A stretch of 41,914 bases of DNA from a virus (IMGVR_UViG_3300023172_000062:1-41914), one strand, 5' to 3'; shown: positions 1-41,914, counted from the stretch's first letter. Notes: a model not told the origin generated them from the sequence alone. Program-made: numbers and translations.

Positions 1-2868
1 TTTCTTGTTAAGTTTATTGTGTTTTATCTCGTCGTGAAACAAAAGCTCATCAATTGTATCAAAAGGTCTGTGCATCAGCACCTCGTCAATTGCTTTCTCT
101 CCCAAGCCTTTGATGGAAAGGAGAGGCTGAACCAAGGTCTTGTCATCCAAGATAGCCCAATGCCTTTCCGACTTGTTGATGCTGACCTCTTGAATGTCAA
201 AGCCCAAACCTTTTGCAATAGAGATTGCCTTCTCTTTCCTGCTTTCTGGCTCCTTATCTAGGAACGCTGCCATCCATTCCACAGGATAGTAATATGATAA
301 CCAAGCGCATTGGTAAGAAAGCATAGAATAAGAAACAGCATGCGACTTATTAAAACCATATCCCGAAAAGTATTCGAAAGTTTTCCACAACTTTTCTGCA
401 TCACCGTTTGGGATTTTCTTTTCAGAACATCCGCGAATGAACTTTTTGTATATCTTGTCTTTCTCTTCATGACCTTTGCCCGTTCCTTTCTTTGTCAGAA
501 GTTTGCGAAGTTTGTTACCCTCATCCAAAGAAACGTTCTTGCCCAACTTGTGAGCTAGCAAAGCAATCTGCTCTTGAAAGATCAGGAAGCCGTGAGTTTC
601 TTTTGTTACTTCTTCAACAATCGGATGAATGTATTCAACATGTTTCAAGCCTTCTTTTGCATCCACATATTCTTGATCAACGCCGGCTGATAGGGGACCG
701 GGGCGAAAGATCGAAGTGATAGCAGAAATATCAATGATGCTGTTAGGTTTTGCTTTAACACAAAAGTTTTGCGCTCCTGTTTCTGTGAACTGGAATGTCC
801 CAGCGAAGTTGCCTTTGTGGAAAACATTCTCATAAACTTCCTTGTCTTTAATGTCCATCACGTCCGGATGCAAGTGTTTGTTGTAGAACTCTTTAATGTC
901 ATTGAAAGAAACGTCTTTCTTTCCCTGCCTAGTCAGGATATGCTCAATGCAAGATTCAATCATCCGAAGCGAAGCCAATCCAAGAATATCAAACTTGATG
1001 AAGCCAAGAGGCTCCAAGTGACGAACGTTCTGACCTTCCGACCAAGGAGTTTGACGAACGCCACCGTTCTTGATCAGAGGCATATATTTATCTAAGTTCT
1101 CTCCGACCACCACGCCCCCTGCGTGTCTTGAACATGATCGAACCTGCCCATACAATTGCAAGACGTGCGTCTTAACGTTTGGGTACTTCTGCAAGAAAGC
1201 TTTCAAGGAATCAGAGTACTCCATCACTTCTTCAAAAGTCGGGGTGTAAACACCCGCCTTTATGCCGTGAACTTGCTTTGCAATCGGCGTAGCTTCCTTC
1301 AGCATCCTGCTGGTAACAGGGTTGACTTCCGTAAAGGGAATGTCATAGAACTTTGCAATGTCCTTGATCAGGGAACGAAGCTGCAAAGTGTTCCAGTTCG
1401 AAATAGGGACAACAACATCATCACCCCACTCTTGAATAAACATATCCTTCAAAGCCATAGGGTCGGAAACGTCATAGTCAATGTCAGGATAGTCTGTCGC
1501 ATCTTTGCGAAGAAAGCGTGAGAACAGAAGACCCCACTTGATTGGATCAATCTGCGTGATACCCAGAACATAAGCAACCAAAGAACCAGCAGCAGAGCCG
1601 CGTCCGGCTCCTGTCAACTGATACTCCAATGCTTTATCGGAGATTGCTTTCATCGTCAAGAAATACTTTGAGAAGCCACGAGAAGAAATAACAGTCACCT
1701 CCTCTTTCAAGCGAGCAACATAATCTCTCTTCTTGTCCAGTCCTTTAGCCTTCAAACCTTCAAAACAAAGTTCAATTAGAGCTTGGTCTTCGTCCTTTCC
1801 TTCTGGGACGACAAAGTCTGGCAGTCGAACAGTTGCATCTGGTTCAAAGTCTTCAACCAACTCATGAGCAATGTAGTAAGTGTTCTCAATACTTTGTCGA
1901 ACATCTTCATCGTTGTATTCGTGACCGGAAAGTTTGGAATACTTCAAGTAAGATTCAAAGACTTGATCTCCGTTCTTTGGATACAACTCATAGCCAATCT
2001 CATCAACAGACTGCGGAAGCTCGTCAGACAGCCAGTCTGGCTTCTTCGACATTCCAAGCCAGCCGAGCCTCTTGTAAAGTTCGCGGTCTTTCCAAAGCTC
2101 TGGTCGAGCGTAGTGAGAGTCCACAGTCGAGATCAGCTTGATGCCATATTCCTTGGAAAGCTCAATGATACATTTATTAAGCTTGTGTTGCTCTGGAATG
2201 TTGTTCCATTGAAGTTCTGCAAAGTATCTTTCTTTGCCAAAGATATCAATAAAGTCTTCAACAACGGGACGCATCAAGGCCACAAGCTCTTCGTGACTAG
2301 CTTCAGGGTTGTCCCAGACAACCTGTGCGAAAGGCCCACTGATGCAAGTAGTAGAGCAGATCAAACCTTCATTGTATTCTTTCAAAAGCTTTAGATCGAT
2401 ACGAGGCTTACGATAAAAGTATTTATCTTCGTGAGAAGTGGAAACCAACTTGAAAAGGTTGTTCAATCCCTTTTGGTTCTGTGCGATCAAGAGGAGGTGG
2501 TTGTAGGTGCGAACACGGTTCTTTCCTTCGGAAGCTTCCATGTTAACACCCTTTGCCTTTTCTTTTTTCTTCTTTTCATTCGCAGCATCAAAAGCTTCTT
2601 GCCACTCTTCAACATCTTTGATGTAATAAGCTTCGCAACCAAAGAGAGGTTTGAATGTTCTTCCTTCTTTGTTCATCTTCTTTGCGTGAAGAAGCTGCCA
2701 AGAGAAGCCATTCATGTTTCCGTGATCGGTCAAAGCCATTGCATCCATGCCGTTCTCATAGGCAAAGTCCATATGATCACTTGGGTAACCAAGAGCGTCG
2801 AAGGGTGAGCCAGCAACAGAGTGAGCGTGAAGTCCGACAAACTTAAGTTTTGATTTTACTCTTTCCAT
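1..2868 (-). CDS. dnaE: DNA polymerase III alpha subunit (DnaE-type), 3' end outside window
   Basis: Family C replicative polymerase that extends DNA primers at the fork. The frame is open for 956 codons from an ATG at 2868 (ribosome site TAGGAG) and runs off the window edge, so the C-terminus is missing. An N-terminal PHP domain begins with GLHAHS and continues through ALTDHGNMNG. The palm carries GRGSAAGS near residue 420, PDIDYD with D462 and D464, and KFDILGL with D627; these are the three expected catalytic aspartates. SRHAGGVVV and YGFNKSHAVSYS are further DnaE hallmarks. No DnaQ/PolC exonuclease insertion is seen. It is the last visible gene of the operon starting near 7.7 kb. DnaE in a phage with T4-like virion genes is unusual, because T4 uses the family B gp43. 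Identification is secure; its role as main replicase is inference. Confidence 0.97.
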   Translation of the reverse strand, partial: MERVKSKLKFVGLHAHSVAGSPFDALGYPSDHMDFAYENGMDAMALTDHGNMNGFSWQLLHAKKMNKEGRTFKPLFGCEAYYIKDVEEWQEAFDAANEKKKKEKAKGVNMEASEGKNRVRTYNHLLLIAQNQKGLNNLFKLVSTSHEDKYFYRKPRIDLKLLKEYNEGLICSTTCISGPFAQVVWDNPEASHEELVALMRPVVEDFIDIFGKERYFAELQWNNIPEQHKLNKCIIELSKEYGIKLISTVDSHYARPELWKDRELYKRLGWLGMSKKPDWLSDELPQSVDEIGYELYPKNGDQVFESYLKYSKLSGHEYNDEDVRQSIENTYYIAHELVEDFEPDATVRLPDFVVPEGKDEDQALIELCFEGLKAKGLDKKRDYVARLKEEVTVISSRGFSKYFLTMKAISDKALEYQLTGAGRGSAAGSLVAYVLGITQIDPIKWGLLFSRFLRKDATDYPDIDYDVSDPMALKDMFIQEWGDDVVVPISNWNTLQLRSLIKDIAKFYDIPFTEVNPVTSRMLKEATPIAKQVHGIKAGVYTPTFEEVMEYSDSLKAFLQKYPNVKTHVLQLYGQVRSCSRHAGGVVVGENLDKYMPLIKNGGVRQTPWSEGQNVRHLEPLGFIKFDILGLASLRMIESCIEHILTRQGKKDVSFNDIKEFYNKHLHPDVMDIKDKEVYENVFHKGNFAGTFQFTETGAQNFCVKAKPNSIIDISAITSIFRPGPLSAGVDQEYVDAKEGLKHVEYIHPIVEEVTKETHGFLIFQEQIALLAHKLGKNVSLDEGNKLRKLLTKKGTGKGHEEKDKIYKKFIRGCSEKKIPNGDAEKLWKTFEYFSGYGFNKSHAVSYSMLSYQCAWLSYYYPVEWMAAFLDKEPESRKEKAISIAKGLGFDIQEVSINKSERHWAILDDKTLVQPLLSIKGLGEKAIDEVLMHRPFDTIDELLFHDEIKHNKLNKK

Positions 2869-2877
2869 TTAATACTC

Positions 2878-3135
2878 CTATTTGGATCTTTTTATGTCTC
2901 TTTTCAAATACACAACAGCGTCTTCAATTTCTTCAACAGAGAAAGCAATGTCTTCCAACATTCTTTCAATTGAGCCTAATCTAGTGTTGTTGAGGTATTC
3001 ATTATAGCACTCTTCACAGATTGTGTCAATCAAAACTTGCTCGTCGTAGTTTAAATCTGCGTAACTTCTAGGCATCTCTGCGTCAATTTTGAGTTGGTTT
3101 ATGATCCGATCATAAACTTTGTCTGGTTCAAGCAT
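2878..3135 (-). CDS. small acidic protein of unknown function
   Basis: An 85-residue soluble, charged protein I do not recognise, rich in Asp, Glu and Ile, with a central CEEC pair. An upstream in-frame start at 3210 would lie deep inside the preceding gene. The ATG at 3135 sits just before that gene's TGA at 3128 (8-base overlap), which suggests coupled translation, so I chose it. It lies 9 bases before dnaE in the same operon. It might be a small partner of the polymerase, but only position suggests this. Confidence 0.7.
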   Translation of the reverse strand: MLEPDKVYDRIINQLKIDAEMPRSYADLNYDEQVLIDTICEECYNEYLNNTRLGSIERMLEDIAFSVEEIEDAVVYLKRDIKRSK

Positions 3136-3976
3136 CTTCTTCCTCCTCTTTAAAAAGCTCTCCAAAAGAATATGACGCAACAAAGCCGGGCTTATGAAGC
3201 TCTGCTGCAAAATCTGTTCGCATATACTCCATGTAGCCCTCCCACTTTCTTATGTCATATGTCTTTCCAATTTCAAAATCACGATCTATTGTAGCAGAAT
3301 TAAAGATTTTGTCAAGAGGTATTTTTATGCTTGCTTCAACCATTGAATTTTCTTCATAAAATTCATAGGCCAGTTCATCATATTTCTCTTTTGCTTCGAT
3401 ACAATCCTTGTAAGTGATAGTAAAAGGAACGTTGACACCATCTTTGTATGTTTTACCTTCTGATTTAAAAGCAAAGTTTATGTCTTGCTTCATATGCTTC
3501 TTCTCGTATATTGCATCATAATAATCACATACCAAATAAGGATCAATAATAAGAAAGCGATCAGGCAAAGTCCACTTGGAGATCAATCCAGACATCTCAT
3601 ATGCCTCCAAGCAGCCGTGAAGCACAGACCAAGAAGGGCATTCTGCTTTGTGTCTATCTTTGATATGAACCGGAACGTAATAAATTGGGACTGTATGTTT
3701 AGTATCTCTTCTCTCCAGAAGAAAGGTGCTTGGATGTCTTAATCTCTCTCCAACAACCTTTTTGATTAGAGGTTGCATATTCTTGTTACAGACAAGCCAA
3801 ATTGAACTAACGCCCATAAAACAAGCATCTGCTACGACGCGCTGTATTGCTGTGAATGATTTTCCTACCGGTTGAAGGGCGGGATGCCAAGGGAAGCGAT
3901 AATCTGTCTTCTGATCAGTTATTGGAATGACTGCGACGACATTTGCTATCATTGCGTCAAAGTATGGTTTTTCCAT
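3128..3976 (-). CDS. nucleotidyltransferase-like (GT-A fold) protein of unknown substrate
   Basis: A 282-residue soluble protein. The N-terminal half reads like a sugar-nucleotidyltransferase fold: a hydrophobic first strand (VVAVIPIT), then PALQPVGKSF, then a helix and second strand (VSSIWLVCNKNMQPLIKKVV). Later segments RFLIIDPYLV and VPIYYVPVH also fit alternating beta/alpha structure. The usual glycine-rich nucleotide loop (GGxGTR) is absent, replaced by ITDQKTDYRF, so catalytic activity is doubtful. My recollection is that similar uncharacterised proteins occur in marine T4-like phages; I could not check this. The gene overlaps both neighbours (20 bases with the upstream gene, 8 with the downstream one). 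An alternative is a binding protein that keeps the fold without the reaction. Confidence 0.8.
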   Translation of the reverse strand: MEKPYFDAMIANVVAVIPITDQKTDYRFPWHPALQPVGKSFTAIQRVVADACFMGVSSIWLVCNKNMQPLIKKVVGERLRHPSTFLLERRDTKHTVPIYYVPVHIKDRHKAECPSWSVLHGCLEAYEMSGLISKWTLPDRFLIIDPYLVCDYYDAIYEKKHMKQDINFAFKSEGKTYKDGVNVPFTITYKDCIEAKEKYDELAYEFYEENSMVEASIKIPLDKIFNSATIDRDFEIGKTYDIRKWEGYMEYMRTDFAAELHKPGFVASYSFGELFKEEEEDA

Positions 3977-4733
3977 TTAACACCTCCTTGTAATACGAAT
4001 TTTCAAATGTTATTCTCTTACCTGTCTCTACTTTGTGTTTTTGTATCTTTACGACATCTCTGTGCATATGCTCTAGTTTTATTGGTTTATAATATTTCCT
4101 GCCGTTATAGACTGTTGCGATCCTATCAGTTCTATACCCTTCTTCTTTTAGCCTCGCCAACACTGTCAATCGAAAGATCGAGCCTTCTAGGTCTGCATCA
4201 TTCAACTCACTGCCTTCAAGATAAGACAAGATCGCTATGTCTTTTTCATTCTTGTTGTGGTTGTCGCGACTTGTTGAGTGTAAGAAGATCTTGTTGATCA
4301 CTCTGTTATCATCCTCAAAAACAAGATCTTCCTCAATCAAACCTTCTTCGTTGTATATACCTGTTCTTAATTTAAGCCAATCAACAACCTTATTACACAA
4401 CAATTCTGTTTCCAAAACTTGGAATTGATCTGAAATAATCTGAACATAATCAAAAACAAAACAATGATTAAATTCAAATTCCTTTGAGGCTTTTCCATCA
4501 TGGAAAGAAATAAGATTATCTTCTATTTTGATTGAAGGATTGAAATCAGAAAGGGTAGAAACCAACCCCTTCAAAGAATGCCAGTAAAGCATTTCTGATC
4601 TTTCTTCTTCTTTGGTATGGTCAAAGAAGAAGAAAGGAAGGGGCTTGGTTCTAATAATTGGTAGGTTGTTTTGAACAGCGAACTTAACCGCTTTATGAGA
4701 AGAGCCAATAACTATTTTGTCACACTTGATCAT
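3957..4733 (-). CDS. conserved-looking phage protein of unknown function
   Basis: A 258-residue soluble protein. It opens with CDKIVIGSSHKAVKFAVQNN, a beta-turn-alpha pattern like the start of a Rossmann-type fold, but lacks the full GxGxxG dinucleotide motif. A later YCH-free aromatic region (VVDWLKLRTG) and a basic C-terminus follow; there are no membrane segments. I recall uncharacterised proteins of this shape in marine T4-like phages next to the nucleotidyltransferase-like protein, as here, but cannot confirm it. It starts by ATGA overlap with the thyX stop and overlaps the next gene by 20 bases, so it belongs to the same operon. No function is assigned. Confidence 0.78.
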   Translation of the reverse strand: MIKCDKIVIGSSHKAVKFAVQNNLPIIRTKPLPFFFFDHTKEEERSEMLYWHSLKGLVSTLSDFNPSIKIEDNLISFHDGKASKEFEFNHCFVFDYVQIISDQFQVLETELLCNKVVDWLKLRTGIYNEEGLIEEDLVFEDDNRVINKIFLHSTSRDNHNKNEKDIAILSYLEGSELNDADLEGSIFRLTVLARLKEEGYRTDRIATVYNGRKYYKPIKLEHMHRDVVKIQKHKVETGKRITFENSYYKEVLNGKTIL

Positions 4734-5446
4734 TTATCCTCTTTGTTGATCTCTCTATACGCTCTAACAGTAACGGGCCAAAGGTCTTCTGCAATCTCCA
4801 AACAAGCTTCGGCTGCTTTTTGAATTTCCCATTGCGCTCCTTCGTGTGTGCGAAGGCCAATAAACTTAAGAAGGTTGTTTAGATCGACTGTGCCATAATA
4901 TTCTGTGTACATGTTTTGAGGAAGCACTCCCCTTGCTTGCTCCCTACAAATGCCTTTGTCAATCAATTCATTGAAAAGCTTCAACGATCTTGTGTGATGA
5001 TCTTGAATTACTAAATTAGCCGGAGCAGCATACCCCAAATATCTTGAATAAACATTGGGATTGACCAATTCATCTTCATTGCTAGCTTGCCTGTTAGACT
5101 TATGTTGAGTTCTGAATTGGGTCGGCTCATAAAACTCAATGTTGAAGTCTGTATATCTTCTGGAAATCTCATTGTACTTCCAAGTACGATGGCGATGATG
5201 CTGCGAGCGGACAAAAAGCGGAACTTTAAACCGAAACGTAACATTGTTGTGTTCCAAAGTAGAAGTATGCTTGTGTTTGATCAAATATTTAATCAGCTTT
5301 TGATCTTTCAGATCCATAATCTCTTTGTGTTTGCCAAAGCTCACGCGAGCAGAGTTGACGACTGTAAGGTCGGTTCCCATATGCTCAACAAACTCAACTT
5401 TGCCAATGCCGTCTCCGTACAGTTCAATTGATTTAGAATATTTCAA
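4730..5446 (-). CDS. thyX: flavin-dependent thymidylate synthase ThyX
   Basis: Converts dUMP to dTMP with methylenetetrahydrofolate, using reduced FAD rather than folate as reductant. The diagnostic RHRX7S motif is present: R85-H86-R87 then S95, within RHRTWKYNEIS. Upstream, HKHTSTLEHNNVTFRF matches the family's conserved HxxxxEHxxFxF region, and the C-terminal RGVLPQNMYTEYYGTVDLNNLLKFIGLR matches the substrate-binding helix region. At 238 residues it has normal length. It overlaps neighbours by 4 bases on both sides (ATGA). With the class II ribonucleotide reductase and the PyrF-like gene it forms a nucleotide supply set for an AT-rich genome. Confidence 0.97.
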   Translation of the reverse strand: MKYSKSIELYGDGIGKVEFVEHMGTDLTVVNSARVSFGKHKEIMDLKDQKLIKYLIKHKHTSTLEHNNVTFRFKVPLFVRSQHHRHRTWKYNEISRRYTDFNIEFYEPTQFRTQHKSNRQASNEDELVNPNVYSRYLGYAAPANLVIQDHHTRSLKLFNELIDKGICREQARGVLPQNMYTEYYGTVDLNNLLKFIGLRTHEGAQWEIQKAAEACLEIAEDLWPVTVRAYREINKEDK

Positions 5447-5730
5447 TTTTCTTCTCCCAGTGCCATTCTCAAAAGTTTTTTCATGTCTTCGTCAACAGGG
5501 TAAACATTATCACACCTGATCGGCTTCGCTTGGTAATATTCATAAAACCCCTGCTTTGCTTCCTCAAAGCATTTTTCAAATTGCTTGTTTGGAAACCAAT
5601 CCACAACATAATATTTCCAATCAGTGGAGTTCTCTCCGTTCCAACCTTCTCTGGTAGTTGTGCCGGTAATCCTTCCAAAGCGAAGAACATGCGTTGAATA
5701 AATTGTATATACAATATCTCCCACTTTCAT
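5443..5730 (-). CDS. small protein, SH3-like start, unknown function
   Basis: A 95-residue protein opening MKVGDIVYTIYSTHVLRFGRITGTT, a pattern typical of small beta-barrel (SH3- or KOW-like) domains, followed by a tryptophan- and tyrosine-rich middle (DWKYYVVDWFPN) and a helical end. No catalytic motif is visible. Both ends overlap neighbours by 4 bases, so it is translationally coupled between the GroES-like gene and thyX. The fold is a guess from the pattern; no function is assigned. Confidence 0.75.
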   Translation of the reverse strand: MKVGDIVYTIYSTHVLRFGRITGTTTREGWNGENSTDWKYYVVDWFPNKQFEKCFEEAKQGFYEYYQAKPIRCDNVYPVDEDMKKLLRMALGEEN

Positions 5731-5990
5731 TGAACCACCCCCAGAAGATAATTTTCTTGAATTAGGTGATAAGTTTCACCCAATGCTTTAACTTCTCTAA
5801 TCATTGTTTTCTCTACAACAACTTTAGAACCAACTGGGACGCTAGTTGTACAATTGTCACTAGCCTGCAAAATCTCCACAACAACTAGGGGATCTTCTTC
5901 CTTTCTGTAATTGTCCGGAAGAAGAACAGCAGATTGTTCTTTCTTTTTGTCTTCTTTCTTAACCAAATAATGTCTGTTTAACGGCTTCAT
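5727..5990 (-). CDS. GroES/gp31-like co-chaperonin
   Basis: An 87-residue protein with the Cpn10 layout: a first strand (PLNRHYLVKK), a mobile-loop-sized charged segment, AVLLPDNYRKEEDPLVVVEILQ, then VPVGSKVVVEK and a final LIQENYLLGVV strand equivalent to the GroES C-terminus. Such proteins cap host GroEL; T4 gp31 does so to fold the capsid protein gp23. I chose the ATG at 5990 because AGGAGG lies just upstream; an in-frame ATG at 6014 would sit inside the methylase gene. It lies 8 bases after the methylase gene. Sequence identity to GroES is modest, so this is a family call from pattern rather than certain homology. Confidence 0.75.
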   Translation of the reverse strand: MKPLNRHYLVKKEDKKKEQSAVLLPDNYRKEEDPLVVVEILQASDNCTTSVPVGSKVVVEKTMIREVKALGETYHLIQENYLLGVVQ

Positions 5991-5998
5991 TTTTCCTC

Positions 5999-6988
5999 CT
6001 AGTAGTTTGTGCAAATAATATGAACAGCAGAATAAGAATGAGAATCTCTTTTTTCTTTGTCAACTCTTTCAAAAGATATATTATTGATTCCAAGCTTTTG
6101 CAAACTTTTCACAGCAGCATTTGCTTTCTTGGCGTCCTTGTCTTTCAAGGGCTCTGTGACATCCTTCTCAGAAACAACAACATATTCTACCCCATCTTCT
6201 ACTTCTTTTTTTCTATATTTAACGCCATAATTGTGTTCGTACTCCTTTTTGATGTAGCCATCGTACAGTTTACTAGTAAATTCATCTTTGTTGATAATAA
6301 TCAACGCTCTTGTTTTCGTTGTTTTAAACCAGTTGGCTAGCTCTTCTTGCTCTTTGTCTAGAAACTCGCCATTCGGATGGTACTTTGTAAATTCCCTAGT
6401 GTAAGGGGGATCTATAAAAACAAAGTCATTTGGCCCACAATTTTTAACAGCGTCTTTCCAATCTCCATGAAGTATCTCTGTATTGTTCAATAAAGTTGTA
6501 AGCTTTTTAACATCCGTATCAAATGTTTTAAATGTCTTGTAATAGCCATATGGAACGTTGAATTTTCCATCTTTGTTGAACCTGAGCATGCCGCCATAAC
6601 TAAGCTGCCTAAGTGTATAAAACCTAACGGCATTCTCAAAATCGCTAGCAACCTCACCATCTCTAACATCATAAAAATACTTTTTAGCTACATCTTTGTA
6701 GTCGTCTTTAGACTGTGCATTTAAAGCCTTGACATCTTTATTATAATCAGACGTTATTGAATTAAGATGATCAGCTAGTTTTTTAGGATCGCTTTTACAA
6801 ACGTTATAAAAGTTAATCAAATCAAAATAGCTATCATTGATAATGCACTTATCATGCTCCAAGTTTAACCAGAGAGCGCCGCCTCCAATGAATGGTTCGC
6901 AATATGTTTCATATTTTTCTGGCATCCACTCTTTAATCGAATTCAATTCTCGTCTTTTTCCACCAGACCACTTAAACATCGGAATCAT
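5999..6988 (-). CDS. DNA adenine N6-methyltransferase, Dam (D12) family
   Basis: Transfers methyl from S-adenosylmethionine to adenine N6. The N-terminus FKWSGGKRRE is the Dam family's first motif. EPFIGGGALW (31-40) is the FxGxG cofactor site, and DPPY at 193-196 in FIDPPYTREF is the catalytic motif. Its 329 residues are slightly longer than typical Dam, with a lysine-rich C-terminal extension. The start overlaps the preceding nuclease gene by 4 bases (ATGA), so nuclease and methylase are co-translated. Recognition site cannot be read from sequence; Dam-family enzymes often modify GATC. It may protect phage DNA from its own nuclease, from host restriction, or both. Confidence 0.95.
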   Translation of the reverse strand: MIPMFKWSGGKRRELNSIKEWMPEKYETYCEPFIGGGALWLNLEHDKCIINDSYFDLINFYNVCKSDPKKLADHLNSITSDYNKDVKALNAQSKDDYKDVAKKYFYDVRDGEVASDFENAVRFYTLRQLSYGGMLRFNKDGKFNVPYGYYKTFKTFDTDVKKLTTLLNNTEILHGDWKDAVKNCGPNDFVFIDPPYTREFTKYHPNGEFLDKEQEELANWFKTTKTRALIIINKDEFTSKLYDGYIKKEYEHNYGVKYRKKEVEDGVEYVVVSEKDVTEPLKDKDAKKANAAVKSLQKLGINNISFERVDKEKRDSHSYSAVHIICTNY

Positions 6989-7572
6989 TTTACTTCTCCT
7001 TTTGAGTATTTACCCATCCAAGCCCACATATCTTTGTATTCTTTCTCTGTCATATCCAAGCCAATATCGTCAAAAAAAGACTTCACACCAACCGTTACAT
7101 CTTCTTGCCCTTCTTTAAAATATTTATATCCGGCTGCTTCCCACATGGTTGGGACGAGTATCTTTCCAGCAAATCTTTCTCTATCAAGACTTTGTTTAGA
7201 AAGATGTTCCGCAACAAGATCAAGCTTTTGAATAACTGCTGGATTTTTTTCTGTGTCAAAATCAATATTACACTTAATTTCATAATATTTATTACTATAG
7301 GCTAGATCAATCTGCACTTTATTTTTCTTTCCCGGGATCGTTACGTGGTCTAATTCATGATAATTAACTTTGTTACTTTCTTTTGCTAGCCTATTAAATA
7401 CTTTTTCAATAATATTTCCAGCCTTAATGCATACAGACTGTATGGAAAACCCCTGCTGTTCTGGGAACAGCAGTCCTTTTGCACTAACCTTGATGGTTTG
7501 TTTTTTTTGAAAATTTACCCTTCTAACTTCCTCTTTCCAAATTTGTTTTGCCTGTTTTACACTAATTGACAT
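6985..7572 (-). CDS. PD-(D/E)XK nuclease, candidate type II restriction endonuclease
   Basis: A 195-residue protein coupled by ATGA overlap to the Dam-type methylase. The segment VQIDLAYSNKYYEIKC holds D89, E98 and K100 in the D-x8-ExK arrangement of PD-(D/E)XK nucleases. E56 in a preceding helix (GNIIEKVFN) matches the extra acidic residue common in this fold. I chose the ATG at 7572 because AAAGGAG lies just upstream; an in-frame ATG at 7650 has no such support. It is the first gene after a sigma70-like promoter with a palindrome over its -10. The call as restriction enzyme rests on the nuclease motif plus the methylase neighbour; a non-specific nuclease for host DNA breakdown is the main alternative. 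Confidence 0.75.
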   Translation of the reverse strand: MSISVKQAKQIWKEEVRRVNFQKKQTIKVSAKGLLFPEQQGFSIQSVCIKAGNIIEKVFNRLAKESNKVNYHELDHVTIPGKKNKVQIDLAYSNKYYEIKCNIDFDTEKNPAVIQKLDLVAEHLSKQSLDRERFAGKILVPTMWEAAGYKYFKEGQEDVTVGVKSFFDDIGLDMTEKEYKDMWAWMGKYSKGEVK

Positions 7573-7578
7573 GTCTTC

Positions 7579-7602
7579 TTTCTCCTTTGTGTCGTTAACA
7601 GC
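7579..7602 (-). repeat. 24-base leader element, copy 1
   Basis: Just before the nuclease start. It reads GCTGTTAAC, then G, then ACACAAAGGAGAAA. The SSB gene leader (16373-16396) carries the same element, differing only at the tenth base. It contains the ribosome binding site and may carry shared translational control. Confidence 0.6.
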
Positions 7603-7675
7603 TAATTTGTCAAAACAGTTCTTAAGCACGTTGCCTATCATGAAACACAACCCACTCTTTTCTGTCTCGACTTTA

Positions 7676-7700
7676 TGTCACAATTATATCAATTGTGACA
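7676..7700. promoter_or_regulatory. perfect inverted repeat, candidate operator
   Basis: Two perfect 10-base arms, TGTCACAATT and AATTGTGACA, flank a 5-base centre. The repeat covers the -10 box and probable transcription start of the promoter at 7683-7711, the usual place for a repressor site. No C-protein gene is seen next to the nuclease/methylase pair, so the binding protein would be encoded elsewhere or by the host. Confidence 0.7.
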
Positions 7701-7711
7701 ACTTTTGTCAA
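7683..7711 (-). promoter_or_regulatory. sigma70-type promoter for the nuclease-methylase-thyX-dnaE operon
   Basis: A consensus -35 TTGACA (7706-7711) and consensus -10 TATAAT (7683-7688) are separated by exactly 17 bases. It lies just after the terminator of the preceding operon and about 110 bases before the nuclease start. Downstream genes overlap or nearly abut as far as dnaE, so this is the only promoter I see for all nine. Confidence 0.88.
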
Positions 7712-7745
7712 GGTTTTTATTTTAAATAATCTCCAACTCAAACAA

Positions 7746-7781
7746 AAAGACCCCTACATTATAGCAAATGTAGGGGTCTTT
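7746..7781 (-). terminator. rho-independent terminator after nrdJ
   Basis: A 15-base perfect stem (7746-7760 with 7767-7781) has a 6-base loop and is followed on the minus strand by a T-rich tract. It sits 25 bases after the nrdJ stop and insulates it from the promoter at 7683-7711. The stem core is GACCCCTACA. Confidence 0.92.
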
Positions 7782-7805
7782 GTCAACACTTTGTTTAAGC
7801 TTTTG

Positions 7806-9668
7806 TTAAATTATTTCACAAGACCCACCGCCACAAGCAATCTCGCCTGAAAGATTGGTGTTGTCCACTTCTTCCACAACTTTTGAAAGGTCAAGTGACT
7901 TAAGTGTGCCAAGAAGTCTTTCGTATTCTTCTTTGGTGCAAGTCTCAAAAGGTGCTTGCTTGTAAGTTCCTAGGTCTTTGGGAAGCACAGAAAGTCCGTT
8001 GAAGTTGTGTCGGTTTTCCCACATCCATTCTCCAACCTTTTCCCACTCACCTTGACCAATGCTAACAGTTGCAGAAACATTGTTTGTGTTCTGTCCACTT
8101 CTGTGGCCTTCTTGAACCCATTCAACGTTGAACTTGCGAACCCTCTCCAACATGTCCATAACATCTTCGTCTCTAGTAATAGCACCTTCAGGGGCTTTTT
8201 GCGGGACGCTAATGACAGCCTGCGTTGAAGGGTTAAACAATTCATCTTCCAACATTTCAGGAGCAACTTCCTTCAGGTAAGGATAGATTGCTTCATTCTT
8301 TCCAACGCGAACACGACGAATGTAATACTGGTCGTGCCAAGCGTGGATACCGCTGGAAGTTCCCAGAATGATCGAAGCAGTTCCTTCAGGTTTCACGCAA
8401 GTTGTTCTTGCAGCGGGATTGATGCCAAGCATCTCTGCCACTCTTGCGTTCTCTTCTTTGACAACTTGCGCTGCTCTTTTAAGGTCAAGGCTCATCACTC
8501 CACCGGATGCGATACCGGTCATAGAAACGCCAATAAGGGCATCCTTTTCCGTAACCTTCCTCCAACTATCTCTTAGGTAGTGGAAGTCCGTATACGCCGC
8601 CTGAACCGTCCCTATGAACGCAGCAGCCCTCACTCTCTTCTCCAATTCTTCTTGATCGTAAACATCAGAGACATTCACAGTTGTCAAGTTGCAGAACTGG
8701 TGGCTCTTCAGGGAGATCTCGCAACATGGGTTGACTCCGCGATCAGCATTGTTCGAGAAGTAAATACCGGGCTCACCAGAGTTGGAAGCTTCAATCTTTT
8801 CCCAGAACTTCAAGAACTCTTCTTTCTTGATCTTGTGACGAAGAACAACAGCGGAGTTGTTCGACCTTGCTCTTTGAGGAGCGTATTCCCACCAGTTGCC
8901 GGCCTTACAGCTAATCATTTGCTCGTCGTCAAAATCAAAAAGAGAGATCAAAGCAGCGCGGCGAATACCACCAGCTAACACAGCATCAGCAATATAACAT
9001 ACAATATCATGAACTTCAAGAGAAGTCAACTTTTCTCCAGTTTCTTTTGCTTCCAAAACCTTTCGGATATTGTGGAGGCAATCATGGAGAGGTTGTGGGC
9101 CGGGAGCTTTTCCGCCTGAAGTGATCAAACGCTCACCTTTCGCTCTGATATCGCTATAGTCAAATACAATCGTGCTGGTTCCAGAGAAGTAAGACTTCAT
9201 CAAAGTCTTGACTGCATCTGCCCAACCTTCAATGGAGTCTCCGATCAGATAACGCCGCTTTCTTTTGATTGGCTTTTTGATCTCTGGGAGCTTTTCAATG
9301 TGGTGGTTCTGCACAGAGAAGCCAACACCAGTACCGCCGAGAAGAAGAAACATAATCTCCGAAAAGGCTCGCCAATCATCCATTGCCAGATAAGAGCAGT
9401 TGTATTGTCTTGCCGGGTTGATCTCAATAGGACGACCGGAGAACTGCATTGCCCTCATCGAACCAAGAACTTTCTTGTCATAAACTGTCATATAAGCATT
9501 GATAAGTTCTTCTTCAAACCCGGGAATGTGTTTAAACTTTTTCAAATGCATTGCGCGGTTTCTATTGACCGCTTCGTGAAACAACTCTCTTCTTTTCTTT
9601 CTATCATCGTACTTGGAATACTTCATCCACTGTACGACATCGCTCAAAATCTCACTACTCTTTTCCAT
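7806..9668 (-). CDS. nrdJ: class II (adenosylcobalamin-dependent) ribonucleotide reductase
   Basis: Reduces ribonucleotides to deoxyribonucleotides using a coenzyme B12 radical. The 620 residues form a single chain. C91 in RQYNCSYL, C315 in NPCCE with E317, and C326 in SHQFCNLT match the redox pair and thiyl-radical cysteine of the class II RTPR family (the 11-residue spacing C315 to C326 agrees with C408 to C419). GGTGVGFSVQ and VKPEGTAS are further family segments. The C-terminus ACGGGSCEII carries the CxxxxC reducing pair. It needs no oxygen and no small subunit, but the host must supply B12. The start has a GGAGACAAGT site; it follows the helicase by 11 bases and ends at a terminator. Confidence 0.96.
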   Translation of the reverse strand: MEKSSEILSDVVQWMKYSKYDDRKKRRELFHEAVNRNRAMHLKKFKHIPGFEEELINAYMTVYDKKVLGSMRAMQFSGRPIEINPARQYNCSYLAMDDWRAFSEIMFLLLGGTGVGFSVQNHHIEKLPEIKKPIKRKRRYLIGDSIEGWADAVKTLMKSYFSGTSTIVFDYSDIRAKGERLITSGGKAPGPQPLHDCLHNIRKVLEAKETGEKLTSLEVHDIVCYIADAVLAGGIRRAALISLFDFDDEQMISCKAGNWWEYAPQRARSNNSAVVLRHKIKKEEFLKFWEKIEASNSGEPGIYFSNNADRGVNPCCEISLKSHQFCNLTTVNVSDVYDQEELEKRVRAAAFIGTVQAAYTDFHYLRDSWRKVTEKDALIGVSMTGIASGGVMSLDLKRAAQVVKEENARVAEMLGINPAARTTCVKPEGTASIILGTSSGIHAWHDQYYIRRVRVGKNEAIYPYLKEVAPEMLEDELFNPSTQAVISVPQKAPEGAITRDEDVMDMLERVRKFNVEWVQEGHRSGQNTNNVSATVSIGQGEWEKVGEWMWENRHNFNGLSVLPKDLGTYKQAPFETCTKEEYERLLGTLKSLDLSKVVEEVDNTNLSGEIACGGGSCEII

Positions 9669-9679
9669 TACTTGTCTCC

Positions 9680-11053
9680 TTATTGACTGCTCTTAAATTT
9701 CTTGTACTTTTCTCTTAACAATTCATCTTGCTTTTTCGCTGCTCTGTCCATCACAACAGATGGACTTTCTCCATTGTCATCAATAACTTTAATGCAAACG
9801 TTGGAAGTATCCATAAAGAGAGGATAAACCATTCCATCTGCTCCGTTTCGGTTCTTTGCAATAAAGATCCTTCCTGTGTTGTTGTTTTTATCTTCGACTG
9901 TTCTTGAAAGCGAAAAGATAAAGTCTGCAACAAAACATTTGTTAAACGCTTCAGAGATTGACTCCATTGTAACAACCTCTGCGTTCAAGCCAGAGCGGTT
10001 TGTTTGAGAAGCTGTGTAGAGAGTTGCTTCTGAAAGCTTTGCAATTCCTCGCAGTTCTTCATAAATCTCTTCCAACTCTTGTCTTTTTTCTCTTTGATGT
10101 CGCACTGGCTTTAAAAGATCAGCATAATCAATTGCAATAAAGTCTGGCTCAATGCCTCTATTCTTCAAACGAAGAAGGTGCGCTTTGATTGTTTCAGTTG
10201 AAGCATACTTTGTTGGGTACTCTTTTACAATCAAATGCCCATTAAGTTCCCGAACCTTTTCCAAAACAACTTCTTTCATGTCGTTAAGGTCAGTTAGATG
10301 AACACCGGTGAGGCATGAGTCAAACCTTTTTGCAACAACGGTATCTTCCAACTCCAAAGTGTAATAAACAACTGTTTTGCCTTGCTTCAGAGCTTGTGCA
10401 GCCAGATGGACCAAGGCCATTGATTTTCCTGCGCCAGTGGGAGCCACAACAACACCCAACTCTCCCTTACCAAGGCCGCCGCCAGTGATAGCATCGACTT
10501 GCTTCCAGCCTGTTGTGATTGGCCTTCGAAACTTCACTTCATACCTTTTCTCAAAGTCTTTCAGGTAATCATAGCCAAAGTCTGTGTTCGATCCAAGCTT
10601 CAAAGAATCGTTGATAATCTTGCTGATCTCTTCAAAAGAAGCAGAATGAATCAGCTTTGCTGATTTGATCATGGCCTCTTTCAAGTTTTGCTTTCTGCAA
10701 AAGTCCAAAGCCTTTTTCTTGATGAATGCGTCCCCTTCAAAGTCTGGCACTGTTGTCATCAGCTTTGTGAAGTAATCTCGCACTTGCTTCTTGAGGACAT
10801 CAGATTCATCTTCGATACCAGAGCGAAGAATGGTTGCAACAATATCTCTTGAGGGGTGTGTTCCAAATTCCCTTTTGTAATCGACGATAACTTGAACGAA
10901 AAGCTGAAGATACTTGACCTCAAAAAACTCCACCTTCAAAACTTCAAAGACTTGATCACAAAACTCGCGATCATCTAATACAATTCGGCAGAGACTTTCT
11001 TGGAACTTTTTGCCGAACCGAGAGAAGTCTATCTTGTCATGTGTGTTAATCAT
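9680..11053 (-). CDS. replicative DNA helicase, DnaB/gp41 type
   Basis: Hexameric ATP-driven helicase that unwinds the fork. The C-terminal RecA-like domain has Walker A APTGAGKS (204-211), ELxD-type LELEDTVVAKRF, and Walker B FIAIDYADLL near residue 305, followed by LYTASQTNRSG, the DnaB motif with sensor Q and arginine. The N-terminal ~180 residues are helical and divergent. At 457 residues it matches DnaB (about 470) and T4 gp41 (475). No primase domain is fused and no primase gene is in the window. It is preceded by its own sigma70-like promoter (11102-11130) and lies upstream of nrdJ. Confidence 0.93.
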   Translation of the reverse strand: MINTHDKIDFSRFGKKFQESLCRIVLDDREFCDQVFEVLKVEFFEVKYLQLFVQVIVDYKREFGTHPSRDIVATILRSGIEDESDVLKKQVRDYFTKLMTTVPDFEGDAFIKKKALDFCRKQNLKEAMIKSAKLIHSASFEEISKIINDSLKLGSNTDFGYDYLKDFEKRYEVKFRRPITTGWKQVDAITGGGLGKGELGVVVAPTGAGKSMALVHLAAQALKQGKTVVYYTLELEDTVVAKRFDSCLTGVHLTDLNDMKEVVLEKVRELNGHLIVKEYPTKYASTETIKAHLLRLKNRGIEPDFIAIDYADLLKPVRHQREKRQELEEIYEELRGIAKLSEATLYTASQTNRSGLNAEVVTMESISEAFNKCFVADFIFSLSRTVEDKNNNTGRIFIAKNRNGADGMVYPLFMDTSNVCIKVIDDNGESPSVVMDRAAKKQDELLREKYKKFKSSQ

Positions 11054-11101
11054 ATCTACTCCTGTTAGATTTTGTTTCTTGAGGGGGTGAGTTTAAATAG
11101 A

Positions 11102-11130
11102 ATTCTATCAGACTTTATTCTTTAAGTCAA
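11102..11130 (-). promoter_or_regulatory. sigma70-type promoter for helicase-nrdJ
   Basis: -35 TTGACT (11125-11130) and -10 TAGAAT (11102-11107) with a 17-base spacer. The -35 box and spacer lie within the last codons of the exonuclease gene, and the helicase ATG is about 50 bases downstream. Confidence 0.75.
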
Positions 11131-12073
11131 CTACATTTTTTCTGCAAAACCTCCAAAGGTCGCTCCAGTCGTACACACCGAAGCCATCTTCATTCATCAT
11201 CTTAATAATATTCGTTTTGTTAAAGTCTGGTTTGATCTCTTCAATCGCTTCTTTAATCACTGCCGAGTTGTTTGGCGAAATGTTTGGAGTGTAAAGTTGC
11301 ATGAGTCCATAGTTCTTTTTGATCAGATCTTTGTTTTCCAAAATACCATTGTGAAACTTCAGCTTCTTTTCTTCTTTCTCACAGGCTTGGAAGACATCTT
11401 CAAAGGTTGCGTCCTTCTCCTCTTTAAGGAAAGGAAGTCTTTTTGCAATTGTTTTCAAACCTGCTCCGGGAACACCGGCAAGGTTATCAGACTTGTCTCC
11501 TGCAATTGCTCTTGCCATTGCAAAGTTTGCTGGGGAGATCTGATGCTCTTCCAAGACAGTCTTTTTTGTGACCAGTTCTTTTTGAATTGGGCGATAAAGC
11601 ACTGTTTCTTCATCACACAGTTGAATAAAGTCTTTGTCGCTGGACACGATCACTTTCTGACAGCCTCGCATTGTTCTGCAAATCTTTGCGATAACGTCAT
11701 CAGCTTCAATACCTTGCAAGAGGATCTGTGGGATAGGCATCATGTTGATGTATTCCAGCAGTCTAGTTTGTTGCCAAATCTTGTTCTTGACCTCTTCTTC
11801 TTCGGACATCAGCTTGACACCACGATTGAAGCGAATAGGCTTGCGACCAGCTTTGTAGTTTTTGTTTTGCGCTCTTCTTTTTTGAGAGCCTCCGGGGCCA
11901 TCCCAAGCAACAATGATCCGATCTGGTTTAAGCTCTCTGATCATCTTTTGCACAGATGCAAGAAAGCCCTTAACGCCTCCGATCGGATCGCCATTGGTTG
12001 AAAGGCTGGGGTTGACAATGTAGTTTCTCAAATACAAATTGAGCCCATCAATGATCACAACTCTTTCTTTCAT
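11108..12073 (-). CDS. 5'-3' exonuclease / flap endonuclease
   Basis: A 321-residue enzyme of the FEN/PolI-exonuclease superfamily; such enzymes (T4 RNase H, T7 gp6, T5 exonuclease) remove RNA primers and flaps. Visible signatures are VVIIDGLNLYLRN at the start (first metal aspartate), IIVAWDGPGG, GIEADDVIA, VIVSSDKDFIQL and a helix-hairpin-helix region with GDKSDNLAGVPGAGLKTIAKRL; these supply the expected acidic metal ligands. A C-terminal extension of about 100 residues is unassigned. It is the first gene after the promoter at 12107-12135, with an AGGAG site ahead of its ATG. It probably pairs with the helicase and polymerases in lagging-strand maturation. Confidence 0.94.
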   Translation of the reverse strand: MKERVVIIDGLNLYLRNYIVNPSLSTNGDPIGGVKGFLASVQKMIRELKPDRIIVAWDGPGGSQKRRAQNKNYKAGRKPIRFNRGVKLMSEEEEVKNKIWQQTRLLEYINMMPIPQILLQGIEADDVIAKICRTMRGCQKVIVSSDKDFIQLCDEETVLYRPIQKELVTKKTVLEEHQISPANFAMARAIAGDKSDNLAGVPGAGLKTIAKRLPFLKEEKDATFEDVFQACEKEEKKLKFHNGILENKDLIKKNYGLMQLYTPNISPNNSAVIKEAIEEIKPDFNKTNIIKMMNEDGFGVYDWSDLWRFCRKNVVDLKNKV

Positions 12074-12106
12074 TTTGTTCTCCTGTGTGGTGAAAAGTAT
12101 GGTAGG

Positions 12107-12135
12107 ATTATAGCAGATTATAGGAAGGAAGTCAA
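12107..12135 (-). promoter_or_regulatory. sigma70-type promoter for the exonuclease gene
   Basis: -35 TTGACT (12130-12135) and -10 TATAAT (12107-12112) are separated by 17 bases. A second TATAAT lies inside the spacer. The exonuclease ATG is about 34 bases after the -10, with a CACACAGGAG leader. Confidence 0.85.
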
Positions 12136-12142
12136 GAAGAAA

Positions 12143-12553
12143 TTAGCCAAGTTCAGAATATGTTGCTTCAATCATTGGAAGACCAAATCGCTCTTCCAGT
12201 TCCCTGCAAAGTTGGAGGCGCTCATCGCCGTCTTCAGGCGCTTCAAAAGTAAGATAGGTCTTACCATACTCAAAACCGCTCAAACCTTGAATATAGCCCC
12301 CCTTACGCCACTCGTAAGACCTAATTTCACAGTCCTCTTGGAGGTGATTCCAAATAAAGTCAATAAACTCCATTTCAAACTCGTAGTCGGCTTTGTTGCA
12401 AGAAAAGTCTCCAAAGCTGCTTTCCCAATCCATCCTAGCAGTCTGAGGCTCTTCTCCTTCTTCTAGCTCTTCTGGATCAAAATAATCAAGAAAGTAATTC
12501 ATATTTTCATCTGTAAACTCAAAACCAATTTTGTGTACTGGATAGTATTCCAT
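12143..12553 (-). CDS. acidic protein of unknown function
   Basis: A 136-residue, strongly acidic soluble protein (runs such as DPEELEEGEE) with aromatic residues throughout and no membrane segment. I recognise no family. Its negative charge and size would suit a DNA mimic or an inhibitor of a host nucleic-acid-binding protein, but this is speculation. A TAGGAG site precedes the ATG. It lies between the small membrane protein and the promoter of the exonuclease gene. Confidence 0.75.
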   Translation of the reverse strand: MEYYPVHKIGFEFTDENMNYFLDYFDPEELEEGEEPQTARMDWESSFGDFSCNKADYEFEMEFIDFIWNHLQEDCEIRSYEWRKGGYIQGLSGFEYGKTYLTFEAPEDGDERLQLCRELEERFGLPMIEATYSELG

Positions 12554-12574
12554 TTTCTCTCCTATTGATAAATT

Positions 12575-12958
12575 TTAATGGCAAAGAATAATAATTGACA
12601 AACCTGACAGCAAATGCCAGAGGGTGTGATAAAGGTCGTACCTATCATCATAACTTTCAATCTTCAAACAAAACATTCCCAAAGTGAAGACCCCCACACC
12701 AACAAACAAATAAATTGGAGGAGGAGGATCAACCACAATAAAGCACCAAAGAGCATATCCAACTGTTGTGCAAGCCATTTTGACATCTAGCTTGTGGAAG
12801 TCTTGCTCTTTAGAATAATGATAAAGAAAAGACAAAGTCCAAGATATTAATATCATTACAGACAAATAAGGAAAGTTATCTAGATATGCCGAGAAAGCAG
12901 AAAATAAATAAACATTGTTTGAAATAAGAACAGGGTCATGTAAAGGTTTTCTTCTCAT
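12575..12958 (-). CDS. small multi-pass membrane protein with CREST-like metal-hydrolase motifs
   Basis: A 127-residue integral membrane protein with about four to five hydrophobic segments (roughly 12-26, 30-48, 60-76, 81-99, 109-126). It has S43-x3-H47 in SFLYH, D58 after it, and H111-x3-H115 in YHTLWHLLSG. These are the five metal-site residues, in order, of the CREST superfamily (alkaline ceramidase, PAQR receptors, TMEM8-type proteins), which normally have seven segments. The last segment looks most like the TMEM8/DUF3522 end. I infer a shortened lipid or membrane hydrolase; chance occurrence is possible. It is transcribed with the tRNA-Leu/tRNA-CAU unit just upstream. Confidence 0.8.
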   Translation of the reverse strand: MRRKPLHDPVLISNNVYLFSAFSAYLDNFPYLSVMILISWTLSFLYHYSKEQDFHKLDVKMACTTVGYALWCFIVVDPPPPIYLFVGVGVFTLGMFCLKIESYDDRYDLYHTLWHLLSGLSIIILCH

Positions 12959-12982
12959 TGTCTTTTCCTTGTGTGGTATAAG

Positions 12983-12997
12983 TGGGGCAAAGCCCCA
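12983..12997. other. GC-rich hairpin after tRNA-Leu
   Basis: TGGGGC and GCCCCA pair around a 3-base loop, 43 bases beyond the tRNA-Leu 3' end and just ahead of the small membrane protein. No T-tract follows, so it is more likely an RNA processing or stability hairpin than a terminator. Confidence 0.45.
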
Positions 12998-13039
12998 GTC
13001 GCATTAATGATATCACCTCACTTTCGGTTCCGCGACCAG

Positions 13040-13124
13040 TGGGGCTGGAGGGACTCGAACCCTCACGCTCTTACGAGCAAGGCATTTTAAGTGCCCAGTG
13101 TCTACCAATTCCACCACAGCCCCC
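13040..13124 (-). tRNA. tRNA-Leu (anticodon UAA)
   Basis: An 85-base class II cloverleaf with a long variable arm, acceptor GGGGCTG paired to CAGCCCC and discriminator A. The anticodon loop CTTAAAA gives UAA, reading UUA. The 3' CCA is not encoded. It follows the tRNA-CAU gene by 4 bases and would be processed from the same transcript. UUA is a favoured codon in AT-rich phage genes. Confidence 0.95.
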
Positions 13125-13128
13125 GAAA

Positions 13129-13203
13129 TGTGCCCGGTAGGATTCGAACCTACGATAACTCCGTTATGAGCGGAATGCCTTAACCAGACTTGGCTACGGG
13201 CAC
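13129..13203 (-). tRNA. tRNA with anticodon CAU (elongator Met, or Ile if lysidine-modified)
   Basis: A 75-base cloverleaf with acceptor GTGCCCG paired to CGGGCAC and discriminator A. The anticodon loop CTCATAA gives CAU. It lacks the C1 mismatch and the GGG/CCC anticodon stem of an initiator, so it is either elongator Met or the AUA-reading tRNA-Ile. Sequence alone does not decide. It is the first RNA after the promoter at 13221-13249. Confidence 0.93.
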
Positions 13204-13210
13204 GATCAAA

Positions 13211-13432
13211 TTACTCATCTAGTATACCATAACCTGCAACAACTGTCAAGTCAATTGAGTTTCCATCAAAAGAAACCTTTCGTCTGTATACTCTTGCTTT
13301 TAGATTTGCAGCTTTGATGTCTTTCTTGAGAAACTTAATGAACTTTTCCCTTTCTTCATCGGTTGAGTGGATGTGGTGTGGAACCACAGCGGCTTCGACA
13401 AGGTTTTTAACGTCTGCTTTCGACCTCTTCAT
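13211..13432 (-). CDS. small basic protein of unknown function
   Basis: A 73-residue protein with a helical basic first half and a beta-like second half (ARVYRRKVSFDGNSIDLTVVAGYG). I recognise no family. Its 5' end overlaps the DUF3310 gene's 3' end by 26 bases, and its 3' end contains the promoter that serves the tRNAs at 13.0-13.2 kb. Confidence 0.65.
   Translation of the reverse strand: MKRSKADVKNLVEAAVVPHHIHSTDEEREKFIKFLKKDIKAANLKARVYRRKVSFDGNSIDLTVVAGYGILDE
13221..13249 (-). promoter_or_regulatory. sigma70-type promoter for the tRNA-CAU/tRNA-Leu unit
   Basis: -35 TTGACA (13244-13249) and -10 TATACT (13221-13226) with a 17-base spacer. It lies within the last codons of the small gene above. 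The likely start site is only about ten bases before the tRNA-CAU 5' end, so it looks dedicated to the tRNAs and the membrane protein gene. Confidence 0.82.
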
Positions 13433-13637
13433 CTAATCTCTCCTTTTCTTTTATAGCATAATCCAAATACCACTTTGCTTTCTTAAGATCTGTTAAAGGA
13501 TCTTTCTTGTGGTTGTGTCTTGCTATATATTTTACAACATTTCCTAAGCAAAAGTCAAGCTCCCAATCTTGAATTGCATCAATAACTTCAATTTTGCCTA
13601 CATTATAATGCTTTGGATGATTCACTTTCTCTTTCAT
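13407..13637 (-). CDS. DUF3310 family protein
   Basis: A 76-residue protein with the strong DUF3310 signature: VNHPKHYNVGKIEVIDAIQDW, then FCLGNVVKYIARHNHK, then DLKKAKWYLDYAI. The family is widespread in phages and is sometimes labelled nucleotide kinase-like, without firm biochemical support. It is helical, soluble and of normal length. It overlaps the next gene by 26 bases. The family call is secure; the function is unknown. Confidence 0.92.
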   Translation of the reverse strand: MKEKVNHPKHYNVGKIEVIDAIQDWELDFCLGNVVKYIARHNHKKDPLTDLKKAKWYLDYAIKEKERLDEEVESRR

Positions 13638-13664
13638 TTGATTCTGTTCCCGTAGTAATATTCT

Positions 13665-13916
13665 TCATCTTTTCTTCATTCTTTTCATTTCTTTGTTGGA
13701 TGGTCTGGCTTTCTTTTTCTTTTTTTGACCTTCAAAAAGACCAACTCCGTGAACTCTGCAATACTCTTCAAAGAAAAGATGATTGTTCAAACCTTTTTCC
13801 AAACAAAGATCGGCCATCTCCATCCAAACAATTTGCTTGTCTTCTTTATCTCCATCAATGTATTGTTTACAAAGTGAGGTTAATTCAGGGTGTTCTGTGA
13901 TTTTAATCTTTGACAT
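13665..13916 (-). CDS. small protein with lysine-rich tail, unknown function
   Basis: An 83-residue protein: an acidic helical first part with one CKQY and one EYCR cysteine, then a very basic tail (GQKKKKKARPSNKEMKRMKKR). The tail suggests nucleic acid or membrane-surface binding. No family is recognised. AAAGGAG precedes the ATG. It is the first coding gene after the tRNA cluster. Confidence 0.7.
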   Translation of the reverse strand: MSKIKITEHPELTSLCKQYIDGDKEDKQIVWMEMADLCLEKGLNNHLFFEEYCRVHGVGLFEGQKKKKKARPSNKEMKRMKKR

Positions 13917-13944
13917 TTTATTCTCCTTTGTTGGAAACTAATTG

Positions 13945-14016
13945 TGACTCCTACGGGATTTGAACCCGTGTTACTGATGTGAAAGACCAGCGTCCTAACC
14001 ACTAGACGAAGGAGCC
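13945..14016 (-). tRNA. tRNA-Glu (anticodon UUC)
   Basis: A 72-base cloverleaf with acceptor GGCTCCT paired to AGGAGTC (one G-U) and discriminator A. The anticodon loop CTTTCAC gives UUC, reading GAA. CCA is not encoded. A GAAA-loop hairpin directly abuts its 5' end. Confidence 0.95.
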
Positions 14017-14040
14017 AAAAGAAGCCCTTTCGGGCTTTTA
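14017..14040 (-). terminator. GAAA-loop hairpin abutting tRNA-Glu 5' end
   Basis: AAGCCC pairs with GGGCTT around a 4-base loop, followed on the minus strand by CTTTT. It looks like a short intrinsic terminator or a processing hairpin between tRNA-Tyr and tRNA-Glu. An identical 21-base sequence lies at 14284-14304. Confidence 0.6.
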
Positions 14041-14043
14041 AAG

Positions 14044-14126
14044 TGGGGGCGGGTGGATTCGAACCACCGAAGGCATCGCCGGCAGATTTACAGTCTGCTC
14101 CCTTTGGCCGCTCGGGCACACCCCCA
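14044..14126 (-). tRNA. tRNA-Tyr (anticodon GUA)
   Basis: An 83-base class II cloverleaf with a long variable arm, acceptor GGGGGTG paired to CGCCCCC and discriminator A. The anticodon loop CTGTAAA gives GUA. CCA is not encoded. Confidence 0.95.
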
Positions 14127-14134
14127 AAATTTGC

Positions 14135-14206
14135 TCCGACAGCAGGGCTCGAACCTGCGACAAGGTGGTTAACAGCCACCTGCTCTACCAACTGAGCTAT
14201 GTCGGA
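14135..14206 (-). tRNA. tRNA-Asn (anticodon GUU)
   Basis: A 72-base cloverleaf with acceptor TCCGACA paired to TGTCGGA and discriminator G, as usual for Asn. The anticodon loop CTGTTAA gives GUU. CCA is not encoded. Confidence 0.95.
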
Positions 14207-14209
14207 AAA

Positions 14210-14283
14210 TTGACCCGGAGGGATTTGAACCCTCACCCTCACAATTATAAGTTGTGCGCTCTTACCTACTGAGCTACGAGTCG
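14210..14283 (-). tRNA. tRNA-Ile (anticodon UAU) with C1-A72 mismatch
   Basis: A 74-base cloverleaf. The anticodon loop CTTATAA gives UAU, which would read AUA; bacteria normally use a lysidine-modified CAU anticodon for this codon. Acceptor bases CGACTCG face CGGGTCA, so bases 1 and 72 are C and A, unpaired, as in initiator tRNAs. The anticodon stem is not initiator-like. CCA is not encoded. Confidence 0.88.
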
Positions 14284-14305
14284 AAAAGAAGCCCTTTCGG
14301 GCTTC
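14284..14305 (-). terminator. GAAA-loop hairpin abutting tRNA-Ile 5' end
   Basis: GAAGCCC (14288-14294) pairs with GGGCTTC (14299-14305), with TTTT following on the minus strand. It lies 15 bases after the stop of the gene ending at 14320 and could end the upstream recombination operon. It is the second copy of the repeat at 14017-14037. Confidence 0.65.
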
Positions 14306-14319
14306 AGGGTTGGAAGATA

Positions 14320-14550
14320 TTAGCTATCTTCGCGCTCTTCTACGAAAGCTTTGATGCGGTAAGCTTCGTTGAAGACTTCGTCCAAGGTGGGAAATTCTGG
14401 ACGGACTGGAACATCGACCGAACGGCCTTCTTGAGAAAGGTTCCACGCTTGACGGTAGTCAGTCATACTTTCGTAATATTCATCCATCTTTCTTTGTTGA
14501 GCAGAATGAAAGATATCAAATCTCAATTCATAAGGGTTTTTGCTTCGCAT
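14320..14550 (-). CDS. small conserved-looking phage protein, unknown function
   Basis: A 76-residue soluble helical protein opening MRSKNPYELRFDIFHSAQQRKMDEYYESM. Small proteins with this NPYELR...D start are, from memory, common near the replication genes of marine T4-like phages, but I could not check. It starts 1 base after the uvsX stop and is followed by a hairpin and the tRNA cluster. No function is assigned. Confidence 0.78.
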   Translation of the reverse strand: MRSKNPYELRFDIFHSAQQRKMDEYYESMTDYRQAWNLSQEGRSVDVPVRPEFPTLDEVFNEAYRIKAFVEEREDS

Positions 14551-14551
14551 T

Positions 14552-15634
14552 TTAATCCTCCTGTGTTTCTAATGCTTCTTCGCTATCTTCGGCTGGTTTA
14601 TAGATAACATGTTCATCCATAACGTCAAAGATAACTTGTCTGAACTCTGGGTCTTGAAGTTTCTCGACCCATTGCTTTGCTTGAAACTTAAACTCTCTTC
14701 CCTCTTTCGAGGTCAGAGTGTACCAAGCTCCTCCGGCTTTCAATCTTTCAGAGCCTTTGATGGCATCAAGCCAACTTTCCTCATCTTGAATTCCAACTTG
14801 CTGACCCCAAAGCAACTTAAAGTTGCAAGTCCTTCCAGCGGAACCAAAACGAGACTTTTCAAGTTTAACTTTCACTTCAGAACCAATCCTAACACCATTG
14901 GAATCCAAAATGTAAGCAGCCTTTGCTTTTCTGGCAGTGAGCCAGATTCTCAAAGAATAGGTATAATGAGCAGCTTTGCCTCCCGGTGTGAAATAAGGAG
15001 TAGTCAAAGCTTCTGCAATATTACTGGTGATATTCGTTTTAAGCTGATTAACAATCAAGAAAGTTGATTGTGTGTTCGCCAAAGGAATCGTCACCTTCGA
15101 GAAGGCTTTGGAAAGAATCCTAGCTTTCATTGCCATGGAAGATTGAGGGTTGAAGTCGCCTTCAACGTCTTTCTCCGCAGGAGTGTGTGCTAGGGAATCC
15201 CAAATAAACAGCCATTTCTCTTCATCTGCCAAAAGAGTTTCAATCATTTCGAATACTTTCTCAACAGATGCTGCTTGGACATAAAGCAAGTCATCAACAT
15301 TACAACCAGCTTTTGCCAAGAAAGTAGGATCAATTGCTGATTCAGCGTCGAAGTAAGCAACTCTAATGCCCATCTTTTGTGCGTTACCAGCAATTTGTGC
15401 AGCCATGAAGCTTTTCCCACTAGCTTCAAGTCCTGCAATCTCCGTGATCTTTCCAACAGGGATGCCAGCCAATTGACCTCTGCAAATGATAGAGTCCAAC
15501 CAGCGTGAGCCGGTGGGAATCCATTCTTTGACTTCTGTTGGATTTTCTTTGTTGAGGTTGTGTGCAACCGTCATGCCTACCTTTTTATTCAGCAGCTTGC
15601 GGTACACATCCATGTCTACTTTACCAGCGGTCAT
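14552..15634 (-). CDS. uvsX: RecA/UvsX-type recombinase
   Basis: Forms filaments on single-stranded DNA and performs strand exchange, driving recombination-dependent replication and repair. The ATPase core has Walker A GLEASGKS (68-75), the catalytic E of the AYFDAES region and Walker B LFIWDSLAH. FLIVNQLKTNI and YFTPGGKAAHYTYSLRIWL match the RecA loop and dimer regions. At 360 residues it is close to T4 UvsX (391) and RecA (about 350). An acidic tail ends the protein. It follows the SSB gene by 3 bases, the natural partner for filament loading. Confidence 0.96.
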   Translation of the reverse strand: MTAGKVDMDVYRKLLNKKVGMTVAHNLNKENPTEVKEWIPTGSRWLDSIICRGQLAGIPVGKITEIAGLEASGKSFMAAQIAGNAQKMGIRVAYFDAESAIDPTFLAKAGCNVDDLLYVQAASVEKVFEMIETLLADEEKWLFIWDSLAHTPAEKDVEGDFNPQSSMAMKARILSKAFSKVTIPLANTQSTFLIVNQLKTNITSNIAEALTTPYFTPGGKAAHYTYSLRIWLTARKAKAAYILDSNGVRIGSEVKVKLEKSRFGSAGRTCNFKLLWGQQVGIQDEESWLDAIKGSERLKAGGAWYTLTSKEGREFKFQAKQWVEKLQDPEFRQVIFDVMDEHVIYKPAEDSEEALETQED

Positions 15635-15637
15635 TTA

Positions 15638-16369
15638 TCAACCCCCAAGAAGTTCGTTGAAAGCCTTTCCAACTTTGTCTTCGACATTAGAAGAGTATTT
15701 CTCAACTTCATCTTTGTCGCCACCAGCAAGGTATCTATCAAGCAGAGCTTGAACATCTTGTGTGGTTTTTCTTTCGAAAAGACCATCAAAGTCCGGAATA
15801 GCCTCCAGAAGTTGAGCGCATTCCTCGTCACCATCTTCGCATGCTTTCGAAGCTCGACGCTTCGGAGTAAGAGTGGTAGAGGGGAACATTGCTCCCGGTG
15901 CTTTACCATAAGCAAGAACCAAATCGGTTCCAGTGTCAGTATCGGTAATATCACCGTAGTCGGGGTTCAAAACCAATTGAAGCAATTGCTCATAAACAGT
16001 TTTGGAGTAACCCCAAATCTTCACACCTTCTTCTTCTTTTCCTCGAACGAGGACAGGCGAGAAGAACCTTTGCTTTGGAAACAGCTTTTTAGCCATTTCA
16101 ATAGACTCCGGAGTGCCTTCGCGATAAAGTTCGGAAGCAAAGTCCAAAACAGGGGACTCATCACCAAAGTTACGCTTCGGGCAAAGAGTCGGAGCTTTGT
16201 CCAGTCCGTAATAGAACCAAAACTCTTTGAACGGATCGCCATCCGAAGTGGGCAGAATACGAATGGTTTGCTCTCCATCTTCCGGTTTCCAGAAAAGATT
16301 GTCTTTACCGCCTCCTTTGTTTTTCAAGCGGTTGTACTTTTCTCTCATTTTTTTCATGTCAATAGCCAT
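15638..16369 (-). CDS. gp32-like single-stranded DNA-binding protein
   Basis: Coats single-stranded DNA during replication and recombination. The 243 residues start with a basic segment (DMKKMREKYNRLKNKGGG), the site of cooperative self-contact in gp32. FWKPEDGEQTIRILPT follows, a common opening of T4-type SSB cores, and the end is acidic. The zinc knuckle of T4 gp32 is not visible; only an isolated CPKRN remains. I chose the ATG at 16369 because AAAGGAGAAAA precedes it; an in-frame ATG at 16417 lies too close to the -10 box. It has its own promoter (16413-16441) and heads the uvsX pair. Confidence 0.87.
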   Translation of the reverse strand: MAIDMKKMREKYNRLKNKGGGKDNLFWKPEDGEQTIRILPTSDGDPFKEFWFYYGLDKAPTLCPKRNFGDESPVLDFASELYREGTPESIEMAKKLFPKQRFFSPVLVRGKEEEGVKIWGYSKTVYEQLLQLVLNPDYGDITDTDTGTDLVLAYGKAPGAMFPSTTLTPKRRASKACEDGDEECAQLLEAIPDFDGLFERKTTQDVQALLDRYLAGGDKDEVEKYSSNVEDKVGKAFNELLGG

Positions 16370-16372
16370 TGT

Positions 16373-16396
16373 TTTCTCCTTTGTGTTGTTAACAGC
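16373..16396 (-). repeat. 24-base leader element, copy 2
   Basis: GCTGTTAAC, then A, then ACACAAAGGAGAAA, just ahead of the SSB start. It matches the nuclease leader at 7579-7602 at 23 of 24 positions and contains the ribosome binding site. T4 gp32 represses its own translation through its leader, so a similar site is possible. Confidence 0.6.
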
Positions 16397-16412
16397 TTCG
16401 AGCTTGTGTAAT

Positions 16413-16441
16413 ATCATATCAAAACGAATTCAAAAAGTCAA
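16413..16441 (-). promoter_or_regulatory. sigma70-type promoter for SSB-uvsX
   Basis: -35 TTGACT (16436-16441) and -10 TATGAT (16413-16418) with a 17-base spacer, in the gap after the preceding gene. The SSB ATG is about 44 bases after the -10. Confidence 0.83.
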
Positions 16442-16455
16442 GAACTTTTTTCAAA

Positions 16456-16707
16456 TTATTTCAAATTCAAAGTTCCAGACATATGATAAGAAACCAATTC
16501 ACCCAATAGAGTATTATGATTAATCACTCTGTAACCATTGTTCTCAATATCCCAAACCAACTCCATCCCTTCTTGGAGTTTTGCTTTCTTTCCACCTTTC
16601 CCTTCGGGAAGAGCTTCTTTTGGAATCTCATCCAGCTTCACAAACTTCATACTTCGAACAGAGCCATCTTTCTTTTTAAACGAACCGTGATAAACATTGA
16701 ACTTCAT
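16456..16707 (-). CDS. small beta-rich protein of unknown function
   Basis: An 83-residue protein opening MKFNVYHGSFKKKDGSVRSMKFVKLDE, with alternating hydrophobic strands and a basic turn. A short acidic/lysine middle follows (PEGKGGKKAKLQEG), then another strand pair. It resembles small conserved proteins of marine myoviruses, from memory only. It starts 1 base after the FtsZ-like gene and ends just before the SSB promoter. No function is assigned. Confidence 0.75.
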   Translation of the reverse strand: MKFNVYHGSFKKKDGSVRSMKFVKLDEIPKEALPEGKGGKKAKLQEGMELVWDIENNGYRVINHNTLLGELVSYHMSGTLNLK

Positions 16708-16708
16708 T

Positions 16709-17524
16709 TTACTCTCCTAAGTTTATTCCTTGATGGAAGTGTGTTTTTTTTACAATCAAACCAAAATCATAACCAGATTCATTCGGATAAATCTTATAAC
16801 AAAAATTCTTCTTTTCTTTAAAGTTGCCTTTGATCAGCGAAATAAGATCAACATCTTTTTCAAGCCTTTCTTTGTTGATGGACATATAATACCAAAACTC
16901 ATTTTGATTGTCAAGCAAAAAATAATCATTTTCAGAATTATTTTCAAAATCATATGATCCAATTGACAAGATCCTATTTCTTTCCATTGAAGAGAACTTT
17001 GTTGCTGTGATCGGCTTTGTGTTCTCAAAGTAATTCAGCATATGGATCGAATAGCTGATTACGTCATTAATCTTATCAAACTTGTTCATGAATGTCAAGC
17101 CTGAAATTGAACTTTCTAATTTCTCATTTGAAATCAAGATAATATCCTTGAACACACCAGACCTTGCATAGTCCTGCAAGGCGTTGAAGATCAGTCTGTG
17201 CTGTAAGGAATACTTCTCATAAAGTTGATCTTCTTCTGGAATGATCAGAACTATCCTGATCTCTGTTTCTTTGAATTGCTCCAAGATCTTCAAGGAACAT
17301 CCGGAGATTGTTCCGGAAGTTGAAACAAAGAAAAGAGTCTCGGAGTGTCTTGGAACAACTTGAATATTGAAATGATCTTCATATTCCTTATGCGATCCTC
17401 TTTCTTCGATCAGAAAGCCCCCTTCCCTTCTTTCTGTGTCGAAAAGATAAAGATTGTATTGAGGATATTGTTTAAACTTTTCTGCGATATTACAACCACA
17501 GTTGCCCAAACCAATCACATTCAT
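16709..17524 (-). CDS. tubulin/FtsZ superfamily-like protein
   Basis: A 271-residue soluble protein. It opens NVIGLGNCGCNIAEKF, like the first FtsZ glycine loop, then NLYLFDTE (nucleotide-binding strand). LFFVSTSGTISGCSLKILEQF at 64-84 stands where FtsZ has its GGGTGTG tubulin signature, followed by strand IRIVLIIPE. Later IILISNEKL, then FDKINDVISYSIHML, match the FtsZ 'IVIPNDRL ... AFxxANDVL' block. The signature is degenerate (TSGTISG), so GTP hydrolysis may be weak. The ATG at 17524 overlaps the pyrF-like stop by 4 bases. Phage tubulins (PhuZ/TubZ) position DNA in cells; that role here is inference. Other Rossmann-like folds cannot be excluded. Confidence 0.72.
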   Translation of the reverse strand: MNVIGLGNCGCNIAEKFKQYPQYNLYLFDTERREGGFLIEERGSHKEYEDHFNIQVVPRHSETLFFVSTSGTISGCSLKILEQFKETEIRIVLIIPEEDQLYEKYSLQHRLIFNALQDYARSGVFKDIILISNEKLESSISGLTFMNKFDKINDVISYSIHMLNYFENTKPITATKFSSMERNRILSIGSYDFENNSENDYFLLDNQNEFWYYMSINKERLEKDVDLISLIKGNFKEKKNFCYKIYPNESGYDFGLIVKKTHFHQGINLGE

Positions 17525-18195
17525 TGTTTCTCTTCCTTGCAAAGTTTTTCATACCATTCCAAAACACTTTCTTTTGGGTCTTCGGAATTGTAAATGCTTC
17601 TTCCAATAATAGGATAATCTGTGAATGAGTTTTCTTCGCAGCCTTGCGCTCCAAACCCCGGAGAGTAGATGATCCTATCTTCTCCCAAGATGCTTGAAAC
17701 TTTCTTGTAAAATTCGTGTTTACTTGGAGGAAGAACAAACCTTTTCACTCCAAACTCTGCTGCTTGCTTGTAAATCTTCAAAGAATCTTCATCAGAAAAG
17801 AAGCCCCCTTCTTCTTTCGAAAACCCTTGATGAGTCATTTTGCCGCCAACAATTGTTTCAATGTTTCTTTTTTTCAATTCCTTCAACCAAAAGTCCAAAG
17901 AGTCCGGTCCAGCAAAAGGAAACAAGATCGCTTCATCAACGCCAGCCATTTTCATAGCAGAAGCAAAGTTCATTCCCATTTGTGGGATGTCGTTTCCTCC
18001 TTTTTGATGATCATAGATCACTTTCTTGTTTGGCGCTCTGAACTTTACCTCATTCACACAACGGATCAAACCAAATGTAAAAACAAGATGAAATCCAATC
18101 TTATAACCATAAACCTCTTCCATATCTCCTGTTTGCTTCATAATCTTAATTGCTTTTTGCATAGGGCAATCAAGAGAGATAACAATCTTTTTCAT
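17521..18195 (-). CDS. pyrF: orotidine 5'-phosphate decarboxylase-like protein
   Basis: OMP decarboxylase makes UMP, the last step of pyrimidine synthesis. The 224 residues form a TIM-barrel pattern: ISLDCPMQKAI at the first strand, YKIGFHLVFTFG (K32), and YDHQKGGNDIP with D62, K65 and D69, which is the Asp-Lys-Asp catalytic set in the 'DHQK..TDIP' branch of the family. The end GFGAQG...YPIIGRSIYNSEDP is the phosphate-binding loop. It sits between polA and the FtsZ-like gene with 4-base overlaps on both sides. With nrdJ and thyX it suggests active pyrimidine supply. A sibling barrel of the same suprafamily, such as a sugar-phosphate decarboxylase, is a weaker alternative. Confidence 0.88.
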   Translation of the reverse strand: MKKIVISLDCPMQKAIKIMKQTGDMEEVYGYKIGFHLVFTFGLIRCVNEVKFRAPNKKVIYDHQKGGNDIPQMGMNFASAMKMAGVDEAILFPFAGPDSLDFWLKELKKRNIETIVGGKMTHQGFSKEEGGFFSDEDSLKIYKQAAEFGVKRFVLPPSKHEFYKKVSSILGEDRIIYSPGFGAQGCEENSFTDYPIIGRSIYNSEDPKESVLEWYEKLCKEEKQ

Positions 18196-19337
18196 ATGTC
18201 CATTTCCTTCATTTGTCCGAAGTTTCTTCCGCCGGCAATATTTGTTTTGAATTTCCCAAACCTTGTTTCTTGGAACCTTCCAAGTATGCTTTGGACAATC
18301 TCCATATCTTCCAAGTCGAAATCAATAACCAAAGAATCGTGAATAGTAAAAGCCACATCAGATCTCCTCCCTTCCAGCATTTTGTCAATTTTCAAAACTT
18401 GCTCCATGAAAAGATCAGATGTTGTTGATTGAATAAGGTAATTTAGAGCGTGATGTTGATCTGCTTCTATTTTCCTTCCAAATGGAGTTGTTATTATACC
18501 ATCTTTATACCATCTTTGCAAGATCTTTTTTCTGTTGAAGATCTTTTCCAAAGCTTTGTTTTCTTTTTCGGGATTGTAAAACCAAGCAAATGTTTTTTGC
18601 TTTGACTTTTCTCTAGTGAATTCTCCACCAAATACCTCTTCTGCGATCCAAGAGTGAAGATCGCCTTCCGGCTGCTCTTGCTCGGCCAAAGCCAAGAAAG
18701 TTCTCAATTCAGCAGCGTTGAAATCCAGTTCAACAAAACAGGCCCTATAAGGCTCAACAAGGCCCCTCAATTCTTTTTTGAGGGTCAGTATAGGGAAAGA
18801 GCCTTTCTTCGTCGTTAAACGGCCTGTAACGCTCTTGAAAGGGTTGTATTTGACCCTAGTTGGAACTCCTTCAAACTTTTTCCTCAAATGAAAGGGAATG
18901 TTGGAAAGATTGATGTTCAGATCCTTTTCTGCGATCTTGGAGCAAAGCCCGTAGATGCCTGTCATCAAGTCGTTGTTTTCTTTTTCTTCAAAAGTTTCAA
19001 ATACATGTTGACAAATTTCTTGTTTCAGGGTAAAATACTTATTGATCAAGTCAAAAGGAAAAATCGTGTGAACGTTCATTTTTGTTGGATCGCATCCAAC
19101 GTGCTGGAAAGATTTGAGGAATGCTTTCATTCTTTTCTGACATTCTTCCCATTCTTTCGAAATGGTGGCAGGGCAAACTTCGGAAAGAGATTGGCCTTCT
19201 GTCAGAACAATGCCGTATTTGGCGGAGGGACGATTAAGCTTGGGGTTGAACTCCCAAGTTTTGTTTGCGGACTTGGGGATGTAGTCAATAACTTGACCTT
19301 GAAGAAATACCTTGTTTTGAAGTGTTTGAAAGTACAT
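18192..19337 (-). CDS. small family A DNA polymerase, no exonuclease domain
   Basis: A 381-residue polymerase module. TGRLTTKKGSFP near 171 matches the 'SGRLSS' region. Motif A is ELDFNAAELR with D205. Motif B is the R/K helix REKSKQKTFAWFY (242-254). LNYLIQSTTSDLF follows, and motif C is TIHDSLVID with H333-D334, where S335 replaces the usual Glu. All catalytic aspartates are present, but both the 3'-5' and 5'-3' exonuclease domains are absent and the thumb is short. I chose the ATG at 19337 because GGAGGAAAA precedes it. It heads the early operon after the promoter at 19381-19409. Repair, primer or gap filling beside DnaE is inferred. Confidence 0.93.
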   Translation of the reverse strand: MYFQTLQNKVFLQGQVIDYIPKSANKTWEFNPKLNRPSAKYGIVLTEGQSLSEVCPATISKEWEECQKRMKAFLKSFQHVGCDPTKMNVHTIFPFDLINKYFTLKQEICQHVFETFEEKENNDLMTGIYGLCSKIAEKDLNINLSNIPFHLRKKFEGVPTRVKYNPFKSVTGRLTTKKGSFPILTLKKELRGLVEPYRACFVELDFNAAELRTFLALAEQEQPEGDLHSWIAEEVFGGEFTREKSKQKTFAWFYNPEKENKALEKIFNRKKILQRWYKDGIITTPFGRKIEADQHHALNYLIQSTTSDLFMEQVLKIDKMLEGRRSDVAFTIHDSLVIDFDLEDMEIVQSILGRFQETRFGKFKTNIAGGRNFGQMKEMDI

Positions 19338-20595
19338 TTTTCCTCCGTGTCTGTTTGGAACAATTTTTGAGCGTGTTGTAAGTATACTCGATGACTGACT
19401 TCCTGTCAAGACCTTTTTTCAAAATTCTTTCTATATTAAATTTTAATTTATTTATATTCTTATTACTTTTAAAAATAAAACTTAAAAGATCTGAATAATA
19501 ATAAATTAAATTATTGTTTATCAAATAATTTTGAATATAATAATCTTGGTATTCATATTCTGTTAAGATCTTTCTTTGAATAGAATAAGATCTATTGATT
19601 TTAGTATTTGATTTAGAACAAGATTTAACAATTTGTTCAGATTTAAAGATCAAAGAATATTGCTTTAATATTTTCAAATAAGCTTTGAAAAAAGAATAAT
19701 ACAAAAGTTCAAATTCTTTGTAGCTACCTTCGACAACTTCGAAGTTTTCCTCGAAGTAATCTTTTAATTGTTTATTTTTTAATTGACTTTTTGTTGAAGA
19801 TAAGTTAAAATCCATAAAAAACCGCCAAGGAACATTTTTGTCATATCTCATACCGGAAAGATAACAAAGACAAACCAATCCACCATACTGCGGGATTCTA
19901 TAAAAGTTATCAAACTTAAATTCATTGTTATCGTAAGGTGCATTAGCATCTCCGATTTCAAACCCAAGTCCTGAATTTAACATTGAATTACGAAAAGAAA
20001 GAATGTAATTTGAATATAAGATCTCAGGGCCTATTCTTTGTTCTTTGAAAAGTGAATAGATTGTTTTTATAAAAAGATCAAAGTTGGAAGCTTGATCTAA
20101 GGGTGTTCCCAAGATAAAATCTTCAAACTTATCCAAGATCAGATCAGAAGCAAAATCCAAATAATCTTCTTCTACTTCTTCTGGAAGTTGTGCCCCCTTT
20201 TGAATAAGAAAAACTTCTGAGAATAAATCAATTTGGTTTTTGCCTATTGCAAAGTCATATTTTCTTATATCATAAAAATTTTGATATATGTTATAAAGGT
20301 CTTTGTTAAGGTAGATCTCTTCGTCATCTGTGAATTTTGGATCAACCAATTGAAAAGAAGATCTTTTTGGGATTATAACTTGTCCTTTTTCGTTTACTTT
20401 CCCAAAGTAAAATCCTGTTTTGACAAAATCAAAGCCATCAGGAAGAAGGATTGGAGAGCCTCCTTTGATAAACTTTAGTCTTTCAACAAATGCTTCTTTC
20501 AAGGAAGATTGGTTGGACTGGTTTGAAGGAATAACATCGTTTGTATAATTTTCGCTAAGATCTAAATTGATCTTATCAAGATCAAACTTTTCCAT
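19285..20595 (-). CDS. probable virion/baseplate-module protein, unknown function
   Basis: A 436-residue protein rich in Asn, Lys, Tyr, Ile and Phe, from an unusually AT-rich stretch. A recognisable block is GGLVCLCYLSGMRYDKNVPWRFFMDFNLS; the second half is helical and low-complexity. No family is recognised. It follows the large hub-like gene by 12 bases, so it probably belongs to the late tail module. Its last ~40 codons contain the early promoter at 19381-19409 and overlap the polA start by 53 bases, so the C-terminal tail may tolerate change. Confidence 0.75.
   Translation of the reverse strand: MEKFDLDKINLDLSENYTNDVIPSNQSNQSSLKEAFVERLKFIKGGSPILLPDGFDFVKTGFYFGKVNEKGQVIIPKRSSFQLVDPKFTDDEEIYLNKDLYNIYQNFYDIRKYDFAIGKNQIDLFSEVFLIQKGAQLPEEVEEDYLDFASDLILDKFEDFILGTPLDQASNFDLFIKTIYSLFKEQRIGPEILYSNYILSFRNSMLNSGLGFEIGDANAPYDNNEFKFDNFYRIPQYGGLVCLCYLSGMRYDKNVPWRFFMDFNLSSTKSQLKNKQLKDYFEENFEVVEGSYKEFELLYYSFFKAYLKILKQYSLIFKSEQIVKSCSKSNTKINRSYSIQRKILTEYEYQDYYIQNYLINNNLIYYYSDLLSFIFKSNKNINKLKFNIERILKKGLDRKSVIEYTYNTLKNCSKQTRRKNVLSNTSKQGISSRSSY
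19381..19409 (-). promoter_or_regulatory. sigma70-type promoter for the polA-pyrF-ftsZ-like operon
   Basis: -35 TTGACA (19404-19409) and -10 TATACT (19381-19386) separated by 17 bases. It lies inside the 3' end of the last late-module gene and about 44 bases before the polymerase ATG. It marks the boundary between the virion and early replication regions. Confidence 0.85.
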
Positions 20596-20607
20596 TTGAT
20601 TAGTTCC

Positions 20608-23568
20608 TTACTTGAGATCTACATCTGGGTATATTTTTTTAAACTGTTCATATAGATATTCTCTATAAGATTCGGCATGGGAGACGACTGATGTTTTTGT
20701 GAATATGACTGTTCCTTTATTTTTAACGTTTGAAGCTCTAGCTATCTTGAACACAATATCTGAAATGGCATTTAATTCTGAAAATACATCAGAAGCGGAT
20801 TGTCCTTTTTGCCGCCCGGCAGAGCCGTATTTTAATCGACCCCCTCTGCCAAAGCCAACCCAAATACATTTCAAACTAGTATTGTAAGCACCCCCTTCAA
20901 AAGAGTTTGAAACTTCTGTTATAACAAAATATCCTCCCAAACCTAAATCCAAGGCAATATTAGAGTTTTTAGATATCGAATCCGCATTGATATAAATCAT
21001 TTGTCCGGGGATAAACGCAGAATTTCCGAACAGTTCTATTTGTGCATTGTAAATTCTTCTAAATGTCTCTAATCTTGTATTTGTGTTTTGGCGAGTTAAA
21101 TTCACTTCTTCTAAATACTTTTGGTCTGCCTTGGAGAAGTTTATAGTTTTAACCAAACCATTGTCCCTTCCTAGGAAAAAGTGAAAAATTCCAGTTTTAG
21201 AATCATTTATAATATTTTGCTGTCTAGATGATAAAAACGAATTCCTAGCGCCAATAATCACATAATGAAATATTGACTTATAGTTTTCATGTATCAACCT
21301 CTCTTGATCATATTTCCTAATCATTTTAAGAAAGAAAGAACCACCTAATCTTTTTTCGTCTGTTGGAAGTTCTGATAATTTTTGCTTGCCCATTTGATAG
21401 GTAAAGGGGTCTAGATCGCTGTTAATAAAATGCGAACTCACACTTATACTATTTCTAGGAAAAGATTTAAAGTCTGTGTCTTGATTTCGAAAACAACTTG
21501 AACCAACACTGGAAACTACTAATTTTGAGACAAAGGAATTGAAAGCTCTTAATAAGCTTAAAGATTTAGATCCTCCATCAACAATTGTGTTTAAAAACCA
21601 AGCATTAAAATACTTAACAGAAACTGGGAAATCGTTTAAAGAAACAATAACTTCTTTTGAAGAGCCGTCCCTTTGGTATGACAGCATTCTTATGTTTCCA
21701 AAAACAAATCTAGACCTTTCTAAAAAATTGTTTATCTCTGGCTTCTTTGCGATATTGACTTTTGATTTTAAACATACTTCTATAAAAGCATCGAATATTG
21801 CACCTAGGGTAGTATATTCGATTGTGTATTTTTGCTTTGAAGCATCGGCATTTTGAATAGATGCTTTAGATATTATTTTATTTAAAGATTTTTTTAACTC
21901 TTTCTTGTTTGTTCTTTGTTTACCTTTTGAGATGTTTTTAGATAAGTCTCCCAAATTATCCACTAACCCCTTTATAGCGGAGTTAGATGAGTAGCTTGGC
22001 ACCAATACAGATTCTTCTTGCTTTAAAGAGCTTAAATAATATTTATAAGATCTTTTATTTAAAAGTTTTTTGATATCCTCTTTTTCAAAAAACTGCTTAA
22101 GATCGCTCAATCCTATAACGTGAGCAAGCTCTTGTGTTTTAATAGTGATCTGTTTAACACCAGATTGTAGGCCTTTCTCACTAGCTGGAGCGCCTTTCTT
22201 TGTTGAGCCGGCAATTTTTTTTAACTTATATATCTCTTGATTAATTAATTTTAAAGTGTCAATTTTTGCTGATAAATTAATTGCTAAATCAGCATTCACA
22301 ACTGTCTCCATTTTATTTAAAACTTTTTGATACCGTCTATATTTGTCTTCTGCCTCTTTTACCGCAGACTGCTTCCACCACCACGAAGACAAAGTTTTTG
22401 GAGGAGGAAATTTCCTATATGCTTTTAGAATTGTCTGGGCAATGCTTTTAACTTTTGCGTTATATGCTTTTTTCTCATTTTCTTTTATATATTCTGACTG
22501 GACTTGTTGGTACTTGGAAGGGCCAAGGTCATTAAACAATAAAATCTTTGCCAGCCTCTCTTCCATATAACCAATGTATCTAATTGTCATATAGATCGTA
22601 CCAGTTTGATCAAATTCAATGTCTTGTGTTGTAAATTTTAAATTCAACACTTTGTTGGACATTTTAATCGCGTTTATTATTTTTTCATATCTTTGCTTAC
22701 TTCCAACAATTGTTTGAAAGTTTTTATCTGGCACTTCGTATCCAACCGACAAAAGAACGTCATATTGAAAATCATCACTTCTTTTAAAGTCTGGTATCAA
22801 ATCTAAATAATTTGGTGCATTTGTTCCGGGTGCGCCATTCGAAAGTAGGGTTTCGATTGAAGAAAAGAAAAACTTAATTTCAACATCGACTTGTCGTTCT
22901 GCCTCAACTGGGTTTTTTCCCATCAACCGCCAGTTGCAGCTAACAATCCCTGCTTCCTGCACACGGTCTCTTTTTCCAGTTATAATATTGTTGATATCTT
23001 CATTATTTTGAAAATTTTCAAATTTAAATTCTAGAATTTCATCAGATGATTTTAGTTTTTTCAATCTTTTTTTGTTTTTGTTTATTTCATCTTTTCTTTC
23101 TTTTGTGTCCATCTTCAACTGTCTGTCATAAAATTTCTTTGTAGCTTTATCGCCCCTTTGTATTATTTTTGATTTCTTATATTCACTAGCTTGTTGCTTG
23201 TTTTTATTTTGTAAGTTTTTAATATTTGAATTAGTTTTTTGTATCGCTGCTTCTTTTGCACTTTGTACTCTAAAAAGCCTTATCCTTGGAGCCAGATAAG
23301 AAATCTCCTCTTCATCTAGATCCATAAACTCTTGCATACCAGAGCCTACAAAAGTTGTTCCTATTGTTTCCTCCACAATGTCTGGACGAGTTCCCAAGGA
23401 AAAATGGTGCTTGTTTTCACAAGCATATAAGTTTAAATTTGCTTGTATTTTTTGGCGAGTTATATCATTCTCCGTTAATGATATAACATTACCAGCCAAG
23501 AGGCATTGTTCTGCTCTGTGAATTCTGGAAGAAAGTTTATTTTTATTGATTTTTTTATCGTCTGCCAT
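20608..23568 (-). CDS. large baseplate/tail hub-like structural protein
   Basis: A 986-residue protein. The C-terminal third contains FIPGQMIYINADS and LGLGGYFVITEVSNSFEGGAYNTSLKCIWVGF, a pattern seen at the end of tail hub proteins (gpD/gp27 type), where the domain forms the ring joining tube and baseplate. The middle is long, charged and helical with coiled-coil-like stretches (about 100-180 and 430-600). No lysozyme or peptidase motif is evident. It lies in the baseplate part of the tail module between the LysM-like wedge protein and the last late gene. Hub identity is a moderate inference; structural role is well supported by position. Confidence 0.8.
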   Translation of the reverse strand: MADDKKINKNKLSSRIHRAEQCLLAGNVISLTENDITRQKIQANLNLYACENKHHFSLGTRPDIVEETIGTTFVGSGMQEFMDLDEEEISYLAPRIRLFRVQSAKEAAIQKTNSNIKNLQNKNKQQASEYKKSKIIQRGDKATKKFYDRQLKMDTKERKDEINKNKKRLKKLKSSDEILEFKFENFQNNEDINNIITGKRDRVQEAGIVSCNWRLMGKNPVEAERQVDVEIKFFFSSIETLLSNGAPGTNAPNYLDLIPDFKRSDDFQYDVLLSVGYEVPDKNFQTIVGSKQRYEKIINAIKMSNKVLNLKFTTQDIEFDQTGTIYMTIRYIGYMEERLAKILLFNDLGPSKYQQVQSEYIKENEKKAYNAKVKSIAQTILKAYRKFPPPKTLSSWWWKQSAVKEAEDKYRRYQKVLNKMETVVNADLAINLSAKIDTLKLINQEIYKLKKIAGSTKKGAPASEKGLQSGVKQITIKTQELAHVIGLSDLKQFFEKEDIKKLLNKRSYKYYLSSLKQEESVLVPSYSSNSAIKGLVDNLGDLSKNISKGKQRTNKKELKKSLNKIISKASIQNADASKQKYTIEYTTLGAIFDAFIEVCLKSKVNIAKKPEINNFLERSRFVFGNIRMLSYQRDGSSKEVIVSLNDFPVSVKYFNAWFLNTIVDGGSKSLSLLRAFNSFVSKLVVSSVGSSCFRNQDTDFKSFPRNSISVSSHFINSDLDPFTYQMGKQKLSELPTDEKRLGGSFFLKMIRKYDQERLIHENYKSIFHYVIIGARNSFLSSRQQNIINDSKTGIFHFFLGRDNGLVKTINFSKADQKYLEEVNLTRQNTNTRLETFRRIYNAQIELFGNSAFIPGQMIYINADSISKNSNIALDLGLGGYFVITEVSNSFEGGAYNTSLKCIWVGFGRGGRLKYGSAGRQKGQSASDVFSELNAISDIVFKIARASNVKNKGTVIFTKTSVVSHAESYREYLYEQFKKIYPDVDLK

Positions 23569-23570
23569 TT

Positions 23571-23915
23571 TTAAAACCCATACTGTTCAATTAAAAAGTC
23601 AATTTCAACTGGAACTAATATTTTGTCACCTGCTTTGAAATGAAATTCAGTTGGTTTATTGTTGAAGAGTGGGATGATCCACCAATAGTCAACATCTCCA
23701 TAATAAAGATCTGCCAATTTATAAAACTTGTCCCCTCTTTTCCATTCGTGCTCATAATAAGAAAGAAGACTTTCAACACTTTCTGGAATGGGATTGAAGC
23801 GTAGATTTGAAGAGAATTCAATTGCTTCCATATTTCTTCTTTCGCTGACTTGTTTAAACATATCAAACTTTGTTACAAGAAAGTTTCCTCTTCCTAACTC
23901 TTTGTTCCTTGGCAT
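23571..23915 (-). CDS. gp53-like baseplate wedge protein with LysM-type domain
   Basis: A 114-residue protein. LADLYYGDVDYWWIIPLFNNKPTEFHFKAGDKILVP is the LysM-like pattern (YGD...WW.I...N.......G..L.VP) found in tail proteins such as T4 gp53. The N-terminal RGNFLVTKFDMF and the RRNMEAIEFSS segment fit gp53-type wedge proteins. It overlaps the upstream gene by 1 base and lies 2 bases ahead of the hub-like gene. It probably binds wedge partners rather than peptidoglycan. Confidence 0.85.
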   Translation of the reverse strand: MPRNKELGRGNFLVTKFDMFKQVSERRNMEAIEFSSNLRFNPIPESVESLLSYYEHEWKRGDKFYKLADLYYGDVDYWWIIPLFNNKPTEFHFKAGDKILVPVEIDFLIEQYGF

Positions 23916-24844
23916 TAGTTTTTCAACCTCTTGATATCTCTTTGGGCTCCGTATGGGAAATGTTGGAACCTTCTACTTTTATTTTTAAACTTCCTGTTTA
24001 CTTTCTTACCTTTTGTTTCAACTGAATACCTATCAGATTCTCCAAGATCGTGATTGTGAATTACTGTATAAGTGGTTGCCAGTGAAATTTTTGTTGGCAA
24101 AACAGCAACACCACAATTTATAGAGCGAATAAGAGAACCTTCATCGTGAATGTGATTATCAACAGTCAAAGAGCCCGGAGCAACAATGATACCGTGTGTT
24201 TTTGCTGTTCCGTGAGTGTATCCAAACTTTATAAGATTGGATTTTCGTACAGATTCTGCACCAAGATACGATTCTGCACCAAGATACAAGCTTGATAGTA
24301 ATTTTTGTTTAATATCTTCAAACGGAGTACTTCCGCCTGCCTCTCTAGATGGGCCAACTCCAACAGAGTTTAGATCGCGCTTGGTGTCCAACTCTTCTTC
24401 CACCTTTTGGAAAGAAGATCTGGAAGAATCTGCAATAAGGTTGATAAACTTCATTTTCAAAAGCGGAGGTGCGCCAACAACTGAAACAGAGTAACTTGAT
24501 TTCCCACTTCCGTATACATACTCATTGTAGCGAGGATACATCATTTGAATGTATTTTTGAACTCTTTGAAGGTTTGTGTATGCCTCTGCTTCTGTTTCTG
24601 CTACAACATCCCATCCTAAAGAGATTGTTCTTTTAGTTCCTTTGTAGATTGTAATTGGATCTAATCGTCCATACACATCAACAGGATCAAAAGAAGTGTC
24701 ATAAGTTTCATTATAGTTTGTTATATAAGCTTTAAACTTGATTGATTTGTTTGTTGGAATATGATAAAACTCTAAGTATATACCATTATTAGAGAAGACA
24801 TCTGTTCCACCTGTTCTTAACCCATCTTTAAATTCTTTTGCCAC
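23915..24844 (-). CDS. baseplate/tube-end structural protein
   Basis: A 309-residue protein. SIKFKAYITNYNETYDTSFDPVDVYGRLDPITIYKGTKRTISLGWDV, then AYTNLQRVQKYIQMMYPRY, is a pattern found in tail-tube-like baseplate proteins placed after the tape measure gene in many myophages. The tail-tube-fold region lies in the first half, the second half is basic. A six-residue unit (AESYLG) is duplicated by an 18-base tandem repeat at 24252-24287. Equivalent to the T4 gp48/54 position; which one cannot be told. Confidence 0.8.
   Translation of the reverse strand: MAKEFKDGLRTGGTDVFSNNGIYLEFYHIPTNKSIKFKAYITNYNETYDTSFDPVDVYGRLDPITIYKGTKRTISLGWDVVAETEAEAYTNLQRVQKYIQMMYPRYNEYVYGSGKSSYSVSVVGAPPLLKMKFINLIADSSRSSFQKVEEELDTKRDLNSVGVGPSREAGGSTPFEDIKQKLLSSLYLGAESYLGAESVRKSNLIKFGYTHGTAKTHGIIVAPGSLTVDNHIHDEGSLIRSINCGVAVLPTKISLATTYTVIHNHDLGESDRYSVETKGKKVNRKFKNKSRRFQHFPYGAQRDIKRLKN
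24252..24287. repeat. 18-base tandem duplication in a baseplate gene
   Basis: Two exact copies of an 18-base unit (24252-24269 and 24270-24287), in frame and adding six residues. It appears to be a recent slippage event. Confidence 0.9.
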
Positions 24845-24856
24845 TTCTCTACTCCT

Positions 24857-27043
24857 TTATCGACCATACCCCTTGATTGCATTGATCGCTTTTGTGTTTT
24901 TAGCAACTTCCTTAACAAATTTTTCAAGTTTCTTTTCCATATCACGCCGACTTTTAGGAATATTGTCAAAATCAACTGTGAATGTGTAATCTAAATCGCC
25001 TTCTATTTTGATCTTGTTTAAGTTAATTTTTAATGTATCAGCACCTCTAGTGTTGATTTCTTTGACAAGTTTCGCAATATTGGCTAATTTTTTTATACTC
25101 TTTTCAGCGCTTACACCTTCAAGTGATTTGAGCCCCTCACCTAGGGATGAAATTCCTCCTCCAAGTGCATACAACGCACCACTCAAGGCCCAAAAAGCGG
25201 CTACTACTACTGCAAAGGCAATGGCCCCCATCCCTAGAGATCCCGTGGTCAAGAATTTCCCCAATAAAAATATAGTACCCGTAATCACGGTCAGTCCAGC
25301 GGCTGCTTTGCCCATTGCCTCCCATGAAATAGTTTCCAATGATTTTAGTCCTTCACTAAGTTTTTTAAAGCCAGTGCCCAAAGCAGGCATGATTGTAGTG
25401 CCTAAGAAGTACAAAGCAGCGCCAGCAACTACCAACCCTAATACAACAATCCCTAGAGATTTTAAAAGCCCTACACCACCTGCGGCTGCTGCTGCTCCAC
25501 CACCTACGCCCCCAAAGATCCCCATAAGGCCAACTACCTTACTAATACCCATCAAAGCTAATTTGATGGCCACCAAGGAAATAACCAGTATCCCTAAGCT
25601 AGCAGCGAAAGCACGACCTGATTGATCTGCTTTTTTAAACTTTTCCATGAACTCTGCTAGGTATTTAGCCGTCTTTGAAAGAAAATCAATAACCGGTTTG
25701 AAGGCAAATGCCAAGTTTTGCATTGCCATTTGGAACTGTTCTGAAACTTTTTGCGTTGCTCTTATTCTCTCTTTCATTTGTTCGGCTGAAAGGCCAAACT
25801 TTTCACCTTGCTTTGTTAACCTTTCCAATTCTTCTGCTTCTTTTTCCTGCTCTGTTCTCAAAAGCTTTTGTGCGTCTGTAACAGAAGAAACCCCTAACGC
25901 CTGTGCCATAAACTTCTTTTCAAAACGAGAAAGATCTTGGAATCTCTTACCTGAAAGGGCCATACCTTGACGGATAATATCAACTCTCTCGGACTCCGAT
26001 GCTTTTAAAAGCTCCAGAGAATTGAAATAGTTCCCACCTAAAGCAGCATTCAACTTTCCAACGGCAGAGGCAGCACCTTCAAATGTATCAAATTGCTCTG
26101 AAAATGCTCTTAATTTTGACAATTCCAAGCCTGTCTTCTTTGATTGGATTGCCAACTCTTTGAAAACTTGAATTGCTTTTCCTTTTGTATGAGCAGCCAA
26201 AGATTCCATTGCTGGTCCGAAGTCGGCATCCATCATTTTTTTGAACTTAGGCCCCAACGCAGAACCCAGCCCAAGCAATTCTTTTTGGGTTTCCATTGCC
26301 TGATCTTGGGTCATACCCAAACCTTGAACTCCCATCTCCAAGTTTTTCAAAAAGTTGTCCATACCGAGCCGGCCCATTTGACCAGCTAATAGACCAATTT
26401 CTTTTCTTGTGCTAGCATTCAAGGAGCCAAAAGAAGTAAGTTCGGCAGCAGCATCATTGAATGATTTTCCAAATTCTTCCATTGTTACGCCATACAAAGA
26501 TGCTTGGTTCATTCCATCTGCTAATTCTTGATTATACCTAGACAAACCACCAGTTAATTTTGCAAGGGCTGCTCTTTGTTCGTCGTAAGTCTTTGTTGCT
26601 GCAATACTTAGGTTGATAAGATAGTTTAAAGCTTTCCCCAATGCCGCATATGGGTTTTTAAGTGTTTTCATTACACTTTCTAACTTTGTGTAGACATCTA
26701 TCTGTTTTAAAGTTGTTTTAAAGTTTCTTTCTTTTGATTCTTGTAAAGCTTCTTCTGACTTTTTAAGTTTTTCGTTGGCTTCTTCTAACTCTTCTTCAAG
26801 TTCAACAATCTCTCTAAGTATTTCTGCTTTTTCTTTGGCATCATCCTTCATGTCCGCTTGCAGCTTACGATCTTGTATATCATTTTCTATTCTTTGAGTT
26901 TCAATTTTTAATAGTTTGTTCTGCACTTCTACGGTTTGTTTACTTTGGTTGAGCCTTTCCTCCCTAACTTTCAAAAGTTCTCTTTCTGATGCGATCACTC
27001 TTTGTAGATCTGCTTGAATTTTTGTAAAATCTTGATCTGCCAT
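24857..27043 (-). CDS. tail tape measure protein
   Basis: Sets tail length and is ejected with the DNA. The 728 residues comprise a long N-terminal coiled coil (about 10-110), a helical middle, hydrophobic segments about 475-620 with glycine/alanine-rich stretches that may insert into the host membrane, and a short C-terminal region. The heptad block EGLKSLE is repeated (SEGLKSLETIS and GEGLKSLEGVS). It lies directly after the tail assembly chaperone pair, as is universal in long-tailed phages. At roughly 0.15 nm per residue it would suit a tail of about 110 nm. A late-promoter-like motif lies at 27085-27093. Confidence 0.92.
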   Translation of the reverse strand: MADQDFTKIQADLQRVIASERELLKVREERLNQSKQTVEVQNKLLKIETQRIENDIQDRKLQADMKDDAKEKAEILREIVELEEELEEANEKLKKSEEALQESKERNFKTTLKQIDVYTKLESVMKTLKNPYAALGKALNYLINLSIAATKTYDEQRAALAKLTGGLSRYNQELADGMNQASLYGVTMEEFGKSFNDAAAELTSFGSLNASTRKEIGLLAGQMGRLGMDNFLKNLEMGVQGLGMTQDQAMETQKELLGLGSALGPKFKKMMDADFGPAMESLAAHTKGKAIQVFKELAIQSKKTGLELSKLRAFSEQFDTFEGAASAVGKLNAALGGNYFNSLELLKASESERVDIIRQGMALSGKRFQDLSRFEKKFMAQALGVSSVTDAQKLLRTEQEKEAEELERLTKQGEKFGLSAEQMKERIRATQKVSEQFQMAMQNLAFAFKPVIDFLSKTAKYLAEFMEKFKKADQSGRAFAASLGILVISLVAIKLALMGISKVVGLMGIFGGVGGGAAAAAGGVGLLKSLGIVVLGLVVAGAALYFLGTTIMPALGTGFKKLSEGLKSLETISWEAMGKAAAGLTVITGTIFLLGKFLTTGSLGMGAIAFAVVVAAFWALSGALYALGGGISSLGEGLKSLEGVSAEKSIKKLANIAKLVKEINTRGADTLKINLNKIKIEGDLDYTFTVDFDNIPKSRRDMEKKLEKFVKEVAKNTKAINAIKGYGR

Positions 27044-27084
27044 TTGACAAAGTTCCTTAAATTAGTCATTTCTATAGACCACAC

Positions 27085-27093
27085 AATAAATAG
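27085..27093 (-). promoter_or_regulatory. candidate late promoter motif CTATTTATT (tape measure)
   Basis: Reads CTATTTATT on the minus strand, 41 bases before the tape measure ATG, in a non-coding gap. Same motif at 31869, 34579 and 37575. Confidence 0.6.
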
Positions 27094-27106
27094 ATGGGAA
27101 GTAAGA

Positions 27107-27322
27107 TTATTTAGATTTGTAGGCTTTTTCGATCTGTTCGTTCTGACGTTCGATCTCTTCATTCAATCTTTGAAGAAACCATCTTCTGAGGGTGATAGGT
27201 AGGTTGTAAAGTTCAAAAAGAGACCATCCACCGTGGTACTTCAAGAGAAACATCTCTTCGTATACGTGCTGGATGTATTCATCACTTAGGCCAAAAAAAG
27301 TCAACAGTGAGAGGCACCTCAA
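27107..27322 (-). CDS. tail assembly chaperone, second part (frameshift product)
   Basis: About 61-71 residues: YEEMFLLKYHGGWSLFELYNLPITLRRWFLQRLNEEIERQ, a helical motif typical of the second chaperone ORF ahead of tape measure genes. No ATG start exists; the only in-frame start is TTG at 27322, with a weak AGAGG. The frame overlaps the gp26-like gene by 41 bases around a run of seven T (27293-27299 on the minus strand). A shift there (net +1, or -2) would fuse the two, giving about 337 residues. Whether the stand-alone TTG start is also used cannot be told. Confidence 0.72.
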   Translation of the reverse strand: MRCLSLLTFFGLSDEYIQHVYEEMFLLKYHGGWSLFELYNLPITLRRWFLQRLNEEIERQNEQIEKAYKSK

Positions 27323-28121
27323 TGACCTCTAAGTGTTCGCATTCCCTGCATTCAAATTCTGTGGCCATTTGAACATCTGGTGCTAATTTATCATAAACCT
27401 TTCTCAAGAACCTTGCATCCGATGCTGGCATATGATCAACAAAGAACTCAATCTTTTTCTTGTCTTCGTCACCGTTGAGGGCAACGATTGTTTCTTTTAA
27501 CTGATCTGTTAGAGTTGTGTTTTTCTTTTTCTTCGAATTAAAGTCAAAGTTTTTCAAGATCTTCTTTTCTTCTTTACCTGTCAAAAGCTTTACTTCACAA
27601 GTGTACTTAACCAAAGGAAGCTGAACAAGAAAAGTGCCTCTTTCTGTTTTTTGAGCCTCTTCCAACTCTTCGCTTTCTTTTGTTTGAAGACATTCTTCAA
27701 TGTCATATTCTTTCTTTTCTTTTGCACCGCAACTAGGGCATGTAATTTCAACTTCATAGTCTGAGCCGTACCCTGCAACTCTGGCATTCAAAAGAATAGC
27801 ATTCTTGTCTCCAACAAGAAGATCATCAACCCTTAATCTTTTATCAACCAAAAGGGATTGAATCAAGCGATCCAAAACCACTTTCTTTTTGATCAAATCA
27901 GGGTTTGTCAAAAGGTCTTCATCTTTAGCTGTCATCATTCTGATTTCAACTGCGTCTAAGCCATGGAGAGGGTGCCCTTCCAAATAAAACTCTCCCTTTG
28001 AAGGGAGTTCAACAAACATTGTAGGAAGGACAAAGGAAAATTGATTTTCTGCAAAGGCAGGAGCCGGCGCTTCGCTAGTAGGATGAGCGCCAAGCCGTTC
28101 TGAATTGTTTCTTAAAGACAT
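27282..28121 (-). CDS. gp26-like tail/baseplate assembly protein with zinc ribbon
   Basis: A 279-residue protein. LPSKGEFYLEGHPLHGLDAVEIRMMTAKDEDLLTNPDLIKKK matches the N-terminal pattern of the T4 baseplate (gp26) family, which is widespread in myophages. A zinc ribbon is suggested by CPSCG near 145 and CRECE near 265. It lies between tube and tape measure, the position of tail chaperones. The last codons sit on a T7 slippery run that would allow fusion with the small downstream frame. GAGGTG precedes the ATG. A late-tail assembly chaperone is the likely role. Confidence 0.87.
   Translation of the reverse strand: MSLRNNSERLGAHPTSEAPAPAFAENQFSFVLPTMFVELPSKGEFYLEGHPLHGLDAVEIRMMTAKDEDLLTNPDLIKKKVVLDRLIQSLLVDKRLRVDDLLVGDKNAILLNARVAGYGSDYEVEITCPSCGAKEKKEYDIEECLQTKESEELEEAQKTERGTFLVQLPLVKYTCEVKLLTGKEEKKILKNFDFNSKKKKNTTLTDQLKETIVALNGDEDKKKIEFFVDHMPASDARFLRKVYDKLAPDVQMATEFECRECEHLEVIEVPLTVDFFWPK
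27293..27299 (-). promoter_or_regulatory. T7 slippery run for programmed frameshift
   Basis: A run of seven T, read as TTT TTT TGG in the gp26-like frame. A net +1 (or -2) shift enters the frame of the following small open frame (next codons GGC CTA AGT). The gp26-like stop is four codons later. Tail chaperone genes just ahead of tape measure genes commonly use such shifts. Confidence 0.65.
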
Positions 28122-28147
28122 TAATCACCTCATAAGTCTATTTTATT

Positions 28148-28804
28148 TTAAACGTCCGGGAGACGGTCGCCACTCAAAGTTCTTGCGCGACCTGCTTGCC
28201 GGTCTGCATCCGAAGTGAGACCGCCGTAAGATTGGTCAAGAACACCCCTAAGTCCCGGCTGAATTTCTGCCCAGTCGTAGCGAATGTCGATATTGGGCAT
28301 AACAAAATCTTCTGCATCGTAGGAGAATTCACCACCAAAGTTAACTTTTGTGATAAAAGGATTGTGGAATGTGTAAGTTTCCAAAACGCGATTCTCTGCG
28401 TCCAGTTGGAAAACCTCCAAGTTACTCATAGCAACTACTGCTTTCCCCTTAGTAAGACCAACGGTAGCATCGGGCAGACTTTTTGGGTAAATATAGCCCG
28501 CAGCATAAATTGCGTTCTGAAGGAACAAGGCAGCGTTTTGAACATCTCCATCGTCTGCATAGTCTTTTGCAATATCCATAAACTCAATGTTAACAATATT
28601 CCACTGTTGGGTTCCAACGGGAAAATGAAACTCATGACCCAAGATCTTGTGCTGTTTGTCCGGCATTGTAAGTTCGGGTCGGGTAATTTTCCTCAACAGG
28701 TAAGGATAAAGAACCCTACCGTTTCCAACCTCTGCGACAAACTTGAATTGCCGCTTCGGTTGGATTGTGCTTTGGTGCCAAAATCTATTCTTTGTTCTAG
28801 CCAT
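28148..28804 (-). CDS. gp19: tail tube protein, gp19-like
   Basis: Forms the inner tube of the contractile tail. The 218 residues include ITRPELTMPDKQHKILGHEFHFPVGTQQWNIVNIEFMD, the tube-family pattern in which a strand pair precedes a W-centred motif, and AMSNLEVFQLDAENRVLETYTFHNPFITKVNFGGEFSY, which resembles the C-terminal strands of gp19. Slightly longer than T4 gp19 (163). It follows the sheath gene by 44 bases, the normal sheath-tube order. AGGAG lies about 11 bases before the ATG, a slightly long spacing. Confidence 0.88.
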   Translation of the reverse strand: MARTKNRFWHQSTIQPKRQFKFVAEVGNGRVLYPYLLRKITRPELTMPDKQHKILGHEFHFPVGTQQWNIVNIEFMDIAKDYADDGDVQNAALFLQNAIYAAGYIYPKSLPDATVGLTKGKAVVAMSNLEVFQLDAENRVLETYTFHNPFITKVNFGGEFSYDAEDFVMPNIDIRYDWAEIQPGLRGVLDQSYGGLTSDADRQAGRARTLSGDRLPDV

Positions 28805-28848
28805 TTATTCATATTCTCCTACTTTTATTATTAACTAGTTCTTTTATA

Positions 28849-31830
28849 TTATTCTGGAAACTCTGCACCAGTGTTTGTGATAATGAAGTCCAGAGCAATA
28901 AACTCAATCGCTCTTGCTGGTTTAATGAAAAGCTTTGCATAAAGAATGTTTTGGTCAACAAGGTCAGGTGTGGTGGTTGTGTTGTCCAAGACAAATCTGT
29001 AATCTACCAGACCCAATCCATCTTTCACTCCTTCCAGAACTTCGTTTGCTCTTCTAGAGAAGTCAGACCACGTTGCTTGAACGTTTTGCTCGAAAAGAAC
29101 AGTTTTTGCAATTGCCGAAATTCTTCGCTTCAGGAAGATAAGCAGTCGTCGAACATTAATCCTATCCAATGCCGACCTTTCCAGTTGAAGGGTTTTCTGT
29201 CCGAAGACCACGATACCTTCTGCGGGGAAGTTAGCAATGGGGTTAATTCCGTTATCGTAAAGGTCATCTCTCTCAGAAGAAGTCAATCTATCTTTCACGT
29301 TGACAACGGTCACACCAGCCAGACCGGAGGAAAGACCACCTCGGTTGAACCCTGCCGGAGCAAACCAAACATCAGAAGTTTGTTTAACTCGCCCAAACAC
29401 GCCAAGCATCGCAACGGAGGGGGGAACAGTAACAGTTGCGTCATTTCTTGCATCAACAATATCAACCCAAGGATAGAACGTGCAAGCATAAGAGTGATTG
29501 ACCTGTGCCAAGTCGCCCCGTCTGTGGTTGATTGCACCAGAAACAGTTCCTCTTTTCGCGTTTGTTCCAACCTCGGAAGGTTTGAGAACTTCAAGCGGTC
29601 GATATTGAGAATCCAAATCAAGAACTGCAAGCATATCGCCTCTTTCACGAGCATAATCAGCCAGTTGAACGTTCAAGTTGGGTTCCATCAGGCCGGGAAC
29701 TGCTGCAACATCTGCGTCCAAGAACTCAGGATCTTTGAACATTTTGATAGCCGTGAGGACGGAGTACCAAGCATAGTTTGTTCGGCCATCATTTGCAGCG
29801 CCACCGTCCAATTCATCGATGGAGAAAGGATCTTTTTGTTTGATGTCCAGACCATCAAAACCACCGTGGAGAGGCATCGTAAACTTATTATAACCAGCGT
29901 CCAAAACAATCTTCCAACCTTCGGAAGTGTTGCTGTAAAGGCGCGTCCAAGAGGCTGCTGCAACGTTGGCTCCCTGCGGCTTGTAGTAAATACCAGTAGC
30001 AGAAATAGAAGAGCCGCCTGTGCGGTTTGTATTAGCGTACACAGCATCATCTTGCCACCCTTTTGCAGAAGAAGAAGCTTGTCGAACGTCATCCAAAGAG
30101 AATGCGAAAGTGTGAACAGTTCCAGTACCTTTTTCCCAAGGATCAATTCCGGCTCCAGTTTTGCCTTCCAGTGGATAAGTAAGGTCCAAATAAGCTCTGG
30201 AGTAGTAACGACCGGTATCTTCGCGTGTCGTTCGAACACCAAAGTAAGCCCCTCTCGCCAATCCGCGAGTAGCGTTAGAGGCAGTAACACGAAGAAGATA
30301 ATCAGGCCACTCTAGGGAACCAGTAAACGCTTGGTTTTCGCCGGCGTTGTTTGACACAATGCAATCTACATCTCCAGTCGCGTTAATGTCATACGCCACT
30401 GAAGAGGAAGCGTAAGAACCGGACCAGTTAAGATATCCGGTCGCAGGATCAAGAGCGCCAGAACAAATTTGAAACTTCTGTCGTCGAGCCGGCCCCAAGA
30501 AGCCAAACGGAACCAGTTCAGGATTTGCGTTACCTGCCTTTACGGCTGGGTGCATTTCAACTCGAATATAGCGAGACCGGTTTGGAAATTCACCAACAAC
30601 ATCAAATTTATCAGTTGTCTGATCCAGCTTAAGATATTGATCTCCAATTCTTCTAGCAACATAATCAGAAGAACGAGGATTGAGATTGAGGTTATCAAAT
30701 GCTTCCAAGATTTCTGGAGCATCATCACGATCAGAAACCCCGCGAACCTGAACACTAAAAGTAGGATAAGGATCTGCTGCGGAATCCACTTTAGTATATC
30801 GAATATTTGAGATAGAAACTTTAAGGTTTTTCGAAGCCCAGCTTCCCTCGGTCAGGCCAACAAGTCTGAACAATCTCTGGGGAGGGTTATCAATCGGGTC
30901 AAAAGAGCCGGCTGCTCCCAAGTCTTGCGAGAATACATATCCAGTCTTTGCAGCTTGTGCGGGATAACGATAATCAGCTTTGTTGTTTTCGGTTTCTTTA
31001 TCCAGCGCTGTGATGAAAGCAAGAGTGTCTGAATTAGAATCTGCATCAGCCAATTTCTTGATGTTGTCTTCAAAGGTCTCACCAACCCAGAAAAGCTCTC
31101 TTTTATCATTCAAAGCAGAGTTACAAGCAACTGGGCTTGTGTTCATTGCTTTACGGATAAAGTTTGCCTTATCCGGGTTCAAAGAGATTTTATATTGTTT
31201 TTTCTGAACTTCATCATATCCAGCAGCGATAGAAGATGTAAAATACAAATCAATGTCTGCTGTGCTCATTTTGCCCGTAAACTTACCCAAAAAGTGAGTT
31301 GCAGCATCTGAACCTTGTCCGACAGCCAATCCGGCCTTTTCATCAATGTAGAAAACAGCAGCAAGAGAGCCTGTTCCGTGCTCACCGCTAGAAGCTGAAG
31401 GTAACAGCCAAAGGCCATAAGCACCGCCGTTGGCTGCTAAGTCAGAATCAGGTGTAATATCAGTTGTTTTCCAACCAGCATAGCCGGCCTCTGATGCTTG
31501 TGGGTGTTGGTATCCGCCCAATCGGATAAAAGTAACAGGAGCAGCGTTTCTCAAGTAAGCAACAGCAGCGTGTGCTCCATAGTGGGGGGAAGTTGTGTTT
31601 TCATCTCGCCATCCGTCCCCTGCTGAAACTCCTCCAGCAGCAGGAACGCCAAAAACTCGAATAAACTCATCAACAGAACTAACAACAACCGGTTTCATCA
31701 GAGGCCCTTGCTGGGAACGCCCAACAATAACAGGACCAACATTGGAAAGGATTGGCTCGTCAATGAAGCTTTGATCGATCTCTTCAATTCGAATTCCGGG
31801 GGATCTAAATCTAAAATTCTTAGCGGACAT
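28849..31830 (-). CDS. gp18: tail sheath protein, gp18-like, enlarged
   Basis: Contractile sheath subunit. The N-terminus FRSPGIRIEEIDQSFI with VGPVIVGRSQQGPLMKPVVVSSVDEFIRVFG is the classic sheath signature. The C-terminal domain contains RLTSSERDDLYDNGINPIANFPAEGIVVFGQKTLQ, then RINVRRLLIFLKRRISAIAKTVLFEQN, the inter-subunit linker region. At 993 residues it is about half again longer than T4 gp18 (659), with large beta-rich insertions between about 130 and 680 that probably lie on the outer surface. A late-promoter-like motif (31869-31877) lies 38 bases before its ATG. Confidence 0.95.
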   Translation of the reverse strand: MSAKNFRFRSPGIRIEEIDQSFIDEPILSNVGPVIVGRSQQGPLMKPVVVSSVDEFIRVFGVPAAGGVSAGDGWRDENTTSPHYGAHAAVAYLRNAAPVTFIRLGGYQHPQASEAGYAGWKTTDITPDSDLAANGGAYGLWLLPSASSGEHGTGSLAAVFYIDEKAGLAVGQGSDAATHFLGKFTGKMSTADIDLYFTSSIAAGYDEVQKKQYKISLNPDKANFIRKAMNTSPVACNSALNDKRELFWVGETFEDNIKKLADADSNSDTLAFITALDKETENNKADYRYPAQAAKTGYVFSQDLGAAGSFDPIDNPPQRLFRLVGLTEGSWASKNLKVSISNIRYTKVDSAADPYPTFSVQVRGVSDRDDAPEILEAFDNLNLNPRSSDYVARRIGDQYLKLDQTTDKFDVVGEFPNRSRYIRVEMHPAVKAGNANPELVPFGFLGPARRQKFQICSGALDPATGYLNWSGSYASSSVAYDINATGDVDCIVSNNAGENQAFTGSLEWPDYLLRVTASNATRGLARGAYFGVRTTREDTGRYYSRAYLDLTYPLEGKTGAGIDPWEKGTGTVHTFAFSLDDVRQASSSAKGWQDDAVYANTNRTGGSSISATGIYYKPQGANVAAASWTRLYSNTSEGWKIVLDAGYNKFTMPLHGGFDGLDIKQKDPFSIDELDGGAANDGRTNYAWYSVLTAIKMFKDPEFLDADVAAVPGLMEPNLNVQLADYARERGDMLAVLDLDSQYRPLEVLKPSEVGTNAKRGTVSGAINHRRGDLAQVNHSYACTFYPWVDIVDARNDATVTVPPSVAMLGVFGRVKQTSDVWFAPAGFNRGGLSSGLAGVTVVNVKDRLTSSERDDLYDNGINPIANFPAEGIVVFGQKTLQLERSALDRINVRRLLIFLKRRISAIAKTVLFEQNVQATWSDFSRRANEVLEGVKDGLGLVDYRFVLDNTTTTPDLVDQNILYAKLFIKPARAIEFIALDFIITNTGAEFPE

Positions 31831-31868
31831 TCAATAATCTCCTATACATCAAATATCATTTTTCTTAT

Positions 31869-31877
31869 AATAAATAG
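31869..31877 (-). promoter_or_regulatory. candidate late promoter motif CTATTTATT (sheath)
   Basis: Reads CTATTTATT, preceded by CAAC, 38 bases before the sheath ATG in a non-coding gap of 68 bases. Confidence 0.62.
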
Positions 31878-31898
31878 GTTGATCAGGCTCAAAAAGAA

Positions 31899-32780
31899 TT
31901 ATTCTCCAAAGTTTCTATAATCTTTTACAGGATCAGTTCGATCATTCTTTTCACCTAAACTAGATTTCTCTCTCATAAACCTAACTTGAACTGGGTTTTC
32001 TCTTTCAACCAAGAAAGGCTTCGATTGGTTGTCGCCTTCGCCAACAAGGTAAGCAAAGACATTTATATTTACTTTTGCTTCGTATGTTCTTTCTTCCGAG
32101 CCCATATTCTCAACATTGTTTGCAATTCCAAAGTCATCTTGGATAAAAGCTTCATAAAAGTGCCCATTCCTAGAAAGAGGGAAATAGTTAATTCCACCAA
32201 CATTGGAAATAAATGGATTAATCATTTGGTTCATTTGCTGTTGGAACTGAGCTTTAATGCTAATCTGATAATTTGCTTCAATGTAAACCGGGAGCGGAAT
32301 AGAAATTGTTTTAAAAACATCTTTTTCTTCTCTTTTCTTTGGAAGAACAAAGTTGATTTGTCTTATTCCGGGGTCTTTAAAAGCGTCAGCGTTTGCAAAG
32401 TTTGCTGTTTTGTTTTGATTTAGTTTCTTTGTGATCTTTACTGCTCCGCCTCTATAGTCGTTGATCTCCGGCATTGGAGCAAAAAAGACACCGCGTTTAT
32501 TCCTAGGTTTTGTAACGCTTGTTCTAGCAATTGTCATGATAGGGTAGATCAATCCACCTTCGGAATCGCGCAATTCTTTGTCGTTCTTGGATTGAAAAGA
32601 TCTTTCAGCGGAAGTCCAAATAACTGGAACTTTTTCAAAGCCTTTGTTTGTTTCTATGGAAATATTAAGGTGCTCATCAACCCACTCAAAAACAGAGAAG
32701 TCAATGTTTTCCAAGTTTGAAGGCTGAAGATAAACAACTTCTCCATTTTCTAGTTTTTCATCTCTTTTTTTATTGTGCAT
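31899..32780 (-). CDS. gp15-like tail completion / sheath terminator protein
   Basis: A 293-residue protein. The order matches T4 gp15: VPVIWTSAERSFQ near the start (compare the gp15 'VPITY' block), a strand set with FVLPKKREEKDVF, then YIEANYQISIKAQFQQQMNQMINPFI, the dimer region, and MGSEERTYEAKVNINVFAYLVG near the end. It lies between the gp14-like gene and sheath, where tail completion genes belong. It caps the tail tube and sheath before joining to the head. Sequence similarity is modest and judged from pattern. Confidence 0.8.
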   Translation of the reverse strand: MHNKKRDEKLENGEVVYLQPSNLENIDFSVFEWVDEHLNISIETNKGFEKVPVIWTSAERSFQSKNDKELRDSEGGLIYPIMTIARTSVTKPRNKRGVFFAPMPEINDYRGGAVKITKKLNQNKTANFANADAFKDPGIRQINFVLPKKREEKDVFKTISIPLPVYIEANYQISIKAQFQQQMNQMINPFISNVGGINYFPLSRNGHFYEAFIQDDFGIANNVENMGSEERTYEAKVNINVFAYLVGEGDNQSKPFLVERENPVQVRFMREKSSLGEKNDRTDPVKDYRNFGE

Positions 32781-33261
32781 TGAAAGTTCCTTCTCTTGCT
32801 CGGATACATTCTGCCATTATCTCAAAAGACTTGTCTCCTCGTCCAAACAGCCACTTGGGTTCTGTTAAGGTGACAATTTCATAAAAAAGATCTGCATAAA
32901 GAACAAAATCCCCTTCCCTAACAAAAAGATTTTGATCTTCTGTTAATCTTCTTTTGTGAAAGTTGATTGAGATCTTCTGCAAGCGATCAATTCCGTATCC
33001 TGTGTTGTTTGTTGCCTGTGAGTCCCACTTAACCATTGCGTGAACCCTGACAGGAGGGAGAAAGGTTTTTTCCATAGACTCTCCATAAAGAGGATGGAAG
33101 TTTGTCAACTCCAAATCAATAGGATAATAAAGGATAGTTTGCCCAATAACACGCTCGATCAGTTCATCGTTAACTTGCTTGACCAGATCTCTTTCCTTCT
33201 GGTTCAAGAACATTGGAGGAGGCGGAGCGTCTGGCTGTGACCATTTGTTATTTGTTGACAT
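32770..33261 (-). CDS. gp14-like neck protein
   Basis: A 163-residue protein. ILYYPIDLE near the start and INFHKRRLTEDQNLFVREGDFVLYADLFYEIVTLTEPKWLFGRGDKSFEIMAECIRAREG follow the gp14 neck family ('R(R/K)RF...PREGDLIYFP..LFEIKFVE.....LG....Y.L.CE'). It joins head and tail. It overlaps the downstream gp15-like gene by 11 bases and follows the gp13-like gene by 11 bases, consistent with the T4 order 13-14-15. Confidence 0.82.
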   Translation of the reverse strand: MSTNNKWSQPDAPPPPMFLNQKERDLVKQVNDELIERVIGQTILYYPIDLELTNFHPLYGESMEKTFLPPVRVHAMVKWDSQATNNTGYGIDRLQKISINFHKRRLTEDQNLFVREGDFVLYADLFYEIVTLTEPKWLFGRGDKSFEIMAECIRAREGTFNAQ

Positions 33262-33272
33262 TTGTTACTTCC

Positions 33273-34547
33273 TTATCCCATCAAAATGTAATTTGGAGCA
33301 GACGTGAAAACCTTTTGCGCATTCTCTGTCATTTGAGCATCTGATTCAATTAATTTTGGATAAGTCATCTCATCCAAAATTGTTTTTAATTCTTCTCTTA
33401 ATTTATCTTGCTCTTCTTTGCCTTGTGAAAGCAATTCAGAATGGTTAAGAGTAACAGATTCACCCGGAATTGGAAGAGTGCTGAATTTTCCTCGGATCTG
33501 TCCCAACATTTCTTTTGAAAGAGCCAAAGCAAACCTTCTGATCCACTGCTTTCCGATCGAGTTGATGCTTTCAAATGGAATGTTCGCAAAAGGAAGGGTG
33601 TTCATATTGTTGACACCATCAACACCAGAGGGGCGATCAGCATCGTCTTCCCAAGGATTTGAATCCACTGTAAACTCAAACCACATCTTTTTATTGTTCA
33701 AAAGAGAAGGTGGAATTGGGAAAATCCTAATCTTGTTGTTTCTAATCTCATAAGAATATTGAGACGTTCTGGTTCTAATTGCATCTTCATACTCGGCTGC
33801 TTGAGCTTTGTTTTGCCAAACTGGTACCAATTGGAAAGTAGAATCGTCTGCAAACTGCCCATAGGTGCTCAAGTTACCAGTTGCGCCCAAGCCGCCATAA
33901 TACCCATAAAACCGCCAGATCGCTCTAGGAGAAAGATAATAAACTCTTCTGATCATGATTCTTTTGTTTTCATAATCAATTGTCGCCGGCAGTGAACCGG
34001 ATGCAACAGAAGAAGAGATTGCGGAAATCAGATCATAATCCTGTACATCATCTTGCAAAGTAAAAGAAGAGGAATAAAAGTTTTGAGTGCCACCAACAGT
34101 TGCTTCTGTGGCTGCTGCATCTCCAAACCTTCTAGCATAACCATAAGAGAATTTTGTGTACTTTAAAGCCACGTTTCCGCCGCTTAAAGACGAAGAAAGG
34201 GTTCCTGCCTTGTATTCCCCCAAATGATCAAAAGAAGCCGTTGTAGCCCCCAAAGAATCGCCCAGAGAGTTCTTTGCTTGGTGGATGTTGACAAGGTAAG
34301 AATATTCTAAAGTTGCTTCTTCATAAGCAGTATAGATTTGTTTTTCTGATAATTCAATTTCAAGAAGATCACCACCCAACTTACGGTAAGTGTAGTTAAC
34401 CTGATCTGCCGCTCCGGAAAGAAAGTCATTGGAATTAAGATAGACCCCAAAAGGAACTGATGTGCTTGTTACATTTGCAACAGACCCAGTTTCAGGTAAG
34501 ATATTTTTGCTTGTTTGACTGACAGGTGTTAATGTGGGGATAGCCAT
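33273..34547 (-). CDS. gp13-like neck/head-completion protein
   Basis: A 424-residue protein between the capsid and gp14-like genes. YTYRKLGGDLLEIELSEKQIYTAYEEATLEYSYLVN resembles head-tail connector adaptors; later parts are beta-rich with FTLQDDVQDYDL and IRIFPIPPS. Longer than T4 gp13 (309), with insertions. Function as neck protein is inferred from position and this pattern. A late-promoter-like motif lies 31 bases before its ATG (34579-34587). Confidence 0.75.
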   Translation of the reverse strand: MAIPTLTPVSQTSKNILPETGSVANVTSTSVPFGVYLNSNDFLSGAADQVNYTYRKLGGDLLEIELSEKQIYTAYEEATLEYSYLVNIHQAKNSLGDSLGATTASFDHLGEYKAGTLSSSLSGGNVALKYTKFSYGYARRFGDAAATEATVGGTQNFYSSSFTLQDDVQDYDLISAISSSVASGSLPATIDYENKRIMIRRVYYLSPRAIWRFYGYYGGLGATGNLSTYGQFADDSTFQLVPVWQNKAQAAEYEDAIRTRTSQYSYEIRNNKIRIFPIPPSLLNNKKMWFEFTVDSNPWEDDADRPSGVDGVNNMNTLPFANIPFESINSIGKQWIRRFALALSKEMLGQIRGKFSTLPIPGESVTLNHSELLSQGKEEQDKLREELKTILDEMTYPKLIESDAQMTENAQKVFTSAPNYILMG

Positions 34548-34578
34548 TCATTAGATCTCCCGATTTATAAGGTTTTCT

Positions 34579-34587
34579 AATAAATAG
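34579..34587 (-). promoter_or_regulatory. candidate late promoter motif CTATTTATT (neck)
   Basis: Reads CTATTTATT, preceded by CAA, 31 bases before the gp13-like ATG. It follows the capsid-gene terminator. Confidence 0.62.
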
Positions 34588-34601
34588 TTGAAGACAAAAG
34601 A

Positions 34602-34630
34602 AAACCCCCAACCTGAAAGGAAGGGGGTTT
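34602..34630 (-). terminator. rho-independent terminator after major capsid gene
   Basis: On the minus strand AAACCCCC pairs with GGGGGTTT, with an inner CCT/AGG extension across a short mismatch and a small loop, then TTCTTTTG. It lies about 40 bases after the capsid stop and just before a candidate late promoter. Confidence 0.82.
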
Positions 34631-34668
34631 CAATAAAAGGAGGGTTGTAATTTTAACCTAAATTAAAA

Positions 34669-36468
34669 TTATGCTCCGCTTTCGCCGTTAAGTCCGCGAC
34701 AAACAACCAGACCGTACATATCGGGTCGGACCATTTTTTTGGCGTAACGGGTCATGACACCCTTTCGGGGCACGAAGTCTTCGACACCAAAGATGGTCGG
34801 GGTCACTTGCAGGGGCACATAAGGTGCGTACACATAACCGCTTTCAAGGAAGCTGGAACCTTTACGACCAACAAGAATCACGTTCTTGAGGAAGTAGGGG
34901 TCAACGTAAACGTCAAACTTCTTGGAAAGGTTGCCAGTCTTGACAGCACCAATGTCGCCTTTGGCAACATCAGCAGTGACAGAAGCACGGAAACCAGAGG
35001 TAAACTCAAGAATGTTTGCAACCTGCGGCGAACAAACAATGAAGTTTGCACCACCACGGAGAGTTTTGGTGTGGATTTCTGCGGACACATCGTTGATGGT
35101 CTCGACAAGAGTCTCATACCACTCGGAAACAGTACCGGTGAAGTCCGGAGCAGCAGTGTTTGCACCAACTTCTGCGCCAGTGGTTCGGTCCACAAAAAGA
35201 CCGGGTGAACGCGACCAGTAACGGGTAGCAGCAGTAGCGCCGTTCACGAGGTCATTCAGAAGTTCACGGTCAATTTCAAGAGCAATCTGCTCGGAAAGGA
35301 TCGAGGTAAGTTCAACTTCTGCATCCAAGTTGTGGTATGCGTTGAGGTCTTGACCAAGTTCCGGAGACCATTTTGCTTTGAGCTTTTTGGTTTGCGCGGT
35401 GACAGCAACCGAATCAACTTTAATATCGATTTCGGGGATCAAGTCGCGAGCCCTGCCATCAAAAGTACCAGCAGCAGAACCAGCACCTTCAAGGCCCCAA
35501 GGATCTCCACCGACAACGGAACCAATCGCGCCGCCGATATCAAAGTCGTCTTTAACCGGAGCAACCAGATTACCTTGTTTTTCAACGCCGGTTTTAATTG
35601 CCAAGTTAGCACCCCAACCAAGCTCGGACACAAAGTAAAGCTTAAGCAGAGTCGAAGTCTGCTGGGTCAGGCGACGAATTTGCTTGGTGTTGCCGGAAGC
35701 GATGTCAACAATTGCATCAACACCACCAGATACAAATTCTGCCAACTGGTCGCCAGTCATAGTAAACGCCGGCAAGTTATCATAGTCAAGCAGATCATCA
35801 GTAGTTTCGCCGAATACTTCCAGATCGGCGCGAGTAAGAGCAATCTCCCACAGGTTGAGAGAGGTCGAGCCGGAGAGGTCCGGGTCAAAGCGAATTTTCT
35901 TTGCTTCTGCATCGGTGATGGCGTCCAGATCAATGTAGTCAATAGCAGAGACTGCACTGGAGGTAACCCGACAAGAAGCGGTAGGGGAAGCATAAGTTCC
36001 ACCCATCAAGTAGGGGCCACCGTTATTGGTAGTGTAGGTACTATCAATGATGTTGACACCATCTCTGATGCCTTTTGCCACTTTGTCAGTACCATAAATG
36101 GAGCGACCTGCGGTTTCACCAAGTCGTGAGTTGGTGTAGGTAAAGTCCATGAAGAAGATCAGGCCAGAGGGGAGGCTCATGGGCTGAACTGAAACGATAT
36201 CGTTAGCAACGAGACCGCCAAAGACACGACGAACAATCGGGAAAGCAACAGCAGAGAAGCCTTCCACATCACCAGCAGCCATCGAGGATGCTTCTTTCAA
36301 GAGTTGTTTTGCTTGGTTTTCAAGCAGACGAGACATCGACTGACGCTGATAGTCAGAAGTGAGACCTTCGAGAAGACCAGTTCTTTCCCACTTGGAAAGA
36401 AGTGCTTTGCCTTCTTGTGCAAGGTCACGCTCAACAATGCCTTCTGTCAAAGTTTTCAATACAGACAT
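34669..36468 (-). CDS. gp23: major capsid protein, gp23-like
   Basis: Main shell subunit with the HK97 fold. The 599 residues (T4 gp23: 521) include LLENQAKQLLKEASSMA, then FPIVRRVFGGLVANDIVSVQPMSLPSGLIFFMDF, the gp23 signature around its E-loop and 'VQPM' block. Later AKWSPELGQDLNAYHNLDAEVELTSILSEQIALEIDRELLNDL and the C-terminal VTPTIFGVEDFVPRKGVMTRYAKKMVRPDMYG are also typical. The first ~65 residues are likely removed by the gp21-type protease. It follows the scaffold by 24 bases and ends at a terminator. Confidence 0.97.
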   Translation of the reverse strand: MSVLKTLTEGIVERDLAQEGKALLSKWERTGLLEGLTSDYQRQSMSRLLENQAKQLLKEASSMAAGDVEGFSAVAFPIVRRVFGGLVANDIVSVQPMSLPSGLIFFMDFTYTNSRLGETAGRSIYGTDKVAKGIRDGVNIIDSTYTTNNGGPYLMGGTYASPTASCRVTSSAVSAIDYIDLDAITDAEAKKIRFDPDLSGSTSLNLWEIALTRADLEVFGETTDDLLDYDNLPAFTMTGDQLAEFVSGGVDAIVDIASGNTKQIRRLTQQTSTLLKLYFVSELGWGANLAIKTGVEKQGNLVAPVKDDFDIGGAIGSVVGGDPWGLEGAGSAAGTFDGRARDLIPEIDIKVDSVAVTAQTKKLKAKWSPELGQDLNAYHNLDAEVELTSILSEQIALEIDRELLNDLVNGATAATRYWSRSPGLFVDRTTGAEVGANTAAPDFTGTVSEWYETLVETINDVSAEIHTKTLRGGANFIVCSPQVANILEFTSGFRASVTADVAKGDIGAVKTGNLSKKFDVYVDPYFLKNVILVGRKGSSFLESGYVYAPYVPLQVTPTIFGVEDFVPRKGVMTRYAKKMVRPDMYGLVVCRGLNGESGA

Positions 36469-36492
36469 TTGTTTTCTCCTTAATTAATAATT

Positions 36493-37542
36493 TTAGTTTT
36501 TAATTCCTGCCAATCTCTTCCAACGGCTAGAGATTGCTTCTTCAATGGTCTCCTTGTTTTCTTTTCTTCGAGGAGCCACTGTCAACAGACTTCGTTTTTC
36601 GACTGCTTCGCTCAATGATTTTGGAGCAACTCTGTTGCTTCCCATTGAACTTTGTGATAATGTCTCAAAAATTATCTTGGCCTGTTCTTCATTCTTGGCG
36701 CTTGACAAACTTTCGGCAATCTTTTGTTTTTGCCGCTCATTAAGGGAGTCGTTCATCAGGGCCTTGTTGGTATACATCAATTTTGTGTTGTCTAATTTAA
36801 CTTTTTCAAAACTTTCTTTCAGTTTCTTAAAGTAATTCTCATATTTTTTGTTTTTGGCTTCAAGATCTTCAATGATCTCAACTGCTTCTTGCATAATGCC
36901 TTGTTGTTTTTCGATCTTGTCTTCATATTTTTCTTTGATTCTTTCAAGATCCATTGCCAATTCCATTTCAGAGTCGGTGAAAGCACCAACATGTCCTGTG
37001 GGTTGGGTTTTGTAATCCAAATAGAAGCCTTCTTCCAAGAAAAGTTCATCATCCAATTCAATTTCTTCTTCAAGCTTGTCTTTACACTTCTCACATTTAC
37101 AATCCGAAGGGCATTTAGCTTCTTCAAGCTTTTCTTCTTCGTCTTCCATATAAACCGGCTCATCTTCATCTTTTTTGTGAGGGCCGCCGCAGCTTGCTTC
37201 TTCCAGAACTTCCGGCTCTGCAATCAGAAAAGACTTTCTCTCTGCCAGAACACCTTCAAACCTTTTGTTGATCTCTTCTTCCAATTGCTGAAGATCGATA
37301 GAGACCATTTGAGGCTCGACATCAGAAGTTCTGTGTGCGAACGGAATTTCCTCTTCCAATGCAGGTTCCAGATCACCATTGCCAACTTCTTCGCCAGCAG
37401 GCTCTTCTTGTTCCAAAAGTTGATCCAAAGTAGAACGAACTTCATCAGAATACTTTTCAATGATTGCTCTTTCAGCGTTTTGAATTGCAACTTCTTTTAA
37501 TGCCTTTGCATCTACGATTGCTTGCTCTAACAAAGAAGACAT
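36493..37542 (-). CDS. gp22: prohead core scaffold protein, gp22-like, with Cys cluster
   Basis: Internal scaffold around which the capsid assembles, later cut by the protease. The 349 residues are very acidic and helical. NTKLMYTNKALMNDSLNERQKQKIAESLSSAKNEEQAKIIFETL is the conserved gp22-family block near the C-terminus. An unusual central segment CPSDCKCEKCKDK resembles a metal-binding cluster and is not part of T4 gp22. It has a late-promoter-like motif 32 bases upstream (37575-37583). It precedes the capsid gene as in T4. Confidence 0.92.
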   Translation of the reverse strand: MSSLLEQAIVDAKALKEVAIQNAERAIIEKYSDEVRSTLDQLLEQEEPAGEEVGNGDLEPALEEEIPFAHRTSDVEPQMVSIDLQQLEEEINKRFEGVLAERKSFLIAEPEVLEEASCGGPHKKDEDEPVYMEDEEEKLEEAKCPSDCKCEKCKDKLEEEIELDDELFLEEGFYLDYKTQPTGHVGAFTDSEMELAMDLERIKEKYEDKIEKQQGIMQEAVEIIEDLEAKNKKYENYFKKLKESFEKVKLDNTKLMYTNKALMNDSLNERQKQKIAESLSSAKNEEQAKIIFETLSQSSMGSNRVAPKSLSEAVEKRSLLTVAPRRKENKETIEEAISSRWKRLAGIKN

Positions 37543-37574
37543 GTTTTATACTCCTAGTAAACTTAAATTTTATA

Positions 37575-37583
37575 AATAAATAG
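37575..37583 (-). promoter_or_regulatory. candidate late promoter motif CTATTTATT (scaffold)
   Basis: Reads CTATTTATT, preceded by CAA, 32 bases before the scaffold ATG. A similar GTATTTATT lies at 37595-37603. Confidence 0.62.
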
Positions 37584-37613
37584 TTGTTATTTCTAATAAA
37601 TACTTTATTTTGA

Positions 37614-37835
37614 TCAAGAAGAGCCTGTTAAGACAGTCCATGCTGCCGTTGACATTGTTGCTTGTGCCTCTTCTTGTGTTAAAACTGATGCTGAAAGGTC
37701 TACAACCCACTGAGGATCTGAGCCTTCCCACTCTACAACAGCTAAAATTTCATCCAACGACTTTCTCACGTTGCCCAAATAAGAGAAATCATAAGAAGAT
37801 AAATCTGAAGATGAAATAATTGCATACTTTGACAT
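37614..37835 (-). CDS. small protein of unknown function
   Basis: A 73-residue soluble protein with serine-rich start (MSKYAIISSSDLSSYDFSYLG) and two tryptophans in VVEWEGSDPQWVVDL. Not recognised. It lies 2 bases after the LamG-domain gene, as the last gene of the appendage-like cassette, and just before the scaffold promoter. It may belong to the cassette as a chaperone or small virion part; nothing in the sequence proves it. Confidence 0.68.
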   Translation of the reverse strand: MSKYAIISSSDLSSYDFSYLGNVRKSLDEILAVVEWEGSDPQWVVDLSASVLTQEEAQATMSTAAWTVLTGSS

Positions 37836-37837
37836 TT

Positions 37838-38644
37838 TTATTCCTCTAGTGCGGTATTGTTATCAATAACTTCACCTGAGTTATAGAGAGTTGTTACCTG
37901 ATCTGCTGTTAAAACCTGCCCCCAAAGCGCAAGCTCATCAACAAAGAAATCTTGGTTCGCTGTTGAGGTATCGTTTCTAGCTATTTCAAACTTAGCACTG
38001 GTCGGTATCAAAGGATCGCCAGATGCTGGGTTTCCTGAGCGAAGCAGACTGCCATTTCCATATTGCGTGTGTGTGTCTGTTGTTGGATCATAAGTCCAGA
38101 CAACGTGGAACCAAGATGTTGCAGCGCTCCAACCAGAGCCATATGAAAAATCAATACCACCGTAACTAACACTAATGCTGCTAAATCCGCCAGTCCCTCT
38201 GTGCATACCCTGCACTCCCCAGCCATACGTTGTACTGTTGTGACCATATAAAGTACCTTGTGCAACGTTTTTATAATTAGCGTTCCCATTACCGCTGTCA
38301 TATATATTCCAGAATGGTACGCCTGTGTTGCCATACTGAGTTGGGGAAAGATTGATCCAAGCTGAGACCGAGTAGCCTCCATCTATGGCGGAACCAATTG
38401 TAGCATTGTCAGAGGTAGAGCCGTAATCGTTAACACCGTCGATAACAAGAGAATAAGACCCACCCCCCGTAGGGACAGAGCCAGTAAAAGCCGGGGAGCC
38501 GTTTAAGGTAAAATCAAAAGAATTACCAGCATTGGAAGTATCTGAGCCGTCTTGACTTTCAAATTTGTAATAAACAACTGGAAGGATATAGCTAGCTCCT
38601 CCACCACTAGCTCTACCATATATTCCCATTGGCATAGTAAACAT
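37838..38644 (-). CDS. LamG/concanavalin-A-like lectin domain protein
   Basis: A 268-residue protein with a jelly-roll LamG domain (about 25-260): LPVVYYKFESQDGSDTSNAGNSFDFTLNG at the start, YSVSAWINLSP in the middle, SWFHVVWTYDPTTDTHTQYGNGSL, and VDELALWGQVLTADQVTTLYNSGE at the end, the standard LamG closing block. Such domains bind sugars and are often used in phage adsorption fibres or capsid decorations. No signal peptide. Position within the head module suggests a capsid-surface role, though a tail fibre is possible. Confidence 0.92.
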   Translation of the reverse strand: MFTMPMGIYGRASGGGASYILPVVYYKFESQDGSDTSNAGNSFDFTLNGSPAFTGSVPTGGGSYSLVIDGVNDYGSTSDNATIGSAIDGGYSVSAWINLSPTQYGNTGVPFWNIYDSGNGNANYKNVAQGTLYGHNSTTYGWGVQGMHRGTGGFSSISVSYGGIDFSYGSGWSAATSWFHVVWTYDPTTDTHTQYGNGSLLRSGNPASGDPLIPTSAKFEIARNDTSTANQDFFVDELALWGQVLTADQVTTLYNSGEVIDNNTALEE

Positions 38645-38655
38645 GATATCTTACC

Positions 38656-39489
38656 TTATGCGCTCGAAGAGAAGTTATTAACAGCGGAGCAAAGAAGTGC
38701 GCCACCATCAACATCCCCTGTGTAAATGCAAGAAACAACGTCAACAGCGTTTGCGGCTTCTGTCAGAGTAGGGAGCGTACCTCCCGGAAACAAATACTTA
38801 GAGCCGAACGTTAAGGCTCTAGAGCCGGTTGCATCTTGTTTGAAAATAAAGTTGTATACTCCGCCATCTTGACCGTTCGTTGGGTTTGACATTGTTACGT
38901 TGGTGGCGTTAACAAAGAAAATTTGACTTGTTCCGTTGTTCAAGTTAACAGAAACTGTGCCGGCGCTTTCAATTGTTGTTCCATACATCACTGCGTATGC
39001 TTGGCCGGATTCAACAGAAAGGTTGCCCTGCACAGAGGTTGTTCCCAAGTTTGTTGTGCCCAAAGTGGTAGTCCCATCAACACCCAGAGCACCGGTGATC
39101 TGCGTTCCAGAAGAAGCACTCAACTGTACCAAGCCAGAGTCCGAATGTAGAGCAACGGAATTTGAACCAGAAAGGCCAACTTCTTGGGCAGAGATCTCTC
39201 CAATAGTGGAACCGTTAAGATAAGCAGACGTGGAAGAGTTAATTTGAAATCCGTTTCCATCTACTTGAATATTATCACCACCTTCAACGCCAGAATAAAA
39301 ATAAAGAGTTGCCGGGGTTTCAAGTTCCCCAACAGCGCCAGTTAAGGAAAGGTGTTTATTTTCCACAGCAACAGAAGATTCTGATACTTTAAAGTTTTGA
39401 CTTCCTGATAAGGTGGTGCCAGTTGATACATGTTGAACTGCTCCCGCGCCACCAACACCGTCTACTTCTGCACCTTGTTTATAAGCCAT
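38656..39489 (-). CDS. beta-rich virion fibre-like protein
   Basis: A 277-residue Ser/Thr/Gly-rich protein with short beta repeats (ITGALGVDGTTTLGTTNLGTTSVQGNLSVESG), typical of trimeric phage fibres. The end (VYNFIFKQDATGSRALTFGSKYLFPGG...) resembles a globular capping domain often found in head or tail fibres. No catalytic motif. Second gene of the cassette downstream of the two small beta-rich proteins, followed by the LamG gene. Virion appendage role is inferred. Confidence 0.85.
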   Translation of the reverse strand: MAYKQGAEVDGVGGAGAVQHVSTGTTLSGSQNFKVSESSVAVENKHLSLTGAVGELETPATLYFYSGVEGGDNIQVDGNGFQINSSTSAYLNGSTIGEISAQEVGLSGSNSVALHSDSGLVQLSASSGTQITGALGVDGTTTLGTTNLGTTSVQGNLSVESGQAYAVMYGTTIESAGTVSVNLNNGTSQIFFVNATNVTMSNPTNGQDGGVYNFIFKQDATGSRALTFGSKYLFPGGTLPTLTEAANAVDVVSCIYTGDVDGGALLCSAVNNFSSSA

Positions 39490-39505
39490 TTTCTATATCC
39501 TTTTA

Positions 39506-40000
39506 TTAATAAACAAACCAATTGGAGCCGTTTGTAACAAAGTTGATAGCAGCATAGTTTTTAGTGATTGTAAAAGTTGCTGCACCATCAATTGTTTCAG
39601 AGCCAGCAGCATCCACAACAATGTTATAATCTGCTGCACTTCCTTCGGTATCTTTGACGATAAGCACAAAACCGGTTCTAACGGTTGCAGCAGGGGGAAG
39701 ATTGATTGTAACAGAAGCCTCGGCAGTGGTTGTTTTAACACCAATCACACGATCATTTGCATTGGCCGTTGTGCTTTCTGTAATTTCTCTAAAATTAAAG
39801 TTCATGTTTTCAACCTCAAATAAAAAATCTTTTGGGTTTTCTCTTTCTGAAACAATATAAGCATTGTTTCTTTGGTGCAACCCTGCTGCTCCAAATGGCC
39901 CAATCGAAAAAGGAACTTGATCGATCGTCTTATCTCTTTGGCTGGAAAGTTCTGCCAAAGTTTGAATAACAAAAGAAGAATCAGTATACCTTCTAGCCAT
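39506..40000 (-). CDS. small beta-rich virion-appendage protein
   Basis: A 164-residue protein. The C-terminal half (VTINLPPAATVRTGFVLIVKDTEGSAADYNIVVDAAGSETIDGAATFTITKNYAAINFVTNGSNWFVY) has the pattern of fibre tip domains that end in 'W.V' strands; the first half is charged and may anchor to the virion. It resembles the C-terminal part of the neighbouring fibre protein, suggesting related domains. Function as appendage part is inferred. Confidence 0.82.
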   Translation of the reverse strand: MARRYTDSSFVIQTLAELSSQRDKTIDQVPFSIGPFGAAGLHQRNNAYIVSERENPKDFLFEVENMNFNFREITESTTANANDRVIGVKTTTAEASVTINLPPAATVRTGFVLIVKDTEGSAADYNIVVDAAGSETIDGAATFTITKNYAAINFVTNGSNWFVY

Positions 40001-40006
40001 TTTGAT

Positions 40007-40441
40007 TTATCCAATTCCCGCAGAGCCAGACCAGTTTGAACCAGACGGGCTAATGTTTGTAACTCTTTCAACAGGAATTGAAGTTAAAGCAGCATAAACA
40101 GAGAAGTCAGCAGTATGTGAGCCGTCTGACATAAGGTGGATTTCTGTGCATTTAATGTCAAGCTCCAAATAGCCGTTCCCATCTTTCTCTGCGTGGACCA
40201 CAAAGTAATTTGAAACTTCATCACGAACACCTCTAGCAGACATTGCAAGGCGCATATCTTCGTTTGCTGTTTGCTCATTGTTTGTCAATACGATCTTTTT
40301 CGTGACAAAGGGAAAGGTAATCTTCAAGGGTGTTACTGCGGAACCAGAAGCTGGAGCAGTTGAAGATGTTAAAAAAGGCTTCCCTGAGACCTGATAACTT
40401 CCAACATTGTGAAGTCCAACGTCATAATATTTCCAACTCAT
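40007..40441 (-). CDS. small beta-sheet virion protein, unknown function
   Basis: A 144-residue protein starting MSWKYYDVGLHNVGSYQVSGKPFLT, beta-rich, with repeated Ser/Thr/Gly and no hydrophobic segment. Its ATG overlaps the bS21 gene's stop by 4 bases. It may be a decoration or fibre-base protein of the cassette. No family is recognised. Confidence 0.78.
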   Translation of the reverse strand: MSWKYYDVGLHNVGSYQVSGKPFLTSSTAPASGSAVTPLKITFPFVTKKIVLTNNEQTANEDMRLAMSARGVRDEVSNYFVVHAEKDGNGYLELDIKCTEIHLMSDGSHTADFSVYAALTSIPVERVTNISPSGSNWSGSAGIG

Positions 40442-40686
40442 TTTGATTTATTCCTTTTTCTTGTTTTGAACTTTTCCAACTGCTTTGCAGCTTTCCGAGC
40501 GTCTCTTTCTCTTTGTCTTTGCGCTCTTTCGCGCTTTCTTCGCTTTCTTACAGAAGGTTTAAGATATTCTTTTCTTTCCCTTGCTTCTTCAACGATCCTT
40601 TCTTTCTTGCATTTCTTGATGAATCGCCTAACAAGGTTTTCTTCTGTTTCATTTTTTCTCTTAAAGATTTTTACGTTTGTAGCCAT
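40438..40686 (-). CDS. rpsU: ribosomal protein bS21 homologue
   Basis: An 82-residue, very basic protein. ENLVRRFIKKCKKERIVEEARERKEYLKPSVRKRRKRERA matches bS21 ('ALRRFKR.CEKAG...E.RRRE.YEKP...RKR'). bS21 lies near the mRNA exit site and helps the Shine-Dalgarno/anti-SD contact. Phage-encoded bS21 is known from some marine phages and from very large phages, where it may replace the host copy on ribosomes. The C-terminal tail is extended and lysine-rich. It sits in the head module rather than the early region, with ATGA coupling to the next gene. Confidence 0.88.
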   Translation of the reverse strand: MATNVKIFKRKNETEENLVRRFIKKCKKERIVEEARERKEYLKPSVRKRRKRERAQRQRERDARKAAKQLEKFKTRKRNKSK

Positions 40687-40695
40687 TTTATTCCC

Positions 40696-41091
40696 TTAAA
40701 TTAGTTTTGACCAGTTTCCCATTCCCGGAAGCGCTGTGATATCCACACCCGCATCATTTGGATCTTGGTTGGCCAAGGGGGAACGGCTGCTTTCTTGAGC
40801 GGTCATTGGCTTTGTGTTTTCAAAAACATTCACACCATTGAACCTTTGACTTCCAATAGAGTCCAAAAGCTTTTTTCTTGCTTCTTGATTTTTTCTATTT
40901 TGCTGTTCCATTCTAATCTTTTGAGATTGGTTGGTTTTCTTTTCTTCAACAATAACTTGTGCTTTTGCCAACCCGATTGCTGTCTCTTGGATAATGGAAG
41001 CTAAAAGACCATCTTTTGTCAAAGACTCTTCAATAACTTCTTTAACAATAGGTCTAATAATGTTTTTTAATTTTTCAAGGTTGATTTTCAT
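40696..41091 (-). CDS. small prohead-core-like protein, unknown function
   Basis: A 131-residue protein. A helical, charged first two-thirds (LEKLKNIIRPIVKEVIEESL and a Gln/Lys/Arg-rich coiled-coil part) is followed by a disordered end (NQDPNDAGVDITALPGMGNWSKLI). Position next to the prohead protease resembles T4 core proteins gp67/gp68, but no sequence match is claimed. It starts 1 base after the protease gene. Confidence 0.75.
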   Translation of the reverse strand: MKINLEKLKNIIRPIVKEVIEESLTKDGLLASIIQETAIGLAKAQVIVEEKKTNQSQKIRMEQQNRKNQEARKKLLDSIGSQRFNGVNVFENTKPMTAQESSRSPLANQDPNDAGVDITALPGMGNWSKLI

Positions 41092-41092
41092 T

Positions 41093-41692
41093 TTATCCCT
41101 TTAAAATGTCATCTAAAAGTGAATTGATTTTTACATTTTTGTTTTCATGAAGCCTTTGCTTTTCTTCTTGGAAAAGGAAAGCACCAGAAGTAGAAGGTTC
41201 TTGTACAATGTCAAAGCAGATAAGCTGGAAGTCATCTTCTACTAATGTTCTACCGGCAGACTCAACAACAGAGCCCAATCCACGCGATGAGATCCCAATC
41301 TTAACACCTCCTTCAACCAAAGCGCGAAGAGTTTGACCAGAAGGTGTATTCAATACTTGCAATTTTCCATAAACATTATCACCATCCCACCAGCAGTCAG
41401 TAACTTTGTGGGAAACATTACGAAGGTTCACAACAGAAGAGTCTGGATGATCCAGTTCTCCAACTGCTCTTCCTTCTTCGATCAGCTTACGATAAGTGCT
41501 CATTTCTCTTTGTAAGATAGGTCGGGGATAAACTCTACCATTACCATTCAAATGCTCCGCTCTTTGGATCACTCCAGAAAGAAAAAGAGCACCGTTCTCC
41601 CTAACCATTCTTTTTTCCGATTCCGTTAATATATCTTCGCAAACCCCATTGGGGCATAATTCATAAAACTCTGTTAACAACTTCTTTGACAT
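41093..41692 (-). CDS. gp21: prohead core protease, gp21-like
   Basis: Serine protease of the herpesvirus assemblin/T4 gp21 type that cleaves scaffold and capsid during head maturation. The 199 residues contain AVGELDHPDSSVV with H82 and GVKIGISSRGLGSV with S135/S136; an acidic residue of the triad lies in LICFDIVQEPS. ALFLSGVIQRAEHLNGNGRVYPR at the start is the family's first strand block. It has normal length. It is the first full gene of the head module in the window. Confidence 0.95.
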   Translation of the reverse strand: MSKKLLTEFYELCPNGVCEDILTESEKRMVRENGALFLSGVIQRAEHLNGNGRVYPRPILQREMSTYRKLIEEGRAVGELDHPDSSVVNLRNVSHKVTDCWWDGDNVYGKLQVLNTPSGQTLRALVEGGVKIGISSRGLGSVVESAGRTLVEDDFQLICFDIVQEPSTSGAFLFQEEKQRLHENKNVKINSLLDDILKG

Positions 41693-41719
41693 TATACAAG
41701 TCCTTTTACTTTTGAAAGC

Positions 41720-41733
41720 CGCCGCGAGCGGCG
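41720..41733. other. GC-rich hairpin ahead of the protease gene
   Basis: CGCCG pairs with CGGCG around a 4-base loop in an otherwise AT-rich leader, between the micro-gene stop and the protease start. Only weak T-tract follows, so it may adjust protease expression or RNA stability rather than terminate. Confidence 0.5.
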
Positions 41734-41737
41734 CGAG

Positions 41738-41794
41738 CTACTTACCTTTACAGCAGCGGCGAACTGGTTGCAATTTCCATTTTTCGATCCACAT
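41738..41794 (-). CDS. 18-residue micro-ORF ahead of gp21 protease
   Basis: ATG at 41794 with a strong AAAGGAG ahead encodes MWIEKWKLQPVRRCCKGK, basic and amphipathic. A stop follows, then the hairpin, then the protease gene. It could be a translated leader or a tiny virion/regulatory protein. Evidence is only the ribosome site and position. Confidence 0.4.
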   Translation of the reverse strand: MWIEKWKLQPVRRCCKGK

Positions 41795-41796
41795 AG

Positions 41797-41913
41797 TTAG
41801 CTCCTTTCTACTCTTATTCCAGAGTCTCCAAAAAGATTGCACAAAACATATGCCGTGCCTGAATTCAAACAACCCAAACAAAAGCAATTTGCTATTGTGA
41901 CATCAAAATTAAA
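41797..41913 (-). CDS. 3' end of an upstream gene (partial)
   Basis: One minus frame stays open from the window edge to a TAA at 41797, ending ...FGDSGIRVERS. It spans only 38 codons with several cysteines. By analogy with T4 the gene before gp21 could be portal or a small core protein, but the sequence does not show which. The frame may be open by chance. Confidence 0.3.
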   Translation of the reverse strand, partial: FNFDVTIANCFCLGCLNSGTAYVLCNLFGDSGIRVERS

Positions 41914-41914
41914 T

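Follow-up and report, generated by a model that had tools for sequence, protein, structure and literature searches.

A two-part candidate late promoter ahead of virion genes in a large group of T4-related phages

Which signal switches on the virion genes of a T4-related phage, and which protein reads it, is the question raised by a nonamer, CTATTTATT, that recurs in non-coding gaps of the viral DNA analysed here. The whole stretch (IMGVR_UViG_3300023172_000062; 41,914 nt; hereafter the window) is a fragment, its DNA polymerase gene being cut at position 1. All of its large genes lie on the minus strand, and its content includes a T4-type capsid protein, tail sheath, tube, UvsX, replicative helicase, ribonucleotide reductase and prohead protease, along with ribosomal protein S21 and six tRNAs. 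A similarity search with the capsid protein returned Mel-JY01, immuto and RM378 as the closest named phages, and therefore the window phage looks like a phage of the Far-T4 type. In T4, gp55 (region 2) and gp33 (a flap binder that mimics sigma4 and reads no DNA) make up a split sigma acting at -10-only promoters (PMC2988020, PMC7892883), and the late promoters are without a -35 element (PMC2988020). Roux et al. (2015) did not detect the T4 transcription-regulation core genes in Far-T4 phages, whose transcription pattern was unknown (PMC4360716). The Far-T4 phages and RM378 resemble the window phage as a capsid-related group; a promoter or sigma system is not described in that work (PMC4360716). 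A preliminary description of the window had proposed that the nonamer could be a modified T4 late box recognised by a sigma-like protein of the phage.

The nonamer is present in four exact copies in the whole window, all on the minus, that is gene-sense, strand (27085, 31869, 34579 and 37575; Table 1), against 0.67 copies expected, and none of 100 shuffles reached four. Its last T lies 41, 38, 31 and 32 nt ahead of the ATG, respectively. The preliminary description had reported these four identical copies in non-coding gaps, 31-41 bases before start codons and missing from early gaps, and our measurements and scan of the window bear this out: every late-region gap of at least 60 nt holds one copy (4/4), and no early-region gap, longer ones included, holds any. 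When the four gaps were simulated 20,000 times under a Markov model, a 9-mer common to all four never arose and an 8-mer arose once. Copies with one mismatch are not enriched in the window (20 versus 16.7 expected), and the pattern CAANNCTATTTATT gave zero matches when the whole window was scanned. Two further claims stood in part. CAA, said to precede three copies, lies directly 5' of those at 34579 and 37575, while the sequence at 31869 is CAAC-CTATTTATT. As for the supposed targets, PHROG matches identify the sheath and neck genes and position suggests the scaffold gene, but the putative tape measure gene, which encodes 728 aa, could not be identified as such by PHROG or Pfam. The capsid gene (34669-36468) is presumably read from the scaffold promoter. 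The copy at 27085, ahead of the 728-aa gene, is the weakest of the four and falls outside the top 14 of a matrix trained on relatives. Its gap measures only 63 nt (27044-27106), because a conserved gene, the 71-aa ORF at 27107-27322, whose family comprises 41 sequences, fills part of it.

Table 1. Coordinates of promoter elements and genes discussed in the text (window positions unless another record is named).
Feature	Coordinates	Strand	Remarks
-10-type box CTATTTATT	27085..27093	-	before 728-aa gene (no family match); no upstream block
-10-type box CTATTTATT	31869..31877	-	before tail sheath gene; site also ahead of the sheath gene of 18 relatives
-10-type box CTATTTATT	34579..34587	-	31 nt before neck/head-tail adaptor ATG; best window score, 26.4, with relatives-only matrix
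-10-type box CTATTTATT	37575..37583	-	before putative scaffold gene; such sites ahead of the homologous gene in about 40 relatives
-35-type block TTCTTTT	31892..31898	-	degenerate (T run kept, GG lost); 96th percentile
-35-type block GGGGTTT	34602..34608	-	full GGNNTTT match, N14 spacing; top percentile
-35-type block AGTATTT	37598..37604	-	one mismatch to GGNNTTT, right spacing; 97th percentile
One-mismatch copy GTATTTATT	37595-37603		overlaps AGTATTT block 37598..37604
Sigma70 promoter, 12/12	3001..3029	-	replication region
Sigma70 promoter, 12/12, TTGACA-17-TATAAT	7683..7711	-	early gap
Sigma70 promoter, 12/12	7758..7786	-	early gap
728-aa gene	24857-27043	-	no PHROG or Pfam match
Tail sheath gene	28849..31830	-	PHROG 23, E 6e-62
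Neck/head-tail adaptor gene	33273..34547	-	PHROG 211, E 7.5e-13
T4-type major capsid gene	34669..36468	-	PHROG 138, E 6e-71
Putative scaffold gene	36493..37542	-	named by position alone (precedes capsid gene); no family match
Sigma-like gene immuto35A_152	L122:29106-29828
Sigma-like gene of Mel-JY01, 158764-159534	L120:13764-14534

The same signal is widespread among relatives of the window, for which we assembled 80 IMG/VR loci (911 kb) with capsid proteins 56-62% identical. In these, CTATTTATT occurs 93 times in sense and three times in antisense orientation, and ACTATTTAT is the commonest of all 9-mers. Taking relatives and window together, CTATTTAT lies in 141 sense gaps versus three antisense gaps, at a median of 31 nt from the start codon, and the sites precede homologues of the scaffold gene (42), the sheath gene (19), the neck gene (14), the 728-aa gene (5) and others, window included. 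The consensus of the box is CTATTTAT(T/A), with an A immediately before the C at 81% in the relatives, this being the sole conserved base of the CAA. It is not the T4-type -10 box TATAAATA, which is found 23 times in sense orientation in the relatives, fewer than the 67 occurrences of its complement. The position of the box before late virion genes sets it apart from the sigma70 early promoters. CTATTTAT is very probably the -10 box of a late promoter, and from these comparisons we hold with high confidence that CTATTTATT marks the late promoter of virion genes across a large T4-related phage group, most of whose members are uncultured.

Alignment of the sites in the relatives revealed a second conserved element, with GG at -21/-20 and TTT at -17/-15 counted from the C. 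With TATTTAT as the -13/-7 box, this upstream block therefore falls at -35/-29. After removal of near-identical sites, GGNNTTT was found at exactly -21 (14 nt upstream of the box) in 36 of 115 sites, and control counts at 18 other offsets averaged 0.56 with a maximum of 2. It accompanies 16/34 scaffold, 7/16 sheath, 4/12 neck and 9/43 other sites; about two thirds of the CTATTTAT sites are without the full block, and in the window one site of four, that of the neck gene, has it. A matrix trained without the window placed the neck, scaffold (19.1) and sheath (17.3) sites at ranks 1-3, above the null maximum of 16.4. Applied to four held-out long relatives, the same matrix gave 21 matches, all in sense orientation (shuffle, 2), of which 18 lie within 90 nt ahead of a start codon, those of the scaffold, sheath and neck genes among them. 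The looser pattern GGNNTTT-N14-CTANTTA occurs 48 times in sense and never in antisense orientation in 572 kb, and it recurs 3' of the region-4 gene described below in 28 of 43 distinct loci, half of these 28 having an altered -10 (CTAATTAC, CTATTTAC). The full promoter reads GGNNTTT-N14-aCTATTTAT(T/A), after which come an A/T-rich stretch and then a short GA-type segment, in which transcription probably starts. The motif, its two-part structure and the late genes that it precedes were observed directly, and we consider it highly likely that this structure is the late promoter of the window's clade.

As a possible reader, one family of 79-96 aa emerged when profiles of the gene families of 13 genomes were compared against sigma factors. 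It represents sigma70 region 4.2 (Pfam Sigma70_r4, E 2e-10, above the cut-off; E 2e-5 against solved RpoH/RpoD region 4), carries four conserved cysteines at its N-terminal start and has 284 relatives in viral contigs. While it matches region 4.2 of sigma70 (RpoD/RpoH), the phage protein differs from RpoD in standing alone, in its recognition helix and in the associated -35 sequence, which is GGNNTTT and not TTGACA. Region 4 as a separate polypeptide was thus found in the relatives rather than in the window itself. At 76 of 77 loci the region-4 gene is directly preceded by a gene for a protein of about 110 aa, and the two reading frames generally share 4 nt. This neighbouring protein ends in an acidic-hydrophobic tail, xIFDLIEEExPEL. 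That both genes exist and are linked in the relatives is a direct observation. Three relatives (G001, G002 and G004) carry the pair some 2.6-3.5 kb past the polymerase gene, so that in the window's own genome we infer the region-4 operon just outside the sequenced stretch, about 3-4 kb past its left end. Compared with gp33, gp55 and sigma factors, the neighbouring protein matched none of them (gp33 hhalign 0.2%), its tail being no more than reminiscent of those with which T4 gp33 and gp55 bind the clamp; its AlphaFold model (pLDDT 77) had no fold match in the PDB. The 78-aa 'sigma factor' that adjoins gp55 in S-PRM1 was likewise inspected and is not region-4-like. Directly after the region-4 gene, one of the relatives (G002:73973-74599) and further relatives encode an acidic protein of about 200 aa, which begins with a LLKEGTVRRFMKLA-type motif and has its own late promoter.

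We propose that the system is a variant of the phage late-sigma switch. Early genes would be transcribed from ordinary sigma70 promoters, and later the host RNA polymerase would be reprogrammed by a phage-encoded split sigma. The small region-4 protein would bind the beta flap and recognise GGNNTTT at -35, and TATTTAT at -10 would be left to a separate phage region-2 protein. The late promoter 3' of the region-4 gene would serve the next gene. To this split-sigma reading we assign a probability of about 0.5, and recognition of the late promoter by a phage-encoded factor of one kind or another appears likely. The role of the region-4 protein as the -35 reader, the existence of a phage region-2 partner and any role of a sliding clamp are what we infer here; a region-4-type HTH could also be part of an ordinary activator. 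Neither the window nor 20-21 related contigs, all of them fragments, yielded the gp55-like gene that the preliminary description led us to look for (gp55, PHROG 234). Sigma70_r2 gave no match in 20 related records, and Pfam, PHROG, HMMER and profile-profile searches found no region-2 sigma in the window or in the long region-4-bearing contigs. For the gp45 sliding clamp, PF02916 matches T4 alone and not the relatives, the complete genomes of Mel-JY01 and immuto included; a diverged gp45-type clamp in the relatives is possible.

The proposed switch may be compared with two known systems. As at T4 late promoters, late virion genes are preceded by an A/T-rich -10 box just before the start, and the host polymerase is assumed to act. 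Unlike in T4, the box is TATTTAT and not TATAAATA, a -35 block is present, homologues of gp55, gp33 and gp45 were not detected here, and the relatives encode a real sigma region-4 HTH, to which gp33 is structurally unrelated. The idea of an altered T4 late box with a phage sigma-like reader survives in so far as the late promoter is distinct from sigma70, and falters on the differing box and the -35 block; its gp55-like part fits immuto and Mel-JY01 better. The two-subunit sigma SigO-RsoA of Bacillus subtilis divides regions 4 and 2 between its proteins (PMC8103513) and resembles the proposed switch in having region 4 as its own polypeptide, but it is bacterial and serves a small stress regulon.

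The alternative that survives best, although we regard it as rather unlikely, is that one complete, strongly diverged phage sigma comprising regions 2 and 4 is encoded outside the sequenced fragments, the region-4 protein being a regulator unconnected with it. Immuto and Mel-JY01, two cultured relatives with capsid and neck genes related to those of the window, lend this weight: they have TATTTAT upstream of late genes (12/18 and 7/12 upstream regions examined, respectively) and encode an unannotated sigma-like family of 240-256 aa (Table 1), for which viral contigs contain at least 404 relatives. When T4 gp55, the RM378 sigma and combined profiles were run against all ORFs, this family alone stood out. 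It can be aligned with gp55 region 2, with weak sequence support (hhalign 10-12%, gp55 only), and nearly all top PDB matches of its AlphaFold model (pLDDT 82) are sigma factors (best E 0.02; probabilities of 0.97 for sigma32, 0.96 for SigH and 0.92 for SigI6). In RM378 an annotated sigma factor adjoins the capsid gene, and the upstream regions are without the TATTTAT pattern. However, a search of 21 region-4-bearing contigs of up to 107 kb did not turn up the sigma-like family, and the region-4 protein was found neither in the complete genomes of Mel-JY01 and immuto nor in 18 other records with the sigma-like family, one weak match with internal stop codons being disregarded. The -35 block is seen at 0/21 sites in immuto and 1/19 in Mel-JY01, so that these two phages are T4-like in having no conserved -35 element, whereas the window's clade has one. 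Counted over whole records, GGNNTTT-N15-TATTTA occurs 10 times versus 1 in the control in 16 region-4 records and 7 times versus 8 in 15 sigma-family records; the association of the region-4 protein with the -35 block is correlative and confounded with shared ancestry, and only two complete genomes represent the phages that lack the protein. We tentatively suggest that the late genes of a large aquatic clade depend on a phage-specific split sigma with a free-standing region-4 subunit dedicated to a new -35 element, and that sister lineages use a one-protein sigma at -10-only promoters.

Quite unlikely, in our estimate, is that the host sigma reads the late promoters, with the region-4 protein as an activator or appropriator at -35 in the manner of MotA/AsiA at T4 middle promoters. 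The negative searches for a phage region 2 in the window and related contigs are consistent with this, and sigma70-dependent transcription is known for T4 middle and Ma-LMM01 late genes (PMC5780444). Against it, the window's early promoters are perfect copies of TTGACA-17-TATAAT: there are three 12/12 matches, all within 1-20 kb, and between 22 and 41.9 kb no sigma70 match exceeds 10/12, which places the late promoters outside the sigma70 type. TATTTAT also misfits TATAAT, as no hexamer register keeps both A2 and T6. Moreover, the same core is used by a Flavobacterium phage and a Microcystis phage, and these hosts have sigma factors of different specificity. The ribonucleotide reductase gene is followed by a gap in which two of the perfect sigma70 promoters, at 7683-7786 (-), lie 75 nt apart, and the first is overlapped by a long terminator-type hairpin.

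An action of the motif in the RNA, as a leader for translation, processing or stability, or its identity as a terminator tail, is very improbable. The motif does lie 15-60 nt ahead of the ATG, and some sites (neck, post-capsid) directly follow terminators, but its N14 spacing to GGNNTTT is fixed across unrelated gaps, and the leaders of the scaffold, sheath and 728-aa genes fold no better than shuffles. Only the pre-neck terminator stands out, a hairpin at 34601-34631 (-) after the capsid gene (-18.6 kcal/mol, z -2.8) with a descending arm that contains GGGGTTT. Terminator and neck-promoter -35 block overlap here, the G-rich arm and the T run belonging to both, and many relatives show similar arrangements. 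The chance that a T4-type late box on the opposite strand fires away from the genes is next to negligible: TATTTAT is the complement of ATAAATA and TATTTATA the exact reverse complement of TATAAATA, but antisense RNA would be implied upstream of every late gene in phages with nearly all genes on one strand, and the GGNNTTT before the box, the GA after it and the 31-nt spacing are all oriented to the downstream gene.

A literature search, whose limited coverage does not amount to proof of novelty, returned no description of this promoter or of late transcription in Far-T4 phages. What our results add for the Far-T4 phages is a defined promoter sequence, the genes under its control and candidate readers, namely the free-standing region-4 protein of one branch and, in another, the sigma-like family of immuto and Mel-JY01. 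These candidates are open to in vitro tests and, in the case of immuto and Mel-JY01, to tests in cultured phages. If the split-sigma reading is true, two designs of late transcription exist within one T4-related lineage, and the region-4 protein would be a natural counterpart of T4 gp33 that reads DNA, with a bearing on the origin of gp33-type sigma4 mimics.

Several other genes deserve mention. A ribosomal protein S21 homologue lies between prohead genes at 40438-40686 (-), and a similar place is annotated for it in Mel-JY01. Near DNA polymerase-type genes, 16709-17542 (-) encodes a conserved 277-aa protein without a weighty Pfam or PHROG match but with a tubulin/FtsZ-like pattern (IGLGNCGCNI..., TSGTISG..., GVFKDIILISN). 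In a relative, G002:12692-15844 is a single gene of 1050 aa with an SbcD/gp47-type nuclease start and a length that could take in a gp46 part, making a gp47-gp46 fusion possible in this clade. The replication region of the window also holds a gene of the orotidine-5'-phosphate decarboxylase family at 17521-18195 (-) (Pfam E 2e-11).
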